From: Nitrospira sp.
GTDB lineage: Bacteria; Nitrospirota; Nitrospiria; Nitrospirales; Nitrospiraceae
Direction of reading: 5' to 3'
DNA: 64,000 bases
Assembly (NCBI GenBank): GCA_022226935.1
Contig: CP092081.1
Location: forward strand, 1,932,416 to 1,996,415
Positions within the stretch are counted from its first letter, which is position 1. Each line of letters begins with the position of its first letter. Position numbers and translations under genes: made by a program. The notes beneath the pieces are model-generated. The model worked only from the letters and a program-made list of their open reading frames with translations. It ran no database searches and was not told the DNA's origin. Positions 1 to 64,000 of this stretch are shown here, in pieces.

Positions 1-124
1 TGTTTTCGGACTGATTCTGCAGACCACGCGCAGATTTCCGGCTCCACCTCTGTACGTACGAGTTTATAGATCGCAGACCGCACAAGTCAGTTCACTTTCA
101 TTCGTTGTTCAAAGGGAGGAACGC

Positions 125-412
125 ATGGCCAAGTCGATGACCAAATCGCAGATTGCTGACCATCTTGCTGGAAAGGCGGGAATTACGAAGAAAACGGCCG
201 TCCAATTTCTGGACGATTTTGCCGCCCTTGCCTATCGCGAAGCGAAGAACGCCTTCGTGGTTCCCGGCATCGGGAAGCTGGTACTTGCCAATCGGAAGGC
301 GCGCATGGGCCGGAATCCGCAGACCGGTGAGCCCATCAAGATTCCCGCCAAGCGCGTGGTGAAGTTCCGGGTCGCGAAGATGGCCAAAGATTCGATCCTC
401 GGAAAGAAGTAA
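125..412 (+). CDS. HU-family DNA-binding protein
   Basis: This 95-residue basic protein has the HU/IHF fold. Its N-terminal helices begin MAKSMTKSQIADHLAGKAG, and the DNA-contacting beta-arm region reads RMGRNPQTGEPIKIPAKRVV, with the family RNPxTG motif and the tip proline. Such proteins bend and compact DNA in the nucleoid. The length matches the family (about 90-95 residues). A strong Shine-Dalgarno (AAAGGGAGG) precedes the ATG. The gene stands alone and is followed by a hairpin terminator. HU cannot be told from IHF-like subtypes by eye, but homodimeric HU is the default. Confidence 0.93.
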   Translation: MAKSMTKSQIADHLAGKAGITKKTAVQFLDDFAALAYREAKNAFVVPGIGKLVLANRKARMGRNPQTGEPIKIPAKRVVKFRVAKMAKDSILGKK

Positions 413-435
413 TAGACCTCGTTCCTCTTCGATCC

Positions 436-467
436 AGGGCCGGTGCTTTCTGTAAGGCACCGGCCCT
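436..467 (+). terminator. Hairpin terminator after the HU gene
   Basis: An 11-bp perfect GC-rich stem (AGGGCCGGTGC at 436-446 with GCACCGGCCCT at 457-467) encloses a 10-nt loop. Only a short, interrupted T run follows, so it is a moderate rho-independent terminator. It could serve both HU and the convergent MoaD-like gene. Confidence 0.65.
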
Positions 468-519
468 TGCATTGTCAGCAATCGAGTCCGGCCCGGCGTC
501 CAGTGGCGGCACGCTGGTC

Positions 520-792
520 TTAAAATGACGGAGCCAAGCCGCTTCCCCCGGCGCCGTCATGTCCCACGAAACGCACCGCATCTCCATCCTGCACCATCGA
601 ATCTTCACTGGCGATGCGTTTGTTGATGGTCACGAGTACCTTTTTCTCCCGCAGGAGTTGCAGCATGTGGCGAAGGCCGCGGCCCTGCCGTTGAATCACC
701 TGCCGCACCGTGACGGGAGTGGGCAGTTCGCAGGCCAGGTCCCGTTCTCCATCTGTCGTTTGCAGTTGTCCCATCAGCGTAATCGTAATCAT
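520..792 (-). CDS. MoaD/ThiS-like ubiquitin-fold protein with residues after the Gly-Gly
   Basis: The 90-residue protein has the beta-grasp pattern of MoaD/ThiS sulfur carriers, which accept sulfur as a C-terminal Gly-Gly thiocarboxylate. It has an N-terminal strand (MITITLMGQL), a VTVRQVIQ helix, VLVTINKR, and DSMVQDGDAVRFVGHDGAGG. In typical members the GG is terminal. Here GG is followed by SGLAPSF and then the stop codon at 520-522. Either the protein is processed first, as known for some MoaD-like carriers cut by JAMM proteases, or it is not a carrier. No E1-like or protease gene lies beside it. It converges on the HU gene. Confidence 0.7.
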   Translation of the reverse strand: MITITLMGQLQTTDGERDLACELPTPVTVRQVIQRQGRGLRHMLQLLREKKVLVTINKRIASEDSMVQDGDAVRFVGHDGAGGSGLAPSF

Positions 793-894
793 GCGAAGCC
801 TATCCTCTTGATGATCTGCAGCCGGTTCTCATTGCGCGGCTGTGGCGGGGATGCAAATTGACTCCCTCTGGCGGCCGCGACTAATATTACCATT

Positions 895-1296
895 ATGCAA
901 TCCCTCAATATCCAGCGTCCGGGAATGCCCGATCTTCAATTTGTGCTGGTGGTGTCGGCCTTGTGCACGTCAGGTCTTGAAACGCTGAATGTTCCTGAAG
1001 ACCTCCGGCGCAAGGTGTTCGATGCCTGTTGGGCGTTGGTGAGCACGGATCCTCCGCCCACCAACCAGCGGGAACGGGTGCTGGATTTGCGGTCCGGCAC
1101 AGAGCTCACGCTGGATGCCCTCGTTGCGACGATTCGACAGCTCTTTATGGAGGCGGGCATTTCGACATTGACTTGGGATCATCCGCCCAGTAATCCCACT
1201 CGCCCCAGCAGTCCTGCCGCAGAACCGTTGATCGATCGATTGCAAAAACTCTATCCGGATCCTCCACCGACTTCGGATCCTTCCACCCGCAACTAG
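895..1296 (+). CDS. Hypothetical protein, 133 residues
   Basis: I do not recognise this protein. The first 90 residues look globular and partly helical (LRRKVFDACWALV, LTLDALVATIRQLFMEAG). The last 40 are proline- and serine-rich (PPSNPTRPSSPAAEP). There is no signal peptide, membrane segment or conserved metal motif. It lies upstream of the RfbC-type epimerase on the same strand, about 115 nt away. Codon use looks like its neighbours, which supports a real gene. Function unknown. Confidence 0.55.
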   Translation: MQSLNIQRPGMPDLQFVLVVSALCTSGLETLNVPEDLRRKVFDACWALVSTDPPPTNQRERVLDLRSGTELTLDALVATIRQLFMEAGISTLTWDHPPSNPTRPSSPAAEPLIDRLQKLYPDPPPTSDPSTRN

Positions 1297-1411
1297 TCGC
1301 GCAGCTTCTTTCTGTGCGGCTCTTGGCGTGCGCAAGACGCGATCAGCTGTTCCTCATGAGTAGAAAAGGGTATGATGTGCCTGTCGACCGTCATTTCATT
1401 CAAGAGGGGTC

Positions 1412-1969
1412 ATGCAGATTACACCGACGCCGCTCAGCGGCCTGTTTCAGATCGAGCCGGATGTCTTCGGGGATGCGCGTGGAAAGTTTGTGGAAATCTT
1501 TCGTGAGTCGCGGTACGGCGCGGCAGGAATCACCAAGCCCTTCGTGCAGGATAACTTTTCCTGGTCCGTCCGCGGCACGTTGAGAGGCCTGCACTACCAA
1601 TTGGCCCGACCTCAGGGGAAATTGGTCATGGTCGTGAAAGGGACGGTGTATGACGTGGCAGTCGACATTCGGCAAGGCTCACCGACGTTCGGACAATCGT
1701 ATGGGGTAGAATTGTCCGAGACGAACATGCGACAGCTCTACATCCCGCCGGGCTTTGCGCATGGGTTTTGCGTGCTCAGCGAGGAAGCCGGCTTTCTGTA
1801 TAAATGCACGGATGTGTACTCCCCCCCGGATGAACGGGGGATCATCTGGAACGACCCGAAATTGGCGATTGCTTGGCCCATCACGGCGCCACTCCTTTCG
1901 GCAAAAGACCAAGCCTATAAATGCCTCGCCGACATGACGGCGGAGTTGCCCCGTTATCAGGCGCCATAG
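1412..1969 (+). CDS. rfbC: dTDP-4-dehydrorhamnose 3,5-epimerase
   Basis: This 185-residue RmlC-type cupin epimerises C3 and C5 of dTDP-4-keto-6-deoxyglucose on the way to dTDP-L-rhamnose, a surface polysaccharide precursor. Family marks are FVQDNFSWS, RGTLRGLHYQ with the catalytic His, the YDVAVDIRQGSPTFG stretch, YIPPGFAHGF and the Tyr of YKCTDVYSP. Length is normal (about 180). An AGAGGGG Shine-Dalgarno precedes the ATG. The other rml genes (rfbA, rfbB, rfbD) are not adjacent, so this copy is separated from a rhamnose operon. Related epimerases act on other dTDP sugars, so exact product chirality is unproven. Confidence 0.92.
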   Translation: MQITPTPLSGLFQIEPDVFGDARGKFVEIFRESRYGAAGITKPFVQDNFSWSVRGTLRGLHYQLARPQGKLVMVVKGTVYDVAVDIRQGSPTFGQSYGVELSETNMRQLYIPPGFAHGFCVLSEEAGFLYKCTDVYSPPDERGIIWNDPKLAIAWPITAPLLSAKDQAYKCLADMTAELPRYQAP

Positions 1970-2166
1970 CTGAGAACGAGTGGTATCCCCTTGACCCAGT
2001 GCGACCTGACTCTTCGTCTGAAGAGCCTGCCTTCGCTCCACACGTCTTCTTCCTCCACCATGTCGCTTCAGCGCTTGCTGAAATGAAGTCCTTGAAAAGG
2101 GCTCGTCTTGCTGTGCGACTGACCTCCGTGCTATGTAGGAATCATTCCTGTCTAGCAATCAATGGC

Positions 2167-2619
2167 ATGAAATTGGACCCGCAGGACATTGAAGCCCGTT
2201 TTCGCCGGCACGCTGTGCGTGTCACCCGCCAACGTGCAGCTATTTACGCGGCATTGGTTGAGACCACCAGTCATCCAAGCGCCGATGATCTGTATCGGCT
2301 GGTCAAGCGTCAGCAGCCGATGATGTCGCGCAATACCGTGTACTACACGCTGGGCGTCTTGCGGAACGCGGGGTTGATTCGGGAAGTCAACGTGGGCCAT
2401 GACATGGCGCGGTATGACGGGAATGTGAGTCTGCATCACCATCTCATCTGCCTGGGATGCGGCCAGATTCTGGATGTGCTGGACGAGGATTTGAATCGGT
2501 TACAGCTTTCGAATGGGCAGGCGAGAGGATTTGATGTCCTGAGACATCGTGTCGAGTTTCATGGATATTGTGTGAGTTGTCAGCAGGCGGAGCGCAACGT
2601 GTCCCCACGTCGCAAGTAG
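2167..2619 (+). CDS. Fur-family regulator, PerR-like
   Basis: This 150-residue ferric-uptake-type repressor has an N-terminal winged helix (VTRQRAAIYAALVETTSHPSADDLYRLV, SRNTVYYTLGVLRNAGLI) and a C-terminal metal and dimer domain with HHHLICLGCGQILDV and HGYCVSCQQ, the two CxxC pairs of the structural zinc site. I chose the ATG at 2167 because the domain begins there; the open frame extends upstream to 1921 without family similarity. It sits 28 nt before rubrerythrin, which favours peroxide sensing (PerR) over iron uptake control. That assignment is inferred from context. I saw no clear operator. Confidence 0.88.
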   Translation: MKLDPQDIEARFRRHAVRVTRQRAAIYAALVETTSHPSADDLYRLVKRQQPMMSRNTVYYTLGVLRNAGLIREVNVGHDMARYDGNVSLHHHLICLGCGQILDVLDEDLNRLQLSNGQARGFDVLRHRVEFHGYCVSCQQAERNVSPRRK

Positions 2620-2647
2620 GCCGCGTCATGTATCGAAGGAGGAACGT

Positions 2648-3073
2648 ATGGGAAACAGTTTGAAGGGCACCAAGAGTCATGAGAACCTCAAGCACGCCTT
2701 TGCCGGCGAGTCGCAAGCCAATCGCCGGTACCTGTATTTTGCGCGCCGAGCCGATATTGAAGGGTATCCCGATGTCGGCGGGCTGTTCCGCGACACGTCC
2801 GAAGCAGAGACCGGCCATGCCTTCGGGCATCTGGATTTTCTCAAAGAAGTCGGCGATCCCGCCACCGGCGTGCCGATTGGGAACACCGAAGCGAATTTGA
2901 AGTCCGCGATCGAAGGTGAAACCTACGAATACACTCAAATGTATCCGGGAATGGCCAAGACGGCGCGTGACGAAGGTTTCTCGGAATTGGCGGAATGGTT
3001 CGAGACGTTGGCCAAGGCCGAGCGGTCCCATGCCAATCGGTTTACCAAGGGCCTCGACAGCCTGAAGCAGTAA
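2648..3073 (+). CDS. Rubrerythrin, di-iron domain only
   Basis: This 141-residue ferritin-like protein reduces hydrogen peroxide at a di-iron centre in the cytoplasm. The helical bundle carries the ligand motifs [33 protein letters not shown] and [10 protein letters not shown]. The C-terminal rubredoxin domain of classical rubrerythrin (about 190 residues) is absent, so it needs an external electron donor. A strong AAGGAGG Shine-Dalgarno precedes the ATG. It follows the Fur/PerR-type gene and precedes an Fe-S protein and DUF3501. This repeated bacterial gene neighbourhood fits oxidative-stress defence, with the Fe-S protein a possible electron partner (inference). Confidence 0.92.
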
Positions 3074-3180
3074 CGCCCTGCCGTGGCAGGTCTTGAGCGC
3101 ATTATGATCGGGTGGGGCGGAGCGTTCCGCCTCACCCGGATGTTCGATCGCTGTCGACCGGCGTCATAAAGGTCCCTTCT

Positions 3181-4476
3181 GTGAAAGAACTTCGTCTTCT
3201 CCAGCCGATCGATCCGGCCGCCCTCGAACAAGAAACGCTGCGAATCTACGATGTCTGCGACGGGTGCCGCCGCTGCTTTAATCTCTGTCCCTCCTTCAAT
3301 ACGCTTCTGGATCGAATCGATGAGTACGAGAGTGATGTGACGAAGTTTACGCCGGCCGATCATCATCGAGTTGTCGACGAATGTTACTATTGTAAGCTCT
3401 GCTATAACCATTGCCCCTATACCCCACCGCATCAATACGCCATCGATTTTCCGCTTCTGATGGCCGTATGGAAAAAGCGATTGGCTGCGGAGCGCGGGAT
3501 TCGATGGCGTGATTGGCTACTGACCAGAACCGACCTTTTGGGACGACTCAACAGTGCCCTTGCACCGCTCGTGAACTGGGGATTGAGTCAGAGGTGGTTG
3601 AGAAGCCTCATGCAAACGGTGATGGGCGTCCATCAAGAGCGGGAGGTTCTGCACTATCAACAGGAGACATTCACACGTTGGTGGGGCAGGCGGTCGTCGA
3701 AGAACCAGTCGGCTCCAGGCAAAAAAGTCGCGTTGTTTGCCAGCTGCCTCGTGAACTATCAGGCGACTGATGTCGGTAAGGCGACGGTGCAAGTGCTGGA
3801 AAAAAACGGCGTTCAGGTAGTGTTGCCGGACCAGTCTTGTTGCGGCATGCCGTCCTTTGACATCGGTGATACGGCGGCGATGGTAAAGGCGGCTGAACAC
3901 ACGATCGCGTCGCTGAAACCGTGGGTGGATCAAGGCTACGATGTCGTGATTCCCACTCCCAGCTGCAGTCTCATGGTGAAGCGGGAGTATGCGAATCTCG
4001 TGTCGGGGGAAGATGCGACTCGGGTTGCCGGACGGACGTACGATGTGTGCGAATACTTCATGAAGCTCAAGCGAGAAGGCTGCCTCGCGACGGATTTCAC
4101 CCAGAAGCCCGGACGGGTGGCCTATCAAGTGCCCTGTCACTTACGAGACCAAAACATCGGGTTCAAGTCCAAGGAACTGATGGAATGTGCCGGCGCACAG
4201 GTCGAAGTCATTGAGAAATGCTCAGGCCATGACGGTTCCTGGTCGGCCAAAACAGAATTCTTTCCGCTCTCGATGAAGATTGCGCAGAAAGCCGTACGCC
4301 TGGTCGAACAGGTCCCCGCTGATCTGGTGGCATCCGATTGTCCGCTGGCAGGCCTTCAGCTGGATCAAGCCGGGGCTCGAGCCCATGTCGGTGGGAAGGC
4401 AGCGCAGCATCCCATTCAGATTGTGCGCGACGCCTACGGGTTGCCCCGAGATCCGCAGGCCTCGTGGCACATCTAG
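3181..4476 (+). CDS. GlpC/HdrD-like Fe-S protein with two CCG domains
   Basis: The 431-residue protein resembles GlpC and heterodisulfide-reductase subunit D. Two ferredoxin-type 4Fe-4S motifs lie near the N-terminus ([24 protein letters not shown]). Two cysteine-rich CCG-type modules follow: ASCLVNYQ...[12 protein letters not shown] and [10 protein letters not shown]...KCSGHDG. I place the start at GTG 3181, with AAAGG upstream; an in-frame GTG at 3112 lacks a ribosome site. Such proteins move electrons between a membrane or flavin partner and a thiol or disulfide substrate. Beside rubrerythrin and DUF3501 it may supply electrons to peroxide reduction, but the true partner is unknown. Confidence 0.85.
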
Positions 4477-4491
4477 TGTAGCCGGACAATC

Positions 4492-5076
4492 ATGAACCAA
4501 CTGACACAAGCGGATTTGCTTCCATCGGACGAGTATGAACGGCAACGCGAGGCGTACCGGCAGACCATCATCAATCTCAAACGCCGCCGGAGGATTAGTA
4601 TCGGTGAGAAGATCACCATGGTCTTCGAGAATCGCGAGACGCTCCGGTTCCAGATCCAGGAAATGATCCGCGTGGAGCGAATCGTCGATCCGAAGAAAGT
4701 GCAGGACGAACTCGACGTATACAATGCCCTGCTGCCGGCTTCCGGTGAATTGAGCGCGACCCTGCTGATCGAGCTCACTGAGGCCGAGACGATGAAACAG
4801 TGGCTTGATCTATTTATGGGTTTGGATCATGGTCAGAAGCTCGGCCTGCGAGCGGGAGGAGAGATCGTGTACGGGGCGTTCGAAGGCGGGCACAGCCATG
4901 ACACGAAAATCAGCGCGGTACATTTCGTGCGCTTTCGTCCGACTCTTTCCATGGTGACGGCTCTCGCGGATCCGGCTGTGCGTGTGGCGCTTTCTGTTCG
5001 CCATGCCGGATATGAGGCGGACACCGAGGTGCCCTGGGCGATGCGACAGGAGTGGTTGTCTGACCTGCAGGCATAA
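4492..5076 (+). CDS. DUF3501 family protein
   Basis: This 194-residue protein matches the pattern of DUF3501 (N-terminal YERQREAYRQTIINLKRRRRISIGEKITMVFENRETLRFQ, ending near MRQEWLSDLQA). The family has no established biochemistry. It is characteristically encoded beside rubrerythrin and the GlpC-like Fe-S protein, as here. It starts 15 nt after the Fe-S gene, so the two are probably co-translated. No membrane segment, cofactor motif or signal peptide is visible. I infer a role in the same oxidative-stress or thiol-redox module. Confidence 0.8.
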   Translation: MNQLTQADLLPSDEYERQREAYRQTIINLKRRRRISIGEKITMVFENRETLRFQIQEMIRVERIVDPKKVQDELDVYNALLPASGELSATLLIELTEAETMKQWLDLFMGLDHGQKLGLRAGGEIVYGAFEGGHSHDTKISAVHFVRFRPTLSMVTALADPAVRVALSVRHAGYEADTEVPWAMRQEWLSDLQA

Positions 5077-5117
5077 GTGTCGAGCGTTTAGTTGTGAGTT
5101 TTAAGGTGGAATTCAAC

Positions 5118-5123
5118 TATAAT
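5118..5123 (+). promoter_or_regulatory. Possible -10 element for the PTPS-like gene
   Basis: A perfect TATAAT lies about 47 nt before the ATG at 5170. The region 17-18 nt upstream gives only a weak -35 (TGAGTT). The transcript would start near 5130. Confidence 0.45.
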
Positions 5124-5169
5124 CAGCTGCACTCAGCCCGTAACATTCACAACTTCTAACTGTGTACGT

Positions 5170-5922
5170 ATGGCTTCCGTTCTTCTGAATAAGCGCATCG
5201 AGTTTTGCGCCTCCCATCGCTATCATAAGCCGGAGTGGGATGCCGAAAAGAACCGTGCCACCTTCGGCGCGTGCAATAACGATCCTGGGCACGGGCATAA
5301 CTATATGCTGGAAGTGACCGTCGCGGGGGAGGTCGATCAGCGAACCGGCATGGTCGTGAACCTCTTCGATCTGAAGCGCGTGTTGTTGCAGGTGCTGGAG
5401 GAATTCGACCACAAGCACCTGAATCTCGATCTGCCTTACTTCAATTACCAGATTCCGACTTCCGAAAATCTGGCGCGTGTTCTCTGGGATAAACTCCAAG
5501 CTCAGCACGACATCGGCACGCTTCAGCGGCTGTCTCTCTACGAAGATGAAGACCTCTGTGCCGACCTCACGGCAGAGGCCGGTCTGGATGTCGCATCGGT
5601 CACCCGGCGCTATTCATTTACCGCTGTGCACGAGGGGCATCGAGGCCATACCTGGGACCTCTTTGTGTCCGTGCATGGGCCGATTCATCCTGAGACCGGG
5701 ATGGTGACCGATATCGTCGCTCTTGATCGGCTGTTGAAGGAACGCGTGTTGGTTCCATTCGAGGGGCGAGATCTTCGCATGGTGTTAGCCACTCCGTCCG
5801 TCACGGGAGAATATCTCGCCAAAGCCGTATGGGATCGCATCGTATCGGCGGTTCCTGCCGGTCGCCTTCAACTCGTGAAACTCGTTCAAACCCGCGACCT
5901 CTCCTACGAATACGCCGGCTGA
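5170..5922 (+). CDS. Tandem 6-pyruvoyl-tetrahydropterin-synthase-like protein
   Basis: The 250-residue protein is two PTPS/QueD-type domains in one chain; ordinary members are about 120-140. Domain 1 (about 5-125) keeps the zinc ligands H16, H41 and H43 (CASHRYH, GHGHNY), the catalytic C35 and the DHKHLN motif. Domain 2 (about 148-245) repeats the plan (YSFTAVHEGHRGHTWDL, PETGMVTDIVALDRLLKE) but has Arg where H41 should be and EGRD in place of DHKH, so it is probably inactive. The active half should convert 7,8-dihydroneopterin triphosphate to a pterin such as 6-carboxytetrahydropterin for queuosine, or to another pterin. No que genes are adjacent. Confidence 0.85.
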   Translation: MASVLLNKRIEFCASHRYHKPEWDAEKNRATFGACNNDPGHGHNYMLEVTVAGEVDQRTGMVVNLFDLKRVLLQVLEEFDHKHLNLDLPYFNYQIPTSENLARVLWDKLQAQHDIGTLQRLSLYEDEDLCADLTAEAGLDVASVTRRYSFTAVHEGHRGHTWDLFVSVHGPIHPETGMVTDIVALDRLLKERVLVPFEGRDLRMVLATPSVTGEYLAKAVWDRIVSAVPAGRLQLVKLVQTRDLSYEYAG

Positions 5923-6033
5923 GGCGACCTCGTTCGTCCAGCCACCCTCTCTTCGGCTTCCGTGCTCGCATGCATCGACGTTCAATGCCGCGAGCTCTGG
6001 TGTGGATCTCAAGACACCCATCGAACCGATCTC

Positions 6034-6363
6034 TTAGGGGCGGAGAAGTAGGTAGGCGATGATGGCCACGCCCAGCAAAATCGTTGCGGCAAGCAGCGTC
6101 CTGGCGAGGCTCAATGCGCGCTGTATGCTACTCACGGTGCGACGGAGCTCGACAATAGTGTCCGCTTGCAGCTCAATGGTGTGTTGATGCGCGTCGATCT
6201 GTTGCTGCAGTGCAGAGAGGGTCGGATCGTCCGAGGAGGCTTCTGCTACGGGGGGAACCCCGCGAAACCGTTCGAAGGTTCTGAGCAGCTCCGGCGCCTT
6301 CTCGATGACCACGGGCAAAAGCTTTCTGGCAACTTGGAGCGCTGTGGTCCAGGGGATAGTCAT
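6034..6363 (-). CDS. Hypothetical tail-anchored coiled-coil protein
   Basis: This predicted protein of 109 residues starts MTIPWTTALQVARKLLPVV and has a coiled-coil-like middle (LSALQQQIDAHQHTIELQADTIVELRRTVSSIQRAL). It ends in one membrane helix (LLAATILLGVAIIAYLLL) followed by RP, a tail-anchor layout. I chose the ATG at 6363 because a GACAGG ribosome site precedes it; an upstream in-frame ATG at 6408 has none. Family and function are not recognised. It converges on the PTPS-like gene. Confidence 0.6.
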   Translation of the reverse strand: MTIPWTTALQVARKLLPVVIEKAPELLRTFERFRGVPPVAEASSDDPTLSALQQQIDAHQHTIELQADTIVELRRTVSSIQRALSLARTLLAATILLGVAIIAYLLLRP

Positions 6364-6546
6364 ACCTGTCACGCGTGTCCGAATGAAAGGGAACCGCACT
6401 CTATTCATGACACAGCACGGCTGCTGAAATCTATTACAGCCGTATCACGGTGGCGGCGTATAGGGATCTTCCCAGTGTCGAGTCTCGGATAAAAGGTTTT
6501 ACATTGCCGGAACGGCGATGCATTCGCACATCAAAGGGAGGCGATC

Positions 6547-6987
6547 ATGAAGGTCATTACAGGTGTGGCAGGTAATCCGGCGGAGGGCTATCAAGTGATG
6601 GGAGATATTGTCGGCACTACGATCCGGCAATTCAAACCAGAAGACAGCGCGATGGATGTGGCGATTGAAATGGTGACCAGCCATGTCGGTGGCGCGCCGG
6701 TAGTCGGAGAAGACTATGAATTTCTTGGGTTCATCAATGAAGGAGATGTGATCCGCGCGATCGATAAGGGCATGGATCTGAAACAGGCGAGAGCCGCAGA
6801 CATCATGAATTCGGCATTTGTGGGAGTCAAAGAGGATACGTCGTTGAGTTGTGTCGCGCGCATGTTCGAGATGGGATTTCAAATCCTTCCCGTGGTGCAA
6901 GAGGGCAAGGTGGTTCGATCCATCACCCGTCATGATCTGTTGCGGGCACAATTAGGACTCGGTCCGTCGGTAGACGAAGGAAGCTAA
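6547..6987 (+). CDS. CBS-domain pair protein
   Basis: This 146-residue protein is two tandem CBS motifs: about 25-75 (VGTTIRQFKPEDSAMDVAIEMVTSHVGGAPVVGEDYEFLGFINEGDVIRA) and about 85-140 (AADIMNSAFVGVKEDTSLSCVARMFEMGFQILPVVQEGKVVRSITRHDLL). CBS pairs usually bind adenine nucleotides and regulate a partner. No catalytic domain is attached, so it acts alone or binds another protein. A strong AAGGGAGG ribosome site precedes the ATG, and a strong terminator follows, so it looks monocistronic. The ligand is not predictable from sequence. Confidence 0.88.
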   Translation: MKVITGVAGNPAEGYQVMGDIVGTTIRQFKPEDSAMDVAIEMVTSHVGGAPVVGEDYEFLGFINEGDVIRAIDKGMDLKQARAADIMNSAFVGVKEDTSLSCVARMFEMGFQILPVVQEGKVVRSITRHDLLRAQLGLGPSVDEGS

Positions 6988-7014
6988 GGAAAACGGAGGA
7001 CTGCAAAAAGATTC

Positions 7015-7047
7015 AGCGGCTCGGCAATTCTTGCCGAGCCGCTTTGT
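7015..7047 (+). terminator. Rho-independent terminator after the CBS gene
   Basis: A 13-bp perfect stem (AGCGGCTCGGCAA at 7015-7027 with TTGCCGAGCCGCT at 7031-7043) closes a TTC loop and is followed by TTGTCT. It separates the CBS gene from the ZorA-like gene. Confidence 0.85.
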
Positions 7048-7184
7048 CTCGAGATGGTCTGGCAGAGCAAATTCCCAGCGTTATTGCGTTTTCCTTGAAT
7101 CAGTATCCTGGCCCGAAACTTGATAGCACACATGGCCTGAAGTAACTGGCGATGCGTGTTTCGAGGGGGGGGAGGAGCTGCGCC

Positions 7185-8435
7185 ATGATGTCTCTGTGGG
7201 AATTTTTCAGCCAGGACGTGACTCTCGTGGGTGAGCTGCATAGCCCGATGTTGAGTTGGCTCGGGTCGGGTGGGCTGATCGCGTTGTTCATGTGGCACGC
7301 CGGGCGGCTCTCGGCGGCCATTTCCAGCGTGCAGACGTGTTATATGCGGGTCTGGCCGACTCTGACGGGCCTCGCTGCCAGCCGAAAGAGCCTTCAGAAC
7401 GAGTGGCTGACGGTGCCGAGTTTGAGCGATGTAAAGAAAGTCGCCAATCAACCCGGCGCCCAACCCGAACGCGTTGATTTGGACGATCTCCATACGCTGG
7501 ACAAGGCGATGCGCCGCGAGCCGCGTCTGGAGCAGGCTTGGCTCCATTTTCGCAAGACCTTCGTCGTCGAGCGTACGGCCTGGTTTATCGAACCCAAAGT
7601 GTTCAGCACGCGTACCGCGGCTGAGTTTTTCCCGCGCGACCTGTTGAACAGCCGCCTCAATCTCGCGTTTTATCATCAGTTTCCTTCGCTCATCACGGGC
7701 GGCGGCCTCCTGCTCACGTTTTTAGCGATCCTAATCGGCTTGAGTAAGCTCCATGCGGACGGATCCCATATCGTGGGGATTCAAGGGTTGATCAACGGTC
7801 TGGCTGGAAAGTTTCTGACGTCGATCGTGGGATTGCTCTGTGCCAATCTGTTCGTGTTGCTGGAGAAGTCGGCGATGCATCGATTGGCGACGACCCAACA
7901 GCAATTCGTCACGATGGTCGACGAGTTATTCCCTCGCAAAACCATGGAGCAGATGCTGGAAAACTTCACCCCAGGAGTCGGTCCGACCTCAGCCCAGTCC
8001 CCGGCTGCAGTGGGGGCGGTGCCGGGTGACCTCGGTGATCGTCTGGCGGGAAGCCTGAGTGATCGACTGAGTCCGACGGTCACAGCCTTGCGGGAGGCGG
8101 TGGAGGTACTGACCAGGCGTGAGCAGGGAGGTCGTGTGGGGACTCCGGATCGGTTGGCGGAGGAACTCTCCCGGGTGATGCAACAGACGATGGCGGCACC
8201 GATTCAGGAATTGAATGAGGCTATCCAGACGCTCGCTCGATCGGTGGAAGAACTGAAGCGAGGCCGAAGTATGAAGGCGGATTCGGACGAGTTTGAATTC
8301 GAATCGTTGGATGAGGTGCCGACCGCGGAGGTGACGCAAGACATCCAGCAGGATGTCGAACCCGATGACAGCATGCTCGGACTGCGATGGTTTGCAAACT
8401 GGCGGCAAGGGGCCTCAATGAAGGGGGCTGCCTGA
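7185..8435 (+). CDS. ZorA-like (MotA/ExbB-type) membrane channel subunit
   Basis: The 416-residue protein has membrane helices near residues 23-39, 168-188 and 208-226, a large cytoplasmic segment between the first two, and a long soluble C-terminal tail rich in helix (LSRVMQQTMAAPIQELNEAIQTLARSVEELKRGRS). This is the layout of ZorA, the MotA/TolQ-related stator of Zorya defence systems, though the tail is shorter than in ZorA proper. I start it at 7185, where GGGGGAGGAG precedes ATGATG; an ATG at 7152 lies upstream of that site. The stop is one nucleotide before the OmpA-domain partner. With it, the protein should form an ion-driven inner-membrane motor. The cellular role could be defence or envelope maintenance. 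Confidence 0.75.
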   Translation: MMSLWEFFSQDVTLVGELHSPMLSWLGSGGLIALFMWHAGRLSAAISSVQTCYMRVWPTLTGLAASRKSLQNEWLTVPSLSDVKKVANQPGAQPERVDLDDLHTLDKAMRREPRLEQAWLHFRKTFVVERTAWFIEPKVFSTRTAAEFFPRDLLNSRLNLAFYHQFPSLITGGGLLLTFLAILIGLSKLHADGSHIVGIQGLINGLAGKFLTSIVGLLCANLFVLLEKSAMHRLATTQQQFVTMVDELFPRKTMEQMLENFTPGVGPTSAQSPAAVGAVPGDLGDRLAGSLSDRLSPTVTALREAVEVLTRREQGGRVGTPDRLAEELSRVMQQTMAAPIQELNEAIQTLARSVEELKRGRSMKADSDEFEFESLDEVPTAEVTQDIQQDVEPDDSMLGLRWFANWRQGASMKGAA

Positions 8436-8436
8436 C

Positions 8437-9189
8437 ATGCGTGCCAATCATTCGCCGGAATCTCCCGAACAGTCCTCGGTGCTCACGATCGGAGTCACGG
8501 ACCTGATGACGTCGCTGGCAGTCATTTTTATCCTGCTGTTCAGTGCGTATGTGACCAAGGTGTCTGAAACAGAAGTGCAAGCAAAGATGAAGGTCCCCAT
8601 ACAGGCGCCTGAGCGGAATGCAGTGACAAGCACAACGGAGGACATGAAGGGAGTGCTTCGCGACCACTTTCAACGGTTCGATCTGTCGCTGGATGCCGAC
8701 CCCGCCGATCCCAATGTTGTACGGATTGTCGTGCCCGATGCCTTGCTGAACTTCGAGTTTGGGAAAGGAACGCTGTCGTCCGTCGCGGATCAGTTTCTGG
8801 TGGATGCGATGCCGACCTACGCCGCGCTTCTCTGCGGCGCCATGCGTGATCGCATCGATTCGCTGGTCATCGAAGGGCATACCGACGATCGCGGGTCGGA
8901 CATTTACAATTTAAAGCTCAGCCAAGAACGATCACTGAACGTCATGGTCAAGGGACTTGAGGTGATCAAAGATTCGGCGCCCTGGGCCTACCGCTGCTTT
9001 CATGAAAAAACGTCGGCCAGTGGACGAGGTCGGCAGGATCTGGTGGTGGATCAGTCGCGGGTGCTCGACCGAGACAAAAGCCGCCGCGTGGTCTTTAAGA
9101 TCCGATTACGCTCCACAGATCGACCGGGGGAAGTGAATCAGGCCATGCGGCCGCTCGAATCGCCGGCCTTCAGTTCCCGTCTCTTCTAG
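8437..9189 (+). CDS. ZorB-like OmpA-domain peptidoglycan-binding subunit
   Basis: This 250-residue partner of the upstream ZorA-like gene has a short cytoplasmic start and one membrane helix preceded by an acidic residue (GVTDLMTSLAVIFILLFSA). The Asp is where MotB/ZorB carry the ion-binding carboxylate. A C-terminal OmpA/MotB domain follows, with SLVIEGHTDDRGSDIYNLKLSQERS and DKSRRVVFKIRL, and should anchor to peptidoglycan. The start is one nucleotide after the ZorA-like stop. No ZorC, ZorD or ZorE gene is nearby, so this is an orphan pair. Its stop codon overlaps that of the convergent gene in the palindrome CTAG. Confidence 0.78.
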   Translation: MRANHSPESPEQSSVLTIGVTDLMTSLAVIFILLFSAYVTKVSETEVQAKMKVPIQAPERNAVTSTTEDMKGVLRDHFQRFDLSLDADPADPNVVRIVVPDALLNFEFGKGTLSSVADQFLVDAMPTYAALLCGAMRDRIDSLVIEGHTDDRGSDIYNLKLSQERSLNVMVKGLEVIKDSAPWAYRCFHEKTSASGRGRQDLVVDQSRVLDRDKSRRVVFKIRLRSTDRPGEVNQAMRPLESPAFSSRLF

Positions 9190-10049
9190 CGCGCGTTCGA
9201 TGGCGGCGCATCCTTGGCGCAACGAAACCCGACATCATTTCTTCGCGCATCGGGCGCATACCCGGCGCGATTGGCGGATCGAATGGATTTGGCATCATTG
9301 TTCCAAGCCCCGCCGCGCAATGCCCTGAGAGGGCCTGCCGAAGGGCCGGAAGGATTGTCTCGCGGGCTAAACTGGTAGTAGGTGGCGTCGTACCAATCGG
9401 CGACCCATTCCCACAGGTTTCCGGCCAAGTCGTAGACTCCATTCGGCGTTTTTCCCAATTCGAACTGTCCGACGTTGGTCAGCGTGTCATAGCCATGCCA
9501 TTTGGTGTGCCCGGCATTGGCGTGCCCCCTCGTGGGATGCGTGTCGCCCCAGGGATACATCCGTCCCTCGGTACCTCGTGCAGCCAGCTCCCATTCCGCT
9601 TCGGTGGGCAATCGTCTCCCCACCCATCGGCAGTAGTCGCGCGCGTCATACCAATTGACGCCGACCACCGGTTTGTTCTGGTGGGAACCACTGGTGGCCT
9701 CATTCCATTTGAAGGGCGGGTCTGTTTTTTGTGAAACGAGAAATTCGGCATAACGCCAGACTGTGACTTCTTGTGTCTCCAGGTAGAAGGCTTTGACGGA
9801 GACGCGGTGCACCGGCTGTTCGTCGTTCTGGCCTCGGTCACTTCCCATGGCGAACTCACCGGCGGGGATAAAGGCCATTGGCGCGCTTGTTGAAGAATTG
9901 ATTGTGATGGCGTGGCGTTCTGTATGGCTGGCTGGAGAAGCGCTTGGCCAGGTGTCATGGCCGCTGCTGGTCTCGGGAATCATGAACCAGATCAGCCCGG
10001 CGAAAACATACGAGAGCAAAGAAAATATGCGCATCGGCTGAACGCTCAT
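9186..10049 (-). CDS. Exported SUMF1/FGE-family protein lacking the catalytic cysteines
   Basis: This 287-residue protein has a probable signal peptide (MRIFSLLSYVFAGLIWFMI) and a formylglycine-generating-enzyme fold: FIPAGEFAMGSDRG, YLETQEVTVWRYAEF, PVVGVNWYDARDYCRWVGRRLPTEAEWELAARG, GNLWEWVADW and LRALRGGAWNNDAKSIRSA. True formylglycine-generating enzymes have a cysteine pair shortly after the RGGSW motif; here NNDAKSIRSANRAGY has none. It is therefore a PvdO/EgtB-like relative of unknown substrate. Start could also be the ATG at 10034. It is convergent with the ZorB-like gene and not obviously in an operon. Confidence 0.82.
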   Translation of the reverse strand: MSVQPMRIFSLLSYVFAGLIWFMIPETSSGHDTWPSASPASHTERHAITINSSTSAPMAFIPAGEFAMGSDRGQNDEQPVHRVSVKAFYLETQEVTVWRYAEFLVSQKTDPPFKWNEATSGSHQNKPVVGVNWYDARDYCRWVGRRLPTEAEWELAARGTEGRMYPWGDTHPTRGHANAGHTKWHGYDTLTNVGQFELGKTPNGVYDLAGNLWEWVADWYDATYYQFSPRDNPSGPSAGPLRALRGGAWNNDAKSIRSANRAGYAPDARRNDVGFRCAKDAPPSNAR

Positions 10050-10207
10050 CCACGATCATTCCATTCCGACAGCGGGTCTAGACGCATTATTGTATCGCGT
10101 CTCTGTCCGGAAGTGTGGCGTTGCGTAACGCGTGGAATGTGTGGCAGCGTTCGTCCCTGATAGTGAATGATGGAGGTGTGACGGGTGCCGGATGCGGCCG
10201 GCAGAGA

Positions 10208-10540
10208 CTATTTCAGCAGATGATCGGAAATTAATGCGGCCAGCTCGGCCGGTTCGACGACTCCTTCACGAGTCAGCAACAGTTTGCCCTGTGCGAAGAA
10301 GTGTGTGGTGGGGTACGTTTCAAACGTATGCGCTTTCTTGATCTCGCGGCAACGGCCGGGCACATGCATCTTGGCTTTGCCGATCTTGATGGTGGGAAAT
10401 TTTGCGGCAGTTTCTTCCAAAATGGGATCGTACTGCTTGCAGGGTTCGCAGGTAGCTAGCCCATAGGCCACTACTGCACCGGCACTCTCGGTGAATTCTT
10501 TATAGTTCTCATCCCGAACATCTTGTACTGTGCCGGTCAT
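10208..10540 (-). CDS. Thioredoxin-like protein with CEPC active site
   Basis: The 110-residue single-domain thioredoxin fold carries the redox motif ATCEPCKQYDP (CxxC) and the cis-proline segment TYPTTHFF. There is no signal peptide, so it is cytoplasmic. The CEPC dipeptide differs from the CGPC of thioredoxin A, so its redox potential and partners may differ. It lies 77 nt after the peroxiredoxin gene on the same strand and is a plausible reductant for it (inference), with a strong hairpin between them. Confidence 0.85.
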   Translation of the reverse strand: MTGTVQDVRDENYKEFTESAGAVVAYGLATCEPCKQYDPILEETAAKFPTIKIGKAKMHVPGRCREIKKAHTFETYPTTHFFAQGKLLLTREGVVEPAELAALISDHLLK

Positions 10541-10567
10541 GGGCTCTCCTCGTCTAGGACAGATGAT

Positions 10568-10602
10568 CGAGGGGAGGGCCTCGTGATGGCCCTTTCCCCT
10601 CG
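10568..10602 (-). other. Strong intercistronic hairpin between peroxiredoxin and thioredoxin
   Basis: Thirteen base pairs (CGAGGGGAGGGCC with GGCCC-TTTCCCCTCG, one 2-nt bulge) close a 7-nt loop. No T run follows on either strand, so it is more likely an mRNA-stabilising or partial-termination element than a full terminator. It would let the upstream peroxiredoxin be expressed above the thioredoxin. Confidence 0.6.
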
Positions 10603-10617
10603 GTCCCCGTTTGTCGC

Positions 10618-11088
10618 TTAGCTCAGTTTCGCGAGGGCGGCGAGAATGTCCTTATCTTCCCGCGCGACCTTGATTTCCTGAACCTTGACGTACGCCACTT
10701 TGCCGTTCTTGTCGACGATGACCGTGGCGCGCTTGCCGCAATTCAACGGCTCAAAATACAATCCGTACTTCTTGACCACTTCGCGGTTGAAGTCGGACAA
10801 GAGGCGGTGCTTCAAGTCGAGCGAATCTGCCCAGGCCTTGTGCGAAAAGAAACTGTCGCAGCTGATGCCGAACAGCTCGGCATGGGCGCCTTGGAACTTA
10901 GGGAAGTCATCGGTCAGGCACTTGTTTTCGCCCTGACAAACCGGGCTCCAGTCGAGCGGGTAAAACGCGAGCACCACATTGCTCTTCCCGCGATAATCGC
11001 TCAGCTTGACGTCCTTCTGATCCTGATCTTTTAATGTGAAATCCGGCGCGGTATCGCCGACTTTAATTTCTGCCGCCACATCACTCAT
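10618..11088 (-). CDS. AhpC/TSA-type peroxiredoxin
   Basis: This 156-residue thiol peroxidase starts [45 protein letters not shown]. The peroxidatic cysteine lies in DWSPVCQGE, where the family threonine (TxxC) is a serine, and a further Cys pair-candidate occurs at GISCDSF and LNCGKR. The fold and length fit the AhpE/Bcp-like one-domain class. An excellent TAGGAGG ribosome site precedes the ATG. It reduces hydroperoxides using thioredoxin, which the next gene may supply. Confidence 0.88.
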
Positions 11089-11245
11089 TGAAATCCTCCT
11101 AGGTTAGACCTGCGGAACTGCGCAAACTCATTCGTGGTACCACGCCTGGAAAAACCTTGTCAACGGGGCCAGAAGGCCTAGGTGAAGAGAGTGGACACCG
11201 ACAATCGAGTGATTTCGCAATGGTTTGGGAGAGAACTGCGGCAGG

Positions 11246-12001
11246 TCAGAGAAGGTCGGTACTGATTTGTCGGAAGGCCATCATGCGACCGGTTGGTGCG
11301 GCGGTGCGATGCTTGATGAATCGAATGGTGTGAGCAAGGGCATTGAGATCCATTGTGCACCCCACCTTCTGGTTGTGCCCCTTCCGTAACACGGCGTCGG
11401 CGGCACATTGGAGAAGTGTGATGGTTTCTCGGTCCGGGAGGCCTCGCGGCTGAATGACTTCCAATTCGTCCAAGCCAAACTTTGTGAGCCCGAGTGTGTA
11501 GAACCATTCGGATGAATGATCATCGGTTTCGCTGTGTTGGACGGTGACATGGTCGGCGGCGACAAATACATCCAACGGGCGATCATTCCAATCCGAAGGA
11601 TTCAGATAGTCATGGCAAGTCATGTCGAACGCTGTCCCTTGCGTGAGCAGCGTCAGGCCGCGAGCGAGTCGAGCAGTGACCAGCACAGTGTCGGCAAGGG
11701 TGCTTGGCGTGGCGGAGGAGAGAGAAACGGCACCTAACTCTTGATGGTCCCATGACAGGACCTGCTGCCATTGGGCAGTTTCGGTGTTCGGCAGACTCGT
11801 CAGCACATGTGCCAGCCAGGGACCGTGGCTCGCGCTGGCACGGCCCTCTGCGACCGGTTCCTGCCAGGTCAGGGGACCTCCGTAGTGGAGGTCGTACCAG
11901 ACCGTCAGTTCACCGAGGGACGGCGGCATCCCTCGATAGCCGATGACATAGAGCGGAGGCTTGGCGGGCGCAGGTTTCGGGGCCTTTTTCCGAATCTTCA
12001 T
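11246..12001 (-). CDS. Hypothetical protein, 251 residues
   Basis: I do not recognise this protein. It begins with a basic Lys/Pro-rich stretch (MKIRKKAPKPAPAKPPLYVIGYRGMPP) followed by a mixed alpha/beta region. Motifs that may be conserved include DLHYGGPLTWQEP, HDYLNPSDWNDRPLDVFVAADHV and FYTLGLTKFGLDELEV. There is no signal peptide or membrane segment. It lies 37 nt before typA on the same strand, downstream in the transcript, so may share its messenger. Its codon use matches the neighbours. Confidence 0.6.
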   Translation of the reverse strand: MKIRKKAPKPAPAKPPLYVIGYRGMPPSLGELTVWYDLHYGGPLTWQEPVAEGRASASHGPWLAHVLTSLPNTETAQWQQVLSWDHQELGAVSLSSATPSTLADTVLVTARLARGLTLLTQGTAFDMTCHDYLNPSDWNDRPLDVFVAADHVTVQHSETDDHSSEWFYTLGLTKFGLDELEVIQPRGLPDRETITLLQCAADAVLRKGHNQKVGCTMDLNALAHTIRFIKHRTAAPTGRMMAFRQISTDLL

Positions 12002-12038
12002 GCAGTCCGCACGAGCTGGCGCGAGGCGCTGTCAGGGA

Positions 12039-13919
12039 TTACTTTGCGCTTTTCTTGGCCTTCCGGCGATCGTCCGGGTTAAGCAGGCGCTTGCGCAGGC
12101 GCAGATATTTGGGTGTCACCTCGACCAATTCATCCTGGCCGATATACTCCATAGCGAATTCGAGCGACATTTCCCGTGGCGGCGTGAGCACCAACGCTTC
12201 GTCGGTGCCGGCGGCGCGCATGTTGCTCAATTGTTTCTGCTTGCACACGTTGACGTCCAGATCTTCGTCACGGCTGTTTTGTCCGACAACCATTCCCTGA
12301 TAGACCTCAACCGATGCGCCGATGAACAATTCGCCGCGCTCCTGAGTCATGAACAGCGCGTATGCGGTGCTGGTTCCGGCTTCGAAAGCCACCAGTGAGC
12401 CATGGGGTGCGACGAGCAACGCCTTTTCGTCAGCCGGCGCATAGCCCGAAAACACATGGTGCAAGATGATGGTGCCTCGTGTCTTCGCGAGCAGGATATT
12501 CTTGAGGCCGATGATGCCGCGCGTCGGGATGTGATACTCGATATGCATTTCGCTGGCAGTGCCCTCGGAATGCACGAGTTTCATATGGCGGAGCTCTCCG
12601 CGGCGTTTTCCGATTTCTTCGATCACCGGACCCTGGTATTCCGATGGGACTTGAATGGTCAGTTCTTCAAACGGTTCCGTGACCGTATCTCCGTCTCGAT
12701 GCAGGATGACTTCGGGCTGGGAGATTTGAAGCTCATACCCTTCGCGACGCATCTGCTCGATGAGCACGCCGAGATGAAGCTCTCCGCGTCCGGCCACCAG
12801 GAATCGGTCGGCGCTGTCGGTTTCCTGCACGCGCAAGGAGACGTTGGTCTCCAGTTCCTTGAACAATCGTTCGCGCAGGTGGCGTGAGGTCAGGTATTTT
12901 CCGTCGCGGCCGGCGAACGGGCTATTGTTCACGGAAAACGTCATTTGCACGGTCGGTTCGTCGATCGTGACGCGCGGAAGCGCGACGGGGCTGCTCGGAT
13001 CGGCAATCGTATCGCCGATGTTCACTTCTTCCAGTCCCGAGATAGCAACGATTTCACCGGCTTCAGCGGACTCTACGTCACTGCGTTCGAGCCCCGAAAA
13101 CACTGCAAGGTCGGAGATCTTCCCCGGAACCTGGCCGCCGTCTTTGGTGAGCGTCACCACATTTTGCCGTCGGGCGATTGAGCCGGACTGAATTTTGCCG
13201 ATCCCCATTTTGCCCTTATAGGAATCCTGGGCAAGAGCCAGTACCAAGAGCTGGAACGGGTCGTCGCGGTTAATGGCCGGGGCGGGGATCTTGTCGAGAA
13301 TGGTTTCCAGCAGCGGAGAGATATCCGTCCCAGGCTGTTTCAGATCAAGAGTCGCGATGCCTTTGATGGCAGAGGCGTAGACGATGGGGAAATCGAGCTG
13401 TTCGTCAGTCGCGCCCAAATGTACGAATAAGTCGAACGTCCGATTGACCACGTCATCGATCACGGCGTCCGGGCGATCGATTTTGTTGATGACAACAATG
13501 GCTTTATGTCCGAGGGCCAACGCTTTCCGCAAGACAAACGTGGTCTGCGGCATGGGGCCTTCTTTCGCGTCCACGAGGATCAGCACACCATCCACCATGC
13601 GTAGCGTGCGCTCGACTTCGCCGCCGAAATCGGCATGTCCCGGCGTGTCGACAATGTTGATCTTCACCCCTTTGTAGGTCACGCTGGCATTCTTGGCACG
13701 GATGGTGATGCCGCGCTCGCGCTCCTGGTCCATCGAGTCCATGATGCGTTCGCCCATGTCATCGATTTTGCGATGCACGTGAGTCTGCCGCAGCACGGCA
13801 TCGACGAGCGTGGTTTTCCCGTGGTCGACGTGCGCGATAATGGCGATGTTGCGAATGTCGGTCCGACGACCTTTCGGCGCGTGCAAACCAGTGGTGGGAG
13901 AGGGCGCTGAGCTGTTCAT
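12039..13919 (-). CDS. typA: TypA/BipA ribosome-associated GTPase
   Basis: This translational GTPase of about 626 residues has G-domain motifs [27 protein letters not shown] and [13 protein letters not shown]-like domains II, III and V and the BipA-specific C-terminal domain follow (ending in a basic [17 protein letters not shown] tail). BipA binds the ribosome and aids assembly and stress or cold adaptation. I prefer ATG 13919, preceded by GGAG, over an in-frame TTG at 13928. The leader holds a terminator-like hairpin and a candidate promoter, described separately. The gene is divergent from the penicillin-binding protein gene. Confidence 0.95.
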
Positions 13920-13943
13920 AATCTCCAATGCCGTGAAAGTGCC

Positions 13944-13971
13944 AAAAAAAAGACGCCTTCCTACGAAGGCG
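13944..13971 (-). terminator. Terminator-like hairpin in the typA leader
   Basis: On the minus strand a 7-bp stem (CGCCTTC with GAAGGCG, 4-nt loop) is followed directly by TCT and a run of T, eight A on the plus strand at 13944-13951. It lies about 25 nt upstream of the typA start, too close for another promoter to fit between. Transcripts from the candidate promoter at 13985-14014 must cross it. Confidence 0.7.
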
Positions 13972-13984
13972 CCTAATCCTATGG

Positions 13985-14014
13985 ACTATACCCGATTCAA
14001 ATCGCTTCCCGCAA
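13985..14014 (-). promoter_or_regulatory. Candidate sigma70 promoter for typA
   Basis: On the minus strand TTGCGG (14009-14014) and TATAGT (13985-13990) are 18 bp apart. Transcription would begin near 13978, immediately before the terminator-like hairpin. Confidence 0.5.
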
Positions 14015-14068
14015 GCTGATTGTGAAATGTGCGGCGGAAACTTCTTTCGACGACGATTCGCACCTTGC

Positions 14069-14097
14069 TTGAGTTTGTCCGGTGCGCATTGTATGGT
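14069..14097 (+). promoter_or_regulatory. Candidate sigma70 promoter for the PBP1A gene
   Basis: TTGAGT at 14069-14074 and TATGGT at 14092-14097 are 17 bp apart, with a predicted start near 14104 and a leader of about 40 nt. Confidence 0.55.
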
Positions 14098-14142
14098 GGG
14101 ATTGTCGCGGGTTGACCTCTTTCCTCGCAACCACCCAACTTC

Positions 14143-16536
14143 ATGTCCGAACTCGATCACTTGCTCGATAAGCCGGAGAAGCCACGTCGTCGTCGGCGCT
14201 GGTGGAAAATTATTCTGATCGGACTGTTGCTCGCCATTGTACTCGGCGGCGCGGGCGCCGCCGGAACGCTCTGGTATTTTTCGCAAGATCTACCCTCGCT
14301 CGATCCGCTCCAGAACTATCAGCCGAGTTTGGTCACGCGCGTCTATTCTGATGATCGGCAGGTCATCGGCCAGTTTTTCATTGAACGACGCTTTCTCAAA
14401 CCCATCCAGGACATGCCGAAGAGCCTGACTCAGGCCGTGATTGCGACCGAAGATACGCGGTTCTTTGAACACCCGGGCTTGGATATCGTGGGCATTCTTC
14501 GGGCGGCCTGGACGAATATTCGGCATGGCGGGCGGAAGGTCGAAGGCGCCAGCACGATCACCCAACAGCTGGCGCGGTCTCTCTTCCTGTCGGCCGAGCG
14601 GACGTTCGATCGCAAAGTGCGCGAGCTCATCCTGGCTTACAAAATGGAGTTGGTCCTGTCGAAGGAGCAGATTCTGGAGATGTATCTCAACCAGATCTAT
14701 TTTGGGCAGGGCGCCTATGGCGTAGCGGCGGCCGGCCAGACCTATTTTGGGAAGGAACTTCCGAAACTCACATTGGCTGAATCGGCGTTTCTCGCCGGGC
14801 TTCCCAAATCTCCCAGCCACTATTCGCCCTTCAAAGCCTATGATCGCGCTAAAAAACGGCAGGAACATGTGCTCAGCCGCATGGCGGAAGCGGGGTTCAT
14901 TAGTGTCGCTAATCGGGATCAGGCCATTGCCGAAAAGCTGAATTTCCGCCGCCCCGGCAGCGAACATCTTGGTCCGTATTTCGTGGAATACATTCGCCAG
15001 CTCCTCGTGGCCAAGTTCGGTGAAGCCATGGTGTACAAGGGCGGACTGGAAGTCTTTACCACGCTGAACGCCGACATGCAGAAAGCGGCCGAAGCCGCCG
15101 TGTTTAACGGTTTGCGAGAAGTGGACAAGCGCCAGGGGTGGCGCGGTCCGCTCCGCACCGTCGATCTAGCCACCCTGGAAGTTCCGGCACACGATCCCTC
15201 TGTGAAGCTCGCGGAGGGAGATATGATGGAAGGGGTAGTGACGAAAATTGCCAAGGATCACGTCCTGGTCCAGATCGGTGGGACAACCGGCCGGCTCAGT
15301 TTCGATGATATGGCATGGGCCTCCAAATACCTCAAAGGCAAAGATCCTACGAAGGATGCCGTTCCCGTCAAGAACATCAAGCAACTGCTCACGCCCGGCG
15401 ACGTGATCGAGGTCGGCATAAAGAAGCTGGATAAAGATGTCGTGCATCTGCGGTTGGAGCAGACTCCGGTCGTGGAAGGGGCACTCGTGGCCGTCGATCC
15501 CAAAACCGGCGCGATCCGCGCCATGGTCGGCGGGTATGATTTTGCGCGCAGCGAATACAATCGGGCCGTGCTTGCGCGCCGTCAGCCGGGGTCCTCGTTC
15601 AAACCGATCATCTATGCTACGGCGATGAATCAGGGGATGAGTCCGGCCACGGTGGTGTTGGATGCACCGGTGGTGTATGAGCAGGAAGAGGAGGACAAGA
15701 CGTGGAAGCCGGAAAATTACGGCAAGCGGTTTCACGGCATTGTCAGTCTGCGGGAAGCACTGATCCATTCGCACAATCTCGCCACGGTTCGCCTTCTGGA
15801 TAAGGTCGGGATTCGAAATGTGATCGATTTTTCACGCACCGTGGGTGTCGTCAGTCCGCTCGCTGCGGACCTGTCGCTCGCATTGGGCTCTTCCAGTGTC
15901 GGCTTGATGGAGCTCGTGTCGGTCTACGGGGTATTTGCCAACCAGGGCGTTCGTGTCGAGCCCTATGCCGTGGCCAGTGTGCAGGATAGCGGGGGACGTA
16001 CATTGGAGCAGGCGGCCATTCAGCCACGGCAGGTGGTATCCCGTGAAACGGCCTACCTCATCACCAACATGATGGAAGATGTGATCCAGCGCGGCACGGG
16101 CATTGCGGCGAAAGCGGTCATCGATCGGCCCGTGGCGGGAAAAACCGGCACGACCAATGATTTTACTGATGCTTGGTTCATCGGTTCGACGCCCAATTTG
16201 GCAACCGGCGCATGGGTAGGATTCGACGATCGGCGCCCCTTGGGAGAAACCGAGTCAGGTGCGCATGCGGCCTTGCCGATTTGGATCGCCTTCATGAAGG
16301 AAGCCCTCAAGCAGCTGCCGGTGGTGCCGTTTGAAATCCCCGAAGGCGTCATGTTCGTCAAAGTCGATCCTTCGACGGCGCTCCTGACCGATCAGGATGA
16401 ACAGCGGGGCACAGTGGAACTCTTTACCAAGGGCACAGAGCCCACGAAGAGCGCCGGATCCAAAATTGATCCCACCGAATTTTACAAACTCGATCAACTC
16501 CAGGACAGTGTCCCGCTCCCCTCGGCCGAACCGTAG
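14143..16536 (+). CDS. mrcA: Class A penicillin-binding protein (PBP1A type)
   Basis: This 797-residue bifunctional peptidoglycan synthase has a basic cytoplasmic start and one membrane helix (IILIGLLLAIVLGGAGAAGTLWYF). The glycosyltransferase (GT51) domain has IATEDTRFFEHPGLDIVGILRAAW and GASTITQQLARSLFLS. An OB-like insert (about 350-440) follows, then the transpeptidase domain with RQPGSSFKPIIYA (active Ser near 484), SHN near 543 and GKTGTTNDFTDAWF (KTG near 667). It polymerises glycan strands and cross-links stem peptides on the outer face of the inner membrane. Length and domain order are normal. The ribosome site is weak. Confidence 0.95.
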   Translation: MSELDHLLDKPEKPRRRRRWWKIILIGLLLAIVLGGAGAAGTLWYFSQDLPSLDPLQNYQPSLVTRVYSDDRQVIGQFFIERRFLKPIQDMPKSLTQAVIATEDTRFFEHPGLDIVGILRAAWTNIRHGGRKVEGASTITQQLARSLFLSAERTFDRKVRELILAYKMELVLSKEQILEMYLNQIYFGQGAYGVAAAGQTYFGKELPKLTLAESAFLAGLPKSPSHYSPFKAYDRAKKRQEHVLSRMAEAGFISVANRDQAIAEKLNFRRPGSEHLGPYFVEYIRQLLVAKFGEAMVYKGGLEVFTTLNADMQKAAEAAVFNGLREVDKRQGWRGPLRTVDLATLEVPAHDPSVKLAEGDMMEGVVTKIAKDHVLVQIGGTTGRLSFDDMAWASKYLKGKDPTKDAVPVKNIKQLLTPGDVIEVGIKKLDKDVVHLRLEQTPVVEGALVAVDPKTGAIRAMVGGYDFARSEYNRAVLARRQPGSSFKPIIYATAMNQGMSPATVVLDAPVVYEQEEEDKTWKPENYGKRFHGIVSLREALIHSHNLATVRLLDKVGIRNVIDFSRTVGVVSPLAADLSLALGSSSVGLMELVSVYGVFANQGVRVEPYAVASVQDSGGRTLEQAAIQPRQVVSRETAYLITNMMEDVIQRGTGIAAKAVIDRPVAGKTGTTNDFTDAWFIGSTPNLATGAWVGFDDRRPLGETESGAHAALPIWIAFMKEALKQLPVVPFEIPEGVMFVKVDPSTALLTDQDEQRGTVELFTKGTEPTKSAGSKIDPTEFYKLDQLQDSVPLPSAEP

Positions 16537-16653
16537 CGATTCCCGAAAAGGTCGACATTTTCTGACAGGCATTCACATGCCGGAGTGGTATGTTCCAACG
16601 TGAAGGTTCGTGGTGTTCGCGTTCAGCGGGGCAGTCGTGAGATGCGGCGCAGG

Positions 16654-16866
16654 TCAGGATTGAGAATCCTGATATTCTTCGTGCCAGGCCATTTGGATGG
16701 ATTCGAGGATTTTCTCGTTTGATTTTTTGGGATCGTCTTTGAAATCCGGGAGAGCGACGATCCAGGCATGCATGTCCGTAAAGCGGATGGTCAGCGGGTC
16801 GGCATCCGGGTGCTCCTCGACCAGGCGAATCGCGATATCTTCTGCATCCTGCCATTTCAAATCCAT
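16654..16866 (-). CDS. iscX: IscX, small acidic ISC protein
   Basis: This 70-residue acidic protein matches IscX/YfhJ: LKWQDAEDIAIRLVEEHPDADPLTIRFTDMHAWIVALPDF, then DDPKKSNEKILESIQMAWHEEY. IscX binds the cysteine desulfurase IscS and iron and modulates cluster assembly. It lies 22 nt after hscA as the last gene of the ISC operon, its usual place. Confidence 0.93.
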   Translation of the reverse strand: MDLKWQDAEDIAIRLVEEHPDADPLTIRFTDMHAWIVALPDFKDDPKKSNEKILESIQMAWHEEYQDSQS

Positions 16867-16888
16867 CAGGGCTCCTCGCGTCGGTGAA

Positions 16889-18709
16889 TCAGGTCACATC
16901 AGAGATTTTTTTGCCTTGAAGCCCTTGCTTCAAGGAGTCGTCCAGCATGGCCACCGTGAGACCTTTGGCGGCTTGCTCCAGATCGGCCATACGCCCGCGA
17001 ATGGCACGTGGATCCGTCCCCTCTTTGGCTGAGGCCAGGGCCGAGAGCGCCGTGCGAATCTTGGCAACCTCTTCTGCGGAAACGAGATGCCCGCCGTCGG
17101 CCAATGATTTCTCGGTCGTGGTGATCAGCGCCCCCGCATCCAGCCTGGCTTCGATCACTTTTCGCGCGCTGACATCGTCCGCCGCGAATTTAAATGAGTC
17201 CTCGATCATGCGTTCGACTTCTTGATCCGACAATCCGTACGACGGTTTGACCTCGATCGACTGGGTCTCTCCGGTCCGCATATCCTTGGCCATGACGTTC
17301 AAGATGCCATTGGCATCGATCAGGAACGTTACTTCGATGCGAGGGACTCCCGCCGGCAAGGGTGGGACCTTGAGTCGAAAGCGAGCGAGGCTGCGATTAT
17401 CTTTCGCCAGTTCGCGTTCGCCTTGGAGGATGTGGATGTCCACACCGGTTTGGCCATCCACATAGGTGGTGAACATTTCCTTTGCGCTGGCGGGAATCGT
17501 GGTGTTTCGCCTGATGAGGCTGCTCATGACGCCGCCCATGGTTTCGATGCCCAAAGACAGCGGGGTCACGTCGAGCAGCAGCATATCGGTGGTGCCACCG
17601 CTGAGAATGTCGGCTTGCACCGCGGCGCCCAGCGCGACGACTTCGTCAGGATTCAGTTCGCAGTGCGGCTGTTTTCCGAACAGGGCCTGAACCCGTTGGC
17701 GAACCAGCGGCATGCGGGTCGATCCGCCAACAAGCACGACTTCATCAATGTCTGTGGGATTGAGTCCGGAATCTTTCAGCGCCAGACGACAGGGACCAAG
17801 TGAGCGCTCAACCAAAGGACTGCAGAGGCCCTCGAGTTGGTCGCGCGTCAGCTCGCGCGTGAACCGGCCTTGTCCATCCGGCAGGTCGAGGGTTACGGTG
17901 ATTTTGAGTTCTTCCGACAGGCGAATCTTTGCGCGCTCCGCTTCCAGGCGCACGGCCTGCATATGATCGGAATGTGTGCTCAGATCGAGGCCCTGCTGCG
18001 CGCGGATCTCCTTTAGCAGCAGATCGGCAATTAACTGATCGAAGTCGTCGCCGCCCAGATGAGTATCGCCGTTCGTCGCGAGCACCTCGAAGATGCCGTT
18101 TTTCAACTTCAGGATTGAGATATCGAACGTTCCTCCACCCAGGTCGTAGACGGCGATGGTCCCTTGTGTTTTTTTTTGAAGGCCGTAGGCAAGTGAGGCC
18201 GCGGTCGGTTCATTGATGATGCGCAAGACTTCCAGCCCCGCGATCATGCCCGCATCTTTGGTAGCCTGCCGCTGGCTATCGTTGAAATAGGCCGGCACGG
18301 TAATCACAGCCTTTGTGATGCTTTCTCCGAGGAAGGCTTCGGCGCGGAGCTTGAGTTCCTTCAGAATCATCGCGGAAATCTGCGGCGGCGAATAAGATTT
18401 CTCCCCCAGCTGGATGCGGATGACCCCGCCCTTTTCCGTGAGTGTATAGGGGAAATAGGCGAGCTCGCCCTGCACATCAGCGAGGCTTTTCCCCATAAAG
18501 CGTTTGACGGAATAGACCGTACGTTCAGGATTTCTGGTGAGATGCTCCTTGGCCGGATCGCCGACGATCAGTCCGTTATCCGTGAGTGCCACGACGGAAG
18601 GGACCATGGCCCGTTCGTGGCGGGTCGAAATGACGCGCGGGGTTCCCTTGTCCATGTAGGCAACAAGAGAGTTCGTGGTGCCGAGGTCGATGCCGACTAT
18701 GCGTGCCAT
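16889..18709 (-). CDS. hscA: HscA, Hsp70-class chaperone for Fe-S assembly
   Basis: This 606-residue DnaK homologue begins MARIVGIDLGTTNSLVAYMD. It has an ATPase domain to about 365 (AVYDLGGGTFDISIL, VVLVGGSTRMPLVRQ), the interdomain linker and a substrate domain (VTPLSLGIETMGGVMSSLI). Its size (E. coli HscA, 616) and place between hscB and iscX identify it rather than DnaK. It binds the LPPVK motif of IscU, which is present in this operon's IscU at residues 98-102, and promotes cluster transfer. It starts 5 nt after hscB. Confidence 0.95.
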   Translation of the reverse strand: MARIVGIDLGTTNSLVAYMDKGTPRVISTRHERAMVPSVVALTDNGLIVGDPAKEHLTRNPERTVYSVKRFMGKSLADVQGELAYFPYTLTEKGGVIRIQLGEKSYSPPQISAMILKELKLRAEAFLGESITKAVITVPAYFNDSQRQATKDAGMIAGLEVLRIINEPTAASLAYGLQKKTQGTIAVYDLGGGTFDISILKLKNGIFEVLATNGDTHLGGDDFDQLIADLLLKEIRAQQGLDLSTHSDHMQAVRLEAERAKIRLSEELKITVTLDLPDGQGRFTRELTRDQLEGLCSPLVERSLGPCRLALKDSGLNPTDIDEVVLVGGSTRMPLVRQRVQALFGKQPHCELNPDEVVALGAAVQADILSGGTTDMLLLDVTPLSLGIETMGGVMSSLIRRNTTIPASAKEMFTTYVDGQTGVDIHILQGERELAKDNRSLARFRLKVPPLPAGVPRIEVTFLIDANGILNVMAKDMRTGETQSIEVKPSYGLSDQEVERMIEDSFKFAADDVSARKVIEARLDAGALITTTEKSLADGGHLVSAEEVAKIRTALSALASAKEGTDPRAIRGRMADLEQAAKGLTVAMLDDSLKQGLQGKKISDVT

Positions 18710-18714
18710 AGGAG

Positions 18715-19437
18715 TTATGCGATCGTTGCGACGAGATCGTTGACGATGTTTTTGACATAGGTGCGGTTCGAAAGAATGTTCCGCATGTCTTTGAGGATGA
18801 GCGTTCGTTCAGCCCGTGCCTGCTCAGTGGCTTCCCCGCGATCTTGCAGGGCATCCCACCGGCTGAACAACTGTTGGAGCCTGGCTTCCATGTCTCGTTG
18901 CCGTTCCTCAAGATTCGTTCGATCGGTATGGAGTTTCGTGCGGAGTCTCGCCGCGTGTTCCGAGGTGCGGTCACTCTCGCGGAATTCGTCCAGGGTCTCC
19001 TGCAACTCAAGAATCTCTTCGAAGAGATCAGCGGGCGGCGACGTGCGGATGTCTTTCACCGAACCGGCTTCGAGATCCAGCAAATACTCGGCGCGTTGAA
19101 TGGGATCCCGCAGGGTGCGATAGGCGGTGTTCAGCATGGCCGAGTTGCCGAGGCTGATGGATTGCTCCGCATCGCTTTTGTTCTGATAGAAATCGGGATG
19201 GAATGCCCGGCTCAATTCGTAAAACTTAGATTCCAGAACTTGCGTATCGATGACGAGGCGCCGGGGGAGCCCAAAGCAGGTGAAATAATCGAGATCTTTC
19301 GACACTGGTTGAACTTTCACGCAGCGGTCGCAAAAGTATTCGCCGGCCATTTCCGACTGGCAATGCCAGCACATGCTGCGAGCCATCTGCAGTTCGCGGC
19401 GGTCGTCGGTGTTATGGATATGTCCGTTCATCTGCAC
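18715..19437 (-). CDS. hscB: HscB J-domain co-chaperone with N-terminal zinc-finger motif
   Basis: The 240-residue protein carries a J-domain of the HscB type (DYFTCFGLPRRLVIDTQVLE, FHPDFYQNKSD with HPD at 80-82) and the C-terminal three-helix IscU-binding domain. It adds an N-terminal CWHC (23-26) and CDRC (36-39), a probable zinc site. E. coli HscB (171 residues) lacks this; human HSC20 has a comparable finger. It stimulates HscA and delivers IscU. Start may be GTG 19437 or ATG 19431. Confidence 0.93.
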   Translation of the reverse strand: MQMNGHIHNTDDRRELQMARSMCWHCQSEMAGEYFCDRCVKVQPVSKDLDYFTCFGLPRRLVIDTQVLESKFYELSRAFHPDFYQNKSDAEQSISLGNSAMLNTAYRTLRDPIQRAEYLLDLEAGSVKDIRTSPPADLFEEILELQETLDEFRESDRTSEHAARLRTKLHTDRTNLEERQRDMEARLQQLFSRWDALQDRGEATEQARAERTLILKDMRNILSNRTYVKNIVNDLVATIA

Positions 19438-19445
19438 GCACTCGC

Positions 19446-19805
19446 TCAGGCTGAAAACGATTCGCCGCAGCCGCAGGTCTTATTGGCGTTCGGATTCACA
19501 AACTTGAAATTTCCGCCCATCAGGTCCTTCTGGAAGTCCAGTTGAGTCCCTTGCAGATAGATGGCGCTCTTGGCATCCACGATAACCTTCACGCCGTCGA
19601 ATTCGTACACCTGGTCGTACTGACCGATTTTTTCATCGAAGTTGATGGTGTAGCTCAGCCCGGAGCACCCGCCTCCTTTGACGCCCAGGCGGAGGCCGCC
19701 TTCTTCAATGCCTTGGACATTGATCAAGCGCTTCACTTCCTTGAGGGCCGCATCGCTCAGCGTAATCACCGGGGCTTGGGCATCGGTATTCGTGGTGACA
19801 TCCAT
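19446..19805 (-). CDS. iscA: IscA/ErpA-type Fe-S carrier
   Basis: This 119-residue A-type carrier has ITLSDAALKEVKRLI, GLRLGVKGGGCSGLSYTINF and the terminal CGCGESFSA, giving the three conserved cysteines. It accepts iron or clusters and passes them to apo-targets. It lies between iscU (20 nt) and hscB (8 nt). IscA and ErpA cannot be told apart by sequence alone; operon position favours IscA. Confidence 0.93.
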   Translation of the reverse strand: MDVTTNTDAQAPVITLSDAALKEVKRLINVQGIEEGGLRLGVKGGGCSGLSYTINFDEKIGQYDQVYEFDGVKVIVDAKSAIYLQGTQLDFQKDLMGGNFKFVNPNANKTCGCGESFSA

Positions 19806-19825
19806 AGTGCGCTCCTTCCTGTCGG

Positions 19826-20209
19826 TTACTTCGAGTCGGCTTTCTTTTGATAGTCGGCCAGGGCCGCCTTAATGGCATCCTCGGCCAATACCGAACAGTG
19901 AATCTTCACCGGGGGCAGATTGAGTTCCTGCACGATATCGGTGTTCTTGATCTTTCCGGCTTCCTCTACCGTTTTGCCTTTCAGCCACTCGGTGGCCAGG
20001 CTGGAACTGGCGATCGCGGACCCACATCCGAAGGTTTTGAACTTCGCATCCACAATCGTATCGTTTTGAACTTTGATTTGGAGCTTCATGACGTCTCCGC
20101 ATTCGGGGGCGCCGACGATGCCCGTACCGACCCCGTCTTCTTCTTTTTTGAAGCTGCCCATATTGCGGGGATTGTTGAAATGGTCGACGACTTTTTCGCT
20201 GTAGGCCAT
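19826..20209 (-). CDS. iscU: IscU Fe-S scaffold
   Basis: The 127-residue scaffold begins MAYSEKVVDHFNNPRNMGSF and has the three cluster cysteines at 37 (APECGD), 62 (FGCGSA) and 105 (KIHCSVLAEDAI). The HscA recognition motif LPPVK is at 98-102. It builds 2Fe-2S clusters from sulfur delivered by IscS. The gene starts 40 nt after iscS and is a normal length for the family. Confidence 0.97.
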   Translation of the reverse strand: MAYSEKVVDHFNNPRNMGSFKKEEDGVGTGIVGAPECGDVMKLQIKVQNDTIVDAKFKTFGCGSAIASSSLATEWLKGKTVEEAGKIKNTDIVQELNLPPVKIHCSVLAEDAIKAALADYQKKADSK

Positions 20210-20249
20210 GGTGTCCTCCGGAAATATCTAATCAGATGGTGGTTTCAAA

Positions 20250-21467
20250 TTAATGCGCTGCCCATTGCACGGTCTTCAAGTCGATGCCTTCTTTGGCCAT
20301 TTCATAAAGCGGCGACATTTCGCGCAGCTTGGTTACAGTTTCGATAATCTTCTTTGCGGCATAGTCAACTTCCTCGTCGAGCGTGAAGCGCCCCAGGCCG
20401 AATCGGATGGAAGAATGCGCCAGTTCCGCTCCCACTCCTAAGGCCCGCAAGACGTAGGAAGGTTCCAGGGTCGCGGAGGTGCAGGCCGAGCCGGAAGAGA
20501 GGGCGATTTCTTTACACCCCATCAGCAGCGATTCCCCTTCAACATACGCAAAGGAGATATTCAGATTGTGCGGAAGCCGTTCTGTCGGATGGCCGTTCAG
20601 ATAGACCTCCTCAAGCGCCTTCGTAATGGTCGCATGTAACCGGTCGCGCATGACCGAGAGCCGCGCGGCATCGGCGGCCATCTCCTGCTCGCAGAGCTCG
20701 CAAGCCTTCCCGAATCCCACGATCAAAGGCACAGGCAGCGTCCCGGATCGCATGCCACGCTCATGTCCACCCCCATCCATTTGAGCCGCGATGCGGACAC
20801 GGGGATTCTTTTTTCTGACATAGAGAGCGCCGATACCCTTAGGCCCGTAAATCTTGTGGGCGCTGAACGACATGAGGTCGATGCCCATCTCCTGCACGTT
20901 GATCGGGACCTTTCCCACGCCTTGGGTCGCATCGCAGTGAAACAGGATGCCCTTTTCTTTTGCGATCTTTCCGATTTCCTTGATGGGGTTGATCGTCCCG
21001 ATTTCGTTATTCGCGAACATGATAGAGATGAGAATGGTTTTGTCGGTGATGGCGTTACGGACATCCTCCGGATTCACCATGCCGAACTTATCGACCGGGA
21101 GGTAGGTGACCTTCACGCCGCGCTTGGTTTCCAACGTTTTGGCCGTATCCAGCACTGCGCGATGCTCGGTCGACGACGTGATGATATGATCGCCCTTCTC
21201 GTGATACATCTCCACCACGCCTTTGAGGGCCAGGTTGTTCGATTCGGTGGCGCCACTCGTGAAGACGATTTCTTTGGCATCCGCATGGATCAACTTGGCG
21301 ATCTGTTTGCGAGCGGTTTCCACCCCTTCTTCAGCCTCCCAGCCGAACGCGTGGTTCCGGCTGGCGGCGTTCCCGAACTTTTCCGTGAAATAGGGGAGCA
21401 TTGCTTCCAGCACCCGAGGGTCCATCGGGGTGGTCGCATGGTTATCCAAATAGATCGGGAACTTCAT
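20250..21467 (-). CDS. iscS: IscS cysteine desulfurase
   Basis: This 405-residue PLP enzyme takes sulfur from L-cysteine for Fe-S clusters and tRNA thiolation. It begins [20 protein letters not shown], has the PLP lysine region [20 protein letters not shown] and the active-site loop [21 protein letters not shown]. It ends at the Trp-Ala-Ala-His tail typical of IscS (VQWAAH). The length matches E. coli IscS (404). The ATG overlaps the iscR stop by 4 nt. Confidence 0.97.
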
Positions 21468-21943
21468 CGCTCGACTCCTTGTTGTTCCGTCGCGACGGAT
21501 TGAATGGTGATGAGAGGGGTGCCTCCCAGCATATCTTGCAAGGTCATGTTATTCAAAAGCTGATAGATACTGTTCTGGATTTTCAGGAGCGGGGTTCGGA
21601 TGTTACAGTGCTCACGCTGCATGCAGGCATCGCCGTCTTTCTCGTGCGAACAATCCATAATGCCCAGTGGCCCCTCCAAGCTTTCGAGTACGTGGGCAAT
21701 CGTGATCTCACGGGGATTCTTTCCCAGTAGATACCCACCTTTTGGACCATTATGGCTTTCAATGATGCCGCTCTTCGAGAGGGTCTGAAGGACTTTCGCC
21801 AGTAGTTCGACCGGAATATGATATTCCTCGGCGATTTCTTTGGTGTTCACCACCCGGGCATGAGCGACATCGCCATATTGGTTGGAGGCAATGTGTTGCA
21901 GCGCCATCAATCCGTAATCTGCCTTTTTTGATAATTTCAGCAT
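21464..21943 (-). CDS. iscR: IscR, Rrf2-family Fe-S regulator
   Basis: The 159-residue regulator starts [19 protein letters not shown]. It has a winged helix with the recognition region [28 protein letters not shown] and three cysteines at 98, 107 and 113 ([21 protein letters not shown]) placed to bind a 2Fe-2S cluster. It presumably represses its own operon when cluster supply is adequate. It heads the operon; the promoter and a dyad operator lie just upstream. The spacing between Cys 1 and Cys 2 is longer than in E. coli (8 residues versus 5). Confidence 0.93.
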
Positions 21944-21964
21944 GGCCTATTGCCGATCTTTAAA

Positions 21965-21989
21965 GTCGGAGACTATAATGATCTCCGAC
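21965..21989. promoter_or_regulatory. 25-bp dyad, candidate IscR operator
   Basis: A perfect inverted repeat (GTCGGAGA, 9-nt AT-rich spacer, TCTCCGAC) lies about 21 nt before the iscR start and about 11-35 nt past the predicted transcription start. Total length and AT-rich centre fit Rrf2-family sites, so it is a probable autoregulatory operator. Confidence 0.6.
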
Positions 21990-22006
21990 CAAATCAGTCG
22001 TACAAA

Positions 22007-22035
22007 AGTTATCATGTGATCTTTAAAACTGTCAA
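22007..22035 (-). promoter_or_regulatory. sigma70 promoter of the ISC operon
   Basis: On the minus strand a perfect TTGACA (22030-22035) and ATAACT (22007-22012) are exactly 17 bp apart. The decamer TTTAAAGATC lies in the spacer and occurs again at 21955-21964 in the leader. Confidence 0.75.
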
Positions 22036-22158
22036 GGGCGAGTGAAGTCAGAGATCGAGAATAGGAAACTTCCAGCATGAAGTCCGGGACACTCACCAGG
22101 CGAATCAACCATCGCATCTCTTATTGGGAGAAATTGAGAAGAAAAGGGGCTGAACAAC

Positions 22159-22575
22159 ATGGGTGGAACGAATCCCTATATCGAAAAAGCCAACGTCGAG
22201 TTACCGTCTAAAGCCTATACCGTGACCTTTGTTTTTCCGGACAAGACCGAAAAGAAAGTGGCGGTGGAGCCGGATAAGATTCCCTATGGTCCGACGGGGT
22301 TACCGGGCAGCATTCTGGACATCGCCATGGGGAACGACATCGACCTCGAGCATGTCTGTGGAGGGGTCTGCGCCTGCTCCACGTGTCATGTCATGGTGAA
22401 GAAAGGTCTGGAGACGTGCAATGAGGGGACGGATGATGAGTTCGATCAGTTAGACGAAGCTCCCGCCACGACCTTGCAGTCCCGACTCGGATGCCAGTGT
22501 GTGCCGAATGGGACGATGGACGTCATCGTGGAGATTCCCGCCATCAATAAGAATTTGGCAAAGGAAGGTCATTAA
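22159..22575 (+). CDS. fdx: ISC-type 2Fe-2S ferredoxin
   Basis: This 138-residue ferredoxin of the adrenodoxin/ISC class has cluster cysteines C67-x5-C73-x2-C76 (HVCGGVCACSTCHVM) and C112 in LGCQCVP. Three more cysteines (71, 87, 114) are present. It supplies electrons for cluster assembly and is normally downstream of hscA; here it is divergent from iscR across a shared 215-bp control region. An N-terminal extension of about 20 residues precedes the usual start. AAAAGGGG provides the ribosome site. Confidence 0.92.
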   Translation: MGGTNPYIEKANVELPSKAYTVTFVFPDKTEKKVAVEPDKIPYGPTGLPGSILDIAMGNDIDLEHVCGGVCACSTCHVMVKKGLETCNEGTDDEFDQLDEAPATTLQSRLGCQCVPNGTMDVIVEIPAINKNLAKEGH

Positions 22576-22601
22576 GCCGGGTGGATGGCACCAGCCAGTC
22601 T

Positions 22602-23300
22602 TTAGTCGTACGTTTCGAGTTTCACTTCTCGCCGATCAAATCCCATTTCCATGAACAGGCTGCGCAACGGGCGGGCAAAGGCCTTGATCCCGGCGATCAT
22701 GGGTGTCACTCGGGTGCCGTTTCCAGCAAGCTGTTTGATCGCCTCCACCGTACCTGCATGGCCCTCCGGGGCTTCGCTCACAAACGGCAGATACTGAAAA
22801 TGAGAGTGCCGCTCGGCCAGCGCTGTGAATTCGTCGTGGTATAGCTGTTCGCTGGCGGTCGGCGCATGGGCGATCAGGGTGGTCGAGGGCAGGCTGTCCT
22901 GTTCAGCCAGCGCGCGGATCATGCAGCGCAGCGGGACGAGGCCTGAATAACGACCGATCAACAGCAAATGTTGCATTTCCGGCTCTGGCAGCACGAAATG
23001 ACCATAGGGCCCCGAGAGAGGGAGACGATCGCCCGGCTTGAGCGATGAAAGATAGCCCGACCCTTTACCTCCCGGAACATGATCGAACACCAGCGTGAGA
23101 TGCCCTTTAGAGGTCGGGGGCTCTGCCAGGGAATAGGCGCGATTCAACGGTGGATGGTCTCCGACCGGCAATTGGAGGGAGATCCACTGGCCGGGTTTGA
23201 ATGGCAAGGGAGCCTCGATCGGGCGGAGCACGAGTTCTGTGGTATGAGGTGTCAACGCGGTCAGCGAGACGACTTCAGCAAGTTGTGTTGGTTCAGCCAT
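22602..23300 (-). CDS. FNR-like FAD-binding oxidoreductase
   Basis: The 232-residue protein has a ferredoxin-NADP-reductase-type FAD domain (LPFKPGQWISLQLPV, RAYSLAEPP with the RxYS flavin motif, GPYGHFVLPEP). A nucleotide-binding domain follows, starting LLLIGRYSGLVPLRCMIRAL, with the terminal VKLETYD. It has no Fe-S domain of its own. It converges on the ferredoxin gene 26 nt away and may be the reductase of that ferredoxin (inference). The NAD(P) motif is degenerate (GRYSGL rather than GGGTGI), so cofactor preference is unclear. Confidence 0.82.
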   Translation of the reverse strand: MAEPTQLAEVVSLTALTPHTTELVLRPIEAPLPFKPGQWISLQLPVGDHPPLNRAYSLAEPPTSKGHLTLVFDHVPGGKGSGYLSSLKPGDRLPLSGPYGHFVLPEPEMQHLLLIGRYSGLVPLRCMIRALAEQDSLPSTTLIAHAPTASEQLYHDEFTALAERHSHFQYLPFVSEAPEGHAGTVEAIKQLAGNGTRVTPMIAGIKAFARPLRSLFMEMGFDRREVKLETYD

Positions 23301-23416
23301 GGACTGTTCTTAACAAAAACAGATTCAGAATGGAACAGCCCAGTTCTGTACATCGTTTCGGTGCCATGATATAGGTAGCCCCCGTTCAGTTTTCCCATAC
23401 ACACTACGGTGACGCG

Positions 23417-24832
23417 ATGAGTCAGGTCAGGGTTCGATTTGCGCCCAGTCCGACCGGCTTCCTCCATATCGGCGGGGTGCGGACGGCCTTGTTCAACTGG
23501 CTGTTTGCCCGGCAACAGAACGGCGTGTTTATTCTGCGCATCGAAGATACCGATCAGGATCGGTCGACCGACGCATCGATTCAAGCCATTCTCGACGGCA
23601 TGCGCTGGGTCAAGCTCGATTGGGACGAAGGCCCCTTTCGGCAGACCGAACGCATGGATCTCTATCGTAGTCATGCCATGCGGTTATTTGAGCAGGGCCA
23701 TGCCTATTGGTGTGTATGTACATCGGAGGAACTGGAGGCTCGCCGGAAAGAGGCGGAAGCCAAGGGTGGATCACCCCGCTATGACGGCCGGTGCCGGAAC
23801 CTGGGTCTCGCCAAGCCAACCGGTGATGCGGCACTCCGGTTCAAAGCGCCGCAAGACGGCCAGACAGTTGTCGACGATCTGATCAAGGGCCGGGTGGTGT
23901 TCGATAACCAGATCCTGGATGACGTCATCATTCTCAGGTCGAATGGCTTTCCCACCTATAACTTCTCCGTGGTGGTGGACGACGCGTTGATGGGCATTAC
24001 GCACGTGGTGCGGGGGGACGACCATCTCACCAACACGCCGCGCCAAATCCCCATTTTTCAGGCGCTTGGATTCCCGCTGCCGCGCTTCGGCCACTTACCG
24101 ATGATCCTGGGTTCGGACAAAACGAGGCTCTCGAAGCGTCATGGCGCGACCTCGATCATGGCTTACAAAGACATGGGCTACCTGCCAGAGGCCATGGTCA
24201 ACTATCTCGTGCGGCTCGGGTGGTCGCATGGAGATCAAGAGCTCTTTTCGCGAGAAGAACTGATCGAAAAATTTTCGTGGAAGAATGTCCAGACTTCTCC
24301 CGCTGTGTTCAATCCCGACAAGTTGTTGTGGCTCAATGCCGAATACCTCAAGACCAACCCGCCCGGGCAGGTGGCGGCGGCGCTGGTGCCGTTGCTCGAA
24401 CAGACCGATCTCAAGGATGAGGTCCGCGCGGTCTCGACCGAGTGGCTTGCACAACTGGTGGTCTTGGTAAAGGAGCGAACCAAGACGTTGGTTGAAATGG
24501 CTCATTGGGTGAAGCCCTACTTCGGCGAAGCGGTGTCATTTGATGAGGATGCTGCGAAGAAGTTCCTGACTCCGGCTCAAGCCCCGCTGTTGATCAAGCT
24601 GGTGGAACGCTTTGAAGCGTTTCCGGTCTTCTCCAAGCACGAGTGGGAAGAGGCGTTCAAGAAGTTGGTTGAGGAGGCGGGAGTTAAGATGGGGCAGCTT
24701 GCCCAGCCAGTTCGGGTTGCCCTGACGGGCCGGACGGCAAGTCCCGGTCTGTTCGAGGTGATGGAAGTCCTCGGCCGGGACCGGACGTTGATTCGATTGC
24801 GCAAGGGGATCGAGCAGGCCTCAAAATCCTGA
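23417..24832 (+). CDS. gltX: Glutamyl-tRNA synthetase
   Basis: This 471-residue class I synthetase has the HIGH-like motif PTGFLHIGGVRTALFNW and the KMSKS-like motif DKTRLSKRHGATS, then the all-helical anticodon domain. It charges tRNA-Glu; the window's tRNA-Glu(CTC) at 32.4 kb is a substrate. Because glnS is also present 3 kb away, it need not misacylate tRNA-Gln. Its length is normal for bacterial GltX. It is followed at once by two tRNA-Gln genes. Confidence 0.95.
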   Translation: MSQVRVRFAPSPTGFLHIGGVRTALFNWLFARQQNGVFILRIEDTDQDRSTDASIQAILDGMRWVKLDWDEGPFRQTERMDLYRSHAMRLFEQGHAYWCVCTSEELEARRKEAEAKGGSPRYDGRCRNLGLAKPTGDAALRFKAPQDGQTVVDDLIKGRVVFDNQILDDVIILRSNGFPTYNFSVVVDDALMGITHVVRGDDHLTNTPRQIPIFQALGFPLPRFGHLPMILGSDKTRLSKRHGATSIMAYKDMGYLPEAMVNYLVRLGWSHGDQELFSREELIEKFSWKNVQTSPAVFNPDKLLWLNAEYLKTNPPGQVAAALVPLLEQTDLKDEVRAVSTEWLAQLVVLVKERTKTLVEMAHWVKPYFGEAVSFDEDAAKKFLTPAQAPLLIKLVERFEAFPVFSKHEWEEAFKKLVEEAGVKMGQLAQPVRVALTGRTASPGLFEVMEVLGRDRTLIRLRKGIEQASKS

Positions 24833-24859
24833 TTGGCTGTTCTGGAATCGCGCCCGATC

Positions 24860-24886
24860 TTGACGCAATGGAGAGGCTTATATTAC
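24860..24886 (+). promoter_or_regulatory. Probable promoter of the tRNA-Gln genes
   Basis: TTGACG at 24860-24865 precedes a TATATTACT region (24879-24887). The TATTAC hexamer at 24881-24886 gives a 15-bp spacer. The start would fall just before the tRNA at 24900. Confidence 0.5.
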
Positions 24887-24899
24887 TGTGTGGACCGGT

Positions 24900-24973
24900 T
24901 GGGGGATCGTCTAGCGGTAGGACGTCAGTCTCTGGATCTGACTACCTAGGTTCGATTCCTAGTCCCCCAGCCA
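24900..24973 (+). tRNA. tRNA-Gln(CTG)
   Basis: Seven-bp acceptor stem TGGGGGA/TCCCCCA with U1-A72, D-arm GTCT..GGAC, anticodon loop CTCTGGA (anticodon CTG), T-arm CTAGG TTCGATT CCTAG, and CCA encoded. The innermost anticodon-stem pair is a T-T mismatch. Confidence 0.95.
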
Positions 24974-25026
24974 AAATCTTTTCTACGCCTTGCTCTTCAG
25001 CTCGATGTCTCGGTTCCGTACCGCGC

Positions 25027-25100
25027 TGGGGGATCGTCTAGCGGTAGGACGCCAGCCTTTGGAGCTGGCTACCTAGGTTCGATTCCTAGTCCCCCAGCCA
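25027..25100 (+). tRNA. tRNA-Gln(TTG)
   Basis: This copy is nearly identical to the preceding tRNA, with a fully paired anticodon stem CCAGC/GCTGG, loop CTTTGGA (anticodon TTG) and encoded CCA. The two tRNAs are a local duplication that diverged mainly in the anticodon arm. A 53-nt spacer separates them. Confidence 0.96.
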
Positions 25101-25111
25101 TAATTTCCCCG

Positions 25112-26953
25112 TTACGAGCTTTGCACGGTCTGCGTGCGCTTCTCGTCCAGCTCCGCCCAGCGGGCATAGAGCCGCTCCACTTCAGCCTGCGCCGCCACCA
25201 AGGCCTCGCTACGCGCCTGTAATTCTGCGGCATCCGACACCACCGCCGGATCCTGCAGGGCATCCTGGCAGCTCGCGACCAGCTCTTCTGCTTTCAGAAT
25301 ACTGTCTTCGATCGTGCCCCATTCCTTCTGTTCCCGATAACTGAGTTTCTTAGGCTTGCGAAGCGTCGCTGTTTCTGCCACTTCGTTGGGTGTAGCGCTC
25401 TCCTTGTTTGGGCCAGTTTCGGACTCGGTGGCCCGTTCTTGCGCGCTTTCCCACTGGGCATAATCGGCAAACCATTCGAGGCGACCGGTGCCGTCCAAGG
25501 CCAGCAGGATGGTTGAGACACGATCCAGCAACCACCGATCATGGGTGACGAGCACCAGCACGCCGGCGAATTCGAGCAGACTGTCTTCCAGCACATCCAG
25601 CGTCGGAATATCCAAATCGTTGGTCGGCTCGTCGAGAATGAGCAGGTCGGCCGGTTGCAACATCAGTTGGGCGATCAGCAATCGTGCCTGTTCACCGCCC
25701 GAAAGTCGGGAGACCGGAAGGTCGAGCTGTTCGGGCCGAAAGAGAAAGCGTTTCGCCCAAGACGCGAGATGGACTGAGCGGCCCTGGTAGACGATCGCAT
25801 CGCCGCCTGAAGGCGCCAGCGCCCGCCGTAGCGGAGCCTCTTGATCCAGTGATTCACGGTGTTGTTCGAAGGAGACGATGCGCAACCCCTCTGCGCGCAC
25901 AATCGAGCCTGAGTCTGGTTCCAGCGTGCCGGCGAGTAATCGAAGCAGAGTGGTCTTCCCGCTGCCGTTCGGGCCAAGAAGGCCCAGGCGTTGGCCAGGA
26001 CCGAGGAGCAGATCCAGATTCGTGACGACGGGCTTCTCGTTGAAGCGCTTCGTGACCTCTTTCGTGACCAGCAGTTGTTTCGACTTTCGCCCCGAGGCGG
26101 AAAAGTCGATGCCGATCGACGACTGCGCGGCGCGGGATTCGACCTGGTCGAGTTCCTCGATGAGTTTGCCGGCCGACTGAATGCGGCCCTTTGCTTTGGT
26201 GGTGCGGGCTTTGGGCCCTCTGCGCAGCCATTCCACTTCGCGCCGAACACGATTGGCCAGTGACGATTGATAGTCCGCTTGCACCTGGAGTGCGGCATCG
26301 CGTTGTTCTAAAAAGTCGCTGTAGCGGCCCTTGGCTTCAAAGCGGCCTTCGGGGTAACAACGGTTGAGTTCCACCATGCGCGTGGCAATCGACTCTAAAA
26401 ATCGGCGGTCGTGACTGATGACGAGAAAGGCCTTGGCGCGGTTCTTCAGCAGTCGCTCCAGCCAAAGAATGCCCTCGACATCCAAATGGTTGGTCGGCTC
26501 GTCCATGAGCAGCACGTCTGGCTCGAGCAGCAAGGCCTGGGTGATGGCCAGTCGCTTGCGCCAGCCTCCCGAAAGGGTGTCGACAGAATGTTCTGGATCG
26601 GGAAAGGTGCCGATGCTCAGGGCCCGGGCGATAAGGCCGCCTTCTTCGTGAGGATCACGACCGGCATCCGTGAGGGTTTGTTGGAGGACATGTTCGATGC
26701 TCGAGCCGGCAGGAAAGCTTGGCTCTTGCGGGACATATCCCACGCGGGTATGACCACGTACGGTGCGTGTGCCTTGGTCAGGCGATTCGAGACCGGCCAG
26801 GATTTTCAGCAGGGTGGATTTGCCGGACCCGTTTGGGCCGATCAGGCCGACATGGTCACCTTCGCATAAGGCCAGAGTGAGATTGCTAAAGAGGGCTCGC
26901 ACCCCATAGCTCTTACTGATCGATTCGCAGCTCAATAGAATATTGGGGGCCAT
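25112..26953 (-). CDS. uup: ABC-F ATPase, Uup type
   Basis: This 613-residue soluble protein has two ABC domains: Walker A GPNGSGKSTLLKIL and GPNGSGKTTLLRLL, signatures LSGGWRKRLAITQ and LSGGEQARLLIAQ, Walker B LLMDEPTNHLD and LILDEPTNDLDIPTLDVLE. The last motif and the C-terminal coiled coil (ILKAEELVASCQDALQ...ELQARSEALVAAQAEVERLYARWAELD) are typical of Uup. ABC-F proteins bind the ribosome or branched DNA structures and have no membrane part. The start at 26953 (MAPNILLSCESISKSYG) fits the family; the open frame extends 97 codons further upstream without similarity. Confidence 0.92.
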   Translation of the reverse strand: MAPNILLSCESISKSYGVRALFSNLTLALCEGDHVGLIGPNGSGKSTLLKILAGLESPDQGTRTVRGHTRVGYVPQEPSFPAGSSIEHVLQQTLTDAGRDPHEEGGLIARALSIGTFPDPEHSVDTLSGGWRKRLAITQALLLEPDVLLMDEPTNHLDVEGILWLERLLKNRAKAFLVISHDRRFLESIATRMVELNRCYPEGRFEAKGRYSDFLEQRDAALQVQADYQSSLANRVRREVEWLRRGPKARTTKAKGRIQSAGKLIEELDQVESRAAQSSIGIDFSASGRKSKQLLVTKEVTKRFNEKPVVTNLDLLLGPGQRLGLLGPNGSGKTTLLRLLAGTLEPDSGSIVRAEGLRIVSFEQHRESLDQEAPLRRALAPSGGDAIVYQGRSVHLASWAKRFLFRPEQLDLPVSRLSGGEQARLLIAQLMLQPADLLILDEPTNDLDIPTLDVLEDSLLEFAGVLVLVTHDRWLLDRVSTILLALDGTGRLEWFADYAQWESAQERATESETGPNKESATPNEVAETATLRKPKKLSYREQKEWGTIEDSILKAEELVASCQDALQDPAVVSDAAELQARSEALVAAQAEVERLYARWAELDEKRTQTVQSS

Positions 26954-27077
26954 ACCCGAACGACCTCTCGAGACAGTGAAAGCGTGCAGTATACGGTGTG
27001 GGGAGGGCCAAGGGCTAGCGGCAGGGGTGCCGCCTCCAGTGGTAAGTCGACGTCGATAGAAACGGCGAGCGCAATGA

Positions 27078-27413
27078 TTAATGAGCGGTCTTGGCGCGTC
27101 CCGTGCGGAGCCGATGCTGAAAGCAGGTGGGGCAGAGATGGTAACCGCCCTGTGTCGACGTATGAAACGACTCCATCTTAGCGGTGCCGCAATCAAAGCA
27201 GCGAACGTGGCTGACGAGGGTGCGGGGCAGGGGAGGTGCCACATCGATGCGCTGAAGTTGATCGTGGAGCCGACGAACGGAGCGGTGAATGTTCAGGAGG
27301 AGGGGCTGCACGCTGGTGGCGGCGCCGGGAATCGAGGTTTCCAATCGTAAAAGTTGCTCCCGGAATGAACCGCGTTCTTCCTGCTGCTCTTCGCTGCCCG
27401 ATCCTGTCACCAT
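27078..27413 (-). CDS. Hypothetical zinc-ribbon protein
   Basis: This 111-residue protein has a helical N-terminal half (FREQLLRLETSIPG...NIHRSVRRLHDQLQRID) and a C-terminal CFDC...CPTC ribbon (VRCFDCGTAKMESFHTSTQGGYHLCPTCFQHRL). I start it at ATG 27413 with GGAGGG upstream. No enzyme motif is visible. It lies between uup and glnS on the same strand. Confidence 0.65.
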   Translation of the reverse strand: MVTGSGSEEQQEERGSFREQLLRLETSIPGAATSVQPLLLNIHRSVRRLHDQLQRIDVAPPLPRTLVSHVRCFDCGTAKMESFHTSTQGGYHLCPTCFQHRLRTGRAKTAH

Positions 27414-27563
27414 CAGTGTCCCTCCAGTTTCGGGGAATGGATTCACGACCTGCGTGAGGCGTGATTGTCGTTCATCGGCACGTGAGGGTGCAAGGCGGCA
27501 GAAGGCTGGCGCCCCAGTACTTTGCGTGGGAATTGGGGCTGATATAAAGGCCGAACGGGCCGG

Positions 27564-29267
27564 TCAACGCGGGGTGTGGGATTTCTCGATCTTGGCCCAG
27601 GCGTCCTTGAGCGTGACGGTGCGGTTGAAGACCAGCTTGTTCGGCGCAGAATCGGGGTCGGCACAAAAGTAGCCGACGCGTTCAAACTGGACGCTGGTGC
27701 CGGGAGCGATCGAGGCCAGGCTGGGCTCGACTTTGCACGACGGCAGCCGTTCCAGCGAACGAGGATTCAAGTGTTGCGTCCAATCCTGATCGGCAGGAAT
27801 CTTGGCCGGATCCGTGAGCATGAGACTTTCGTAGAGCCGTATTTCCGCGTCGACGGCATGGCTGGCCGACACCCAGTGGATCGTCGCCTTCACCTTTCGT
27901 TGCGCCTGCGCTCCGCCGCTCTTGGTTTCGGGATCGTAGGTGCAGCGGAGTTCCGTGATCTCGCCGGTGGCCGGATCCTTCACGACGCCGACGCAGGTGA
28001 TGATGTAGGCATACCGTAATCGGACTTCGCGTCCAGGTGCGAGGCGGAAGAATTGCTTGGGCGGATCTTCTTTGAAATCTTCCTGGTCGATGTACAGCAC
28101 GCGGGAAAAGGGCAACTGACGTGTGCCTGCGGACGGATCTTCCGGATTGTTGACGGCATCGAGCTGTTCAACGTGTCCCTCGGGATAGTTTTCGATCACG
28201 AGGCGCAAGGGCCGAAGCACGGCCATCACACGAGGCGCGCGCTTGTTCAGGTCTTCGCGGACAAAGTGTTCTAGCAGCTGCATTTCGACGATGGCATCTC
28301 GTTTCGCCACGCCGATGGCGTCGCAAAATGCGCGCAGCGCTTCAGGGGTGAAGCCGCGTCGGCGAAGTCCCTTGAGCGTGGGGAGGCGGGGATCGTCCCA
28401 GCCGTTGACTAATTTGCGTTCGACGAGATCGAGTAATTTACGCTTGCTCATGACCGTGAAGGTGACATTGAGCCGGGCAAATTCAATTTGCTGGGGCCGC
28501 TGAGGTGTGTCGCATTGTGCCACGACCCAGTCGTAGAGTGGTCGATGGTCTTCGAATTCCAAGGTGCAGATCGAGTGGGTGATACCTTCAATCGCATCAG
28601 ACAGCGGATGGGCGAAATCGTAAGCGGGGTAGATACACCAGGTCGTGCCCGTGCGGTAGTGCGCCACATGCCGGATGCGGTACAGCACCGGATCGCGAAG
28701 ATTGATGTTTGGCGAGGCCATGTCGATCTTGGCACGGAGCACATGGGCGCCGTCGGGAAATTCCCCTGCTCGCATCCGCTTGAACAGATCCAAGTTCTCG
28801 TCGATGCTGCGGGTACGATGCGGGCTGGGCTGTCCCGGTTCCGTAAGGGTTCCGCGATATCGACGCATGTCGTCGGCGGTGAGGCTATCGACGTACGCGA
28901 GGCCTTTCTTGATGAGGACGACGGCAAAGTCATAGAGCCGCTCGAAGTAGTCGGACGCGAAAAACATCTTGTCATGCCAGTCGAACCCCAGCCAGCGGAC
29001 ATCTTCTTGAATCGCCTGCACGTATTCAGGATCTTCTGTCGTCGGGTTCGTATCATCCATGCGGAGATGGCAGATCCCGCCCGGTTGCTCGTTGGCAATG
29101 CCGAAGTTGAGGCAAATCGACTTAGCATGGCCGATATGGAGGTAGCCGTTCGGTTCCGGCGGAAAGCGAGTCACCACTCGGCCGCCATGTTTGCCTGCGG
29201 CACGATCGGCTGCAACCATGTCACGAATGAAGTCTGAGCGTGTCGGAGGTTCTGGCGTGTTGGACAT
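27564..29267 (-). CDS. glnS: Glutaminyl-tRNA synthetase
   Basis: This 567-residue class I synthetase has the HIGH motif [23 protein letters not shown], the DDTNP segment and the KMSKS-like [10 protein letters not shown]. It ends in the beta-barrel anticodon domain typical of GlnRS ([30 protein letters not shown]). It charges tRNA-Gln directly. The start at 29267 is the family start; the frame continues 18 codons upstream. It lies beside both tRNA-Gln genes and gltX. Many bacteria lack GlnRS and use GatCAB, so it is a horizontally spread trait. Confidence 0.96.
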
Positions 29268-29462
29268 ACTGGGCGCGATTCCGTCGAGTTGCCGATGATG
29301 AAACGCGAATGGTTCTATCACAGAACGGCGGGGTGGGAGAAGGGGGATTGAGGTGCGGCCTGTGCCGAGTCGATTTTCTCTGGATCGATGAGGATGAGTA
29401 TTTTAGAATCACTTTTTTATGGCAGGTGCCTTGATGTGTGGAGATTCAGTGAGGGGGATTGG

Positions 29463-30611
29463 ATGATGCGTGGTCAACGGATGCTTCTGGTGCTTGTGGT
29501 GCTGCTTGGCATGGGCGGAATGGATTGGGTCCAAGCGGAGCCGCCGTCCTCACCTGAATCCTGTCGCTCCCAGCCATTTGAGGCCAAGATGGAATGCTAC
29601 CAGCAGCACGTGGAAACGGTGTTGCATGCCGAGGGTACTGAGGTGGCGTTGACGGCTCTCGAGGAGATCACGAAACAGGATCCTGAGGCGCTACGCGAGG
29701 CGCATCCGCTGGTACACCATATCGGCCAGCAATCATTCACACGGTATGGTACGGCGCCGCTCGCCATGTCGCATTGCCGGGATGTGTTTTGGTCTGGTTG
29801 CTACCATGGCGTCCTGCAGGCTTTTCTGAGCAGTCTGCCCGCGGTGGAGCCGGAGCATATTTTGCCCCTCTGCCCCATCAGCGAAACGGTGTCGGCCTAT
29901 TCGTTTCAGCGGTACAACTGCCTTCATGGGTTGGGCCATGGCCTGACCATTCAATTTCGCTACGATGTGCTGAAGAGTCTGGCGTTTTGTGACGCCTTGC
30001 CGGGGAGCTGGGACCGCGAATCGTGTTATGGCGGCGTGTTCATGGAGAACATCGTCACGTTTCAGCAAGCCCGCCGCGCGCAACCGGCCAGTGGGCATCA
30101 TCACCATGAGGCGACCAGTTTTCTGAATCCTCAGGACCTGTTGTATCCCTGCTCGGTCTTGACAGAAAAGTATCTGCGCGCCTGTTACCTGATGCAGACA
30201 TCCGCAGTGCTGACCTTCCTGAATTACGACTTCGCGCAGGCGTTCACGCAATGCGCTCGAGTGGAAGGGGAGCATCAGACGACCTGCTATCGAAGTCTAG
30301 GGCGTGATATCAGCGGGTACACGTTGCGCGATGCCCAGCAGGTCAATGCCTTGTGCCGGCTGGGCCAGGGCGATCAGGTCAAGCAATGTTTCATCGGTGC
30401 GGTGAAGGACTTCATCCTGACCGACGCGAATCCCGATCCCGGCCTCGCGTTGTGCCGCAGCCTGGATGGCCCCTTCAAACGAGATTGCTATGCCACCGTG
30501 GGTGAAATGGTGGTGCCCCTGTTCGACGATCAGAAGAAACGTGTGCAGGCTTGCCATCGCGGAGAAAACGAATATGTCGATGCGTGCCTCGCCAGCGCCA
30601 CGGCGTTCTAG
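29463..30611 (+). CDS. Exported protein with repeated cysteine pairs
   Basis: The 382-residue protein has a signal peptide (MLLVLVVLLGMGGMDWVQA) and a chain of helix-like repeats, each with two cysteines 9-14 residues apart and the second usually followed by Tyr or Phe. Examples are CDALPGSWDRESCY, CSVLTEKYLRACY, CARVEGEHQTTCY, CRLGQGDQVKQCF and CRSLDGPFKRDCY. Conserved-looking histidines occur at VHHIGQQSF, MSHCRD and CLHGLGHGL. Each pair probably forms a disulfide in the periplasm or outside the cell. I do not recognise the family. GTGAGGGGG precedes the ATG at 29463. It stands alone. Confidence 0.75.
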   Translation: MMRGQRMLLVLVVLLGMGGMDWVQAEPPSSPESCRSQPFEAKMECYQQHVETVLHAEGTEVALTALEEITKQDPEALREAHPLVHHIGQQSFTRYGTAPLAMSHCRDVFWSGCYHGVLQAFLSSLPAVEPEHILPLCPISETVSAYSFQRYNCLHGLGHGLTIQFRYDVLKSLAFCDALPGSWDRESCYGGVFMENIVTFQQARRAQPASGHHHHEATSFLNPQDLLYPCSVLTEKYLRACYLMQTSAVLTFLNYDFAQAFTQCARVEGEHQTTCYRSLGRDISGYTLRDAQQVNALCRLGQGDQVKQCFIGAVKDFILTDANPDPGLALCRSLDGPFKRDCYATVGEMVVPLFDDQKKRVQACHRGENEYVDACLASATAF

Positions 30612-30754
30612 TTACCGGCCGATCTCACTTCCTTTTCGGCTGGCCTTCCTCAACAACCGTCTAGGGTAAGCGCGAGCTGCTTCTATCGGATTCAGGTTCG
30701 GATGCCTGACCCTCCTGATCGCGTATGTCTTCATGTGCCAGTGAGCTAGCCCGA

Positions 30755-31168
30755 TTAGGCAACCGGTGGCGCCGGCAATTGGATGACGTGGAAGTCTTTT
30801 TGCGCGATCACACGGCTGTTCATGCGCAAGCGAAACTCGTAACGACCGGGAGCGGGAAACAGCAGCGTGGGAATGTTGATGCCGAAATCAGCAATCTGCA
30901 GCCGATCGTGGATGGCGATGTCGGGAAGTGAGGCGCGGCAGACCAACTGATCGGTGTTCACATACACCAGATCGATCTCCAGGTGATACGTCCCCTCCGC
31001 ATCGGTCAGGCAAAAGTACAAGCCCAATTGATGATGCTGAAACGGAAAGGTCACGGCCTGCAGATGGGTGAAGATGCCGATCAGGGATTTCTTCTTGGTG
31101 AGGCTGTCTTCGATGACACTGTCACAGACCAGGAAGGCTTGAATACTGGGATTCGGACTGCCAGTCAT
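30755..31168 (-). CDS. Hypothetical protein, possibly DUF6941-like
   Basis: This 137-residue soluble protein has IQAFLVCDSVIEDSLTKKKSLIGIFTHLQAVTFPF and a beta-rich remainder (YHLEIDLVYVN, FPAPGRYEFRLRMNSRVIAQKDFHVIQL). The opening resembles small DUF6941-type proteins of unknown role; I am not certain of the family. It lies 15 nt downstream of another unknown gene on the same strand, so they are probably co-transcribed. Confidence 0.6.
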   Translation of the reverse strand: MTGSPNPSIQAFLVCDSVIEDSLTKKKSLIGIFTHLQAVTFPFQHHQLGLYFCLTDAEGTYHLEIDLVYVNTDQLVCRASLPDIAIHDRLQIADFGINIPTLLFPAPGRYEFRLRMNSRVIAQKDFHVIQLPAPPVA

Positions 31169-31183
31169 ATGATCCGGCCGGCA

Positions 31184-31708
31184 TCAGCCGAGCACTGCCG
31201 TACCGCCGCGCGCTTCGAATACATCTCCGAACAGGGTATGTGTGGAGCCGATCCGGCAGAAGTGCGAGGTGATTTCGATGAGTTGGCCGCGGTGAGAATA
31301 AAATTTGCCCGTCGCCACATGAATCTTTTCGCCGGGCGCCACCGCTGCCTCCAAAACCGTGTCGCCGGTTTCCTGATCCGTCACCTTGAGCCAGGGAAGA
31401 TTGGGAAACAGGGTCGGCGGCGAGTCGCTCGTGTTGAGCGAAAAGCGATTGCCATCGTTGAACGCCCACCGATTGCGGCGGAGATGCGCCACATGGTTGC
31501 CGCTGCCGTCATATAAATCGATCGTCAGCAGAATGCGATCGTGTTCCGGTGCCAGTTCCAAGACGAGTTGTTCCTTGCCCTGAACCCGGATCACGCCATT
31601 GGTATTGCGGAAGATGTTTGAGCCGAGCCGAATCTCCAAGCTGTGTTTGTGCCGCTCCGATTCGGCCTCGTGGGGAGGATGTGATGCATCAGGTTTGCGT
31701 AGTTCCAT
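31184..31708 (-). CDS. Hypothetical beta-rich protein
   Basis: This protein of about 174 residues starts at ATG 31708 (MELRKPDASHPP). It is strand-rich (LEIRLGSNIFRNTNGVIRVQGKEQLVLEL, DRILLTIDLYDGSGNHVAHLRRNRWAFND, VLEAAVAPGEKIHVATGKFYSHRG). The pattern resembles a small beta-sandwich or beta-helix fold, but no family is recognised. It is probably the first gene of a pair with the DUF6941-like protein. The ribosome site is poor, so the start is uncertain. Confidence 0.55.
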   Translation of the reverse strand: MELRKPDASHPPHEAESERHKHSLEIRLGSNIFRNTNGVIRVQGKEQLVLELAPEHDRILLTIDLYDGSGNHVAHLRRNRWAFNDGNRFSLNTSDSPPTLFPNLPWLKVTDQETGDTVLEAAVAPGEKIHVATGKFYSHRGQLIEITSHFCRIGSTHTLFGDVFEARGGTAVLG

Positions 31709-31833
31709 GCGTAGAAATCTAGTGCGAGCTGAGGACCGGTTGGGCAATGCATTCGGCCAGAGGTGCCGGCCTGAGCAAGTCGGATGCAAGGTAGGCCCTT
31801 AACAGGGCGCTGTCAAGTCTGTTCTAGCGGTGC

Positions 31834-32268
31834 CTAGGGGGTTGCGGGGCCTTCACGGTCGTCGGAATCGGTGGCCGTCACGCAGACGGTCACGTCCTGT
31901 TCCGCTTGGCTCGGCACGGGGATCATGATCACCTGAGAAACGGCTGCCCCGCCGGTCTTTTGTGACGCCGGCACAACCTTGGCGATCACGGGCCCATCCC
32001 CGGCATTATAGTAAATGGTGGTGTAGGCCAGGTTGGTCAACGGTTTGCCGTCCGTGCCGGTGGTAGGCTCGGTGTAGGCGACGGTAATAGTGGATTTGGG
32101 CGGCTTCACGCGCACTTTGGTCGTGCTGCCGCACTTCGTCCAGGCGCTGGAATAGGGTGGAGCGATGGTGCCTTCAAGAAAGCTGGCCCCGCAGCCGGCC
32201 AACGTGAGCAGGGCGGGAAGCAGGCCCGCAACAAGAACGCTTCTATATTGGAAATAACGACTGTGCAT
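31834..32268 (-). CDS. Lipoprotein with a fibronectin-III-like domain
   Basis: This 144-residue protein has a signal peptide ending in the lipobox LLTLAGC (SVLVAGLLPALLTLAGCGASFLEG). A single beta-sandwich follows that looks like FnIII: TITVAYTEPTTGTDGKPLTNLAYTTIYYNAG through VTVCVTATDSDDREGPATP. I start it at ATG 32268, where the signal begins. It should be anchored to a membrane and face the periplasm or surface. Function unknown. Confidence 0.7.
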   Translation of the reverse strand: MHSRYFQYRSVLVAGLLPALLTLAGCGASFLEGTIAPPYSSAWTKCGSTTKVRVKPPKSTITVAYTEPTTGTDGKPLTNLAYTTIYYNAGDGPVIAKVVPASQKTGGAAVSQVIMIPVPSQAEQDVTVCVTATDSDDREGPATP

Positions 32269-32435
32269 CCGTGTACTGTAGGCTAATTCACATGGCTCTG
32301 CAAGCAGAGTGGTTGATCTATCCGTGCCTGCCTTTTGCGACAACTCGAGGTCGTTCTCTCTGACTTGCCGTTTGAAAAGCCAAAACTTGCTATGGTACAG
32401 TCCGATTCTTTCCGCTGCAGTTGGACTACCTCTCC

Positions 32436-32513
32436 GGTCCCATCGTCTAGCTTGGCCTAGGACGGAGCCCTCTCAAGGCTCAGACACGGGTTCAAATCCC
32501 GTTGGGACCACCA
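32436..32513 (+). tRNA. tRNA-Glu(CTC)
   Basis: Acceptor GGTCCCA/TGGGACC, D-arm GTC..GAC, anticodon stem GAGCC/GGCTC with loop CTCTCAA (anticodon CTC), T-arm CGGG TTCAAAT CCCG, and CCA encoded. T-rich sequence (ACCTTTCCCC) follows. Confidence 0.95.
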
Positions 32514-33159
32514 ACCTTTCCCCGGATCTTCTGCGGAATTGCCAATCCTCCTGACTTCAACCTCCTTTCGGGTCAGAGCCTTATAGAAAAGGCCTAGGAA
32601 ATATTCGGCGCCATATACGTAGGTTGAGCGCCCTCACTGCATCGCGTGTCATGTTCCAGCTGCGGTCGCCAAGGCCGTTTCTGCGTGATCATCGAACCGA
32701 CTTCTTGAAAGGAGCGCTGTCGCATCACGGCAAAAGCCTTCTTGCCCGCTTCTTTCGCGATAATCTTTATCGTGTCAGCGTTGTCGTGGTCACCATGCTC
32801 GTCGGATGATTCGAGGACATACTTAGAGACGTCGTCCTTTCCCCCGCGGCGCCCTTTCAATGAGCGTGCGCTCCCCAAGACGAGCGATTCTGCACCGTCC
32901 GCACACTATGATTCTGCACAGAACATTTGGTGCAGCACTACGACAACGGTCTATTTTAGGAGCCCCATGCTGTCCGTTCTTCGCGGTGATGCTTGCAGGA
33001 TGCTGCAGTGTTTGTAGAGATTCGAAGTGAACTGCGGCGGGCAAGGATATTGCGTACATCAGTGGCGTAAAGTTGTGTCCCTCCCATGACAATGAGAGCA
33101 AGGATGTTTGCTGAAACCTCCACGTCACGAATAAATTCTGAACCGCAGGTTCGGTGGTG
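32514..33159. other. Gene-poor gap
   Basis: I find no convincing gene in these 646 bases. A 94-codon minus-strand frame at 32594-32878 has no family similarity or ribosome site and may be noise or a decayed gene. A perfect dyad GAACC-GCA-GGTTC at 33140-33152 sits just before the regulator start. Confidence 0.4.
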
Positions 33160-34749
33160 ATGACGGCAGTTCATCGCCGGTATCACGCCTTGCTTGAAGT
33201 CTCCAATGTGCTGAATTCGCAGCGCAAGATGGACAGCCTTTGGCAAGCCTGTACGGAGTGCATCAAGGAGGTCGTTCCGTGGGAACGAGCCGGAGTTCTG
33301 CTCTATGCGCCCGAGGAAGATGGGTTTCGGTTCCACGCCCTTGAGACCAACATGCCGAAGCGGGTGCTCCAGCGCGGCACCATTATTCCGAGAACCGGCA
33401 GTGCGGTGGGATGGGTCTATGACCGCCGTGCGGTCCATGTTCGGCCGGACCTGCAACAACAGCAAGTGTTCATCGAAGATCATTACTATGTGCAAGAAGG
33501 TCTCGGCCGGATGGTGAACCTCCCGCTCCTGGCTCGCGGGAATTGCCTGGGCACCCTCAATATCGGGAGTGTGGCCTCGGGCGAGCCGGATGCCGAGACG
33601 CTGGAGTTTTTACGTCAGGTTGCGATCCAAGTTGCGCTCGCCATCGAGAATGTCCAGGCCTATGAACAATTGACCCAACTGAGTCAGCAGCTTGCCAAGC
33701 AGAATGCCTATTTGACGGAGGAGATTAAGCAGGAATGCAACTTCGGATTGTTGGTCGGCAAAAGTAAGATTCTTAGTAAGGTGTTGGCACAAATTCAAGC
33801 GGTGGCCGCGACATCGACCACCGTGCTGATCATGGGCGAGACCGGCACCGGAAAGGAATTGGTCGCGCGCGCGATCCATGAAAGCAGCTTGCGACGCAAC
33901 AAACCCTTTGTGCGGCTCAATTGCGCGGCCCTTCCGAGCGGCCTCGTGGAGAGCGAACTCTTCGGGCACGAGCGGGGGGCCTTTACGGGAGCGGTCCAGC
34001 GGCATCAGGGGCGGTTTGAATTGGCTCACGCGGGAACCCTTTTTCTCGACGAAATCGGGGAGATGCCGTTAGAGGTGCAGGCCAAACTTTTGCGTGTATT
34101 GGAAGATCACCAGGTCGATCGGGTGGGAGGAGCGAGGTCGGTCTCCGTGGATGTGCGCCTTATCGCGGCGACGAATGTGGATCTCGCTCAAGCTGTGGCG
34201 GACAGACGTTTTCGAGCAGACTTATATTATCGGCTGATGGTGTTTCCGATCACGCTGCCTCCCTTGCGAGATCGCAGCGAGGATATTCCGCTTCTGGCCC
34301 AGCATTTTCTCCAGCTCTGCCGGGTGAAGCTCAACCGGAGTGATGTCGTCTTCGATGACGAAGCCGTAACACGGTTGGCGAAGTATGATTGGCCCGGGAA
34401 TATCCGCGAACTCCAAAACGTCATTGAGCGAGCGGCGATCCTCGCTCCTACGCATCTCGTCGAGATCGACGAACGAGTGGTGATTCCTTCCCAAAGACAT
34501 GTGGCGGTCGCGGCACAGTCCGTCACGTTGCACGATTCCGAGCGTCAATACATCCATCATGTGCTCGAGCAAGCCGGGTGGCGGATTTACGGCCCGCTCG
34601 GGGCGGCAAACCGGTTAGGGATCAACCCCAGCACGCTACGCAGTCGCATGAAGAAGTTGGGCCTGTCACGACCCACGGCGCCGGCTCCATTCGAACATCT
34701 CCCTCCCTCATATCCCTCGGCCCCCGCGGAAAACCGTGATGCGGTGTGA
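33160..34749 (+). CDS. GAF-AAA+-Fis sigma54 enhancer-binding protein
   Basis: This regulator of about 529 residues has an N-terminal GAF sensor (about 5-170, RYHALLEVSNVLNSQRKMDSLW...). A sigma54-interaction AAA+ domain follows, with Walker A GETGTGKELVARAIHE, the intact GAFTGA loop, Walker B GTLFLDEIGEMP and ATNVDLAQAV. A C-terminal Fis-type helix-turn-helix ends it (AANRLGINPSTLRSRMKKLGLSRP). It resembles FhlA-type proteins; the GAF ligand is unknown. Start is ATG 33160 (or GTG 33154), with a weak ribosome site. Two paired-repeat elements and two sigma54-type promoters lie in the next 4 kb and are its likely targets. Confidence 0.93.
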   Translation: MTAVHRRYHALLEVSNVLNSQRKMDSLWQACTECIKEVVPWERAGVLLYAPEEDGFRFHALETNMPKRVLQRGTIIPRTGSAVGWVYDRRAVHVRPDLQQQQVFIEDHYYVQEGLGRMVNLPLLARGNCLGTLNIGSVASGEPDAETLEFLRQVAIQVALAIENVQAYEQLTQLSQQLAKQNAYLTEEIKQECNFGLLVGKSKILSKVLAQIQAVAATSTTVLIMGETGTGKELVARAIHESSLRRNKPFVRLNCAALPSGLVESELFGHERGAFTGAVQRHQGRFELAHAGTLFLDEIGEMPLEVQAKLLRVLEDHQVDRVGGARSVSVDVRLIAATNVDLAQAVADRRFRADLYYRLMVFPITLPPLRDRSEDIPLLAQHFLQLCRVKLNRSDVVFDDEAVTRLAKYDWPGNIRELQNVIERAAILAPTHLVEIDERVVIPSQRHVAVAAQSVTLHDSERQYIHHVLEQAGWRIYGPLGAANRLGINPSTLRSRMKKLGLSRPTAPAPFEHLPPSYPSAPAENRDAV

Positions 34750-34770
34750 AAAACCGCGAACAGTCACGAT
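34731..34770. promoter_or_regulatory. Paired upstream element (site 1) for the sigma54 regulator
   Basis: AAACCGTGA (34731-34739) and AAACCGCGAA (34751-34760) are exactly 20 bp apart. The second continues as ACAGTCACGAT, giving a partial dyad. The element overlaps the end of the regulator gene and ends 119 bp before the -24 GG at 34889. The same layout recurs at 37620-37659. Confidence 0.55.
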
Positions 34771-34887
34771 GGAAATGGCTTGAATGCCAATCCGGCGATA
34801 GCGCTTTCGCAGCGGCTTCATCATACGGCGCCGCTAACCTCTTGTCATTGCGCGGAATCCTCTCATGCCCCATCTCATGCCATCGAT

Positions 34888-34903
34888 GGGAACGCGACTT
34901 GCT
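34888..34903 (+). promoter_or_regulatory. sigma54-type promoter before hpnR
   Basis: GGGAACGCGACTTGCT has GG (34889-34890) and GC (34901-34902) separated by exactly 10 bp, with TTGCT intact. Transcription would start near 34914, about 95 nt before hpnR. Confidence 0.5.
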
Positions 34904-35009
34904 GTTCCTTCGACTCGAAAGCGTGACTTCGACCATGTCCTGCGCGGCTTCCGACAGCGTAATCTGTCGTGACGAGAAAGTGCACACTCAGTGTGAGGAG
35001 GTAGCGTGT

Positions 35010-36599
35010 ATGAAGGTCTTGGCCGTGCATCCAAGTCCCTTGATGTATACAAAAATTTACTTGCGACTGGAGCCCTTGGGCCTCGAATTGGTGGCCCAGG
35101 CCATTTGCCAGGCAGGCCATGAGGTCTATTTGATCGACCTGCAGGTGGAACACCACAAGGATTATTTCCACGCCCTGGAGAACTGGAAGCCTGACGTGGT
35201 GGCCTTCTCCTGTAATTATCTGGCCAATGTGCCGGAAATCGTGGATCTGGCCAAACTCACGAAAGAGAGACTCCCCGAGGGGTACATCGTTGTTGGCGGG
35301 CACAGCGCGTCCTTCATCGCCAGGGAGTTTCTGGAGCATGGGAACGGGGCCATCGATTGCGTCCTGAAGGGAGAAGGCGAAACAGCCTTGCCCGAACTTC
35401 TGAAGGCCGTCGAGCATGACCGCAAGTCTGTGATCAAGGTGCCCGGCGTCGTCACTCTGGAGGGCGAAGGCCCGTCCCCCTCGTTCGTCGAGAGTCTGGA
35501 TGACCTACGGCCCGCACGCGATCTATTGCGCCACCGCCACAAATACTTCATCGGCGTGCTCGATCCCTGTGCGTCGATCGAGTTTACACGAGGCTGCCCC
35601 TGGGACTGCTCCTTTTGCAGCGCGTGGACCTTCTATGGGCGCAGTTACCGCCCGGTGAGCGTGGACAAAGTGATCGAGGACCTGGGGCGGATCAAGGAAC
35701 CGGGCATCTTCATCGTGGACGATGTGGCCTTTATCCAGGCCAAGCATGGGTTCGAGATCGGGGAAGCCATTGCCCAAAAGGGCATCAAAAAACAGTACTA
35801 CCTGGAAACGCGCGGAGACGTGCTTCTTCGTAACAAGGAGGTGTTCAAGTTTTGGAAGAGCCTCGGCATGCAGTACATGTTCATCGGACTGGAAGCCATC
35901 GATGAGGAAGGGCTCAAAATGCATCGCAAACGCGTGTCTCTGGGCAAGAGCTTCGAAGCCCTGGAGTTCGCCCGTTCACTGGGGATCACGGTCGCCATTA
36001 ACCTCATTGCCGACCCCGACTGGGACAAGAAGCGCTTCGAGGTTATTCGCCAATGGTGTCTGGAAATTCCCGAGATCGTCAATATCAGCGTGAATACTCC
36101 CTATCCGGGGACCGAAAGCTGGCACACGGAAGCGCGGAAGATCCAGACGCGCGACTACCGGCTGTTCGACATCCAGCATGTGGTTTTGCCCACGAGATTG
36201 CCGCTCCATGAATTTTACGAGGAACTGGTCAAGACCCAACAAGTGTTGAACGTGAAACATCTGGGCTGGAAGGCACTCAAGGGGACGGCGAAGATCGCGG
36301 CCGGGCATCTCCTGCGTGGACAGACGAACTTCATCAAGATGTTGTGGAAATTCAACAGCGTGTATAACCCCAAGCTGCAGTTGGCCGACCATAAGCGCCC
36401 GGTCGCCTACGAAATGAACCTTCCGTTGGAGCAACAAGGAAAGGTTGATGCGAAGACCATCTACATCCACATCGAACGGGGGCGTCAGGGCCGCGCCCTC
36501 GACGACTCGACCGAGCGATTCGTGGATGAGACGCGCATGGGAGCCGACCTCTCGCCGGCGGGCGCAGCTGCCATGGCTGGTCGGGCTGTCGAGGGGTGA
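35010..36599 (+). CDS. hpnR: HpnR, hopanoid C-3 methylase (B12-binding radical SAM)
   Basis: The 529-residue protein starts MKVLAVHPSPLMYTKIYLRLEPLG, then a cobalamin-binding domain (to about 160, VVGGHSASFIAREFLEHG). A radical SAM domain follows with the CxxxCxxC cluster site RGCPWDCSFCSAW (cysteines near 196-203) and a C-terminal extension. This order and the opening match hopanoid C-3 methylase, which adds methyl to ring A of hopanoids at the inner membrane. I start it at ATG 35010 behind a perfect GAGGAGGT. No other hopanoid genes are in the window. A sigma54-type promoter and paired element lie upstream. Confidence 0.88.
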   Translation: MKVLAVHPSPLMYTKIYLRLEPLGLELVAQAICQAGHEVYLIDLQVEHHKDYFHALENWKPDVVAFSCNYLANVPEIVDLAKLTKERLPEGYIVVGGHSASFIAREFLEHGNGAIDCVLKGEGETALPELLKAVEHDRKSVIKVPGVVTLEGEGPSPSFVESLDDLRPARDLLRHRHKYFIGVLDPCASIEFTRGCPWDCSFCSAWTFYGRSYRPVSVDKVIEDLGRIKEPGIFIVDDVAFIQAKHGFEIGEAIAQKGIKKQYYLETRGDVLLRNKEVFKFWKSLGMQYMFIGLEAIDEEGLKMHRKRVSLGKSFEALEFARSLGITVAINLIADPDWDKKRFEVIRQWCLEIPEIVNISVNTPYPGTESWHTEARKIQTRDYRLFDIQHVVLPTRLPLHEFYEELVKTQQVLNVKHLGWKALKGTAKIAAGHLLRGQTNFIKMLWKFNSVYNPKLQLADHKRPVAYEMNLPLEQQGKVDAKTIYIHIERGRQGRALDDSTERFVDETRMGADLSPAGAAAMAGRAVEG

Positions 36600-36745
36600 C
36601 GTCTCTGAGGCATGCTCTGCACCGGCGCTCCGGTTTTCTCCCGCGTTGAGTCGAAGCTCGCGCGCGGATCTTCCGGTAGAAGTTGAGGGGCGAGTGAGAA
36701 CCTTTGCGAAAACCGCTGCTCGAGTGAAATGGACGAGGAGATCGC

Positions 36746-37429
36746 ATGACGAATCATGATGTCGTCTTTCTTCTGGATGTCGATAACACACTGCTCGACG
36801 CGGACCAGGTCACGACCGATCTGGGGCGCTATCTGGACGAAACGATGGGGCACGCTCGGCAACAGCGGTATTGGAATCTCTTTAAGCAACTGCGGGACGA
36901 ACTGGGGTATGCGGACTACCTCGGCGCGCTCCAACGCTATCGGATCGAGTATTCGCACGATCCGCACATTCTCATGGTGTCGCATTTTCTGCTCAATTAC
37001 CCCTTTTCGAGCCGCCTCTTCCCTGATGCCCTTGCTGTCGTGAATCATATGAAACAGCGCGGCTCGGTTGTCCTGGTTTCAGATGGGGACGCAGTGTTTC
37101 AACCGCATAAGATCGAGCGCGCAGGCCTCTTCGATGCCGTGGACGGTCAGGTGTTGATCTACATGCATAAAGAACAGGAACTCGACGACATTGAAGCGCG
37201 GTATCCCGCGGAACACTATGTGCTGGTTGATGACAAGCTGCGCATTTTGTCGGCGGTCAAGAACCTGTGGGGGCCGCGGGTTACCACAGTTTTCTCACAG
37301 CAAGGCCATTATGCGCAGTCTTTGCACGTGCGAGAAGCGTATCCTGCCGCAGATACCAGCTTCGAACGCATCAGCGATCTGCTGCAGTGTGATCTGGAAC
37401 TGCTCTTTGCGACTCCACCGGTCGTCTGA
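36746..37429 (+). CDS. HAD-superfamily hydrolase
   Basis: This 227-residue HAD phosphatase has motif I DVDNTLLD (residues 11-18), motif II LVSDGD, a downstream Lys (HKIERAGL) and motif IV VLVDDKLRIL. A helical cap lies between motifs I and II. Substrate is not predictable. GAGGAGATC gives a strong ribosome site. It follows hpnR by about 145 nt with no terminator visible between, so it may be co-transcribed; a link to hopanoids is only positional. Confidence 0.85.
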   Translation: MTNHDVVFLLDVDNTLLDADQVTTDLGRYLDETMGHARQQRYWNLFKQLRDELGYADYLGALQRYRIEYSHDPHILMVSHFLLNYPFSSRLFPDALAVVNHMKQRGSVVLVSDGDAVFQPHKIERAGLFDAVDGQVLIYMHKEQELDDIEARYPAEHYVLVDDKLRILSAVKNLWGPRVTTVFSQQGHYAQSLHVREAYPAADTSFERISDLLQCDLELLFATPPVV

Positions 37430-37619
37430 GGTTCGAACTCTCAGTGAAAACCCGTTTCATAGAAGCCGCCTAGGCCCGGCGCGAATCGGATGTGCTCAAG
37501 TGCAGGTCACGCTACTTCCCTTTAGGCCTGTCTCTGCATGCAATATCTCCGCGCTCGTGACGCCAAACGAGCGCATCCGCTCAGGTGAGCATGGGCCATC
37601 AATCCCACGTAGTCGCGAG

Positions 37620-37659
37620 AAACCGCGAATTCACCTCATAAACCGCGAACCCTCACGGT
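37620..37659. promoter_or_regulatory. Paired upstream element (site 2)
   Basis: Two AAACCGCGAA copies (37620-37629, 37640-37649) are exactly 20 bp apart. The second extends as CCCTCACGGT, forming the dyad ACCGCGA-N4-TCACGGT with one mismatch. The second half is 17/20 identical to 34751-34770. It ends 86 bp before the -24 GG at 37745. Confidence 0.6.
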
Positions 37660-37742
37660 GCGCCCACATACAACCGGTCGATGCGTGCCTCTAACCCGGC
37701 GGTCTTGCCTATCATCCGGGTAAGACGATCTGGCTGTGCCGT

Positions 37743-37759
37743 CTGGTATCTGCCTTGCA
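37743..37759 (+). promoter_or_regulatory. sigma54-type promoter before the unknown gene
   Basis: CTGGTATCTGCCTTGCA has GG (37745-37746) and GC (37757-37758) separated by 10 bp, and matches the YTGGYAY-N5-TTGCW pattern well. The predicted start is near 37770. Confidence 0.65.
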
Positions 37760-37804
37760 GATAGACGGCAGGAGAATTACGTGCACCATTCCGAGAGGTG
37801 GATA

Positions 37805-38428
37805 GTGACGAAAGAATTAAGTATGCCGCCGGCAGTGAGTGACCCGCGTATGTTACCCGCCGGTCGATTCTGTCTGACGGCCCTGTGGAGTCGTCGCACG
37901 GCTCATGAGCGAAGGGAACGTGACACTCTTGCGGTCAGGACTCACGACGGCGCATTGCGCAATGAGGCGCTTGGAGTCGCACTTTCGGTCATCGTCGGCC
38001 TGAATGGGTGTCATTTCCCGCAGTTGTTGGACCGGCCGTCAGCGTTTTTCGATAACAGTCGATTCATGGATGCGTGGCAAACTTATCTGCACTGTCGCTC
38101 AACGATGGATCTCGCTGAGGTTCGTGACGATCTGCAGCAGCTGAAACGAGTCACTGACATTCATGCGCGGTCCATGCAGGACCGCACCTATGCGTTGTTG
38201 CCCACTGCCATAAAGTCTGTGATTGCCGCGCCTCCGTCCAGGTTGGCGGTTGATCCCCATGCGATGGTGGCGGCCTGTGCATTGCATGGTGCTCATGTGG
38301 CACAGGCCGCTGGGCAGCCTGGAATGAGCCTGGTGCTGCTCACGGCGGTCGCAGCGGCACGGGAGGGCGCAGCCAATCCCTACTATGCCGTCGAGGCTCA
38401 GCACAGGCTTAACGGTATGGAATGGTAG
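37805..38428 (+). CDS. Hypothetical protein under a sigma54-type promoter
   Basis: This protein of about 207 residues is not recognised. It is helix-rich with no signal peptide (FMDAWQTYLHCRSTMDLAEVRDDLQQLKRVTDIHARSM, MVAACALHGAHVAQAAGQPGMSLVLLTAVAAAREGAANPYYAVEAQHRL). I prefer GTG 37805 with GAGAGGTG upstream, because a start at the alternative GTG 37781 (AGGAG upstream) would leave almost no leader after the predicted sigma54 transcript start. It lies 56 nt before the SthA-like gene and may form a transcription unit with it. Confidence 0.6.
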   Translation: MTKELSMPPAVSDPRMLPAGRFCLTALWSRRTAHERRERDTLAVRTHDGALRNEALGVALSVIVGLNGCHFPQLLDRPSAFFDNSRFMDAWQTYLHCRSTMDLAEVRDDLQQLKRVTDIHARSMQDRTYALLPTAIKSVIAAPPSRLAVDPHAMVAACALHGAHVAQAAGQPGMSLVLLTAVAAAREGAANPYYAVEAQHRLNGMEW

Positions 38429-38484
38429 ATGGCCGAACATGGCGGACGCACTCGACTGGTTCCGCTGCAGAGGAGATGTCTCTC

Positions 38485-39897
38485 ATGAGCGCAAACTACG
38501 ATTTTGATCTGTTGTGCATCGGCAGTGGTCCGGCCGGTCAGCGTGCCGCGATTCAGGCAGCCAAACTCGGAAAACGGGCGGCGGTGGTGGAAAAACGTCC
38601 CTGCGTAGGAGGCACCTGCCTTGATCTGGGGACCATTCCGAGCAAGACGTTTCGTGAAGCCGTCTGTTCTCTCGCGCAGGGGAACGGCCAGTTCGGCCTC
38701 TACCAGACAGGCCGGCCCGAATCGAATGGGATGCACCGTCCTTCCGCGGAGGAACTTCTCCATCGTGTGGGGCTGGTTGCCCGGCGTGAGTCGCAGGTGG
38801 TCGAACAGCAACTGTGCCGGAACGAGGTCCAACTGATCCGGGGAGAAGCGTCGTTCAGGGATCTCCATACTCTGGTCGTGGCCTCCGCAGAGGGCCAACG
38901 AACTGTGACGGCCGCCAATATTCTGATTGCCGTGGGCACGTATTCGGCCTCGCCCCCAGGCGTGCCGGTCGATGGAGACACCATCCTCACCAGCGACGAT
39001 CTCGTACGGCTGAGACGGCTGCCTAAGAAGCTCGTCGTGGTCGGTGGAGGCATCATCGGGATCGAGTATGCATCGATGTTTGCCGCGCTGCAGATCGAGG
39101 TGGTCGTGGTGGACAAGCGCGAGCGGCTCCTGGAATTTCTCGATCGGGAGGCGGTCGATGAACTCATGCATCAGATGCGGAAGCAACGTGTCACGTTCCG
39201 TTTGGGGGAAGCCGTCGAACGGTTGGAGGTCATGGCAGAAGTGCCACGGCAGGCCGTCGTGCACCTGGAATCCGGGAAATCGATCACCGCCGATCAAGTC
39301 CTCTTTTCGGTCGGACGCATTGGCGCCGCGGGCCGGCTCAACCTCGATGCGGTGGGGCTCAAACCCGATGAGCGGGGACGGATGACCGTGGATCGGGAGT
39401 TCCGAACTGCGGTACCGCATATCTTTGCCGTCGGCGACGTCATCGGCTATCCGAGCCTGGCCTCGACTTCATTTGTGCAGGGGCGCCTTGCGGCCTGTTA
39501 CGCCTTCGGTGTGGACACGGGACCCATGGTCGAGCACCTTCCGATCGGCATCTATGCCCTGCCGGAAATCTCGGCGATCGGCCCTCCGGAACATGAATTG
39601 ACGCAGAAGAAGATTCCCTACGAAACCGGCATCGCACGATATCGGGAGATTGCACGAGGGCAGATCCTTGGTGATGACAGCGGGTTTCTGAAGTTGCTCG
39701 TCCACCGTGAGGATCAACGACTGCTGGGGGTCCATGCCGTGGGAACCGGGGCAACGGAACTGATTCACATCGGCCAGGCCGTTATCGAGTTGGGGGGCGG
39801 ACTTCCGTACTTCTTGCGGACCGTATTCAACTATCCCACGTTGGCGGAGTGCTACAAGGTCGCGGCCCTCGATGCTTTCAATAAGCTGGCCAGGTAA
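38485..39897 (+). CDS. sthA: SthA-type soluble transhydrogenase flavoprotein
   Basis: The 470-residue member of the pyridine nucleotide-disulfide reductase family has an FAD site (DFDLLCIGSGPAGQRAAIQAAKLG), an NAD(P) site (KKLVVVGGGIIGIEYASMFA) and a dimer domain (VFNYPTLAECYKVAALDAFN). Position two of the redox pair is not Cys: GGTCLDLGTIPSKT in place of CxxxxC. So it cannot act as a lipoamide dehydrogenase or mercuric reductase, and SthA is the closest fit (NADPH + NAD+ exchange in the cytoplasm). AGAGGAGA is the ribosome site. It could share a sigma54-controlled transcript with the gene before it. Confidence 0.86.
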   Translation: MSANYDFDLLCIGSGPAGQRAAIQAAKLGKRAAVVEKRPCVGGTCLDLGTIPSKTFREAVCSLAQGNGQFGLYQTGRPESNGMHRPSAEELLHRVGLVARRESQVVEQQLCRNEVQLIRGEASFRDLHTLVVASAEGQRTVTAANILIAVGTYSASPPGVPVDGDTILTSDDLVRLRRLPKKLVVVGGGIIGIEYASMFAALQIEVVVVDKRERLLEFLDREAVDELMHQMRKQRVTFRLGEAVERLEVMAEVPRQAVVHLESGKSITADQVLFSVGRIGAAGRLNLDAVGLKPDERGRMTVDREFRTAVPHIFAVGDVIGYPSLASTSFVQGRLAACYAFGVDTGPMVEHLPIGIYALPEISAIGPPEHELTQKKIPYETGIARYREIARGQILGDDSGFLKLLVHREDQRLLGVHAVGTGATELIHIGQAVIELGGGLPYFLRTVFNYPTLAECYKVAALDAFNKLAR

Positions 39898-40027
39898 AAG
39901 GACCTCCTTCTGGTCGCTCCGGGCTCTGCCGGAATTCCATTCGTCCGCCGCCGACGAGTTGGATTTCTAGAGTGGCCTATCGTGTGATGCCATACCTGTA
40001 GTGAGGCCGAAGAAAAAAGGAGCAGAT

Positions 40028-40393
40028 ATGAAACAGGGCAGGGTGAGCATATTCCTGTTGATCTCGGTGGTGTTCTGGTCTGCCATCGCGCAGGCGCAGG
40101 TGCTTGGGTCAGACGGTACGCGTCAGCCGGCGTCATCGGGAGCATCCGGCATGACAGGTGCGCCGAGAAGTTCCTGGGAGGCGTGGCTCAACCATGGAGC
40201 ACGTGATTTCACTCCCGAGTCACAGGGCCCCCCACGCAGTCCCGACCTCGGCAAAGCGCCGGCTTCGCGTTCTCCCTCGATTGGCCCAGGATCCGGATTG
40301 ATCGGATCGGAAGCCGGCCGCATTCCATCACAACTCAGATTGACCGGGGAGCCAGAACGCAGCGAGACAGGGAGCGACAGAAGTGGGCGATAG
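40028..40393 (+). CDS. Hypothetical secreted protein, low complexity
   Basis: This 121-residue protein has a signal peptide (MKQGRVSIFLLISVVFWSAIAQAQ) and a Pro/Ser/Gly-rich, probably unfolded mature part (SSGASGMTGAPRSSWEAWLNHGARDFTPESQGPP...). AAAAAAGGAG precedes the ATG. No family is recognised. It may be a periplasmic linker-like or structural protein. Confidence 0.6.
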   Translation: MKQGRVSIFLLISVVFWSAIAQAQVLGSDGTRQPASSGASGMTGAPRSSWEAWLNHGARDFTPESQGPPRSPDLGKAPASRSPSIGPGSGLIGSEAGRIPSQLRLTGEPERSETGSDRSGR

Positions 40394-40791
40394 TACAATT
40401 GTCTGTCCTCGCACGGCCGGAGTGATGAGAGACATCATGCGGGTCAGTCTCTTGAAACCTCCTCACGCAGAGGAGGCAAGGCAGATGTGCGGGTCACGCT
40501 GTGGGGGCGATGGTGATGTCTATGGCGCTAGGAGGCTATAGTACGGTTCTTGCCCCCTCTTTCGCCAGTTGAATCGGCGGCCCTGTCGTCACCGCCATAG
40601 GTCCTGCCTGAGCAGGGATCCGGCCTCGCCACAACTGTTCGGCCTCCCGGCTCCTTCAATGGCCACACACCCATCGAAGCGGTATGCGCAAAACAAGAAG
40701 CGACGCCGTTTGGGGATGAAGTTGAAGTTTCTCGAAAGGTGAGAGGGCAAGCAAAGCGCTGCAAGCCTCCTCCTGCGATTCGCTAACCATC
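40394..40791. other. Intergenic region without a gene
   Basis: Nothing coding is supported in these 398 bases. Small frames here lack ribosome sites and family similarity. No clear terminator follows the secreted protein. Confidence 0.4.
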
Positions 40792-41448
40792 TTACGCTCC
40801 CGGCCTCGTTTTGGAGAGCACGATGTGTGTGGCGTTCGGCGTCGGCACATGTTCCGTGCAGTGATACCCAAGCTTGCGTACATCGATATCGCCAAAGAAA
40901 TGTTCGCCTGAACCGAGCAACAACGGAGCCAGGACCAAGTGCATCTCATCGATGAGTCCTGCGCGAAGATATTGCCGAATTGTCGCGACTCCGCCGCCGA
41001 GACGGATATCCCTCCCCTGAGCCGCCTCGATCGCCTGTTTCAACGCGGCGTGAATGCCGGTCGTGACAAAGTGGAAGGTGGTTCCGCCTTCCATGCTGAA
41101 TGATTTCCTCGGATGATTCGTGAGCACGAACACAGGCGCATGATACGGCGGATCGTCACCCCACCAGCCTTTCCAGGTTTCGTCCGGCCATGCGCCGCGG
41201 ATAGGGCCGAACATATTGCGACCTAAAATCCACGCGCCGATGTTCTCGAACCCACGTGCGGCAAACCGGTCACTCATATCAGTTGTGCCGCCCTCTTCTC
41301 CTTGCATCCTGTGAAACGTGCGCGTGGGAAAGATCCACTCGTGCAACGCCAGGCCACCCACACCGAGTGGGTGATCCGGGCTCTGGCTGGGGCCGGCGCC
41401 GTAGCCGTCCATGGAAATGGAGAAACAGTGGACGCGGAGTCTCGTCAT
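40792..41448 (-). CDS. DHFR/RibD-fold reductase
   Basis: This 218-residue protein has the RibD C-terminal/dihydrofolate-reductase fold: MTRLRVHCFSISMDGYGAGP, FENIGAWILGRNMFGPIRG, GDDPPYHAPVFVLTNHPRKSFSMEGGTTFHFVT and GRDIRLGGGVATIRQYLRAGLIDEMHLVLAPLLLGSGEHFF. Members are NADPH-dependent reductases of varied substrates, often unknown. AAGGAGC precedes the ATG. It is not folate DHFR (different N-terminus), and no riboflavin genes are adjacent. Confidence 0.85.
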   Translation of the reverse strand: MTRLRVHCFSISMDGYGAGPSQSPDHPLGVGGLALHEWIFPTRTFHRMQGEEGGTTDMSDRFAARGFENIGAWILGRNMFGPIRGAWPDETWKGWWGDDPPYHAPVFVLTNHPRKSFSMEGGTTFHFVTTGIHAALKQAIEAAQGRDIRLGGGVATIRQYLRAGLIDEMHLVLAPLLLGSGEHFFGDIDVRKLGYHCTEHVPTPNATHIVLSKTRPGA

Positions 41449-41745
41449 GGGTGCTCCTTCGGGGTGCATTAGACGAGTGGTTATTCTACATGCAAGGTTC
41501 GTCCTTAGTCAGGGGGCGTGACGTACAGAGTACCCGAGAGACGAATCCAAAGAATGTTCGACAGTGCCCACGTGAATAGCGGTCGATACAATAAAAAGGG
41601 CTGTCTCGGATCATTACATTCATACCCAAGGCGCACTGCAAGAAAACGTGAAATCCAGCCAACTCTGAACGTTGCCACGTGGAGAGGCTTGCGCAGAGTT
41701 GCCACGCTTGAAGCCTTCAGTCCGGGGGAGGATAATCGCTCTTCC

Positions 41746-42912
41746 ATGACTCAGCCTTCCCACCGACTGCTCCTGCTCACGATCATCGTCCTTGGGATCG
41801 GTCTCTATACCCTTGATCTGTATCTGCCGTTGGGAATCGGAAACGGAGTACTCTATGGCGGCCTCGTGGTGTTGTCTCTCGCGATTCCTGATCGCAAGAT
41901 TCCATTTCTGGTGGCCGGCACCTGTTCTGTCTTCGCCCTCTCGGATGTATTTCTCGGCGTCACGCTGCCCAACGTGCCGCTGTGGATGGGATTGAGTAAT
42001 CGCCTGTTCAGTCTGACGGCGATCTGGTTTCCAGTCGTCTATGCCTTTCAGCGGCGGAAGAGTGAGGAGGCGCTCCGAAATGCCCACAATGAACTTGAGA
42101 TTCGGGTGGAGGCGCGCACCCGCGAGCTGGCGCTGGTCAATCGGGCGCTGGTGGAGGAGATCGGGGAGCGGATGGAAACCGAACGGTCTCTTCGCGCAAG
42201 CGAGTCTTCCTTGAAGGAGAGTCAAGAAGAGCTGCGACGGAGCCGTGAAGAGCTCCGGGCCTTGGCCGGGCAGTTGCTGACGGCGCAAGAAGAGGAACGG
42301 CGCCGCATCGCGCGTGACTTGCACGATGATGTCAACCAGCGTCTGGCCATGTTAGCCATGGATCTCAGGCGGATCGAAAAGGGGGAGGCGGGGGATCTTG
42401 CCGACATCGGGGGGATGGTGCGCTCGATCACGGGTCGCCTGACGGCGGTGTCGGATGATGTCCGGCAGATGGCCTACCGCTTTCATCCGTCTATTTTGGA
42501 TGATCTGGGCCTCATGAAAGCCGTCCGGCGATTGGTGGATGATTTTTCCTCCAGCACGGGTATCGAGACGGTCTATGTCCACCAGGATTCGTTGACTCCC
42601 GTGCCGACCGATCTGGCGACTTGCGTGTACCGGATTGCGCAGGAGAGCTTGAACAATGTGGCCCGGCATGCCAAGGCGACTGAGGTGGAAGTGGAATTGA
42701 TTTGTGACGAGGGGATGATTACTCTTTCGGTCCGGGACAACGGGGTTGGATTTGATGCCGTGCATGCGTCACAGGGACGGGGGCGTCTGGGATTGTTGAG
42801 TATGAAGGAGCGCGTGCGGCTGGTGCGAGGGACCTTGAAGGTCGCGTCGTCGCCGGGGGGCGGGACGCATATCGAAGTTGGCGTGCCGCTGGCTGGGAGT
42901 CATCATGTTTAA
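41746..42912 (+). CDS. NarL-family sensor histidine kinase
   Basis: The 388-residue membrane kinase has about four hydrophobic helices (LLLTIIVLGIGLYTL to SLTAIWFPVVYAF), a coiled coil of about 70 residues, and a HisKA_3 domain with the H-box RRRIARDLHDDVNQRLAML. The HATPase has the N-box YRIAQESLNNVARHAKA and G-box RDNGVGFD. There is no periplasmic sensor of size, so it may sense within the membrane or cytoplasm. The start at ATG 41746 is the family start; GGGGGAGG lies 13 nt upstream. It overlaps the response regulator by 8 nt. Confidence 0.9.
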   Translation: MTQPSHRLLLLTIIVLGIGLYTLDLYLPLGIGNGVLYGGLVVLSLAIPDRKIPFLVAGTCSVFALSDVFLGVTLPNVPLWMGLSNRLFSLTAIWFPVVYAFQRRKSEEALRNAHNELEIRVEARTRELALVNRALVEEIGERMETERSLRASESSLKESQEELRRSREELRALAGQLLTAQEEERRRIARDLHDDVNQRLAMLAMDLRRIEKGEAGDLADIGGMVRSITGRLTAVSDDVRQMAYRFHPSILDDLGLMKAVRRLVDDFSSSTGIETVYVHQDSLTPVPTDLATCVYRIAQESLNNVARHAKATEVEVELICDEGMITLSVRDNGVGFDAVHASQGRGRLGLLSMKERVRLVRGTLKVASSPGGGTHIEVGVPLAGSHHV

Positions 42913-43549
42913 ACCGCGCGTCTTGCTCGCCGACGATCATTCATTGGTCCTGGAAGGATTTCGCCGCATTCTCGTCGACCAGTGTGAACTGGTCGGAATG
43001 GTCGAGGACGGCCGCGCATTGCTTGAGGCGGCGAGTCGGCTCGAGCCCGACATTGTGATTCTCGATGTGTCCATGCCGCTCTTAAACGGCATCGATGCGG
43101 CCACGCAACTCAAGAAAACGCATCCGTCGATGAAAGTCATTTTTGTCACCATGCATTCCGACGCCGACTATGTTCGATCCGCCTTTGAGGCCGGGGCCTC
43201 GGGATATCTCCTGAAACGGTCGGCCGTCGATGAGTTGGAGCAGGCCATTCGGGCCGTGTGGGCCGGGCATACCTATATCACGCCGTTGATCGCGAAGGAC
43301 CTCCTCGACGTGTTGCTCACCGTGGGGCCTGGACAGAGGACACAGAAAAAAACGCTCACCTTTCGCCAGCGTGAGGTGCTGCAGTTGTTGGCGGAAGGGC
43401 GAACGGTGAAAGACATCGCGCTCCGCCTCAAGATTTCCACGCGTACGGTCGAATTTCACAAAGCGCAAGTCATGGAGCAGTTGAATCTCCGGACCACGGC
43501 GGAATTGATCAAATATGCATTGACCCACGGTTTCCTGGCTCCTTCCTGA
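42905..43549 (+). CDS. NarL/LuxR-family response regulator
   Basis: This 214-residue partner of the preceding kinase has a receiver domain (PRVLLADDHSLVLEGFRRIL, phospho-acceptor Asp in IVILDVSMPLL, MHSDADYVRSAFEAGASGYLLKRS). A C-terminal LuxR helix-turn-helix follows (LTFRQREVLQLLAEGRTVKDIALRLKISTRTVEFHKAQVMEQL). The start overlaps the kinase stop, so translation is coupled. Target genes are unknown; the truncated glycosyltransferase downstream is the nearest same-strand gene. Confidence 0.93.
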   Translation: MFKPRVLLADDHSLVLEGFRRILVDQCELVGMVEDGRALLEAASRLEPDIVILDVSMPLLNGIDAATQLKKTHPSMKVIFVTMHSDADYVRSAFEAGASGYLLKRSAVDELEQAIRAVWAGHTYITPLIAKDLLDVLLTVGPGQRTQKKTLTFRQREVLQLLAEGRTVKDIALRLKISTRTVEFHKAQVMEQLNLRTTAELIKYALTHGFLAPS

Positions 43550-43860
43550 TTTTCACTCCTACCCCTGTCCCCTGCGTGGTGTGTTGGGAATGTGATCTCG
43601 CATCCCGAGACGCAGGTTTTCTCATCAAAATTTCATGCGGTCTTCAGTCGGCCTTCATCTTTGGGTCGTACCATCCCTTATCTCGTCAGAAGCGCTGGTT
43701 TCCGGCACTGTCTATCCGGGCGGCTTGCGCTGTGAGCGTATAGCACCGGATCGACTTTGGTTTGACCAGTCGCGCCCCGTCGGGATTGTCTCTTCTATAA
43801 GTCAGTGGACCAAGAGGTTCCCGGAAGGTCATAGAGTGGGGAACAAGAAAGGGAAGAGTG
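43550..43860. other. Intergenic region after the response regulator
   Basis: No gene or terminator hairpin is convincing in these 311 bases. A weak TATAAG lies near 43796 before the glycosyltransferase-like gene. Confidence 0.35.
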
Positions 43861-44505
43861 ATGCGCATTGCTCAGATCAGTCAGTTTTTCGAAGAAGTAT
43901 CATGCGAGAGTGAGAGCCCAGAGGTCAGGAGCGTGGAGTTCGTGACGAGGAGCCTGATGCGGTTCGGCCACGAAGTGACGGTCTTCGCCAGTGGAGATAG
44001 TCGCGTATCAGGAAGATTGGTGCCGGTGTCGCCCCAGGCGCTTCGGCACTATCCGTCGCCCAAGCGGCATCTCTCGGAAGGATTGACGTTTCTGGCAATC
44101 GAGAAGGCCTGTTCCATGGAGTCTTCCTTTGACCTTCTCCACGTCCATGCGGGCTTTGCCGCCTTTCCGCTGATGCGCCGCAGTCCTCTTCCCAGCGTGG
44201 CGACGGTCTATGGCTCGCTCGATGCACCAGAAATTTTGCGGTTGTTCAGAGAGTTTCGTGAATTGCCCTTGGTGGCGACATCCGCCGAACAGATTCGACA
44301 GTGTCCCGAGCTGAATTGGCTCGCGCTCATTCCCGTTCCGGGTCCCCGTCAGCCTAGCGAAGTCCACTCGGAAACCATGGACTCACTGGTCGAAACGGCG
44401 ACCGCCTATACGGCCGTCTATGAAGGCATCGTGGAGACAGCGGCCCGGCATGTTCATGTGGTGAAACCGGCCTATTCTCTCCAGGGCCTGCAGACCACCG
44501 TCTGA
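43861..44505 (+). CDS. Truncated GT4-type glycosyltransferase, N-domain only
   Basis: This protein of about 214 residues matches the N-terminal Rossmann half of family GT4: MRIAQISQFFE...VEFVTRSLMRFGHEVTVFASGDSRV, DLLHVHAGFAAFPLM and PSVATVYGSLDAPEIL. Full enzymes are about 350-400 residues and bind the sugar nucleotide with a second domain, absent here. The remaining C-terminus (LVETATAYTAVYEGIVETAARHVHVVKPAYSL) has no GT-B motif. It is either a degraded gene or a repurposed domain. The frame is open and the ribosome site is present (AAAGGGAAG). Confidence 0.65.
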   Translation: MRIAQISQFFEEVSCESESPEVRSVEFVTRSLMRFGHEVTVFASGDSRVSGRLVPVSPQALRHYPSPKRHLSEGLTFLAIEKACSMESSFDLLHVHAGFAAFPLMRRSPLPSVATVYGSLDAPEILRLFREFRELPLVATSAEQIRQCPELNWLALIPVPGPRQPSEVHSETMDSLVETATAYTAVYEGIVETAARHVHVVKPAYSLQGLQTTV

Positions 44506-44606
44506 CGAATGCGGGTACATCCAACCGGCAGCTCATGGTGAACTCAGTAAGGCGTCATGGGCATGTTGCCTGTGACGCCGGACAGTTCCTCCCTCAATGC
44601 CTAACA

Positions 44607-44687
44607 GTGGCCATGCGCGTCGACTCTGGCCACACCCCAGTGGCCAATATTGAACGCGCTTCTCTTCCCGCAGTGGACTAGCCACTG
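44607..44687. repeat. Cluster of TGGCCA-type and CAGTGG dyads
   Basis: GTGGCCA (44607-44613), TGGCCAC (44627-44633), AGTGGCCA (44639-44646) and the dyad CAGTGG-ACTAG-CCACTG (44671-44687) fall within 80 bp of a region that lacks a gene (44506-44861). It could be a regulatory region for the small zinc-ribbon gene. Confidence 0.45.
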
Positions 44688-44861
44688 GTCTTCAGTCAAA
44701 CACATGCACATCCCATAGCTGTGCGTGCCTCGTAATCTTCTCATACAAACTATCGGGCTTTACGAGTTCCGCCTTCCGGCACGGTGCCGTACAACCTGTG
44801 TCTGGGGCGCGGTATGCCATCCCGAGGATGGCCAGAGATGTCTATTGGCAGGATGGTGGCC

Positions 44862-45077
44862 ATGAACCGGAACGATTTTCTGGTGGCATTATTCGGGCGC
44901 CCCGTCTGGTTCCAGTGCAAGAAATGCCGCCGGGTGATAGCCGGCGAAACGCAGGAGTCTTTTCCCGATATGTGGCAGGACGAAGCGGCGGCCATGGAGG
45001 TCCGGGGCGTGAGTCCTGAAGACTTGTGGTGGTTTGACACTGTTTGTGGGCACTGCCAAGAGCCGCAAAGGAGCTAA
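44862..45077 (+). CDS. Small zinc-ribbon protein
   Basis: This protein of about 71 residues contains CKKC (FQCKKCRRVIAG) and CGHC (TVCGHCQEP), a four-cysteine zinc ribbon around an acidic helix (DMWQDEAAAMEVRGVSPEDL). The start is uncertain: ATG 44862, 44853 and 44838 are all in frame. Its stop codon lies inside the ribosome-site region of the next gene. Function unknown. Confidence 0.6.
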   Translation: MNRNDFLVALFGRPVWFQCKKCRRVIAGETQESFPDMWQDEAAAMEVRGVSPEDLWWFDTVCGHCQEPQRS

Positions 45078-45079
45078 TT

Positions 45080-46309
45080 CTGTTCGAGGGAAGTCTCGCT
45101 CAGACGGTAATAGAGAACGTGGGCCCGGAGTTGGCCTGTGAGCGGCGAACCTTCCGGGCTCTCCGCCAGTTTCGGGCCGGAGTGACTCGAATCATGCCGG
45201 CGGGGCTCTCATCAGAGTTGTTTCGGGTCGTCGATCACATCGTGTGTGTCGCGGGCACCTCCGGTCCGGGAACGGATCTCTGGGACGGCATTCGTCTCGA
45301 ATGCGAACGGGAATTTTCCGGCATCCGTCACGGGAAGGGCACGGTGGCGCATGCGGTCGAATGGGAAATACTGAAGCTCCAAACACGCCTGGAAAGCAGT
45401 GTCTATGGCAATCCGATCCCCTCGGTTCCTCTCTTTCGCAATCGGCACGTGCATATCGGCGTGCTGATCCGGCTCTGGCGGCGGCTTGCCTTGGAGACAG
45501 AAGAATGGCTGGCAAGTCAGGGGTATGACACCTTGCTCGACGTAGGGCCCTGGGGTGGATTCAATTTCGTGCTTGAGCCGGACGGATACACGCGGATGCC
45601 CTTCGCGCGGCTAACCTTAGCCGTGGGTGGATTACCGTCCACGCCCTTTCATGAACAGGGTGGGCCGCTGTTCCAACATTTGCTCCCACGATATCATGCC
45701 GAATTGCAGCAGGCCGGCGTGAATTTTCCTGCGTTCTGGCAGTATCAGCACCCTAAGCATGACGCGTCCGGACGGCTGCTCGAAGTCTCCGGCACACATT
45801 ACCTGCCCATGCATAGCTATGATCGCCGAACGTTCATCAAGGTTCGAGTCTCACGAGATTGCGAGGCGGTTGAGGAAATTGCGCTGCAGGATTTTCTTCT
45901 TCTCCTCGAACGTCTGCAATTCACCACGGATTGGGAGCGGTATCGGGAACAGACGAAGGATGTGGATGCTCGCTTCGATCTCCAGGACTTTATCTCGCTC
46001 AACCATATGGTCGAGGGCGTATATGAGCGGACCGCTGCGGAGGACCGACTCCTTCACGAGATGAAAGACGCGTTCCGCGGAGCCATCCGAACCAGACAGG
46101 TGTTATATGGTTATCTGAGCCAGGTCGTGAAATTGCGTTGGGTGGAGAATCTCTATTGGGCGCTGGCAGAAGCGGCTCTTGGCGTGAAGCGCTACCAGCG
46201 TATGGTCTCGTTCGATCGCGAGGTCTGTCCTCAGATTCCGCCTCGATTGCTCATTCCCGTGCGAAGGCACCTGAACCGTTACCACCACCAGGTTGGCGGA
46301 ACGGCCTGA
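45080..46309 (+). CDS. Hypothetical protein, possibly with a CTG start
   Basis: I do not recognise this 409-residue soluble protein. It is helix-rich (AELQQAGVNFPAFWQYQHPKHD, FDLQDFISLNHMVEGVYERTAAEDRLLHEMKDAFRGAIRTRQ) and ends in a basic tail (IPVRRHLNRYHHQVGG). The only strong ribosome site, AAAGGAG at 45067-45073, sits 6 nt before a CTG at 45080. GTG 45044 would overlap the previous gene by 34 nt and has no such site. It probably forms a unit with the zinc-ribbon gene. No enzyme motif is visible. Confidence 0.6.
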   Translation: MFEGSLAQTVIENVGPELACERRTFRALRQFRAGVTRIMPAGLSSELFRVVDHIVCVAGTSGPGTDLWDGIRLECEREFSGIRHGKGTVAHAVEWEILKLQTRLESSVYGNPIPSVPLFRNRHVHIGVLIRLWRRLALETEEWLASQGYDTLLDVGPWGGFNFVLEPDGYTRMPFARLTLAVGGLPSTPFHEQGGPLFQHLLPRYHAELQQAGVNFPAFWQYQHPKHDASGRLLEVSGTHYLPMHSYDRRTFIKVRVSRDCEAVEEIALQDFLLLLERLQFTTDWERYREQTKDVDARFDLQDFISLNHMVEGVYERTAAEDRLLHEMKDAFRGAIRTRQVLYGYLSQVVKLRWVENLYWALAEAALGVKRYQRMVSFDREVCPQIPPRLLIPVRRHLNRYHHQVGGTA

Positions 46310-46328
46310 GCCCAATCCAGCAGACAGA

Positions 46329-47300
46329 CTAGAGTTTGGTTGCTTCCATGGTGCCGATGCTACCGGTCACCTTATGGCGGCGGCAACGACCGAACCCTGC
46401 CTCCGTCAACCACGCTTCGGCCTCATTCCAGCTATAACATCGGCCTGTTCCGGTGAATCCATACATCAGGAGTGAAAAGACTGCCGCCTCAGCGGGACTA
46501 GTCTGATCCTGCGTGAGAAAATACTCTACGATGAGCAGTTTGCCGCCGCGGCGCAGGGCCTTCTTGGCACGGCGGAGTAATCGCTGGCTGTCCCTTTCAT
46601 TAAAATCGTGGAGCACATTGGAGAGCAGGACCACGTCCATGTCGGTGGGAAGCGGTATGGAGAGGAGGTCTCCTTCTTGGACGTGAAGACGATCCGCCAG
46701 CCGTTCCTGCCGGATTAGCCGTTTGGCGACGGTGACGGACTGGTCCACGACTAGACCCTGCAGTGTGGGATACCGCCGGGCCAAGGCGATCGCATAGGAT
46801 CCTGCTCCGCCCCCCAGGTCCAGAAATCGTTCGGCCTGTCGTGGTAGACGAAATGTGTCGATGGTCGGGTGTGCCAGCATGTGGCTACGCTCCTGCATCG
46901 CGAGGGCAAAACGGCGCTGAAAATTAGCTGTCTTGGTGAGGGGCGCCCATCCAGGCGAGCCACGTCGAATCGCCTTGGTCATGCCGCTCCAATCCATCCA
47001 ATGGTGATTGAGGAGCCACAGCAAGTTGGTGATCGCGAGAGGGCTCGCGCCATCTAAAAACCTGCGCCCCAGGGGAGTATTCCAGTAACGTTCGGTTTTC
47101 AGGCGAAGCAGGCCGAGTCCCGCCAGGGCTTGCAGCAATAGGCGCATGCCTTCGCGTGTCGTTCCACATGATGCGGCAAGTTGCTCAGCACTCCGTCCGC
47201 CCGTACCAATTGCCGTGAACACCCCGAGTTCATTGGCGACGAGGAGGGTTTTGGATTCGGCATATCCGTTCGCCAGGCCCATGAGCTGTTGATAGGTCAT
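46329..47300 (-). CDS. SAM-dependent O-methyltransferase
   Basis: The 323-residue protein has an N-terminal dimerisation winged helix (TYQQLMGLANGYAESKTLLVANELGVF, SCGTTREGMRLLLQALAGLGLL). A class I methyltransferase fold follows: FLDLGGGAGSYAIALARRYP, LHVQEGDLL, MDVVLLSNVLHDFNERDSQRLLRRA and GGKLLIVEYFLTQD. This order fits hydroxyneurosporene/acetylserotonin-type O-methyltransferases; the substrate is unknown. ATG 47300 is the family start, with AAGGG inside an inverted repeat that could hide it. Confidence 0.88.
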   Translation of the reverse strand: MTYQQLMGLANGYAESKTLLVANELGVFTAIGTGGRSAEQLAASCGTTREGMRLLLQALAGLGLLRLKTERYWNTPLGRRFLDGASPLAITNLLWLLNHHWMDWSGMTKAIRRGSPGWAPLTKTANFQRRFALAMQERSHMLAHPTIDTFRLPRQAERFLDLGGGAGSYAIALARRYPTLQGLVVDQSVTVAKRLIRQERLADRLHVQEGDLLSIPLPTDMDVVLLSNVLHDFNERDSQRLLRRAKKALRRGGKLLIVEYFLTQDQTSPAEAAVFSLLMYGFTGTGRCYSWNEAEAWLTEAGFGRCRRHKVTGSIGTMEATKL

Positions 47301-47302
47301 AG

Positions 47303-47363
47303 ACAGTGCCCTTCGAGAAGTGCCCAAGCTCGCGCCTGCTACATTCCGGCCGAAGGGCACTGT
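47303..47363 (-). repeat. 13-bp perfect inverted repeat in the methyltransferase leader
   Basis: ACAGTGCCCTTCG (47303-47315) and CGAAGGGCACTGT (47351-47363) are perfect complements, separated by 35 nt. On the minus-strand messenger the arm next to the start codon holds the Shine-Dalgarno AAGGG, so the stem would mask it. Confidence 0.7.
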
Positions 47364-47476
47364 ACCATCGCGGGTTAGTGAGTGGCGACGATAAGCGCGA
47401 ATAGTTCATCGGTACTCGTGGCGCCGCCCCCCCGCCGCCCACCTTTCCTTCAGGGCCCTGATTCTGATAGAAGCGT

Positions 47477-48232
47477 ATGATGCTTGATGTTCTTGGTCTC
47501 GGCGTGGTCGCGGGCCTCATTCCAGTCTACCTTGGGATTTTCGCCGCCCTCTATCTGGGGAAGGTGTTGCCACGTACCTGGGAGGGTGGGCTGATTGGGG
47601 TAGCGAACGGGGTGCTGGTCTATCTCTTTTTCGACCTCATGCACGAAGCCACCGAGCAGACGGGCGCGCGTGATCCGATTTCGTGGCTGGTATTTTTGGG
47701 CAGCCTGGCCGTGAGTTTTGTCGGCTTAGTCGCTGTGGAATCGAGCCAGGTCTTCGGCGCGCGTGCCGGAAATCGGATTCTGCCGTTGCCGTACATGATT
47801 GCGGTGGGCATGGGGCTGCACAATCTCGGAGAAGGACTCGCCATCGGCACCAGTTACGCCGGCGGTCAATATACGCTGAGCGCCTTGTTGGTGGCGGGGT
47901 TCGGCCTGCACAATGGAACCGAGGGATTCGGCATCGTCGGGGCTGCCGGGAAAACGCCGCTCTCCTGGCGCGATGTGGCGCTGCTCGGGCTGATTGCCGG
48001 ATTGCCGACCTGCGTGGGAACGGTTCTCAGCGGGCAAGGGGTGTCGTCCTACTTTTCGATCTGTTTCTACGCATTGGCTGCCGGCTCGTTGCTCTACGTG
48101 GTGCTCTCGCTCACGGTGATATCGTACACGGCGACGCGCCGGCTGCAGGTGTCGGCAGGGATGTTTGCGGGCATCGCGATCATGTATCTCACGGCCATGC
48201 TATTGACGCTGGTCAGCGGCGTTCGCAGCTGA
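47477..48232 (+). CDS. ZIP-family metal transporter
   Basis: The 251-residue membrane protein has about eight hydrophobic helices and the ZIP metal site in TM4 and TM5: MGLHNLGEGLAIGTSYAGG and FGLHNGTEGFGIVGA (HNxxEG twice). A His-containing cytoplasmic segment (FFDLMHEATEQTG) lies between helices. It should import zinc or a related divalent metal. The ATGATG start lacks a strong ribosome site. Confidence 0.88.
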   Translation: MMLDVLGLGVVAGLIPVYLGIFAALYLGKVLPRTWEGGLIGVANGVLVYLFFDLMHEATEQTGARDPISWLVFLGSLAVSFVGLVAVESSQVFGARAGNRILPLPYMIAVGMGLHNLGEGLAIGTSYAGGQYTLSALLVAGFGLHNGTEGFGIVGAAGKTPLSWRDVALLGLIAGLPTCVGTVLSGQGVSSYFSICFYALAAGSLLYVVLSLTVISYTATRRLQVSAGMFAGIAIMYLTAMLLTLVSGVRS

Positions 48233-48458
48233 CGAGGGCCCTTTCGCGCGGCGTTCCCTCCATCACTCTGTCTCGCGTTCCTGCCTGTATGTTCGTGTCT
48301 GGCTCGTCCTTTTTGCCCTACCACTGCGTTGCACAAAAGAATGGCGTGAGTCGCACCGGGCTGGTGGCTCGGCGCTTCAATTGACCCCGCGACAGCCGGT
48401 TGTGTATAAAATGGTCTGCTTGGTCGGAAGGCTGATTTTTTTTCGGGAGGCGTTCATC

Positions 48459-49562
48459 ATGGCGGGACGGGAATTTCACGACGGAGCCAAGGATGGCTTG
48501 GAGGCTTTGGAGCCTCTGGATCCCGAGAAGATTCATTCTTTTTCGGAATTGCTGGAAGCGATGCGGAAGACCGCGTTCGGCGGCCGTCGCCTGGGCGAGG
48601 CCTACGAAACGCTTGCCGCGATGATCGAGGATCCTGACTGCAAAGTCGTGTTGACGCTGTCGGGCGCCATGACGATTGCCAAAATGGGCAAGATCATCAG
48701 CACCATGATCGACCGCGGCATGGTGCAAGCGATTGTCTCGACCGGCGCACTGGTGGCGCACGGCTTGAGCGAATCGGTGGGCAAGCTGCACTACCGGCAT
48801 GAACCGTCCCATACCGATGAGGAGCTGTTTCAAAAGGGCTACAATCGCGTCTATGACACGCTCGAGATGGAGTCGAATCTGAACTATGTCGAGCATGTGG
48901 TGTCGCAGACCATGAAACGCATCAATGTCGATCAGCCCCTCTCGTCAAATTTTCTGACCCGCGAATTGGGCAAGACGCTGGCCGAAGAGTTTGAAGGCCC
49001 CGGCATTCTCAAGAGCGCCTATCTCAAGAACGTGCCGGTCTATATTCCCGCGTTTACCGACTCTGAAATGGGCTTGGACGTGGGGACTTGGGCCATGGGC
49101 AAGCAGATCGATTTTACCCGCAGTCAGATCAAAGAAGGCGGGGATGTGGCGGTGTTACGCGCGCTGCATCAGACCTGTCCCGTGTTCAATCCCTATCTCG
49201 ACCTCAATCATTATGCAGAAGAAGTCCTGGGCTCCACGCGGCTCGGGATTTTCACGATCGGCGGCGGGGTGCCTCGCAATTGGGCGCAGCAAGTGGCTCC
49301 CTATATTGAAATCAGCAATACGCGTCTCGGGCTCAACGTGCAACCCCCGCGCTTCCACTATGGCGTGCGGATCTGCCCTGAACCGGACTATTGGGGCGGG
49401 CTGAGCGGGTGCACCTATCAAGAAGGCATCTCCTGGGGCAAATTCGTCCCGCCGGCCGAGGGGGGCCGTTTTGCCGAAGTCCTCAGTGACGCGACGCTGG
49501 TGTGGCCGCTGCTGATGGTGGGATTATTGGAACGGTGCGCCGTGAAGAGTGTCTCCGCATGA
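48459..49562 (+). CDS. Deoxyhypusine-synthase-family protein
   Basis: The 367-residue protein has the family NAD-dependent aminobutyl-transfer fold (SGAMTIAKMGKIISTMIDRGMVQAIVSTGALVAHGL, PVYIPAFTDSEMGLD) and the catalytic Lys in EGISWGKFVPP (residue 328). Bacteria lack eIF5A hypusination, and such enzymes are thought to make polyamines such as homospermidine or spermidine from putrescine. Agmatinase and arginine decarboxylase lie 3-5 kb downstream, which fits a polyamine role. GGGAGG precedes ATG 48459. The DsbA-like gene overlaps its stop by 4 nt. Confidence 0.85.
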   Translation: MAGREFHDGAKDGLEALEPLDPEKIHSFSELLEAMRKTAFGGRRLGEAYETLAAMIEDPDCKVVLTLSGAMTIAKMGKIISTMIDRGMVQAIVSTGALVAHGLSESVGKLHYRHEPSHTDEELFQKGYNRVYDTLEMESNLNYVEHVVSQTMKRINVDQPLSSNFLTRELGKTLAEEFEGPGILKSAYLKNVPVYIPAFTDSEMGLDVGTWAMGKQIDFTRSQIKEGGDVAVLRALHQTCPVFNPYLDLNHYAEEVLGSTRLGIFTIGGGVPRNWAQQVAPYIEISNTRLGLNVQPPRFHYGVRICPEPDYWGGLSGCTYQEGISWGKFVPPAEGGRFAEVLSDATLVWPLLMVGLLERCAVKSVSA

Positions 49563-50212
49563 CCCCCGCGGCTGGTTGGAGGCTGAGGGTCGGGGTGCCA
49601 TTCCTGCTGCTCATGCTCACCACGGCCTTGGCCATGGCGGCAAGCTCCCCGACGATCGACAACCGTATGCGGGGGAAGGCGGATGCGCCGATCACCCTGA
49701 TCGAGTACTCGGACTTCACCTGCGGCTACTGTTTGAAATTTTTCAAGGAAACCTGGCCGAAGATTCACGCGCGCTACGTCGAGACGGGGAAGGTGCGGTT
49801 TCTCTACAAGGATTATCCCCGCGCCGACCAGGGCCCCGGTGTGACGGCCGCTCTTGCCGCCCGTTGCGCCGGAGATCAGGGCACCTACTGGCCGATGCAT
49901 GACCGCCTCTTTTCCGCCGACGGCCGGCTGGATGTGGATAGTTATTCCCAGTATGCCAAAGCCATCGGGCTTGACCAATCGAAGTTTCGGCAATGTCTGC
50001 GCGATGCCCCACATATGAAGGCGATTTTTCAAGATCGCGACGAGGCCAATGCGTGGGGATTTCACGGCACGCCCGGCTTCATTCTGATGCGGACGGCGCA
50101 GCAGCCGACGGCCCAGAATCCGGCGCTTGCGATTCCGGGGGCGTTCCCCTTTGCCGCGTTTGAGGAAGAAATCGAGAAACTCCTCGCGGCCTCGGGAGAG
50201 AAAGCGAAGTAA
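49559..50212 (+). CDS. DsbA-like periplasmic thiol protein
   Basis: This 217-residue protein has a signal peptide (FLLLMLTTALAMAASS) and a DsbA/Com1-type fold: IEYSDFTCGYCLKFFKETWPKI with CGYC, a helical insert (ADQGPGVTAALAARCAGDQGTYWPMHDRLF) and FHGTPGFILM at the cis-Pro. It should oxidise or isomerise thiols in the periplasm. The ATG overlaps the deoxyhypusine-synthase-like stop in ATGA, so translation is coupled, although no functional link is evident. A second Cys (AARCAG) and QCLRDAP are present. Confidence 0.85.
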   Translation: MTPAAGWRLRVGVPFLLLMLTTALAMAASSPTIDNRMRGKADAPITLIEYSDFTCGYCLKFFKETWPKIHARYVETGKVRFLYKDYPRADQGPGVTAALAARCAGDQGTYWPMHDRLFSADGRLDVDSYSQYAKAIGLDQSKFRQCLRDAPHMKAIFQDRDEANAWGFHGTPGFILMRTAQQPTAQNPALAIPGAFPFAAFEEEIEKLLAASGEKAK

Positions 50213-50293
50213 GGTCACTCATGCGGGTGAGAGACAGTGGGATGAATATCGTGACGAGCATCATCGTCTAGCCAGGAAAGAGGAAACTGCACT

Positions 50294-50572
50294 ATGGGGT
50301 CTAAACAAGCCTTTTGGACTGTGGCTGCAAAGGATGGAGAGCCGGATCTGTGGGTGTGCATGTCCTGTTTGAGCGAGGCATTTTGCCGCAAGGTGCCCAT
50401 GCCCGCTTGTCCGACCTGTCACGGGGTCTCGACCTATGAAGCGTTTACCCTGGCGGCGGTGCAGGATTGGGGAACCGACGAGTTGATCGCCAAAGCCGTG
50501 GCTGCTCAGCAGGAAGGGGCGGCCCTCAGCGCAGCGGCTTCCGCGACGCCTCCTGTGGAGTCCGTGCAGTAG
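50294..50572 (+). CDS. Small zinc-ribbon protein
   Basis: This 92-residue protein has CMSC and CPTC (LWVCMSCLSEAFCRKVPMPACPTCHGVSTYEAF), a likely zinc site, and an Ala/Glu-rich tail. AAGAGGAAA precedes the ATG by a normal gap. It sits between the DsbA-like and aldehyde dehydrogenase genes on the same strand. Function unknown. Confidence 0.65.
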   Translation: MGSKQAFWTVAAKDGEPDLWVCMSCLSEAFCRKVPMPACPTCHGVSTYEAFTLAAVQDWGTDELIAKAVAAQQEGAALSAAASATPPVESVQ

Positions 50573-50600
50573 CGAGTGTTCCTCTCCGGGAGTTGGTCCG

Positions 50601-52031
50601 TTGGAAAATGGACGTCCATTTCTAGTCGGCGGCCGCTGGTCTCAATCTACGACGGTCGCCCCTGTACGAAATCCCTACACAGGCGAGACGATTGCCCATG
50701 TCTGCCAGGCGAGTCCGGCGGATGCGGAAGCGGCCATGCAGTCTTCGGTCGAAGGCGCGGCGGCGATGCGTCGCTTATCGGGTTATGCGCGATCGACGCT
50801 GTTGGCCAACGCGGCTCAGGCTCTGCAGGCGCGGCAGGAAGAATTCGCGCGTACGATGACGGTGGAGGCCGGTAAACCGCTGACGGATGCCCGTCGTGAA
50901 GTCGGCCGTGCCATTCAAACGCTCTCGATTGCCGGGGAAGAAGCCAAACGAATCGGCGGCGAGGTGGTGCCGCTGGATTGGTCGCCCGGCATGGAGTCTT
51001 ATTGGGGCGTGACGCGGCGGTTTCCCATCGGGCCGATCCTCGGGATTACCCCCTTCAACTTTCCGCTCAATCTCGTCGTGCACAAGGTGGCGCCGGCGTT
51101 GGCAGCGGGCAACTCGATTTTGATCAAGCCGGCTCCCCAGACACCGCTGACGGCGCTGCTGCTTGGCGATCTGCTGCTCAAGGCCGGGGTGCCGCCGGGA
51201 GGACTCAATATTCTGCCCTGTGACAATACCGTCGCTGAACAATTGGTCGTGGATTCTCGATTCAAGCTCCTGAGTTTCACCGGGAGTGCATCAGTCGGGT
51301 GGATGTTGAAAGCCAAGTGCGGCAAGAAAAAAGTCGTGCTTGAATTGGGCGGCAATGCCGCGGTGATCATCGAGCCGGATGCGGATGTGGAGTATGCGGC
51401 CCAGCGCTGCGTCACGGGCGGGTTCACGTATGCGGGGCAGACTTGTATCTCCGTTCAGCGGATTTTTGTGCATGAATCCATCGCCGAGTCGTTTACCGAA
51501 CAGCTCATGACCAAGGTGCGAGGGTTGGCGACGGGGGACCCGGGCGACGAGCGTACCGTCGTTGGGCCCTTGATCGACGCCGGTGCCGCGCAGCGCATCG
51601 AGGGCTGGATCGGCGAAGCGGTGGCTCAAGGCGCGTGTCTGCTGTCGGGCGGGTCGCGTGAAGGATCGGTGGTAAGGCCCACGGTCTTGTCTCAGGTGAC
51701 CGCCGCGATGAACGTCTCTTGCCGCGAAGTGTTCGGCCCGCTGGTGACGCTCACGCCCTATCGTGAGTTCGAGGCGGCATTGAACGCCGTCAATGAATCG
51801 GACTATGGGTTGCAAGCGGGGATCTTCACCAATAATATCGGGCGCATTTTTCAGGCCTTCGAGCAGTTGGAGGTCGGCGGAGTGCTGGCGAATGAAATTC
51901 CCACCTTCCGTGCGGACCACATGCCCTATGGCGGCATCAAGGATTCCGGCATCGGGCGCGAAGGCCTGCGGTATGCGATCGAGGATATGACCGAGCCGAA
52001 GTTGCTGGTCGTGAATCTCCGGCGCCCGTGA
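50601..52031 (+). CDS. Aldehyde dehydrogenase family protein
   Basis: The 476-residue NAD(P)-dependent dehydrogenase has the cofactor fold GITPFNFPLNLVVHKVAPALAAGNSILIKP and FTGSASVGWML, the general-base Glu in LELGGNAAVI, the catalytic Cys in YAGQTCISVQR and EVFGPLVTL. It resembles succinate-semialdehyde, lactaldehyde or GapN-like enzymes; the substrate is not clear. It uses TTG 50601 behind CGGGAG. Being in a polyamine-gene region, it could oxidise an aminoaldehyde such as 4-aminobutanal (inference). Confidence 0.88.
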   Translation: MENGRPFLVGGRWSQSTTVAPVRNPYTGETIAHVCQASPADAEAAMQSSVEGAAAMRRLSGYARSTLLANAAQALQARQEEFARTMTVEAGKPLTDARREVGRAIQTLSIAGEEAKRIGGEVVPLDWSPGMESYWGVTRRFPIGPILGITPFNFPLNLVVHKVAPALAAGNSILIKPAPQTPLTALLLGDLLLKAGVPPGGLNILPCDNTVAEQLVVDSRFKLLSFTGSASVGWMLKAKCGKKKVVLELGGNAAVIIEPDADVEYAAQRCVTGGFTYAGQTCISVQRIFVHESIAESFTEQLMTKVRGLATGDPGDERTVVGPLIDAGAAQRIEGWIGEAVAQGACLLSGGSREGSVVRPTVLSQVTAAMNVSCREVFGPLVTLTPYREFEAALNAVNESDYGLQAGIFTNNIGRIFQAFEQLEVGGVLANEIPTFRADHMPYGGIKDSGIGREGLRYAIEDMTEPKLLVVNLRRP

Positions 52032-52206
52032 AAGAAAGCGCCGGCAGGGCAAAAAAACCCCTCTCGCCGTATTGCGGATGCGGAACAAACTTGATACAAC
52101 TTCCGCGCGTGTCGCCGCATGATCACACGCGCGGCCCAGGCCTTGTGACAATTCATCGAACACTCAGGCGGAGTGCGTTCGACGCGGGATGAAGAGGGAG
52201 ACCTAC

Positions 52207-52782
52207 ATGGTACCAACACACATGTTTTTGACGAGGGGCGTCGGAGTGCACAAGGAAAAGTTGGCTGCGTTCGAGCAGGCCTTGCGTAGTGCCGGCGTGG
52301 CCTATTGCAACCTCGTCAGCGTCTCGTCCATCCTGCCCCCCAATTGCAAAATCCTTCCGCGCAAACGCGGGGAGAAATTGTTGAATCCAGGGGAAATCAC
52401 CTTTTGCGTCATGGCCCGATCAGAGACCAACGAACGCAACCGGCTCATCTCTGCCTCCATCGGCTTGGCGATTCCAACCGATCGTGATACCTACGGCTAT
52501 CTCTCCGAGCACCATGCCTATGGTGAAACGGACGAAGAATCCGGCGAATACACGGAAGACCTGGCGGCCCAGATGCTCGCCACCACCCAGGGGATCGAGT
52601 TCGATCCCGATGTGGCCTGGAAGGAACGCGAGCAGGTCTTCAAGATGGGCGGAAAAATCGTTCGCACGCTCAACATCACACAATCCGCAGTGGGGCGGCC
52701 GAACCGTTGGACCTGCGTAATTGCCTTGGCGGTGTTCATCCCCACGGAAAACATTCCCAAGAGTCTGCGAAACAAGGCGTAG
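52207..52782 (+). CDS. Pyruvoyl-dependent arginine decarboxylase
   Basis: The 191-residue proenzyme matches PvlArg[45 protein letters not shown]. It cleaves itself, here most likely between S40 and S41, to make the pyruvoyl group, then decarboxylates arginine to agmatine. I start it at ATG 52207 with AGAGGGA upstream; ATG 52189 is also in frame. It lies 8 nt before the agmatinase gene, so the two form the arginine to agmatine to putrescine route. Confidence 0.93.
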
Positions 52783-52790
52783 CAGCGGCG

Positions 52791-53723
52791 ATGGCGCTTC
52801 CGTCCGGGTGGCTTGGACAAGCCGACAATTTTCTCGGGATCGAGGAGCCCTGGTGCCATCCCGATCAGGCGGGAGTCTACGTACTGCCCGCTCCCTACGA
52901 GCACACCTCGAGTTATATCCTCGGATCCGACCGCGGGCCGTCCGCCATCATCGAAGCGTCCCAGCAGGTTGAGTTGTACGACGAAACGTTGCGGTACGAG
53001 CCGTATCGCGAATGGGGCGGCGTCGCCACGGCCAACACGCTGGACTTGGCCGGGCGCGTGGACGGGCAGGCCGTGCAAGCCATTCAGGATTTTGTGCAGC
53101 CGCATGTCGGGCGAGGCAAGTTCTTGGTGACCTTGACCGGAGAGCACACCGGCGCGTTAGGCGCCATCCGTGCCCATGCCCAACAGTATCCGGGCATGTG
53201 TGTCGTGCAAATCGATGCCCATGGCGACCTCCGACAGGCGTACCAGGACAATCCCTATAGTCACGCCAGCGTCATGGCCCGCGTGGTGCAAGATGGACTG
53301 TCGCTGGTGCAGGTCGGTATCCGGTCGATCAGCCCCGAAGAAATCGATCTCATCGACAAGACGCCGCGGATCAAGACCTTTTTTGCGGCGTCGATTTTGG
53401 ATCCTTCCGGCCCCTATGAAGGACGGGCCATTCGCTGGGTTCCTGAAGTGCTGGCTTCCTGCACCGGGCCGGTATACCTCACCTTCGATTGTGACGGGCT
53501 GGATGCGTCGCTTGTTCCGGCCTTGGGAACACCGGAACCGGGTGGGTTGGGCTGGTACGATACCCTCGCGCTCGTCACGGCACTGGCCAGCGGGCCGGGT
53601 ATCGTCGGTATGGACATCAGCGAGATTGCGCCCATTGAAGGATTCGTCGCGCCTCAGTTCAGCATTGCTCGCTTGATTTACCGCATGCTGGGGCGGATTC
53701 GAGCGGGCCGCCAGGTTCACTAA
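52791..53723 (+). CDS. speB: Agmatinase
   Basis: This 310-residue ureohydrolase hydrolyses agmatine to putrescine and urea at a di-manganese site. Metal motifs are LTGEHTGALG (H119, the family GGDHS variant), QIDAHGDLR (D142, H144, D146) and TFDCDGLDAS. It is 8 nt downstream of the arginine decarboxylase and is probably co-translated. In several bacteria this pair replaces ornithine decarboxylase. The first-motif variant (EHT for DHS) is unusual but keeps the His. Confidence 0.92.
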   Translation: MALPSGWLGQADNFLGIEEPWCHPDQAGVYVLPAPYEHTSSYILGSDRGPSAIIEASQQVELYDETLRYEPYREWGGVATANTLDLAGRVDGQAVQAIQDFVQPHVGRGKFLVTLTGEHTGALGAIRAHAQQYPGMCVVQIDAHGDLRQAYQDNPYSHASVMARVVQDGLSLVQVGIRSISPEEIDLIDKTPRIKTFFAASILDPSGPYEGRAIRWVPEVLASCTGPVYLTFDCDGLDASLVPALGTPEPGGLGWYDTLALVTALASGPGIVGMDISEIAPIEGFVAPQFSIARLIYRMLGRIRAGRQVH

Positions 53724-53822
53724 GCGGGTGGTGAACAGTCTCGCCAACGTGAGTCTCACATCGCGTAGACGTCCGACGTACGGTTCGTAGTCGCCTCGCC
53801 TCTTCATTCGCGCGGCCGCGCC

Positions 53823-54533
53823 ATGCGCATCAATAAATTCTTTACTGAACAGGGCCTGTGTTCACGGCGAGAGGCCGATCGGCTGGTTGCCGAAGGCCGG
53901 GTCACGATTAACGGTGTGGTGGCCAAGCTGGGGGATCAGGTGTCGCCGCAGGATATTGTGGCGCGTGACGGAACGATCCTGCAGCGGGGCAATCGCGCCG
54001 TCTATATCAAATATCACAAGCCGGTCGGGGTGACGACGACGACCGAACTGCACGTGCCGCGGAATATCATTTCGGAAATCAATCATCGCGAGCGGATTTT
54101 TCCTATCGGACGGCTCGACAAGGATTCGTCCGGGCTCATTCTCCTGACCAATGACGGCGATATCGTCAATGAGATCTTGCGGGTCGAGCATGGGCACGAG
54201 CGGGAGTATCGCGTGGAAGTGGATCGCGAGTTCGACGGATCCTTCCTCTCGCGGATGGCAGAAGGTGTGGTCATCTTGGGAGAGCGAACGCGGCCATGTC
54301 TCATGGCGCGAGTGGGGCCGCGTCGATTCCGGATCATCCTGACCGAGGGGCGCAATCGCCAAATCCGTCGTATGTGCCAGGCGCTCGGCTATCGGGTGGT
54401 CTCGCTCCATCGCGTGCGGATTATGCACATCACTATCGAAGGGCTTCATGCGGGGCAGTGGGTGGACTTGAGTCAGGAGGAACGTCGCCGACTGTTCCAG
54501 GCTCTTGGCCGGCCGCCAGACTCGTCGGTATGA
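53823..54533 (+). CDS. rluF: RluF-type rRNA pseudouridine synthase
   Basis: The 236-residue protein has an N-terminal S4 domain (MRINKFFTEQGLCSRREADRLVAEGRVTING) and a RsuA/RluB/E/F catalytic domain with FPIGRLDKDSSGLILLTNDGDIVN (catalytic D99). REYRVEVDREFD and LTEGRNRQIRRMCQALGYRVVSLHRVRIMHI follow. The LHRVRIM segment and S4 arrangement favour RluF, which modifies U2604 of 23S rRNA. The start lies close to the end of a 99-nt gap. It converges on the 4HB protein. Confidence 0.88.
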   Translation: MRINKFFTEQGLCSRREADRLVAEGRVTINGVVAKLGDQVSPQDIVARDGTILQRGNRAVYIKYHKPVGVTTTTELHVPRNIISEINHRERIFPIGRLDKDSSGLILLTNDGDIVNEILRVEHGHEREYRVEVDREFDGSFLSRMAEGVVILGERTRPCLMARVGPRRFRIILTEGRNRQIRRMCQALGYRVVSLHRVRIMHITIEGLHAGQWVDLSQEERRRLFQALGRPPDSSV

Positions 54534-54551
54534 GAGCGGGGCGAGTGGACT

Positions 54552-55364
54552 CTACTCAGCGCGGAGCGCCGTGTTGGACCGGTTACCAGGCAAGTTCAAT
54601 GAGTCGGGACGGACGGATTCTTCAGATCTGGAGGCGGGCAGTGGCGCTCTGGTGGTTCGACTGAGGAACAGATTCAACAATGCGATGAAAAAACTCCCTC
54701 CCACGACCCAATAGCTCGTTGAGCGGATGGTTTTGGTGCCTTCGTCGCGCATGTCCTTGGCGACCTCCGCCACGGTCTCCAGCAGACGGTCCAAGGCCAG
54801 ACTCACCTGCATCACCTTCGGCCCGCCGTTGTCGGCTGCATGAATTTCCGCTTTGCGCCGGAGTTCCGCCGCCTCTTTCGGCGATCCCGCTTTCCATTCC
54901 TGAGCCACGAGATCGATCGTTTTGCTGGCGACATGGAAGTATTGGTCGAGGCTTTCACGCACGGCCTGGATGTCTTTTTCTTCGCTGCGTCCGCTACGGG
55001 ACACACGCAGGCCTGCGGCGGCATACCGATCCACCGCATGTTGAATGCGCGCTCGTTGCGCCGGCAGGGATTCGGTAATGCGCTCGAAGACCGCCTGATT
55101 TTCTGCTTCCAACGACCGGATGATGGTGTTGCGATACCGGATGACGTCGGCAGAAATATGGGCGAGGTCGGCTGCTCCCAGCGTGTACTCGGTATACATG
55201 ACGCGCAGGTCTTGATCGATACGACTGAGGGCCTGCCCGCTGATCCATCCCAGTCCCGCGATCAGGATGCTGATGAGCAATTGGTTCGTGCCGGGAAAGG
55301 ACAATTTGAAACGCGAGGCAAACGACACAGCTGTCCCTTTCGTCGGGCCGAGGGTGGAGTGCAT
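54552..55364 (-). CDS. 4HB sensor-like membrane protein without an output domain
   Basis: This 270-residue protein has two membrane helices (LLISILIAGLGWISG near 30-45 and YWVVGGSFFIALLNLF near 225) around a four-helix-bundle domain like that of chemoreceptors (YTEYTLGAADLAHISADVIRYRNTIIRSLE..., DIQAVRESLDQYFHVASKTIDLVAQEW). Only 30 residues follow the second helix, so there is no HAMP or signalling domain. It may sense and pass a signal to a partner, or be a remnant. It lies upstream of nothing obvious on its strand; the pseudo-ABC gene is 80 nt away and transcribed towards it. Confidence 0.6.
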   Translation of the reverse strand: MHSTLGPTKGTAVSFASRFKLSFPGTNQLLISILIAGLGWISGQALSRIDQDLRVMYTEYTLGAADLAHISADVIRYRNTIIRSLEAENQAVFERITESLPAQRARIQHAVDRYAAAGLRVSRSGRSEEKDIQAVRESLDQYFHVASKTIDLVAQEWKAGSPKEAAELRRKAEIHAADNGGPKVMQVSLALDRLLETVAEVAKDMRDEGTKTIRSTSYWVVGGSFFIALLNLFLSRTTRAPLPASRSEESVRPDSLNLPGNRSNTALRAE

Positions 55365-55443
55365 GGCCCGTGAGTTTCAGCCATGTAGTGTAGCAGATCG
55401 TGCCTCAAGAAAGAAATCGATGCCGGTTTTGCGACGGTGCCGA

Positions 55444-57120
55444 TCACTCGAGTATGACGCGTCGCTCGACCAGTTGACCGACTTCGGGATCATTGGAGAC
55501 GAATACGATGGACCAGGGTTCCTCTTTGGAGCAGAGCCTCCGCAGCAGCGTCAGTCGCAGGGTCGGGTCGATATTGTGGAGACTGCCGTTGAAAATCAAC
55601 AATTCCGGCCTAGTGACGATCATCCTGGCCAGAAGAATGCGAAGCACCTGGCTGCGGCTCAAATTCGCCCCGTTCCCGTGCACGACCGTTTCCAGTCCCA
55701 GGGGCAGCGCGTCGATTTCTTCCTCCAGCTCCACGAATCGCAGCGCCCAGCTCACATCGGCGAATTGAATCGACGGGCGCTGGAGCGTGACGTTTTCTTC
55801 CAAGGTTCCATCGAACAGGGTGGGGTGGGAATCGAGCATCAACCCCCGGCAGCGATTCACATAATTGAGTGACACGTCTCGCAGGTCGATATCGTTGTAA
55901 CGGATGACCCCGCTGGTGGGAGGATAGAGCCCGGCCAGGAGGAGCGCGAGCGACGTTTTGCTTTTGCTCGTTCCTGTGAGGACCGTGATCTTTTCGCCGG
56001 GCAGCACTTCCAGATTGAAATGATCGAACAGCATCGGTCCGTCCGGGCCGGCAAAGGACACGTCTTTGCACGTCAGGCGTACTCCCTGGAGCGTGGGATT
56101 CGGAAGCCAGGCGGCAATCGGCCCGGAGACCTCCTCTTTCGGCATCTCGAAGAGCTTGGAGAGCTCCTGCAGGGATGTGGCGACATAGATGGCGGCATAC
56201 ATGCGTCGAGCCACCATGTCGAGATTGAGCAGCAAGGTGCCGACAATGACCTCCGCCGCCACGAATTGGCCGAGCGTGATATCTCCCAGCGACAGCAACC
56301 ATCCGCCGAGTCCGATCATGCCGCTGTGGGCGAAGGCCTGAAAGATGACCGCGCTTTTATATTGGGCTCCGGTCAAGATATCGGATCGAGTCTTCCGCGC
56401 CTGGACATAGGCTTGCACCAGCGCATCGGTTTTTTTGAGCAACAGGGGCAGGCTGTCGGTGGATTTAAAATGAAGCCGGTTGATGCCGATGTCTTGCAGC
56501 CAGTGAAAGGTCCGGTAGTGGAGGCTCGAGACCCGTTGAGTAATGCGGAGTCCTCCGCGGCCAAAAAAGGTCAGCAGAAAGGCAAAACCGGTGATCAGGA
56601 AGACGTTATAGCCGAGGAAGTAAGGATGGTACATGACGAGGATCGCCATGCCGATCATGCCCGACACGGACACATTGACGAGGTCGACCAGCATCGCGAC
56701 CAGCGCGCGCGGCAACAGCTCCGCTTCGATGAAGGTGTTGGTATGTTGCGGAAGAAAGACGTTCTCCCGAAAGCGGGGCAGCGCTTCGGTAAAGGCGACA
56801 GCCAGCCTGGTATAGATCCGCTGAACCAGGATTTCCACCGCTCGCCCCTGCAAGACGCGGAACGCCCCCATCAACAGCAACGCGCCCAACATGATGGCCA
56901 CCAGCGTCACGATCATGATCGGTTGAATGGCGAAGGCGAAGGTGTTCACGAGCTCTTGCACGGTGAGGGGCACGATCAGCGCAAACGAGCCGATTACGAT
57001 CGCATAGGAAGCAATGATCGCCAGAATACGCCGCTCAAGTCCGACCAGGAGGTTGAGACGCGCAAGAATGGTCCATGCTGACGGTGTGGCGATGGTTGAT
57101 TCGGTGGCGTTGTGATTCAC
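55444..57120 (-). CDS. ABC exporter-like protein with a degenerate ATPase domain (A)
   Basis: The 558-residue protein has a type I exporter membrane domain (about 1-335; TM segments ILAIIASYAIVIGSFALIVPL, PIMIVTLVAIMLGALLL, VNVSVSGMIGMAILVMYHPYFLG) and an ABC fold from about 345. The key residues are changed. Walker A is TGTSKSKTS (382-390, Lys kept but all three glycines lost). The Q-loop is LDS (429-431), the signature LSRSQ (487-491), Walker B ELLIFNG (506-512, neither Asp nor Glu) and the switch SND in place of His (542-544). It is probably unable to hydrolyse ATP. There is no C39 peptidase domain. The start is GTG 57120. Confidence 0.85.
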   Translation of the reverse strand: MNHNATESTIATPSAWTILARLNLLVGLERRILAIIASYAIVIGSFALIVPLTVQELVNTFAFAIQPIMIVTLVAIMLGALLLMGAFRVLQGRAVEILVQRIYTRLAVAFTEALPRFRENVFLPQHTNTFIEAELLPRALVAMLVDLVNVSVSGMIGMAILVMYHPYFLGYNVFLITGFAFLLTFFGRGGLRITQRVSSLHYRTFHWLQDIGINRLHFKSTDSLPLLLKKTDALVQAYVQARKTRSDILTGAQYKSAVIFQAFAHSGMIGLGGWLLSLGDITLGQFVAAEVIVGTLLLNLDMVARRMYAAIYVATSLQELSKLFEMPKEEVSGPIAAWLPNPTLQGVRLTCKDVSFAGPDGPMLFDHFNLEVLPGEKITVLTGTSKSKTSLALLLAGLYPPTSGVIRYNDIDLRDVSLNYVNRCRGLMLDSHPTLFDGTLEENVTLQRPSIQFADVSWALRFVELEEEIDALPLGLETVVHGNGANLSRSQVLRILLARMIVTRPELLIFNGSLHNIDPTLRLTLLRRLCSKEEPWSIVFVSNDPEVGQLVERRVILE

Positions 57121-57260
57121 GCGAGGGCTCGTGTCGGCCGATGGTGGGGCGCAGTGTGGGCGAATGCCGGAGCGCTGTCAAGGACGGGGAACAAGGCCGG
57201 CGGGCGGGTGAGAGAAAAGCGAAGCCCTCTGCCCGCGGTCTGGTGACGGTGCGGCACGCG

Positions 57261-58928
57261 TTAGTTCAGCATGATCCGGCGATCGACATGCGGGGTCAGA
57301 TTGGGATCGTTCGAGACGAAGATCACCGACCAGGGTTCTTCCTTGCTGCACAGGCGGCGGAGAATCGTCTCGCGCATCGCGGGGTGCATATTGTGAAGAA
57401 TGCCTTCGAAAATGAGGAGCTGGGGGCGTCCCAGGATCGCTCGCGCCACCAGGATGCGCACGATGTGCGTAGGGGCGAAGATTTTACCCGCGGATCGCAC
57501 ATGCGTTTTCAAGCCCTGGGGGAGGGCATCGACTTCTTCTTCGAGTTCAGTGAAGCGCAGCGCCCATCGCACGTCGCTGTAAGGAATGTAGTCTCGTCCG
57601 AGGACGATGTTTTCTTCCAGCGTCCCCTCAAACAACGAAAGTTGTGAATCCAGGATGAATCCTCTAAAGCGATTGACGGAATCCAGATTGAGGTGGCGAA
57701 GATCGACGCCGTTGTAGCGGATGACGCCGGCAGTGGGTGATTCGAGCCCGCCGAGCACCCGGGCCAGCGCGGTTTTCGCCATTGCCGTATCCGCATAGAT
57801 GCCGATTTTTTCACCCGGCGTCACTTCCAGGTTGAAGTGCTCAAAGACCGGCGGGCCACCGGCGGGCGCAAAGGTCAGGTCTTTGCACGTGACTCGAATA
57901 CCGTGAACTGTCGGGTCGGGCAAGGGAATGGACAGCGTGGCGGCGTCCTGATCTTTGGGCAGGGAGAAGAGGAAGCTCAGTTCGGTCAAGGCGGTGAGGA
58001 AATAGTAGATATGCCCCATCCGCTTCACGACGCCGTCGAAGCTCGACAGAATGCCGCTCACCACGACTTCCGCGGCGACGAATTGGCCGAGCGTCAGCTG
58101 GCCGATTCCCAGGAGCCACCCCGCCGTCGCGATGAGACCGCTATGGACGATCGCTTGCCATCCGAGTGATCCGAGATACTGCCGGATGAGGATTCCGAAT
58201 CGGGTCCTGCGCACGCCGACATAGGTATCCAGGAGCTGGTCCGTCTTTTTGATCAGCAGCGCCTGACTGTCGGTGGATTTAAAATGGAGGAGGTTGTAGG
58301 CAATTTCCTGAAACCAGTGCAGGGTGTCGTATTTGGCATGGGACATATCCATGTCGGCCTTCAGGCCGCCGTGGCTCATGAGGAAAAACACGACATTGAA
58401 TCCGACCAGCAGGATCGCGTTAAACAGCAGGAAGTACGGGTGATAGAACACCAGGATCGTCATGCCGACCGCCCCGCCCACGATGACGTTGATCAGGTCG
58501 ACCAGGAGGACCGACACGGCCCGCTGCATGAGAATGGTTTCGACGAAGTAATTGGCGAATCGAGGCTTGAACCCCTGATAGCGCAAATGCGGCAGTTGTT
58601 GGGCCATGGCAATGGCCACCCGGGCAAAGATGCGCCGTTCCAGCACTTCCACCGCATAGTATTGGAGGGCCCGGAAGGCACCCACGAAGAGCAGGCCCGC
58701 CACCATGACCGCGGCCAGTGTGACAATGGTGATGGGCTGGAGCGCGAAGGCGAACGTGTTGACGAGTTCTTGAACCGTGAGAGGAACGATCAGCGAGAAA
58801 AGCCCGATGGCGATTGAATAGGAAACGATGAGACCGAGGATGCGCCGTTCGAGACGAAACAGGAGGCCCAGATGGCCGACGACCGTTTGGAACAGATTGC
58901 TCTGGTTGTCGGAATGATCCTGGGCCAT
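57261..58928 (-). CDS. ABC exporter-like protein with a degenerate ATPase domain (B)
   Basis: This 555-residue paralogue of the next gene has the same plan and opening (ILGLIVSYSIAIGLFSLIVPLTVQELVNTFAFALQP). Its ATPase residues are lost in parallel but differently: Walker A ADTAMAKTA (379-387), Q-loop LDS, signature region IFAPT (483-487), Walker B QLLIFEG (503-509) and switch SND (539-541). Shared end motifs (RRLCSKEEPWSV/IFVSNDP) indicate an old duplication with conserved non-catalytic surfaces. It probably forms a heterodimer with the other half. AGAGGTAGCAGG precedes the ATG. Confidence 0.85.
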   Translation of the reverse strand: MAQDHSDNQSNLFQTVVGHLGLLFRLERRILGLIVSYSIAIGLFSLIVPLTVQELVNTFAFALQPITIVTLAAVMVAGLLFVGAFRALQYYAVEVLERRIFARVAIAMAQQLPHLRYQGFKPRFANYFVETILMQRAVSVLLVDLINVIVGGAVGMTILVFYHPYFLLFNAILLVGFNVVFFLMSHGGLKADMDMSHAKYDTLHWFQEIAYNLLHFKSTDSQALLIKKTDQLLDTYVGVRRTRFGILIRQYLGSLGWQAIVHSGLIATAGWLLGIGQLTLGQFVAAEVVVSGILSSFDGVVKRMGHIYYFLTALTELSFLFSLPKDQDAATLSIPLPDPTVHGIRVTCKDLTFAPAGGPPVFEHFNLEVTPGEKIGIYADTAMAKTALARVLGGLESPTAGVIRYNGVDLRHLNLDSVNRFRGFILDSQLSLFEGTLEENIVLGRDYIPYSDVRWALRFTELEEEVDALPQGLKTHVRSAGKIFAPTHIVRILVARAILGRPQLLIFEGILHNMHPAMRETILRRLCSKEEPWSVIFVSNDPNLTPHVDRRIMLN

Positions 58929-59029
58929 CCTGCTACCTCTGCCGCGCCGTCTGGATGATGCCGTTGCGGCGACCTGTCTACGCAGGCCTGCACCAGCTAA
59001 AACCTATCAGAGCGCACCGCAAAATACTA

Positions 59030-60520
59030 CTATTTGGAGAAGCTCGCACCGACCCGGTAATTGACCGGTACGGCGGACGGCTGGCTCCGGGCCCAGGAGC
59101 CGGTGGCCCATTGATAGAGAGCCAGGGCTTTCTGGTAATCGGCCTTCGCTCGGACGAGTTGCATCTCCGAATCGACGGAATTCCGCTCGCGGAGGTTTAC
59201 GAAGAGCACACTCGTGGCGCCCAAGCTGAACCGAAAACGCTCGCCTTCCTCCAAGGTCTTGGCCATGCGAAGTGATTCCGCGGCCGCCGCCACCCGCTCC
59301 TTCGCCCGTTCAATGGCGGACACGGCATTGTCGACATCCACGACCACTTGCTGTTCCCGGTATTTCTGCACCAGCACCAGCCGATCGGCCTGCGCCTGGG
59401 CTTCCATCACTTCACCGCGGCTTCTGCGTTGCAGAATCGGAATGCGCAACTCCACGCCGAACCGATAGCCCAATCCCAACACAAATTTCTCCGGGGCCCT
59501 CGCCGGCGCCGCTTCCAGATCGAGACTGGGCAAGAGGTTGTTCTTGGCGAGTTCCAGATCGATATTGTTGACCTTGGCCTCGATATCCACCTCGCGAATC
59601 TCCGGGCGATCGCTTTTTGCTTGCCGCTTATCGGCCTTGACGATGTCTGCCGTCGGGGGAGCGGCAGGAGGGGGGAAGTCCGGCACGCGCTCGAGCTGCG
59701 GTGCTGTGGGCGTCTGGTTTTCCCAGAGGAACATCGACATTTTATATTGCTCCTGTTCCACAGCTCGCTGCGCGGCGATGGCGATTTCCCGGCGACGCTG
59801 CACCTCCTGCCCGGCCTCGACCACATCGAGCGGCGCCACGGCTCCGGCCTTCGCTCGGCCCTCCACTTGCCTCAACCGTTCCTCCGCAACGCCGAGGGCG
59901 CGACGTTGCACGTCCACAAACTTCGCGGCCGAGACCCAATCCCAGAACTGGCTTGCCGCAGCCAGAAAGAGATCCTGTCTCGTTTGCGAAATTTTGACCT
60001 CGGCGCGCGGATCGGCCAGTTCCGAACGCTGCAGTTCCGCATTCTCGGGATTGATCATGAGTCCTTTCAGCAGGGGCAGGAAGCCGCCGAGAATGACTTG
60101 CTGGTTGCCGTTTCCGAACGAGAGGTCCGGAATCTTCGCGTCGCCGATAGCCTGCCGAATACCTGCGCTCCCCCGGAATCCCCATGGAGTCCGCGCTTCG
60201 ACCAAGGTATCGTTAAAACCTACGCTTTGAGTTTTGGTGGTGCCCTTGTCGATAAAGCGCTCGATCTCGGTATCGTTGACTAGGATCGGTTCGAATGCGC
60301 CCAGCGCCTTGAGCATTTTCCCGCGGGCCGACACCTTTTCTGTCCCTGCCCCCTTTAGGAGGGGATGGGAGCGATCGATCCAGGCGTGAATCTCGTTCAA
60401 AGACAGGGGGATCGGCGGAAGTGCTTTTGATTTGCCCGCGTCTTCTGCTCTGGCGCCGCTGTCCGGCAGCCCCCAGAGCGCACAGGCGGCAATGATCAGG
60501 ATCCATGCATAGTTCTTCAT
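59030..60520 (-). CDS. TolC-family outer membrane efflux protein
   Basis: The 496-residue protein has a signal peptide (MKNYAWILIIAACALWGLPDSGARA) and two long coiled-coil repeats of the TolC type: QTRQDLFLAAASQFWDWVSAAKFVDVQRRALGVAEERLRQVEGRAKAGAVAPLDVVEAGQEVQRRREIA and AQADRLVLVQKYREQQVVVDVDNAVSAIERAKERVAAAAESL. It should form the trimeric outer-membrane and periplasmic duct for the adjacent HlyD-like protein. I start it at ATG 60520 behind AAAGGAG. It lies about 100 nt before the degenerate ABC gene. Confidence 0.85.
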   Translation of the reverse strand: MKNYAWILIIAACALWGLPDSGARAEDAGKSKALPPIPLSLNEIHAWIDRSHPLLKGAGTEKVSARGKMLKALGAFEPILVNDTEIERFIDKGTTKTQSVGFNDTLVEARTPWGFRGSAGIRQAIGDAKIPDLSFGNGNQQVILGGFLPLLKGLMINPENAELQRSELADPRAEVKISQTRQDLFLAAASQFWDWVSAAKFVDVQRRALGVAEERLRQVEGRAKAGAVAPLDVVEAGQEVQRRREIAIAAQRAVEQEQYKMSMFLWENQTPTAPQLERVPDFPPPAAPPTADIVKADKRQAKSDRPEIREVDIEAKVNNIDLELAKNNLLPSLDLEAAPARAPEKFVLGLGYRFGVELRIPILQRRSRGEVMEAQAQADRLVLVQKYREQQVVVDVDNAVSAIERAKERVAAAAESLRMAKTLEEGERFRFSLGATSVLFVNLRERNSVDSEMQLVRAKADYQKALALYQWATGSWARSQPSAVPVNYRVGASFSK

Positions 60521-60607
60521 GAAACGCACTCCTTTCTGAGGTCACCAGACTGAGATGAGCGCCGAAGGGTGTCGCTGCTCCGGCATGCGCCGGAGAGACG
60601 GGACCGG

Positions 60608-62104
60608 TTACTTGGCCCCGCGGCCGGCTTTCGGCAGGAGGGTATCGATCAGGCTTGGAGGCCGTTCCTGGTAGTCGGGCGGAAAGAGATTGAACCGGCG
60701 CCAGAGCTCATACCAAAGCGGGACACGATTGAGAATGACCCATCCCATGGCTTTGGTTCCCTGCCGGACATGTTCTTGCGGAGGCCAGGGGCGTTCTTCC
60801 AGATCGGGGACGACCCAGAAACGGAAGTTGCCTTTGCCGTCGTCGACCTGGTCGATGACCTTGATCACCCCGTTATACGTACCAGCCATCATCTCCGGCC
60901 AAGCCGGCAGCGGGATGGCGGGAATGCCATAGAAGAGAATCTTGACCTTTCGGCCCACGTTGAGCAACGGGGCGTCGATGCCGTCGGCCACCATTTCAAT
61001 CGCTCTGTCCGTGCTGTTGGGAGAAATTCTGACGAGTTTTTCGCCGGGCCGCACGGTTTCACCGGCGCCCGCCTGCGCCATCTTCACGACGGTGCCGTCG
61101 ATGGGCGAGAGAATCCGGCTGGCGACGCGTCGCTGATTGGCGTTGGACAGACGCAAAGAGACGTCCGCCACCTGATCGGCGGCACGCGCCGCTTCGCCGA
61201 TCGAGGCATCTCGCGCGGCTTCTGCATCAAGGAGTCGCTGAAGCACTTCTGCGCTGACCTGCTCGCGTCCGAAACTCAAGGCCTTCATGCCCTGTTCGGC
61301 GGCGGCCAGGTTGGCTTGTGCACCTTGCAAATCCGCCTTGCTGGCGATGGCGGCTTGAATCGTGAGTTCTAATTCGCGTTGGGAGACGAGGCCCTGTTGT
61401 GCCAGTTGTTGATGCCGTTCCACATTGAGCTCGGCTGTGGCTACGGCAATTTTGGAGGCTTCGATTTTTTGCCGGGCCTCGCGGACTTTGCTTTCAGCTT
61501 CGAGCACCCGCGCGCCGGCCGACGGAACCGCGGCCTTCACGAGGTTTTGCATTTCCTTGATGCGTTTGTCGAGCTGATCGGCACGACTCAAGGCGGCCTT
61601 CCGGGTATCTTCCAGCGCCTGCTTGCGTTGTTCGAGAAGGTTCAAAAGATCCGGGGCCATGAAGTTCGGATCGTAGTCGTCGAGTTCGAGAATCACGTCG
61701 CCCGCCTTGACCCGCACGCCTTCGAAGATGTGCCACTTTTTGATGCGTCCGGTAATCTGCGCCTCGATGTCTTGCGGGCGCTCAAAGGGAGTGTAAGAGG
61801 AGAGTTGGCCGGTGACCGTAATGGTTTGAGTCCAGGGGACGAAGGCCACGATCAGCATGAAGAAACCGACCAGAAGAATGGCCAACCGTGAAGAGAACCG
61901 AAGCCGCTCTGGGATTTGAACGGCTTCCCAGGACTGGAGCTTGGTCGACGTCGCTAAATCGTCGACCGCTATTTCATCCAAGCCTGTGCGCTGGGTGACG
62001 AGGGAACGGAATCGGGTTTTGAGCCCTTCACGGATACGCTGCACGTGACCCCTCCACGCACCGTCCACTGAAAGAGTGCGCAGGCGTATCATAGTGGAAG
62101 ACAA
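60608..62104 (-). CDS. HlyD-like membrane fusion protein
   Basis: This 498-residue adaptor has a 70-residue cytoplasmic start, one membrane helix (LAILLVGFFMLIVAFVPW, about 73-90), a lipoyl/barrel segment (ITVTGQLSSYTPFERPQDIEAQITGRIKKWHIFEGVRVKAGDVILEL), and a long coiled-coil hairpin of about 200 residues. The matching lipoyl half follows (VASRILSPIDGTVVKMAQAGAGETVRPGEKLVRISP). It ends with a Trp-rich tail (WVILNRVPLWYELWRRFNLFPPD). Such adaptors bridge an inner-membrane exporter and TolC. It heads the four-gene locus. Confidence 0.87.
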   Translation of the reverse strand: MSSTMIRLRTLSVDGAWRGHVQRIREGLKTRFRSLVTQRTGLDEIAVDDLATSTKLQSWEAVQIPERLRFSSRLAILLVGFFMLIVAFVPWTQTITVTGQLSSYTPFERPQDIEAQITGRIKKWHIFEGVRVKAGDVILELDDYDPNFMAPDLLNLLEQRKQALEDTRKAALSRADQLDKRIKEMQNLVKAAVPSAGARVLEAESKVREARQKIEASKIAVATAELNVERHQQLAQQGLVSQRELELTIQAAIASKADLQGAQANLAAAEQGMKALSFGREQVSAEVLQRLLDAEAARDASIGEAARAADQVADVSLRLSNANQRRVASRILSPIDGTVVKMAQAGAGETVRPGEKLVRISPNSTDRAIEMVADGIDAPLLNVGRKVKILFYGIPAIPLPAWPEMMAGTYNGVIKVIDQVDDGKGNFRFWVVPDLEERPWPPQEHVRQGTKAMGWVILNRVPLWYELWRRFNLFPPDYQERPPSLIDTLLPKAGRGAK

Positions 62105-62216
62105 AGGAGTTGGTCAATTCAATGAGGGGTTCCGTCGTGCATCGGCTTGACCCCTCGACCGGAGACGGGCTATGGTGCGCCGCAGCATTCTTTTTTCAGC
62201 CAGAGGTGTCGTGTCC

Positions 62217-62771
62217 ATGCCGAAAAAGAAGCACGCGGATCGGGCGTTGGTCGGGGTCTTGGGCGGCAGCACATCGGACTTTCCCATTCTTGAAAAGGCC
62301 GTGGCTGTGTTGAACGAGCTCGGGATTCCCAATGAGCTGCTAGTGGTGTCGGCCCATCGTACTCCGGATCGCCTCTTCGCCTATGCGGAACAGGCAGTGG
62401 CGCGAGGGATTCAGGTCCTCATTGCCGGCGCGGGGGGAGCCGCGCATCTTCCCGGAATGCTCGCGGCAAAGACGCTGTTACCGGTCATCGGCGTGCCTAT
62501 TCCCACTGAACACCTCCGTGGCCTCGATTCTCTCCTGTCGATTGTCCAGATGCCCCGTGGCATTCCGGTTGCGACGGTCGCGATCGGCGGCGCGGAAAAT
62601 GCGGCCATCCTGGCGGCGCAAATTCTGGGGTTACAGTCCGCTTCCGTCAGGCAACGCCTCGAACGATTCCGTGCCGCGCAAACACAAAAGGTGCTCGATA
62701 CCCAGGATGACGCCCGGTTATCCCCTCCCTTCCCGATGCCACGCGGTAGCAGGACGAGCCGCCGGCCGTGA
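62217..62771 (+). CDS. purE: PurE, N5-carboxyaminoimidazole ribonucleotide mutase
   Basis: The 184-residue protein has [42 protein letters not shown] and [26 protein letters not shown], the class I PurE motifs. It rearranges N5-CAIR to CAIR in purine synthesis. ATG 62217 follows AGAGGTG; ATG and GTG codons upstream (from 62172) lack the family start. The extra 15 C-terminal residues ([16 protein letters not shown]) are not typical. It overlaps purK by 4 nt. Confidence 0.93.
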
Positions 62772-63934
62772 ATGTCTCGGCGATCGATCCCGGCGCGACT
62801 CTGGGTGTGCTTGGAGGAGGACAACTCGGCGCAATGTTCGCCACCGTTGCCCGCCGGATGGGGTATGCGATCGCCGTCTGGGATCCTGATGCGGAAGCGC
62901 CTGCCCATCGGATTGCCGACTATTCTCTCGTTCACCCGTTCACGGACGCCGAGGCACGGAAAGAGTTTACCCAACGAGTCTGTGCCGTCACGTATGAATG
63001 GGAAAATGTTCCCGCCGACCTCTGCGAACAGTTGGAGCGCGATCTTCCGGTACGTCCATCAAGTCGCGTGCTTCGGGTGATTCAGGATCGCGTCGCGCAG
63101 AAGATGTTTTTGCGGACTCGCGGGTTGCCCGTGCCGGCGTTTTCGACCCTGTCATCGCCCGATGAACTCGGCCGGCACACCATGCCCCCGTATCCGCTGG
63201 TGTGTAAGACCGCTACGGCCGGGTATGACGGCAAGGGGCAGTGGAAAATCCTTCGAGCGGAGGATTGTCCGGCGGTACAGCAGGAGTTGGCCCGTAATCG
63301 GAGACCGGATTCGCGATGGATTCTGGAAGAATGGCTGCCGTTCGAGCGTGAGCTGTCGATTCTAGTGGTGCGAGGCGCCGATGGCGCGTCACAGACCTAC
63401 CCAGTAGTGGAGAATGTTCATGAAGACGGCATTCTCCGTCAGACGATTGTCCCGGCTGATGTGCCGCAAGCGGTTGCCGATTTGGCCGACACGATCGCGT
63501 GTGACGCGGTGGAAGCTCTGGATGGGGTGGGGGTCTTTTGCGTGGAATTGTTCCTTATGGCCGACGGACGGTTGGTGATCAACGAAATCGCGCCCAGGCC
63601 ACATAACTCCGGTCACTACACCCTTGATGCCTGTACCGTCTCGCAATTTGAGCAACAGGTGCGGACCTTGTGCGGTCTGCCGCTCGGAGAAGTCCGACTG
63701 CTCAGTCCTGCCGTAATGCTCAATCTTATTGGCGACGACGTTCGACTCGTGACGCACGCTCCCGCAGCGCACGATCTCTTACGTGTGCCTGGTGCGACCG
63801 TCCACCTGTATGGAAAGCGCACAACTCGACCAAAGCGGAAAATGGGCCACGTTTTATTTCTTGCTCCAACCCGCGCGGAGGCACTCGCGGCCGCGTCGAC
63901 ATTCCGATCGCGCTTTGCTCCAACTCATTCGTAA
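62768..63934 (+). CDS. purK: PurK, N5-carboxyaminoimidazole ribonucleotide synthase
   Basis: This 388-residue ATP-grasp enzyme adds bicarbonate to AIR using ATP. It has [20 protein letters not shown], the ATP-grasp segments [18 protein letters not shown] and [15 protein letters not shown], and the active-site [13 protein letters not shown]. It starts at GTG 62768, overlapping the purE stop (GTGA). Together they make CAIR from AIR. The window ends 66 nt after the stop. Confidence 0.95.
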
Positions 63935-64000
63935 AGAACGACAGCAGGCACGATCAGGCTCATTGTACGCCAGGACGGTATCCGTTTCTGTCGGTTAAAC

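Follow-up and report, generated by a model that had tools for sequence, protein, structure and literature searches.

A five-gene operon with two exporter-like proteins

The window analysed here, a 64,000-nucleotide stretch of Nitrospira sp. contig CP092081.1, contains five co-directional genes encoding a HlyD-type adaptor, a TolC-type channel, two proteins with the layout of ABC exporters (A and B) and a 4HB_MCP protein (Table 1). The preliminary description reported the first four, and their coordinates, their strand and the motif strings quoted for A and B are all confirmed, although it omitted the 4HB_MCP gene as the fifth operon member. The intergenic gaps are 78 bp (HlyD/TolC), 101 bp (TolC/A), 140 bp (A/B) and 79 bp (B/4HB_MCP). 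The 4HB_MCP product consists of a hydrophobic segment, a four-helix-bundle sensory module and a second hydrophobic segment without an output domain, and its gene adjoins the locus in 23 retrieved loci. A scan for promoters and terminators gave nothing above chance, no kinase gene lies beside the main operon, and the genes neighbouring the locus showed no conserved candidate for a substrate.

Table 1. Genes of the operon and motif positions of A and B (window coordinates).
Feature	Coordinates	Strand	Remarks
HlyD-type periplasmic adaptor	60608..62104	-	498 aa as listed, start possibly further downstream; Pfam HlyD_3 (PF13437) above cut-off
TolC-type outer membrane channel	59030..60529	-	499 aa; Pfam OEP (PF02321), 108.9 bits
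Pseudo-ABC exporter A	57261..58928	-	6-TM exporter domain and catalytically dead NBD
A, intracellular coupling-helix segment	58278..58295	-	NLLHFK; conserved in NBD-bearing members, decayed in NBD-less members
A, Walker A position	57768..57794	-	ADTAMAKTA; glycines gone, Lys retained
A, signature position	57465..57479	-	FAPTH in place of LSGGQ
A, Walker B position	57402..57419	-	LLIFEG; Asp to Glu, catalytic Glu to Gly
A, H-loop position	57306..57320	-	FVSND; His to Asn
Pseudo-ABC exporter B	55444..57120	-	Paralogue of A, 54% identical; missing in many relatives
B, Walker A position	55951..55977	-	TGTSKSKTS; Lys retained
B, signature position	55648..55662	-	LSRSQ
B, Walker B position	55585..55602	-	LLIFNG; Asp to Asn, catalytic Glu to Gly
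B, H-loop position	55489..55503	-	FVSND; His to Asn
4HB_MCP protein	54552..55364	-	270 aa; PF12729, 42 bits; terminal operon gene

The presence of HlyD-like and TolC-like genes supports the earlier assignment to an envelope-spanning system. The adaptor, which within the phylum is confined to families f1 and f2, scores 77 bits against TIGR01843, under the cut-off of 208.65, and the channel likewise matches TIGR01844 under its cut-off. Both A and B exceed the Pfam ABC_tran cut-off and would be labelled ATPases, which calls for caution in annotation; none of the NCBIfam type 1 secretion ABC models is reached (top score 125 bits, cut-off 693). AlphaFold2 predicts for A the fold of an entire exporter half (pLDDT 82), and the top PDB match of this model is the ATP-bound HlyB/D structure 8dck, with a TM-score of 0.88.

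Loss and replacement of the catalytic residues

The motif positions of A and B were assigned by alignment with MsbA. Both ATPase domains (NBDs) had been described as dead, and this holds for the Walker A glycines (all three are gone), the Q-loop Gln (replaced by Ser), the signature, the catalytic Glu and the H-loop His, each of which is lost in A and in B. The Walker A Lys and the following Thr are kept in both, so that nucleotide binding by A and B may persist, judging by these residues.

We then counted the motifs in 158 distinct full-length homologues, and four canonical same-genome exporters served as controls. None of the 158 has intact motifs, and the dead-site claim thus survives comparison with homologous loci: the Walker B Glu, the H-loop His, the first two Walker A glycines and the SGGQ signature are each present in 0/158. 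Gly stands in place of the Glu in 154 homologues, Asn or Thr in place of the His in 116 and 32 respectively, and at the D-loop a newly fixed His has taken the place of Ser in 156/158. The controls are essentially canonical in the same test. Loss of the Walker B Asp was also claimed, and it is true of both A and B but not of the family, since 117/158 retain it; the invariant loss is that of the catalytic Glu. The Walker A Lys, present in 133/158, is compatible with residual nucleotide binding, and its retention is not decisive either way for very slow hydrolysis. Both halves are dead in every two-copy genome, and a canonical composite site remains in none.

A profile search for active intermediates in 80 genomes of the phylum without close members returned only generic exporters, which scored at most 125 bits and matched mainly in the C-terminal half, whereas family members score about 290 bits or more, leaving a sharp gap. 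We found no description of such a family in the open-access literature. The pseudo-exporter family, carried by nitrite-oxidising Nitrospira and their near relatives, is old, lineage-specific, larger than the locus first described, and new to the literature searched.

The dead NBDs are under strong purifying selection, equal to that on their own membrane domains (TMDs), with NBD and TMD dN/dS of 0.042 and 0.042 for A and 0.076 and 0.071 for B; the value for the 4HB_MCP gene is 0.054. Losses common to 158 homologues, together with the low NBD values, reflect neither chance nor decay, in agreement with the earlier view that the genes are maintained. Decaying pseudogenes or a sequencing or binning artefact might have been suspected, as several homologues come from MAGs, one MAG copy (L023) carries a stop, and HlyD is interrupted in one genome (L207) and orphaned in another (L206). 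However, dN/dS of 0.04-0.08, conserved synteny, the presence of the family in Ca. N. defluvii and N. moscoviensis, whose genomes are complete, and three independent assemblies of an NBD-less form make this scarcely credible, and we reject it on the selection test.

Distribution, an NBD-less lineage and a kinase-linked clade

The HlyD-TolC-pseudoABC-4HB operon is core in the Nitrospiraceae (95/118 genomes), where its position between purE/K and rluB/agmatinase is kept. The contig scan covered the best 80 loci, and distant members outside the Nitrospirota may have been missed. B occurs in some genomes only and many have a single pseudo-exporter copy, so a heterodimer is not the defining state and the earlier emphasis on the paralogous pair as the key unit was misplaced.

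NBD degeneration goes further in a sister family, where members have lost the Walker A Lys as well. In three of its genomes (L083, L085 and L207) a deletion at the domain boundary has removed the NBD but left HlyD, TolC and the TMD in place, with HlyD interrupted in L207. The NBD-less members come from three independent assemblies and form one clade on the tree, corresponding to one loss, and their TMDs have dN/dS of 0.22-0.27, similar to NBD-bearing relatives. Sites changed in all three concentrate in the coupling-helix segment (Fisher p = 3e-4), with H215 and K217 lost in each, and decay of this ICL2 segment is restricted to NBD-less members. This decay indicates that the deletion is real and that the NBD is docked in the other members, and the complete deletion strengthens the proposal of an ABC fold used without hydrolysis. 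The structure model of the NBD-less form has a pLDDT of 69, and its fold search gave weak, exporter-like matches only, with a TM-score of about 0.5 at best.

A paralogue clade (the D clade), with type I exporter architecture and a dead NBD, lies directly upstream of genes for a PAS histidine kinase and an NtrC-type regulator at 12/12 loci. In the kinase, some 30 residues separate two hydrophobic segments, and PAS-HisKA-HATPase follows. This arrangement is like that of BceAB-BceRS, in which an ABC protein is co-operonic with a short-loop membrane histidine kinase and a regulator, although BceAB is an active ATPase of another permease fold with a large extracellular loop (PMC7828314), unlike the dead type I exporter, PAS kinase and NtrC-type regulator of the D clade. 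The histidine-kinase operons point to sensing or gating as the more likely task of the D clade, which may have been recruited as a membrane co-sensor of this two-component pair; the gene neighbourhood is no proof that the proteins form a sensory complex. The earlier alternatives of scaffold, gate or sensor are narrowed in this clade alone, and elsewhere the data do not choose among the three.

Possible roles and sources of energy

We consider it about an even call that the ancestral pseudo-exporter serves as the inner-membrane gate or platform of a HlyD-TolC conduit, that its pseudo-NBD acts as a docking or regulatory domain, and that a paralogue has been reused as a sensor. The family would have lost ATP hydrolysis before the split of the order's two families, leaving the ABC-type TMD, as a presumed homodimer or A/B dimer, to act as platform and gate. 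HlyD and TolC would dock on this domain, or alternatively on another inner-membrane protein, and the force that opens the conduit would not come from ATP hydrolysis by the exporter's own NBD. The pseudo-NBD is plausibly a docked domain with a regulatory or structural, non-catalytic role, and it may still bind nucleotide in the Nitrospiraceae. It would move the TMD via the retained coupling helix, probably when prompted by a cytoplasmic ligand or protein, and the 4HB module is a possible periplasmic input.

The locus resembles type 1 secretion systems (HlyB-HlyD-TolC; PrtD) in its adaptor, its channel and a type I/IV exporter fold nearest to HlyB, but the NBD is dead in every member and deleted in one lineage. 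One possibility, which we regard as doubtful but worth weighing, is a secondary, proton- or ion-driven tripartite transporter in which the TMD would feed HlyD-TolC. SbmA/BacA (SLiPT) is a proton-driven ABC-TMD derivative that lost its NBD and coupling helices (PMC13316013), and L083, L085 and L207, alone in the family, combine an ABC-derived membrane domain without NBD with the same joint loss. Moreover, E54, D144, E287 and D/E298 lie in membrane segments family-wide and are kept in the NBD-less forms, and the E54 and E287 positions are hydrophobic or otherwise occupied in most active exporters. However, the family has nine conserved membrane ionisable residues against 8, 10 and 8 in canonical exporters from the same genomes. 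A clear glutamate ladder is thus lacking, and we discarded an ionisable-residue excess as a sign of proton coupling. Unlike SLiPT transporters, the family also has adjoining HlyD and TolC genes, and most members keep the NBD and coupling helix that a secondary transporter would not need.

Energy might instead come from a partner. Exporters with one dead site, such as the heterodimers TM287/288 and TmrAB, are well known (PMC7756269); they share with this family a degenerate NBD in a full-length exporter and, in some genomes, a paralogous pair, but here neither half is canonical and single-copy operons are common. A mixed dimer with a canonical exporter encoded elsewhere, which would supply hydrolysis, could draw on an intact orthologue (OG1) that lies 10-26 kb away in many genomes. 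Its distance nevertheless ranges up to more than 1 Mb, a composite site would also require the Walker A/B or signature of the dead half, all lost, and one lineage dropped the NBD entirely. Apart from the family, the full type I exporters encoded by the smallest genome that carries it (G006; 1.7 Mb, 98% complete) are just two, OG1 and OG2; these are also found in 11/11 and 10/11 genomes without the family and were rejected as dedicated partners because they are housekeeping. The mixed dimer is accordingly unlikely, as is any dedicated partner ATPase, and the earlier suggestion of one is weakened. Hydrolysis by an ordinary ABC exporter through unorthodox residues is improbable: the retained Walker A Lys and frequent Walker B Asp would suit it, but the catalytic Glu, His and signature are gone in all members, the sister family lacks the Lys, and three members have no NBD. 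We think it very improbable that another motor, such as a soluble ATPase or SecA-like protein, would act on the complex, an arrangement that has been proposed for HlyD-type loci lacking an ABC exporter. Loci with SecA_DEAD, HlyD and M50 genes do occur without an ABC exporter in some bacteria, including a member of the Nitrospirae, and resemble this one as HlyD-type loci lacking a working ABC ATPase (PMC4452313). In those loci, however, the exporter is wholly absent and SecA_DEAD and M50 proteins are present (PMC4452313), and we rejected them as a different system; no ATPase, SecA-like or M50 genes were recognised among the conserved neighbours here, which were named by reading and only in part by family search.

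An energised pump in the inner membrane is the defining feature of tripartite ABC systems. For the order as a whole, our confidence is evenly poised over a HlyD-TolC conduit built on a non-hydrolysing ABC exporter, which would be gated or sensory or else an ion-driven pump, with a paralogue turned two-component co-sensor and a partly preserved series from a presumed active ancestor through a dead NBD to an NBD-free TMD. The dead-NBD and NBD-free forms are natural variants with which roles of the NBD besides hydrolysis could be probed, and the NBD-free form may have arisen independently in a way that parallels SbmA-type transporters. A core, strongly conserved operon of ecologically central nitrifiers thus keeps the tripartite architecture with its engine off, and in one lineage the engine is gone.

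Operon organization and occurrence of the family

The genome around the window is a Nitrospira genome of 4.23 Mb in a single contig, and its pseudo-ABC exporter genes A and B, which are 54% identical, lie in a five-gene operon ending with a 4HB_MCP protein (4HB). The genome has a third member of the family, C, which is 45% identical to A and lies by itself at G000:C1:1323636. Adjoining the operon (window 48381-53723) are deoxyhypusine-synthase-like, DsbA-like, aldehyde dehydrogenase, pyruvoyl arginine decarboxylase-like and agmatinase-like genes, named by reading the sequences without a family search; these are kept together as a set in relatives and are perhaps a polyamine cluster.

Coordinates of the operon genes in the window and of associated genes in homologous loci (L numbers)
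Feature	Location	Strand	Order and gap
HlyD	window 60608-62104	minus	gene 1
TolC	window 59030-60529	minus	gene 2; 78 bp from HlyD
Exporter A	window 57261-58928	minus	gene 3; 101 bp from TolC
Exporter B	window 55444-57120	minus	gene 4; 140 bp from A
4HB_MCP protein	window 54552-55364	minus	gene 5; 79 bp from B
Divergent LysR-type regulator	L083:11857-12777; L085:207-1106; L056:2074-2973; others too
DabB, 455-aa protein, DabA	L083:997-7210; L085:5504-11731; L207:10518-16736

Family members are present in 95 of 118 Nitrospiraceae genomes and in all 29 genomes of the window's genus, with Ca. Nitrospira defluvii (FP929003) and N. moscoviensis (NZ_CP011801) among the named carriers. Most fetched loci have purE/purK on one side of the operon and rluB, agmatinase and arginine decarboxylase on the other. 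Exporter copy number varies: a single exporter gene is found in many genomes, and the paralogous A/B pair on which the preliminary description centred is therefore not essential. The HlyD-TolC-exporter operon recurs in another family of the order, f2, and a further form combines three TolC genes with an exporter and HlyD and adjoins a LysR-type regulator. The three TolC genes are in tandem, with one pseudo-exporter and one HlyD, in L056, L057, L071, L075, L091, L210 and L215; the regulator is divergent beside the operon in this variant and in most f2 loci. In a 2.0 Mb genome an orphan HlyD occupies the syntenic site (L206:7316-8605), TolC and the exporter having been lost.

Phylum-wide searches with an exporter query and an HlyD profile gave no match outside the two families at the thresholds used, and other exporters scored at most 125 bits against the family profile. 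Beyond the phylum, the search covered the top 80 loci from a single scan. A contig labelled Armatimonadetes (L129), with a 67% identical member, is probably a mis-binned Nitrospirota contig.

Catalytic motifs and selection

Aligned with MsbA, A has ADTAMAKTA at Walker A, LDSQ at the Q-loop, FAPTH at the signature, LLIFEG at Walker B and SND at the H-loop; the corresponding sequences in B are TGTSKSKTS, LDSH, LSRSQ, LLIFNG and SND. Of the catalytic elements, only the Walker A Lys and Thr survive, which the preliminary description left unmentioned. The losses are shared by the 158 distinct full-length homologues surveyed: none has Gly at Walker A G1 or G2, an H-loop His (Asn in 116, Thr in 32) or an SGGQ signature, and the catalytic Glu is replaced by Gly in 154, by Ser in two and gapped in two. 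The D-loop Ser is His in 156, and the Q-loop Gln is kept in two. Four control exporters from the same genome were essentially canonical in the same alignment.

Nei-Gojobori dN/dS values within the genus are 0.042 for the membrane domain (TMD) of A and also for its nucleotide-binding domain (NBD), 0.071 and 0.076 respectively for B, and 0.029, 0.045 and 0.054 for HlyD, TolC and 4HB. The dead NBDs are therefore under constraint equal to that on the attached membrane domains, and A and B are maintained rather than decaying, as first proposed. It is very likely that the family hydrolyses no ATP at its own sites.

Structure, NBD loss and paralogue clades

The AlphaFold2 model of A is a complete exporter half (pLDDT 82.3, pTM 0.68). 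Among solved structures it is closest to ATP-bound HlyB from the HlyB/D complex (8dck; TM 0.88, 18% identity), followed by PCAT1, TmrAB and PrtD.

In f2 the NBD has degenerated further, with the Walker A Lys also lost, and three genomes of a single genus (L083, L085, L207) encode an exporter that ends at 337-346 aa, just past the TMD-NBD linker, with a DabB-like gene next. In L083 and L085, a search of every frame found no NBD remnant. All three group together as a single clade in a quick tree, whose long outgroup branches make the position of individual long rows (L042, for example) uncertain. Their TMD dN/dS (0.22-0.27) is at the same level as in NBD-bearing neighbours of the genus (0.27). 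The NBD-less protein gave a poorer model (pLDDT 69), with weak PDB matches. The NBD docking helix is retained by members that have an NBD: the intracellular coupling-helix segment, which reads HFK in f2 members with an NBD, has degraded in these three alone. It is also enriched in sites that do not vary among NBD-bearing f2 members yet differ in all three (Fisher p = 0.0003). This is independent evidence of a genuine deletion, and of continued docking of the dead NBD in all other members. Immediately 3' of the shortened exporter, and co-directional with it, are genes for a NuoL-like DabB, a membrane-type protein of 455 aa and DabA, which functions in inorganic carbon accumulation; in L087 a DabA is likewise nearby.

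Clade D (SH-aLRT 100) has neither HlyD nor TolC adjoining. All 12 loci examined, drawn from 12 genomes, encode a membrane PAS histidine kinase and an NtrC-family sigma-54 regulator just after its gene, which places this paralogue in an operon with a two-component system. Two hydrophobic segments lie about 30 residues apart in the kinase, which lacks a sizeable periplasmic domain and in this resembles kinases dependent on a membrane partner, such as BceS (PMC7828314). Clade C is near a conserved protein of about 200 aa in at least 12 loci; this companion (L038:9498-10109 and homologues) begins with a signal-like sequence and matches no Pfam family.

Proposed gating without hydrolysis and its alternatives

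The family shares the plan and the parts of a type I secretion system (T1SS), but the energised ABC pump that defines a T1SS is lacking, and we therefore do not file it as one. It is also distinct from heterodimers with one dead site, and the SLiPT definition is approached by the NBD-less branch alone.

Secondary transport by the exporter membrane domain has a direct precedent in SbmA (PMC13316013), but we consider it unlikely, because the membrane segments have nine conserved ionisable residues, no excess over three canonical exporter groups from these genomes (8, 10 and 8). Less probable still is a mixed dimer of the pseudo-exporter with an active exporter, as the dead half's own site residues would be required and are lost, the smallest carrier genome (G006) offers only two candidates, and both of these orthologues (OG1, OG2) also occur in genomes without the family. 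A distance of 10-26 kb separates the intact, MsbA-related OG1 from the locus in G006, G051, G065, G024, G020, G001, G012, G021 and G102, rising to more than 1 Mb elsewhere; we read the closeness as old gene order.

The absent catalytic machinery, strong selection, predicted exporter fold and operon with adaptor and channel were observed. A reading of the whole to which we give about even credence is that the membrane domain would hold and gate the HlyD-TolC conduit, the pseudo-NBD would regulate or stabilise that domain without hydrolysis, and 4HB may provide periplasmic input.
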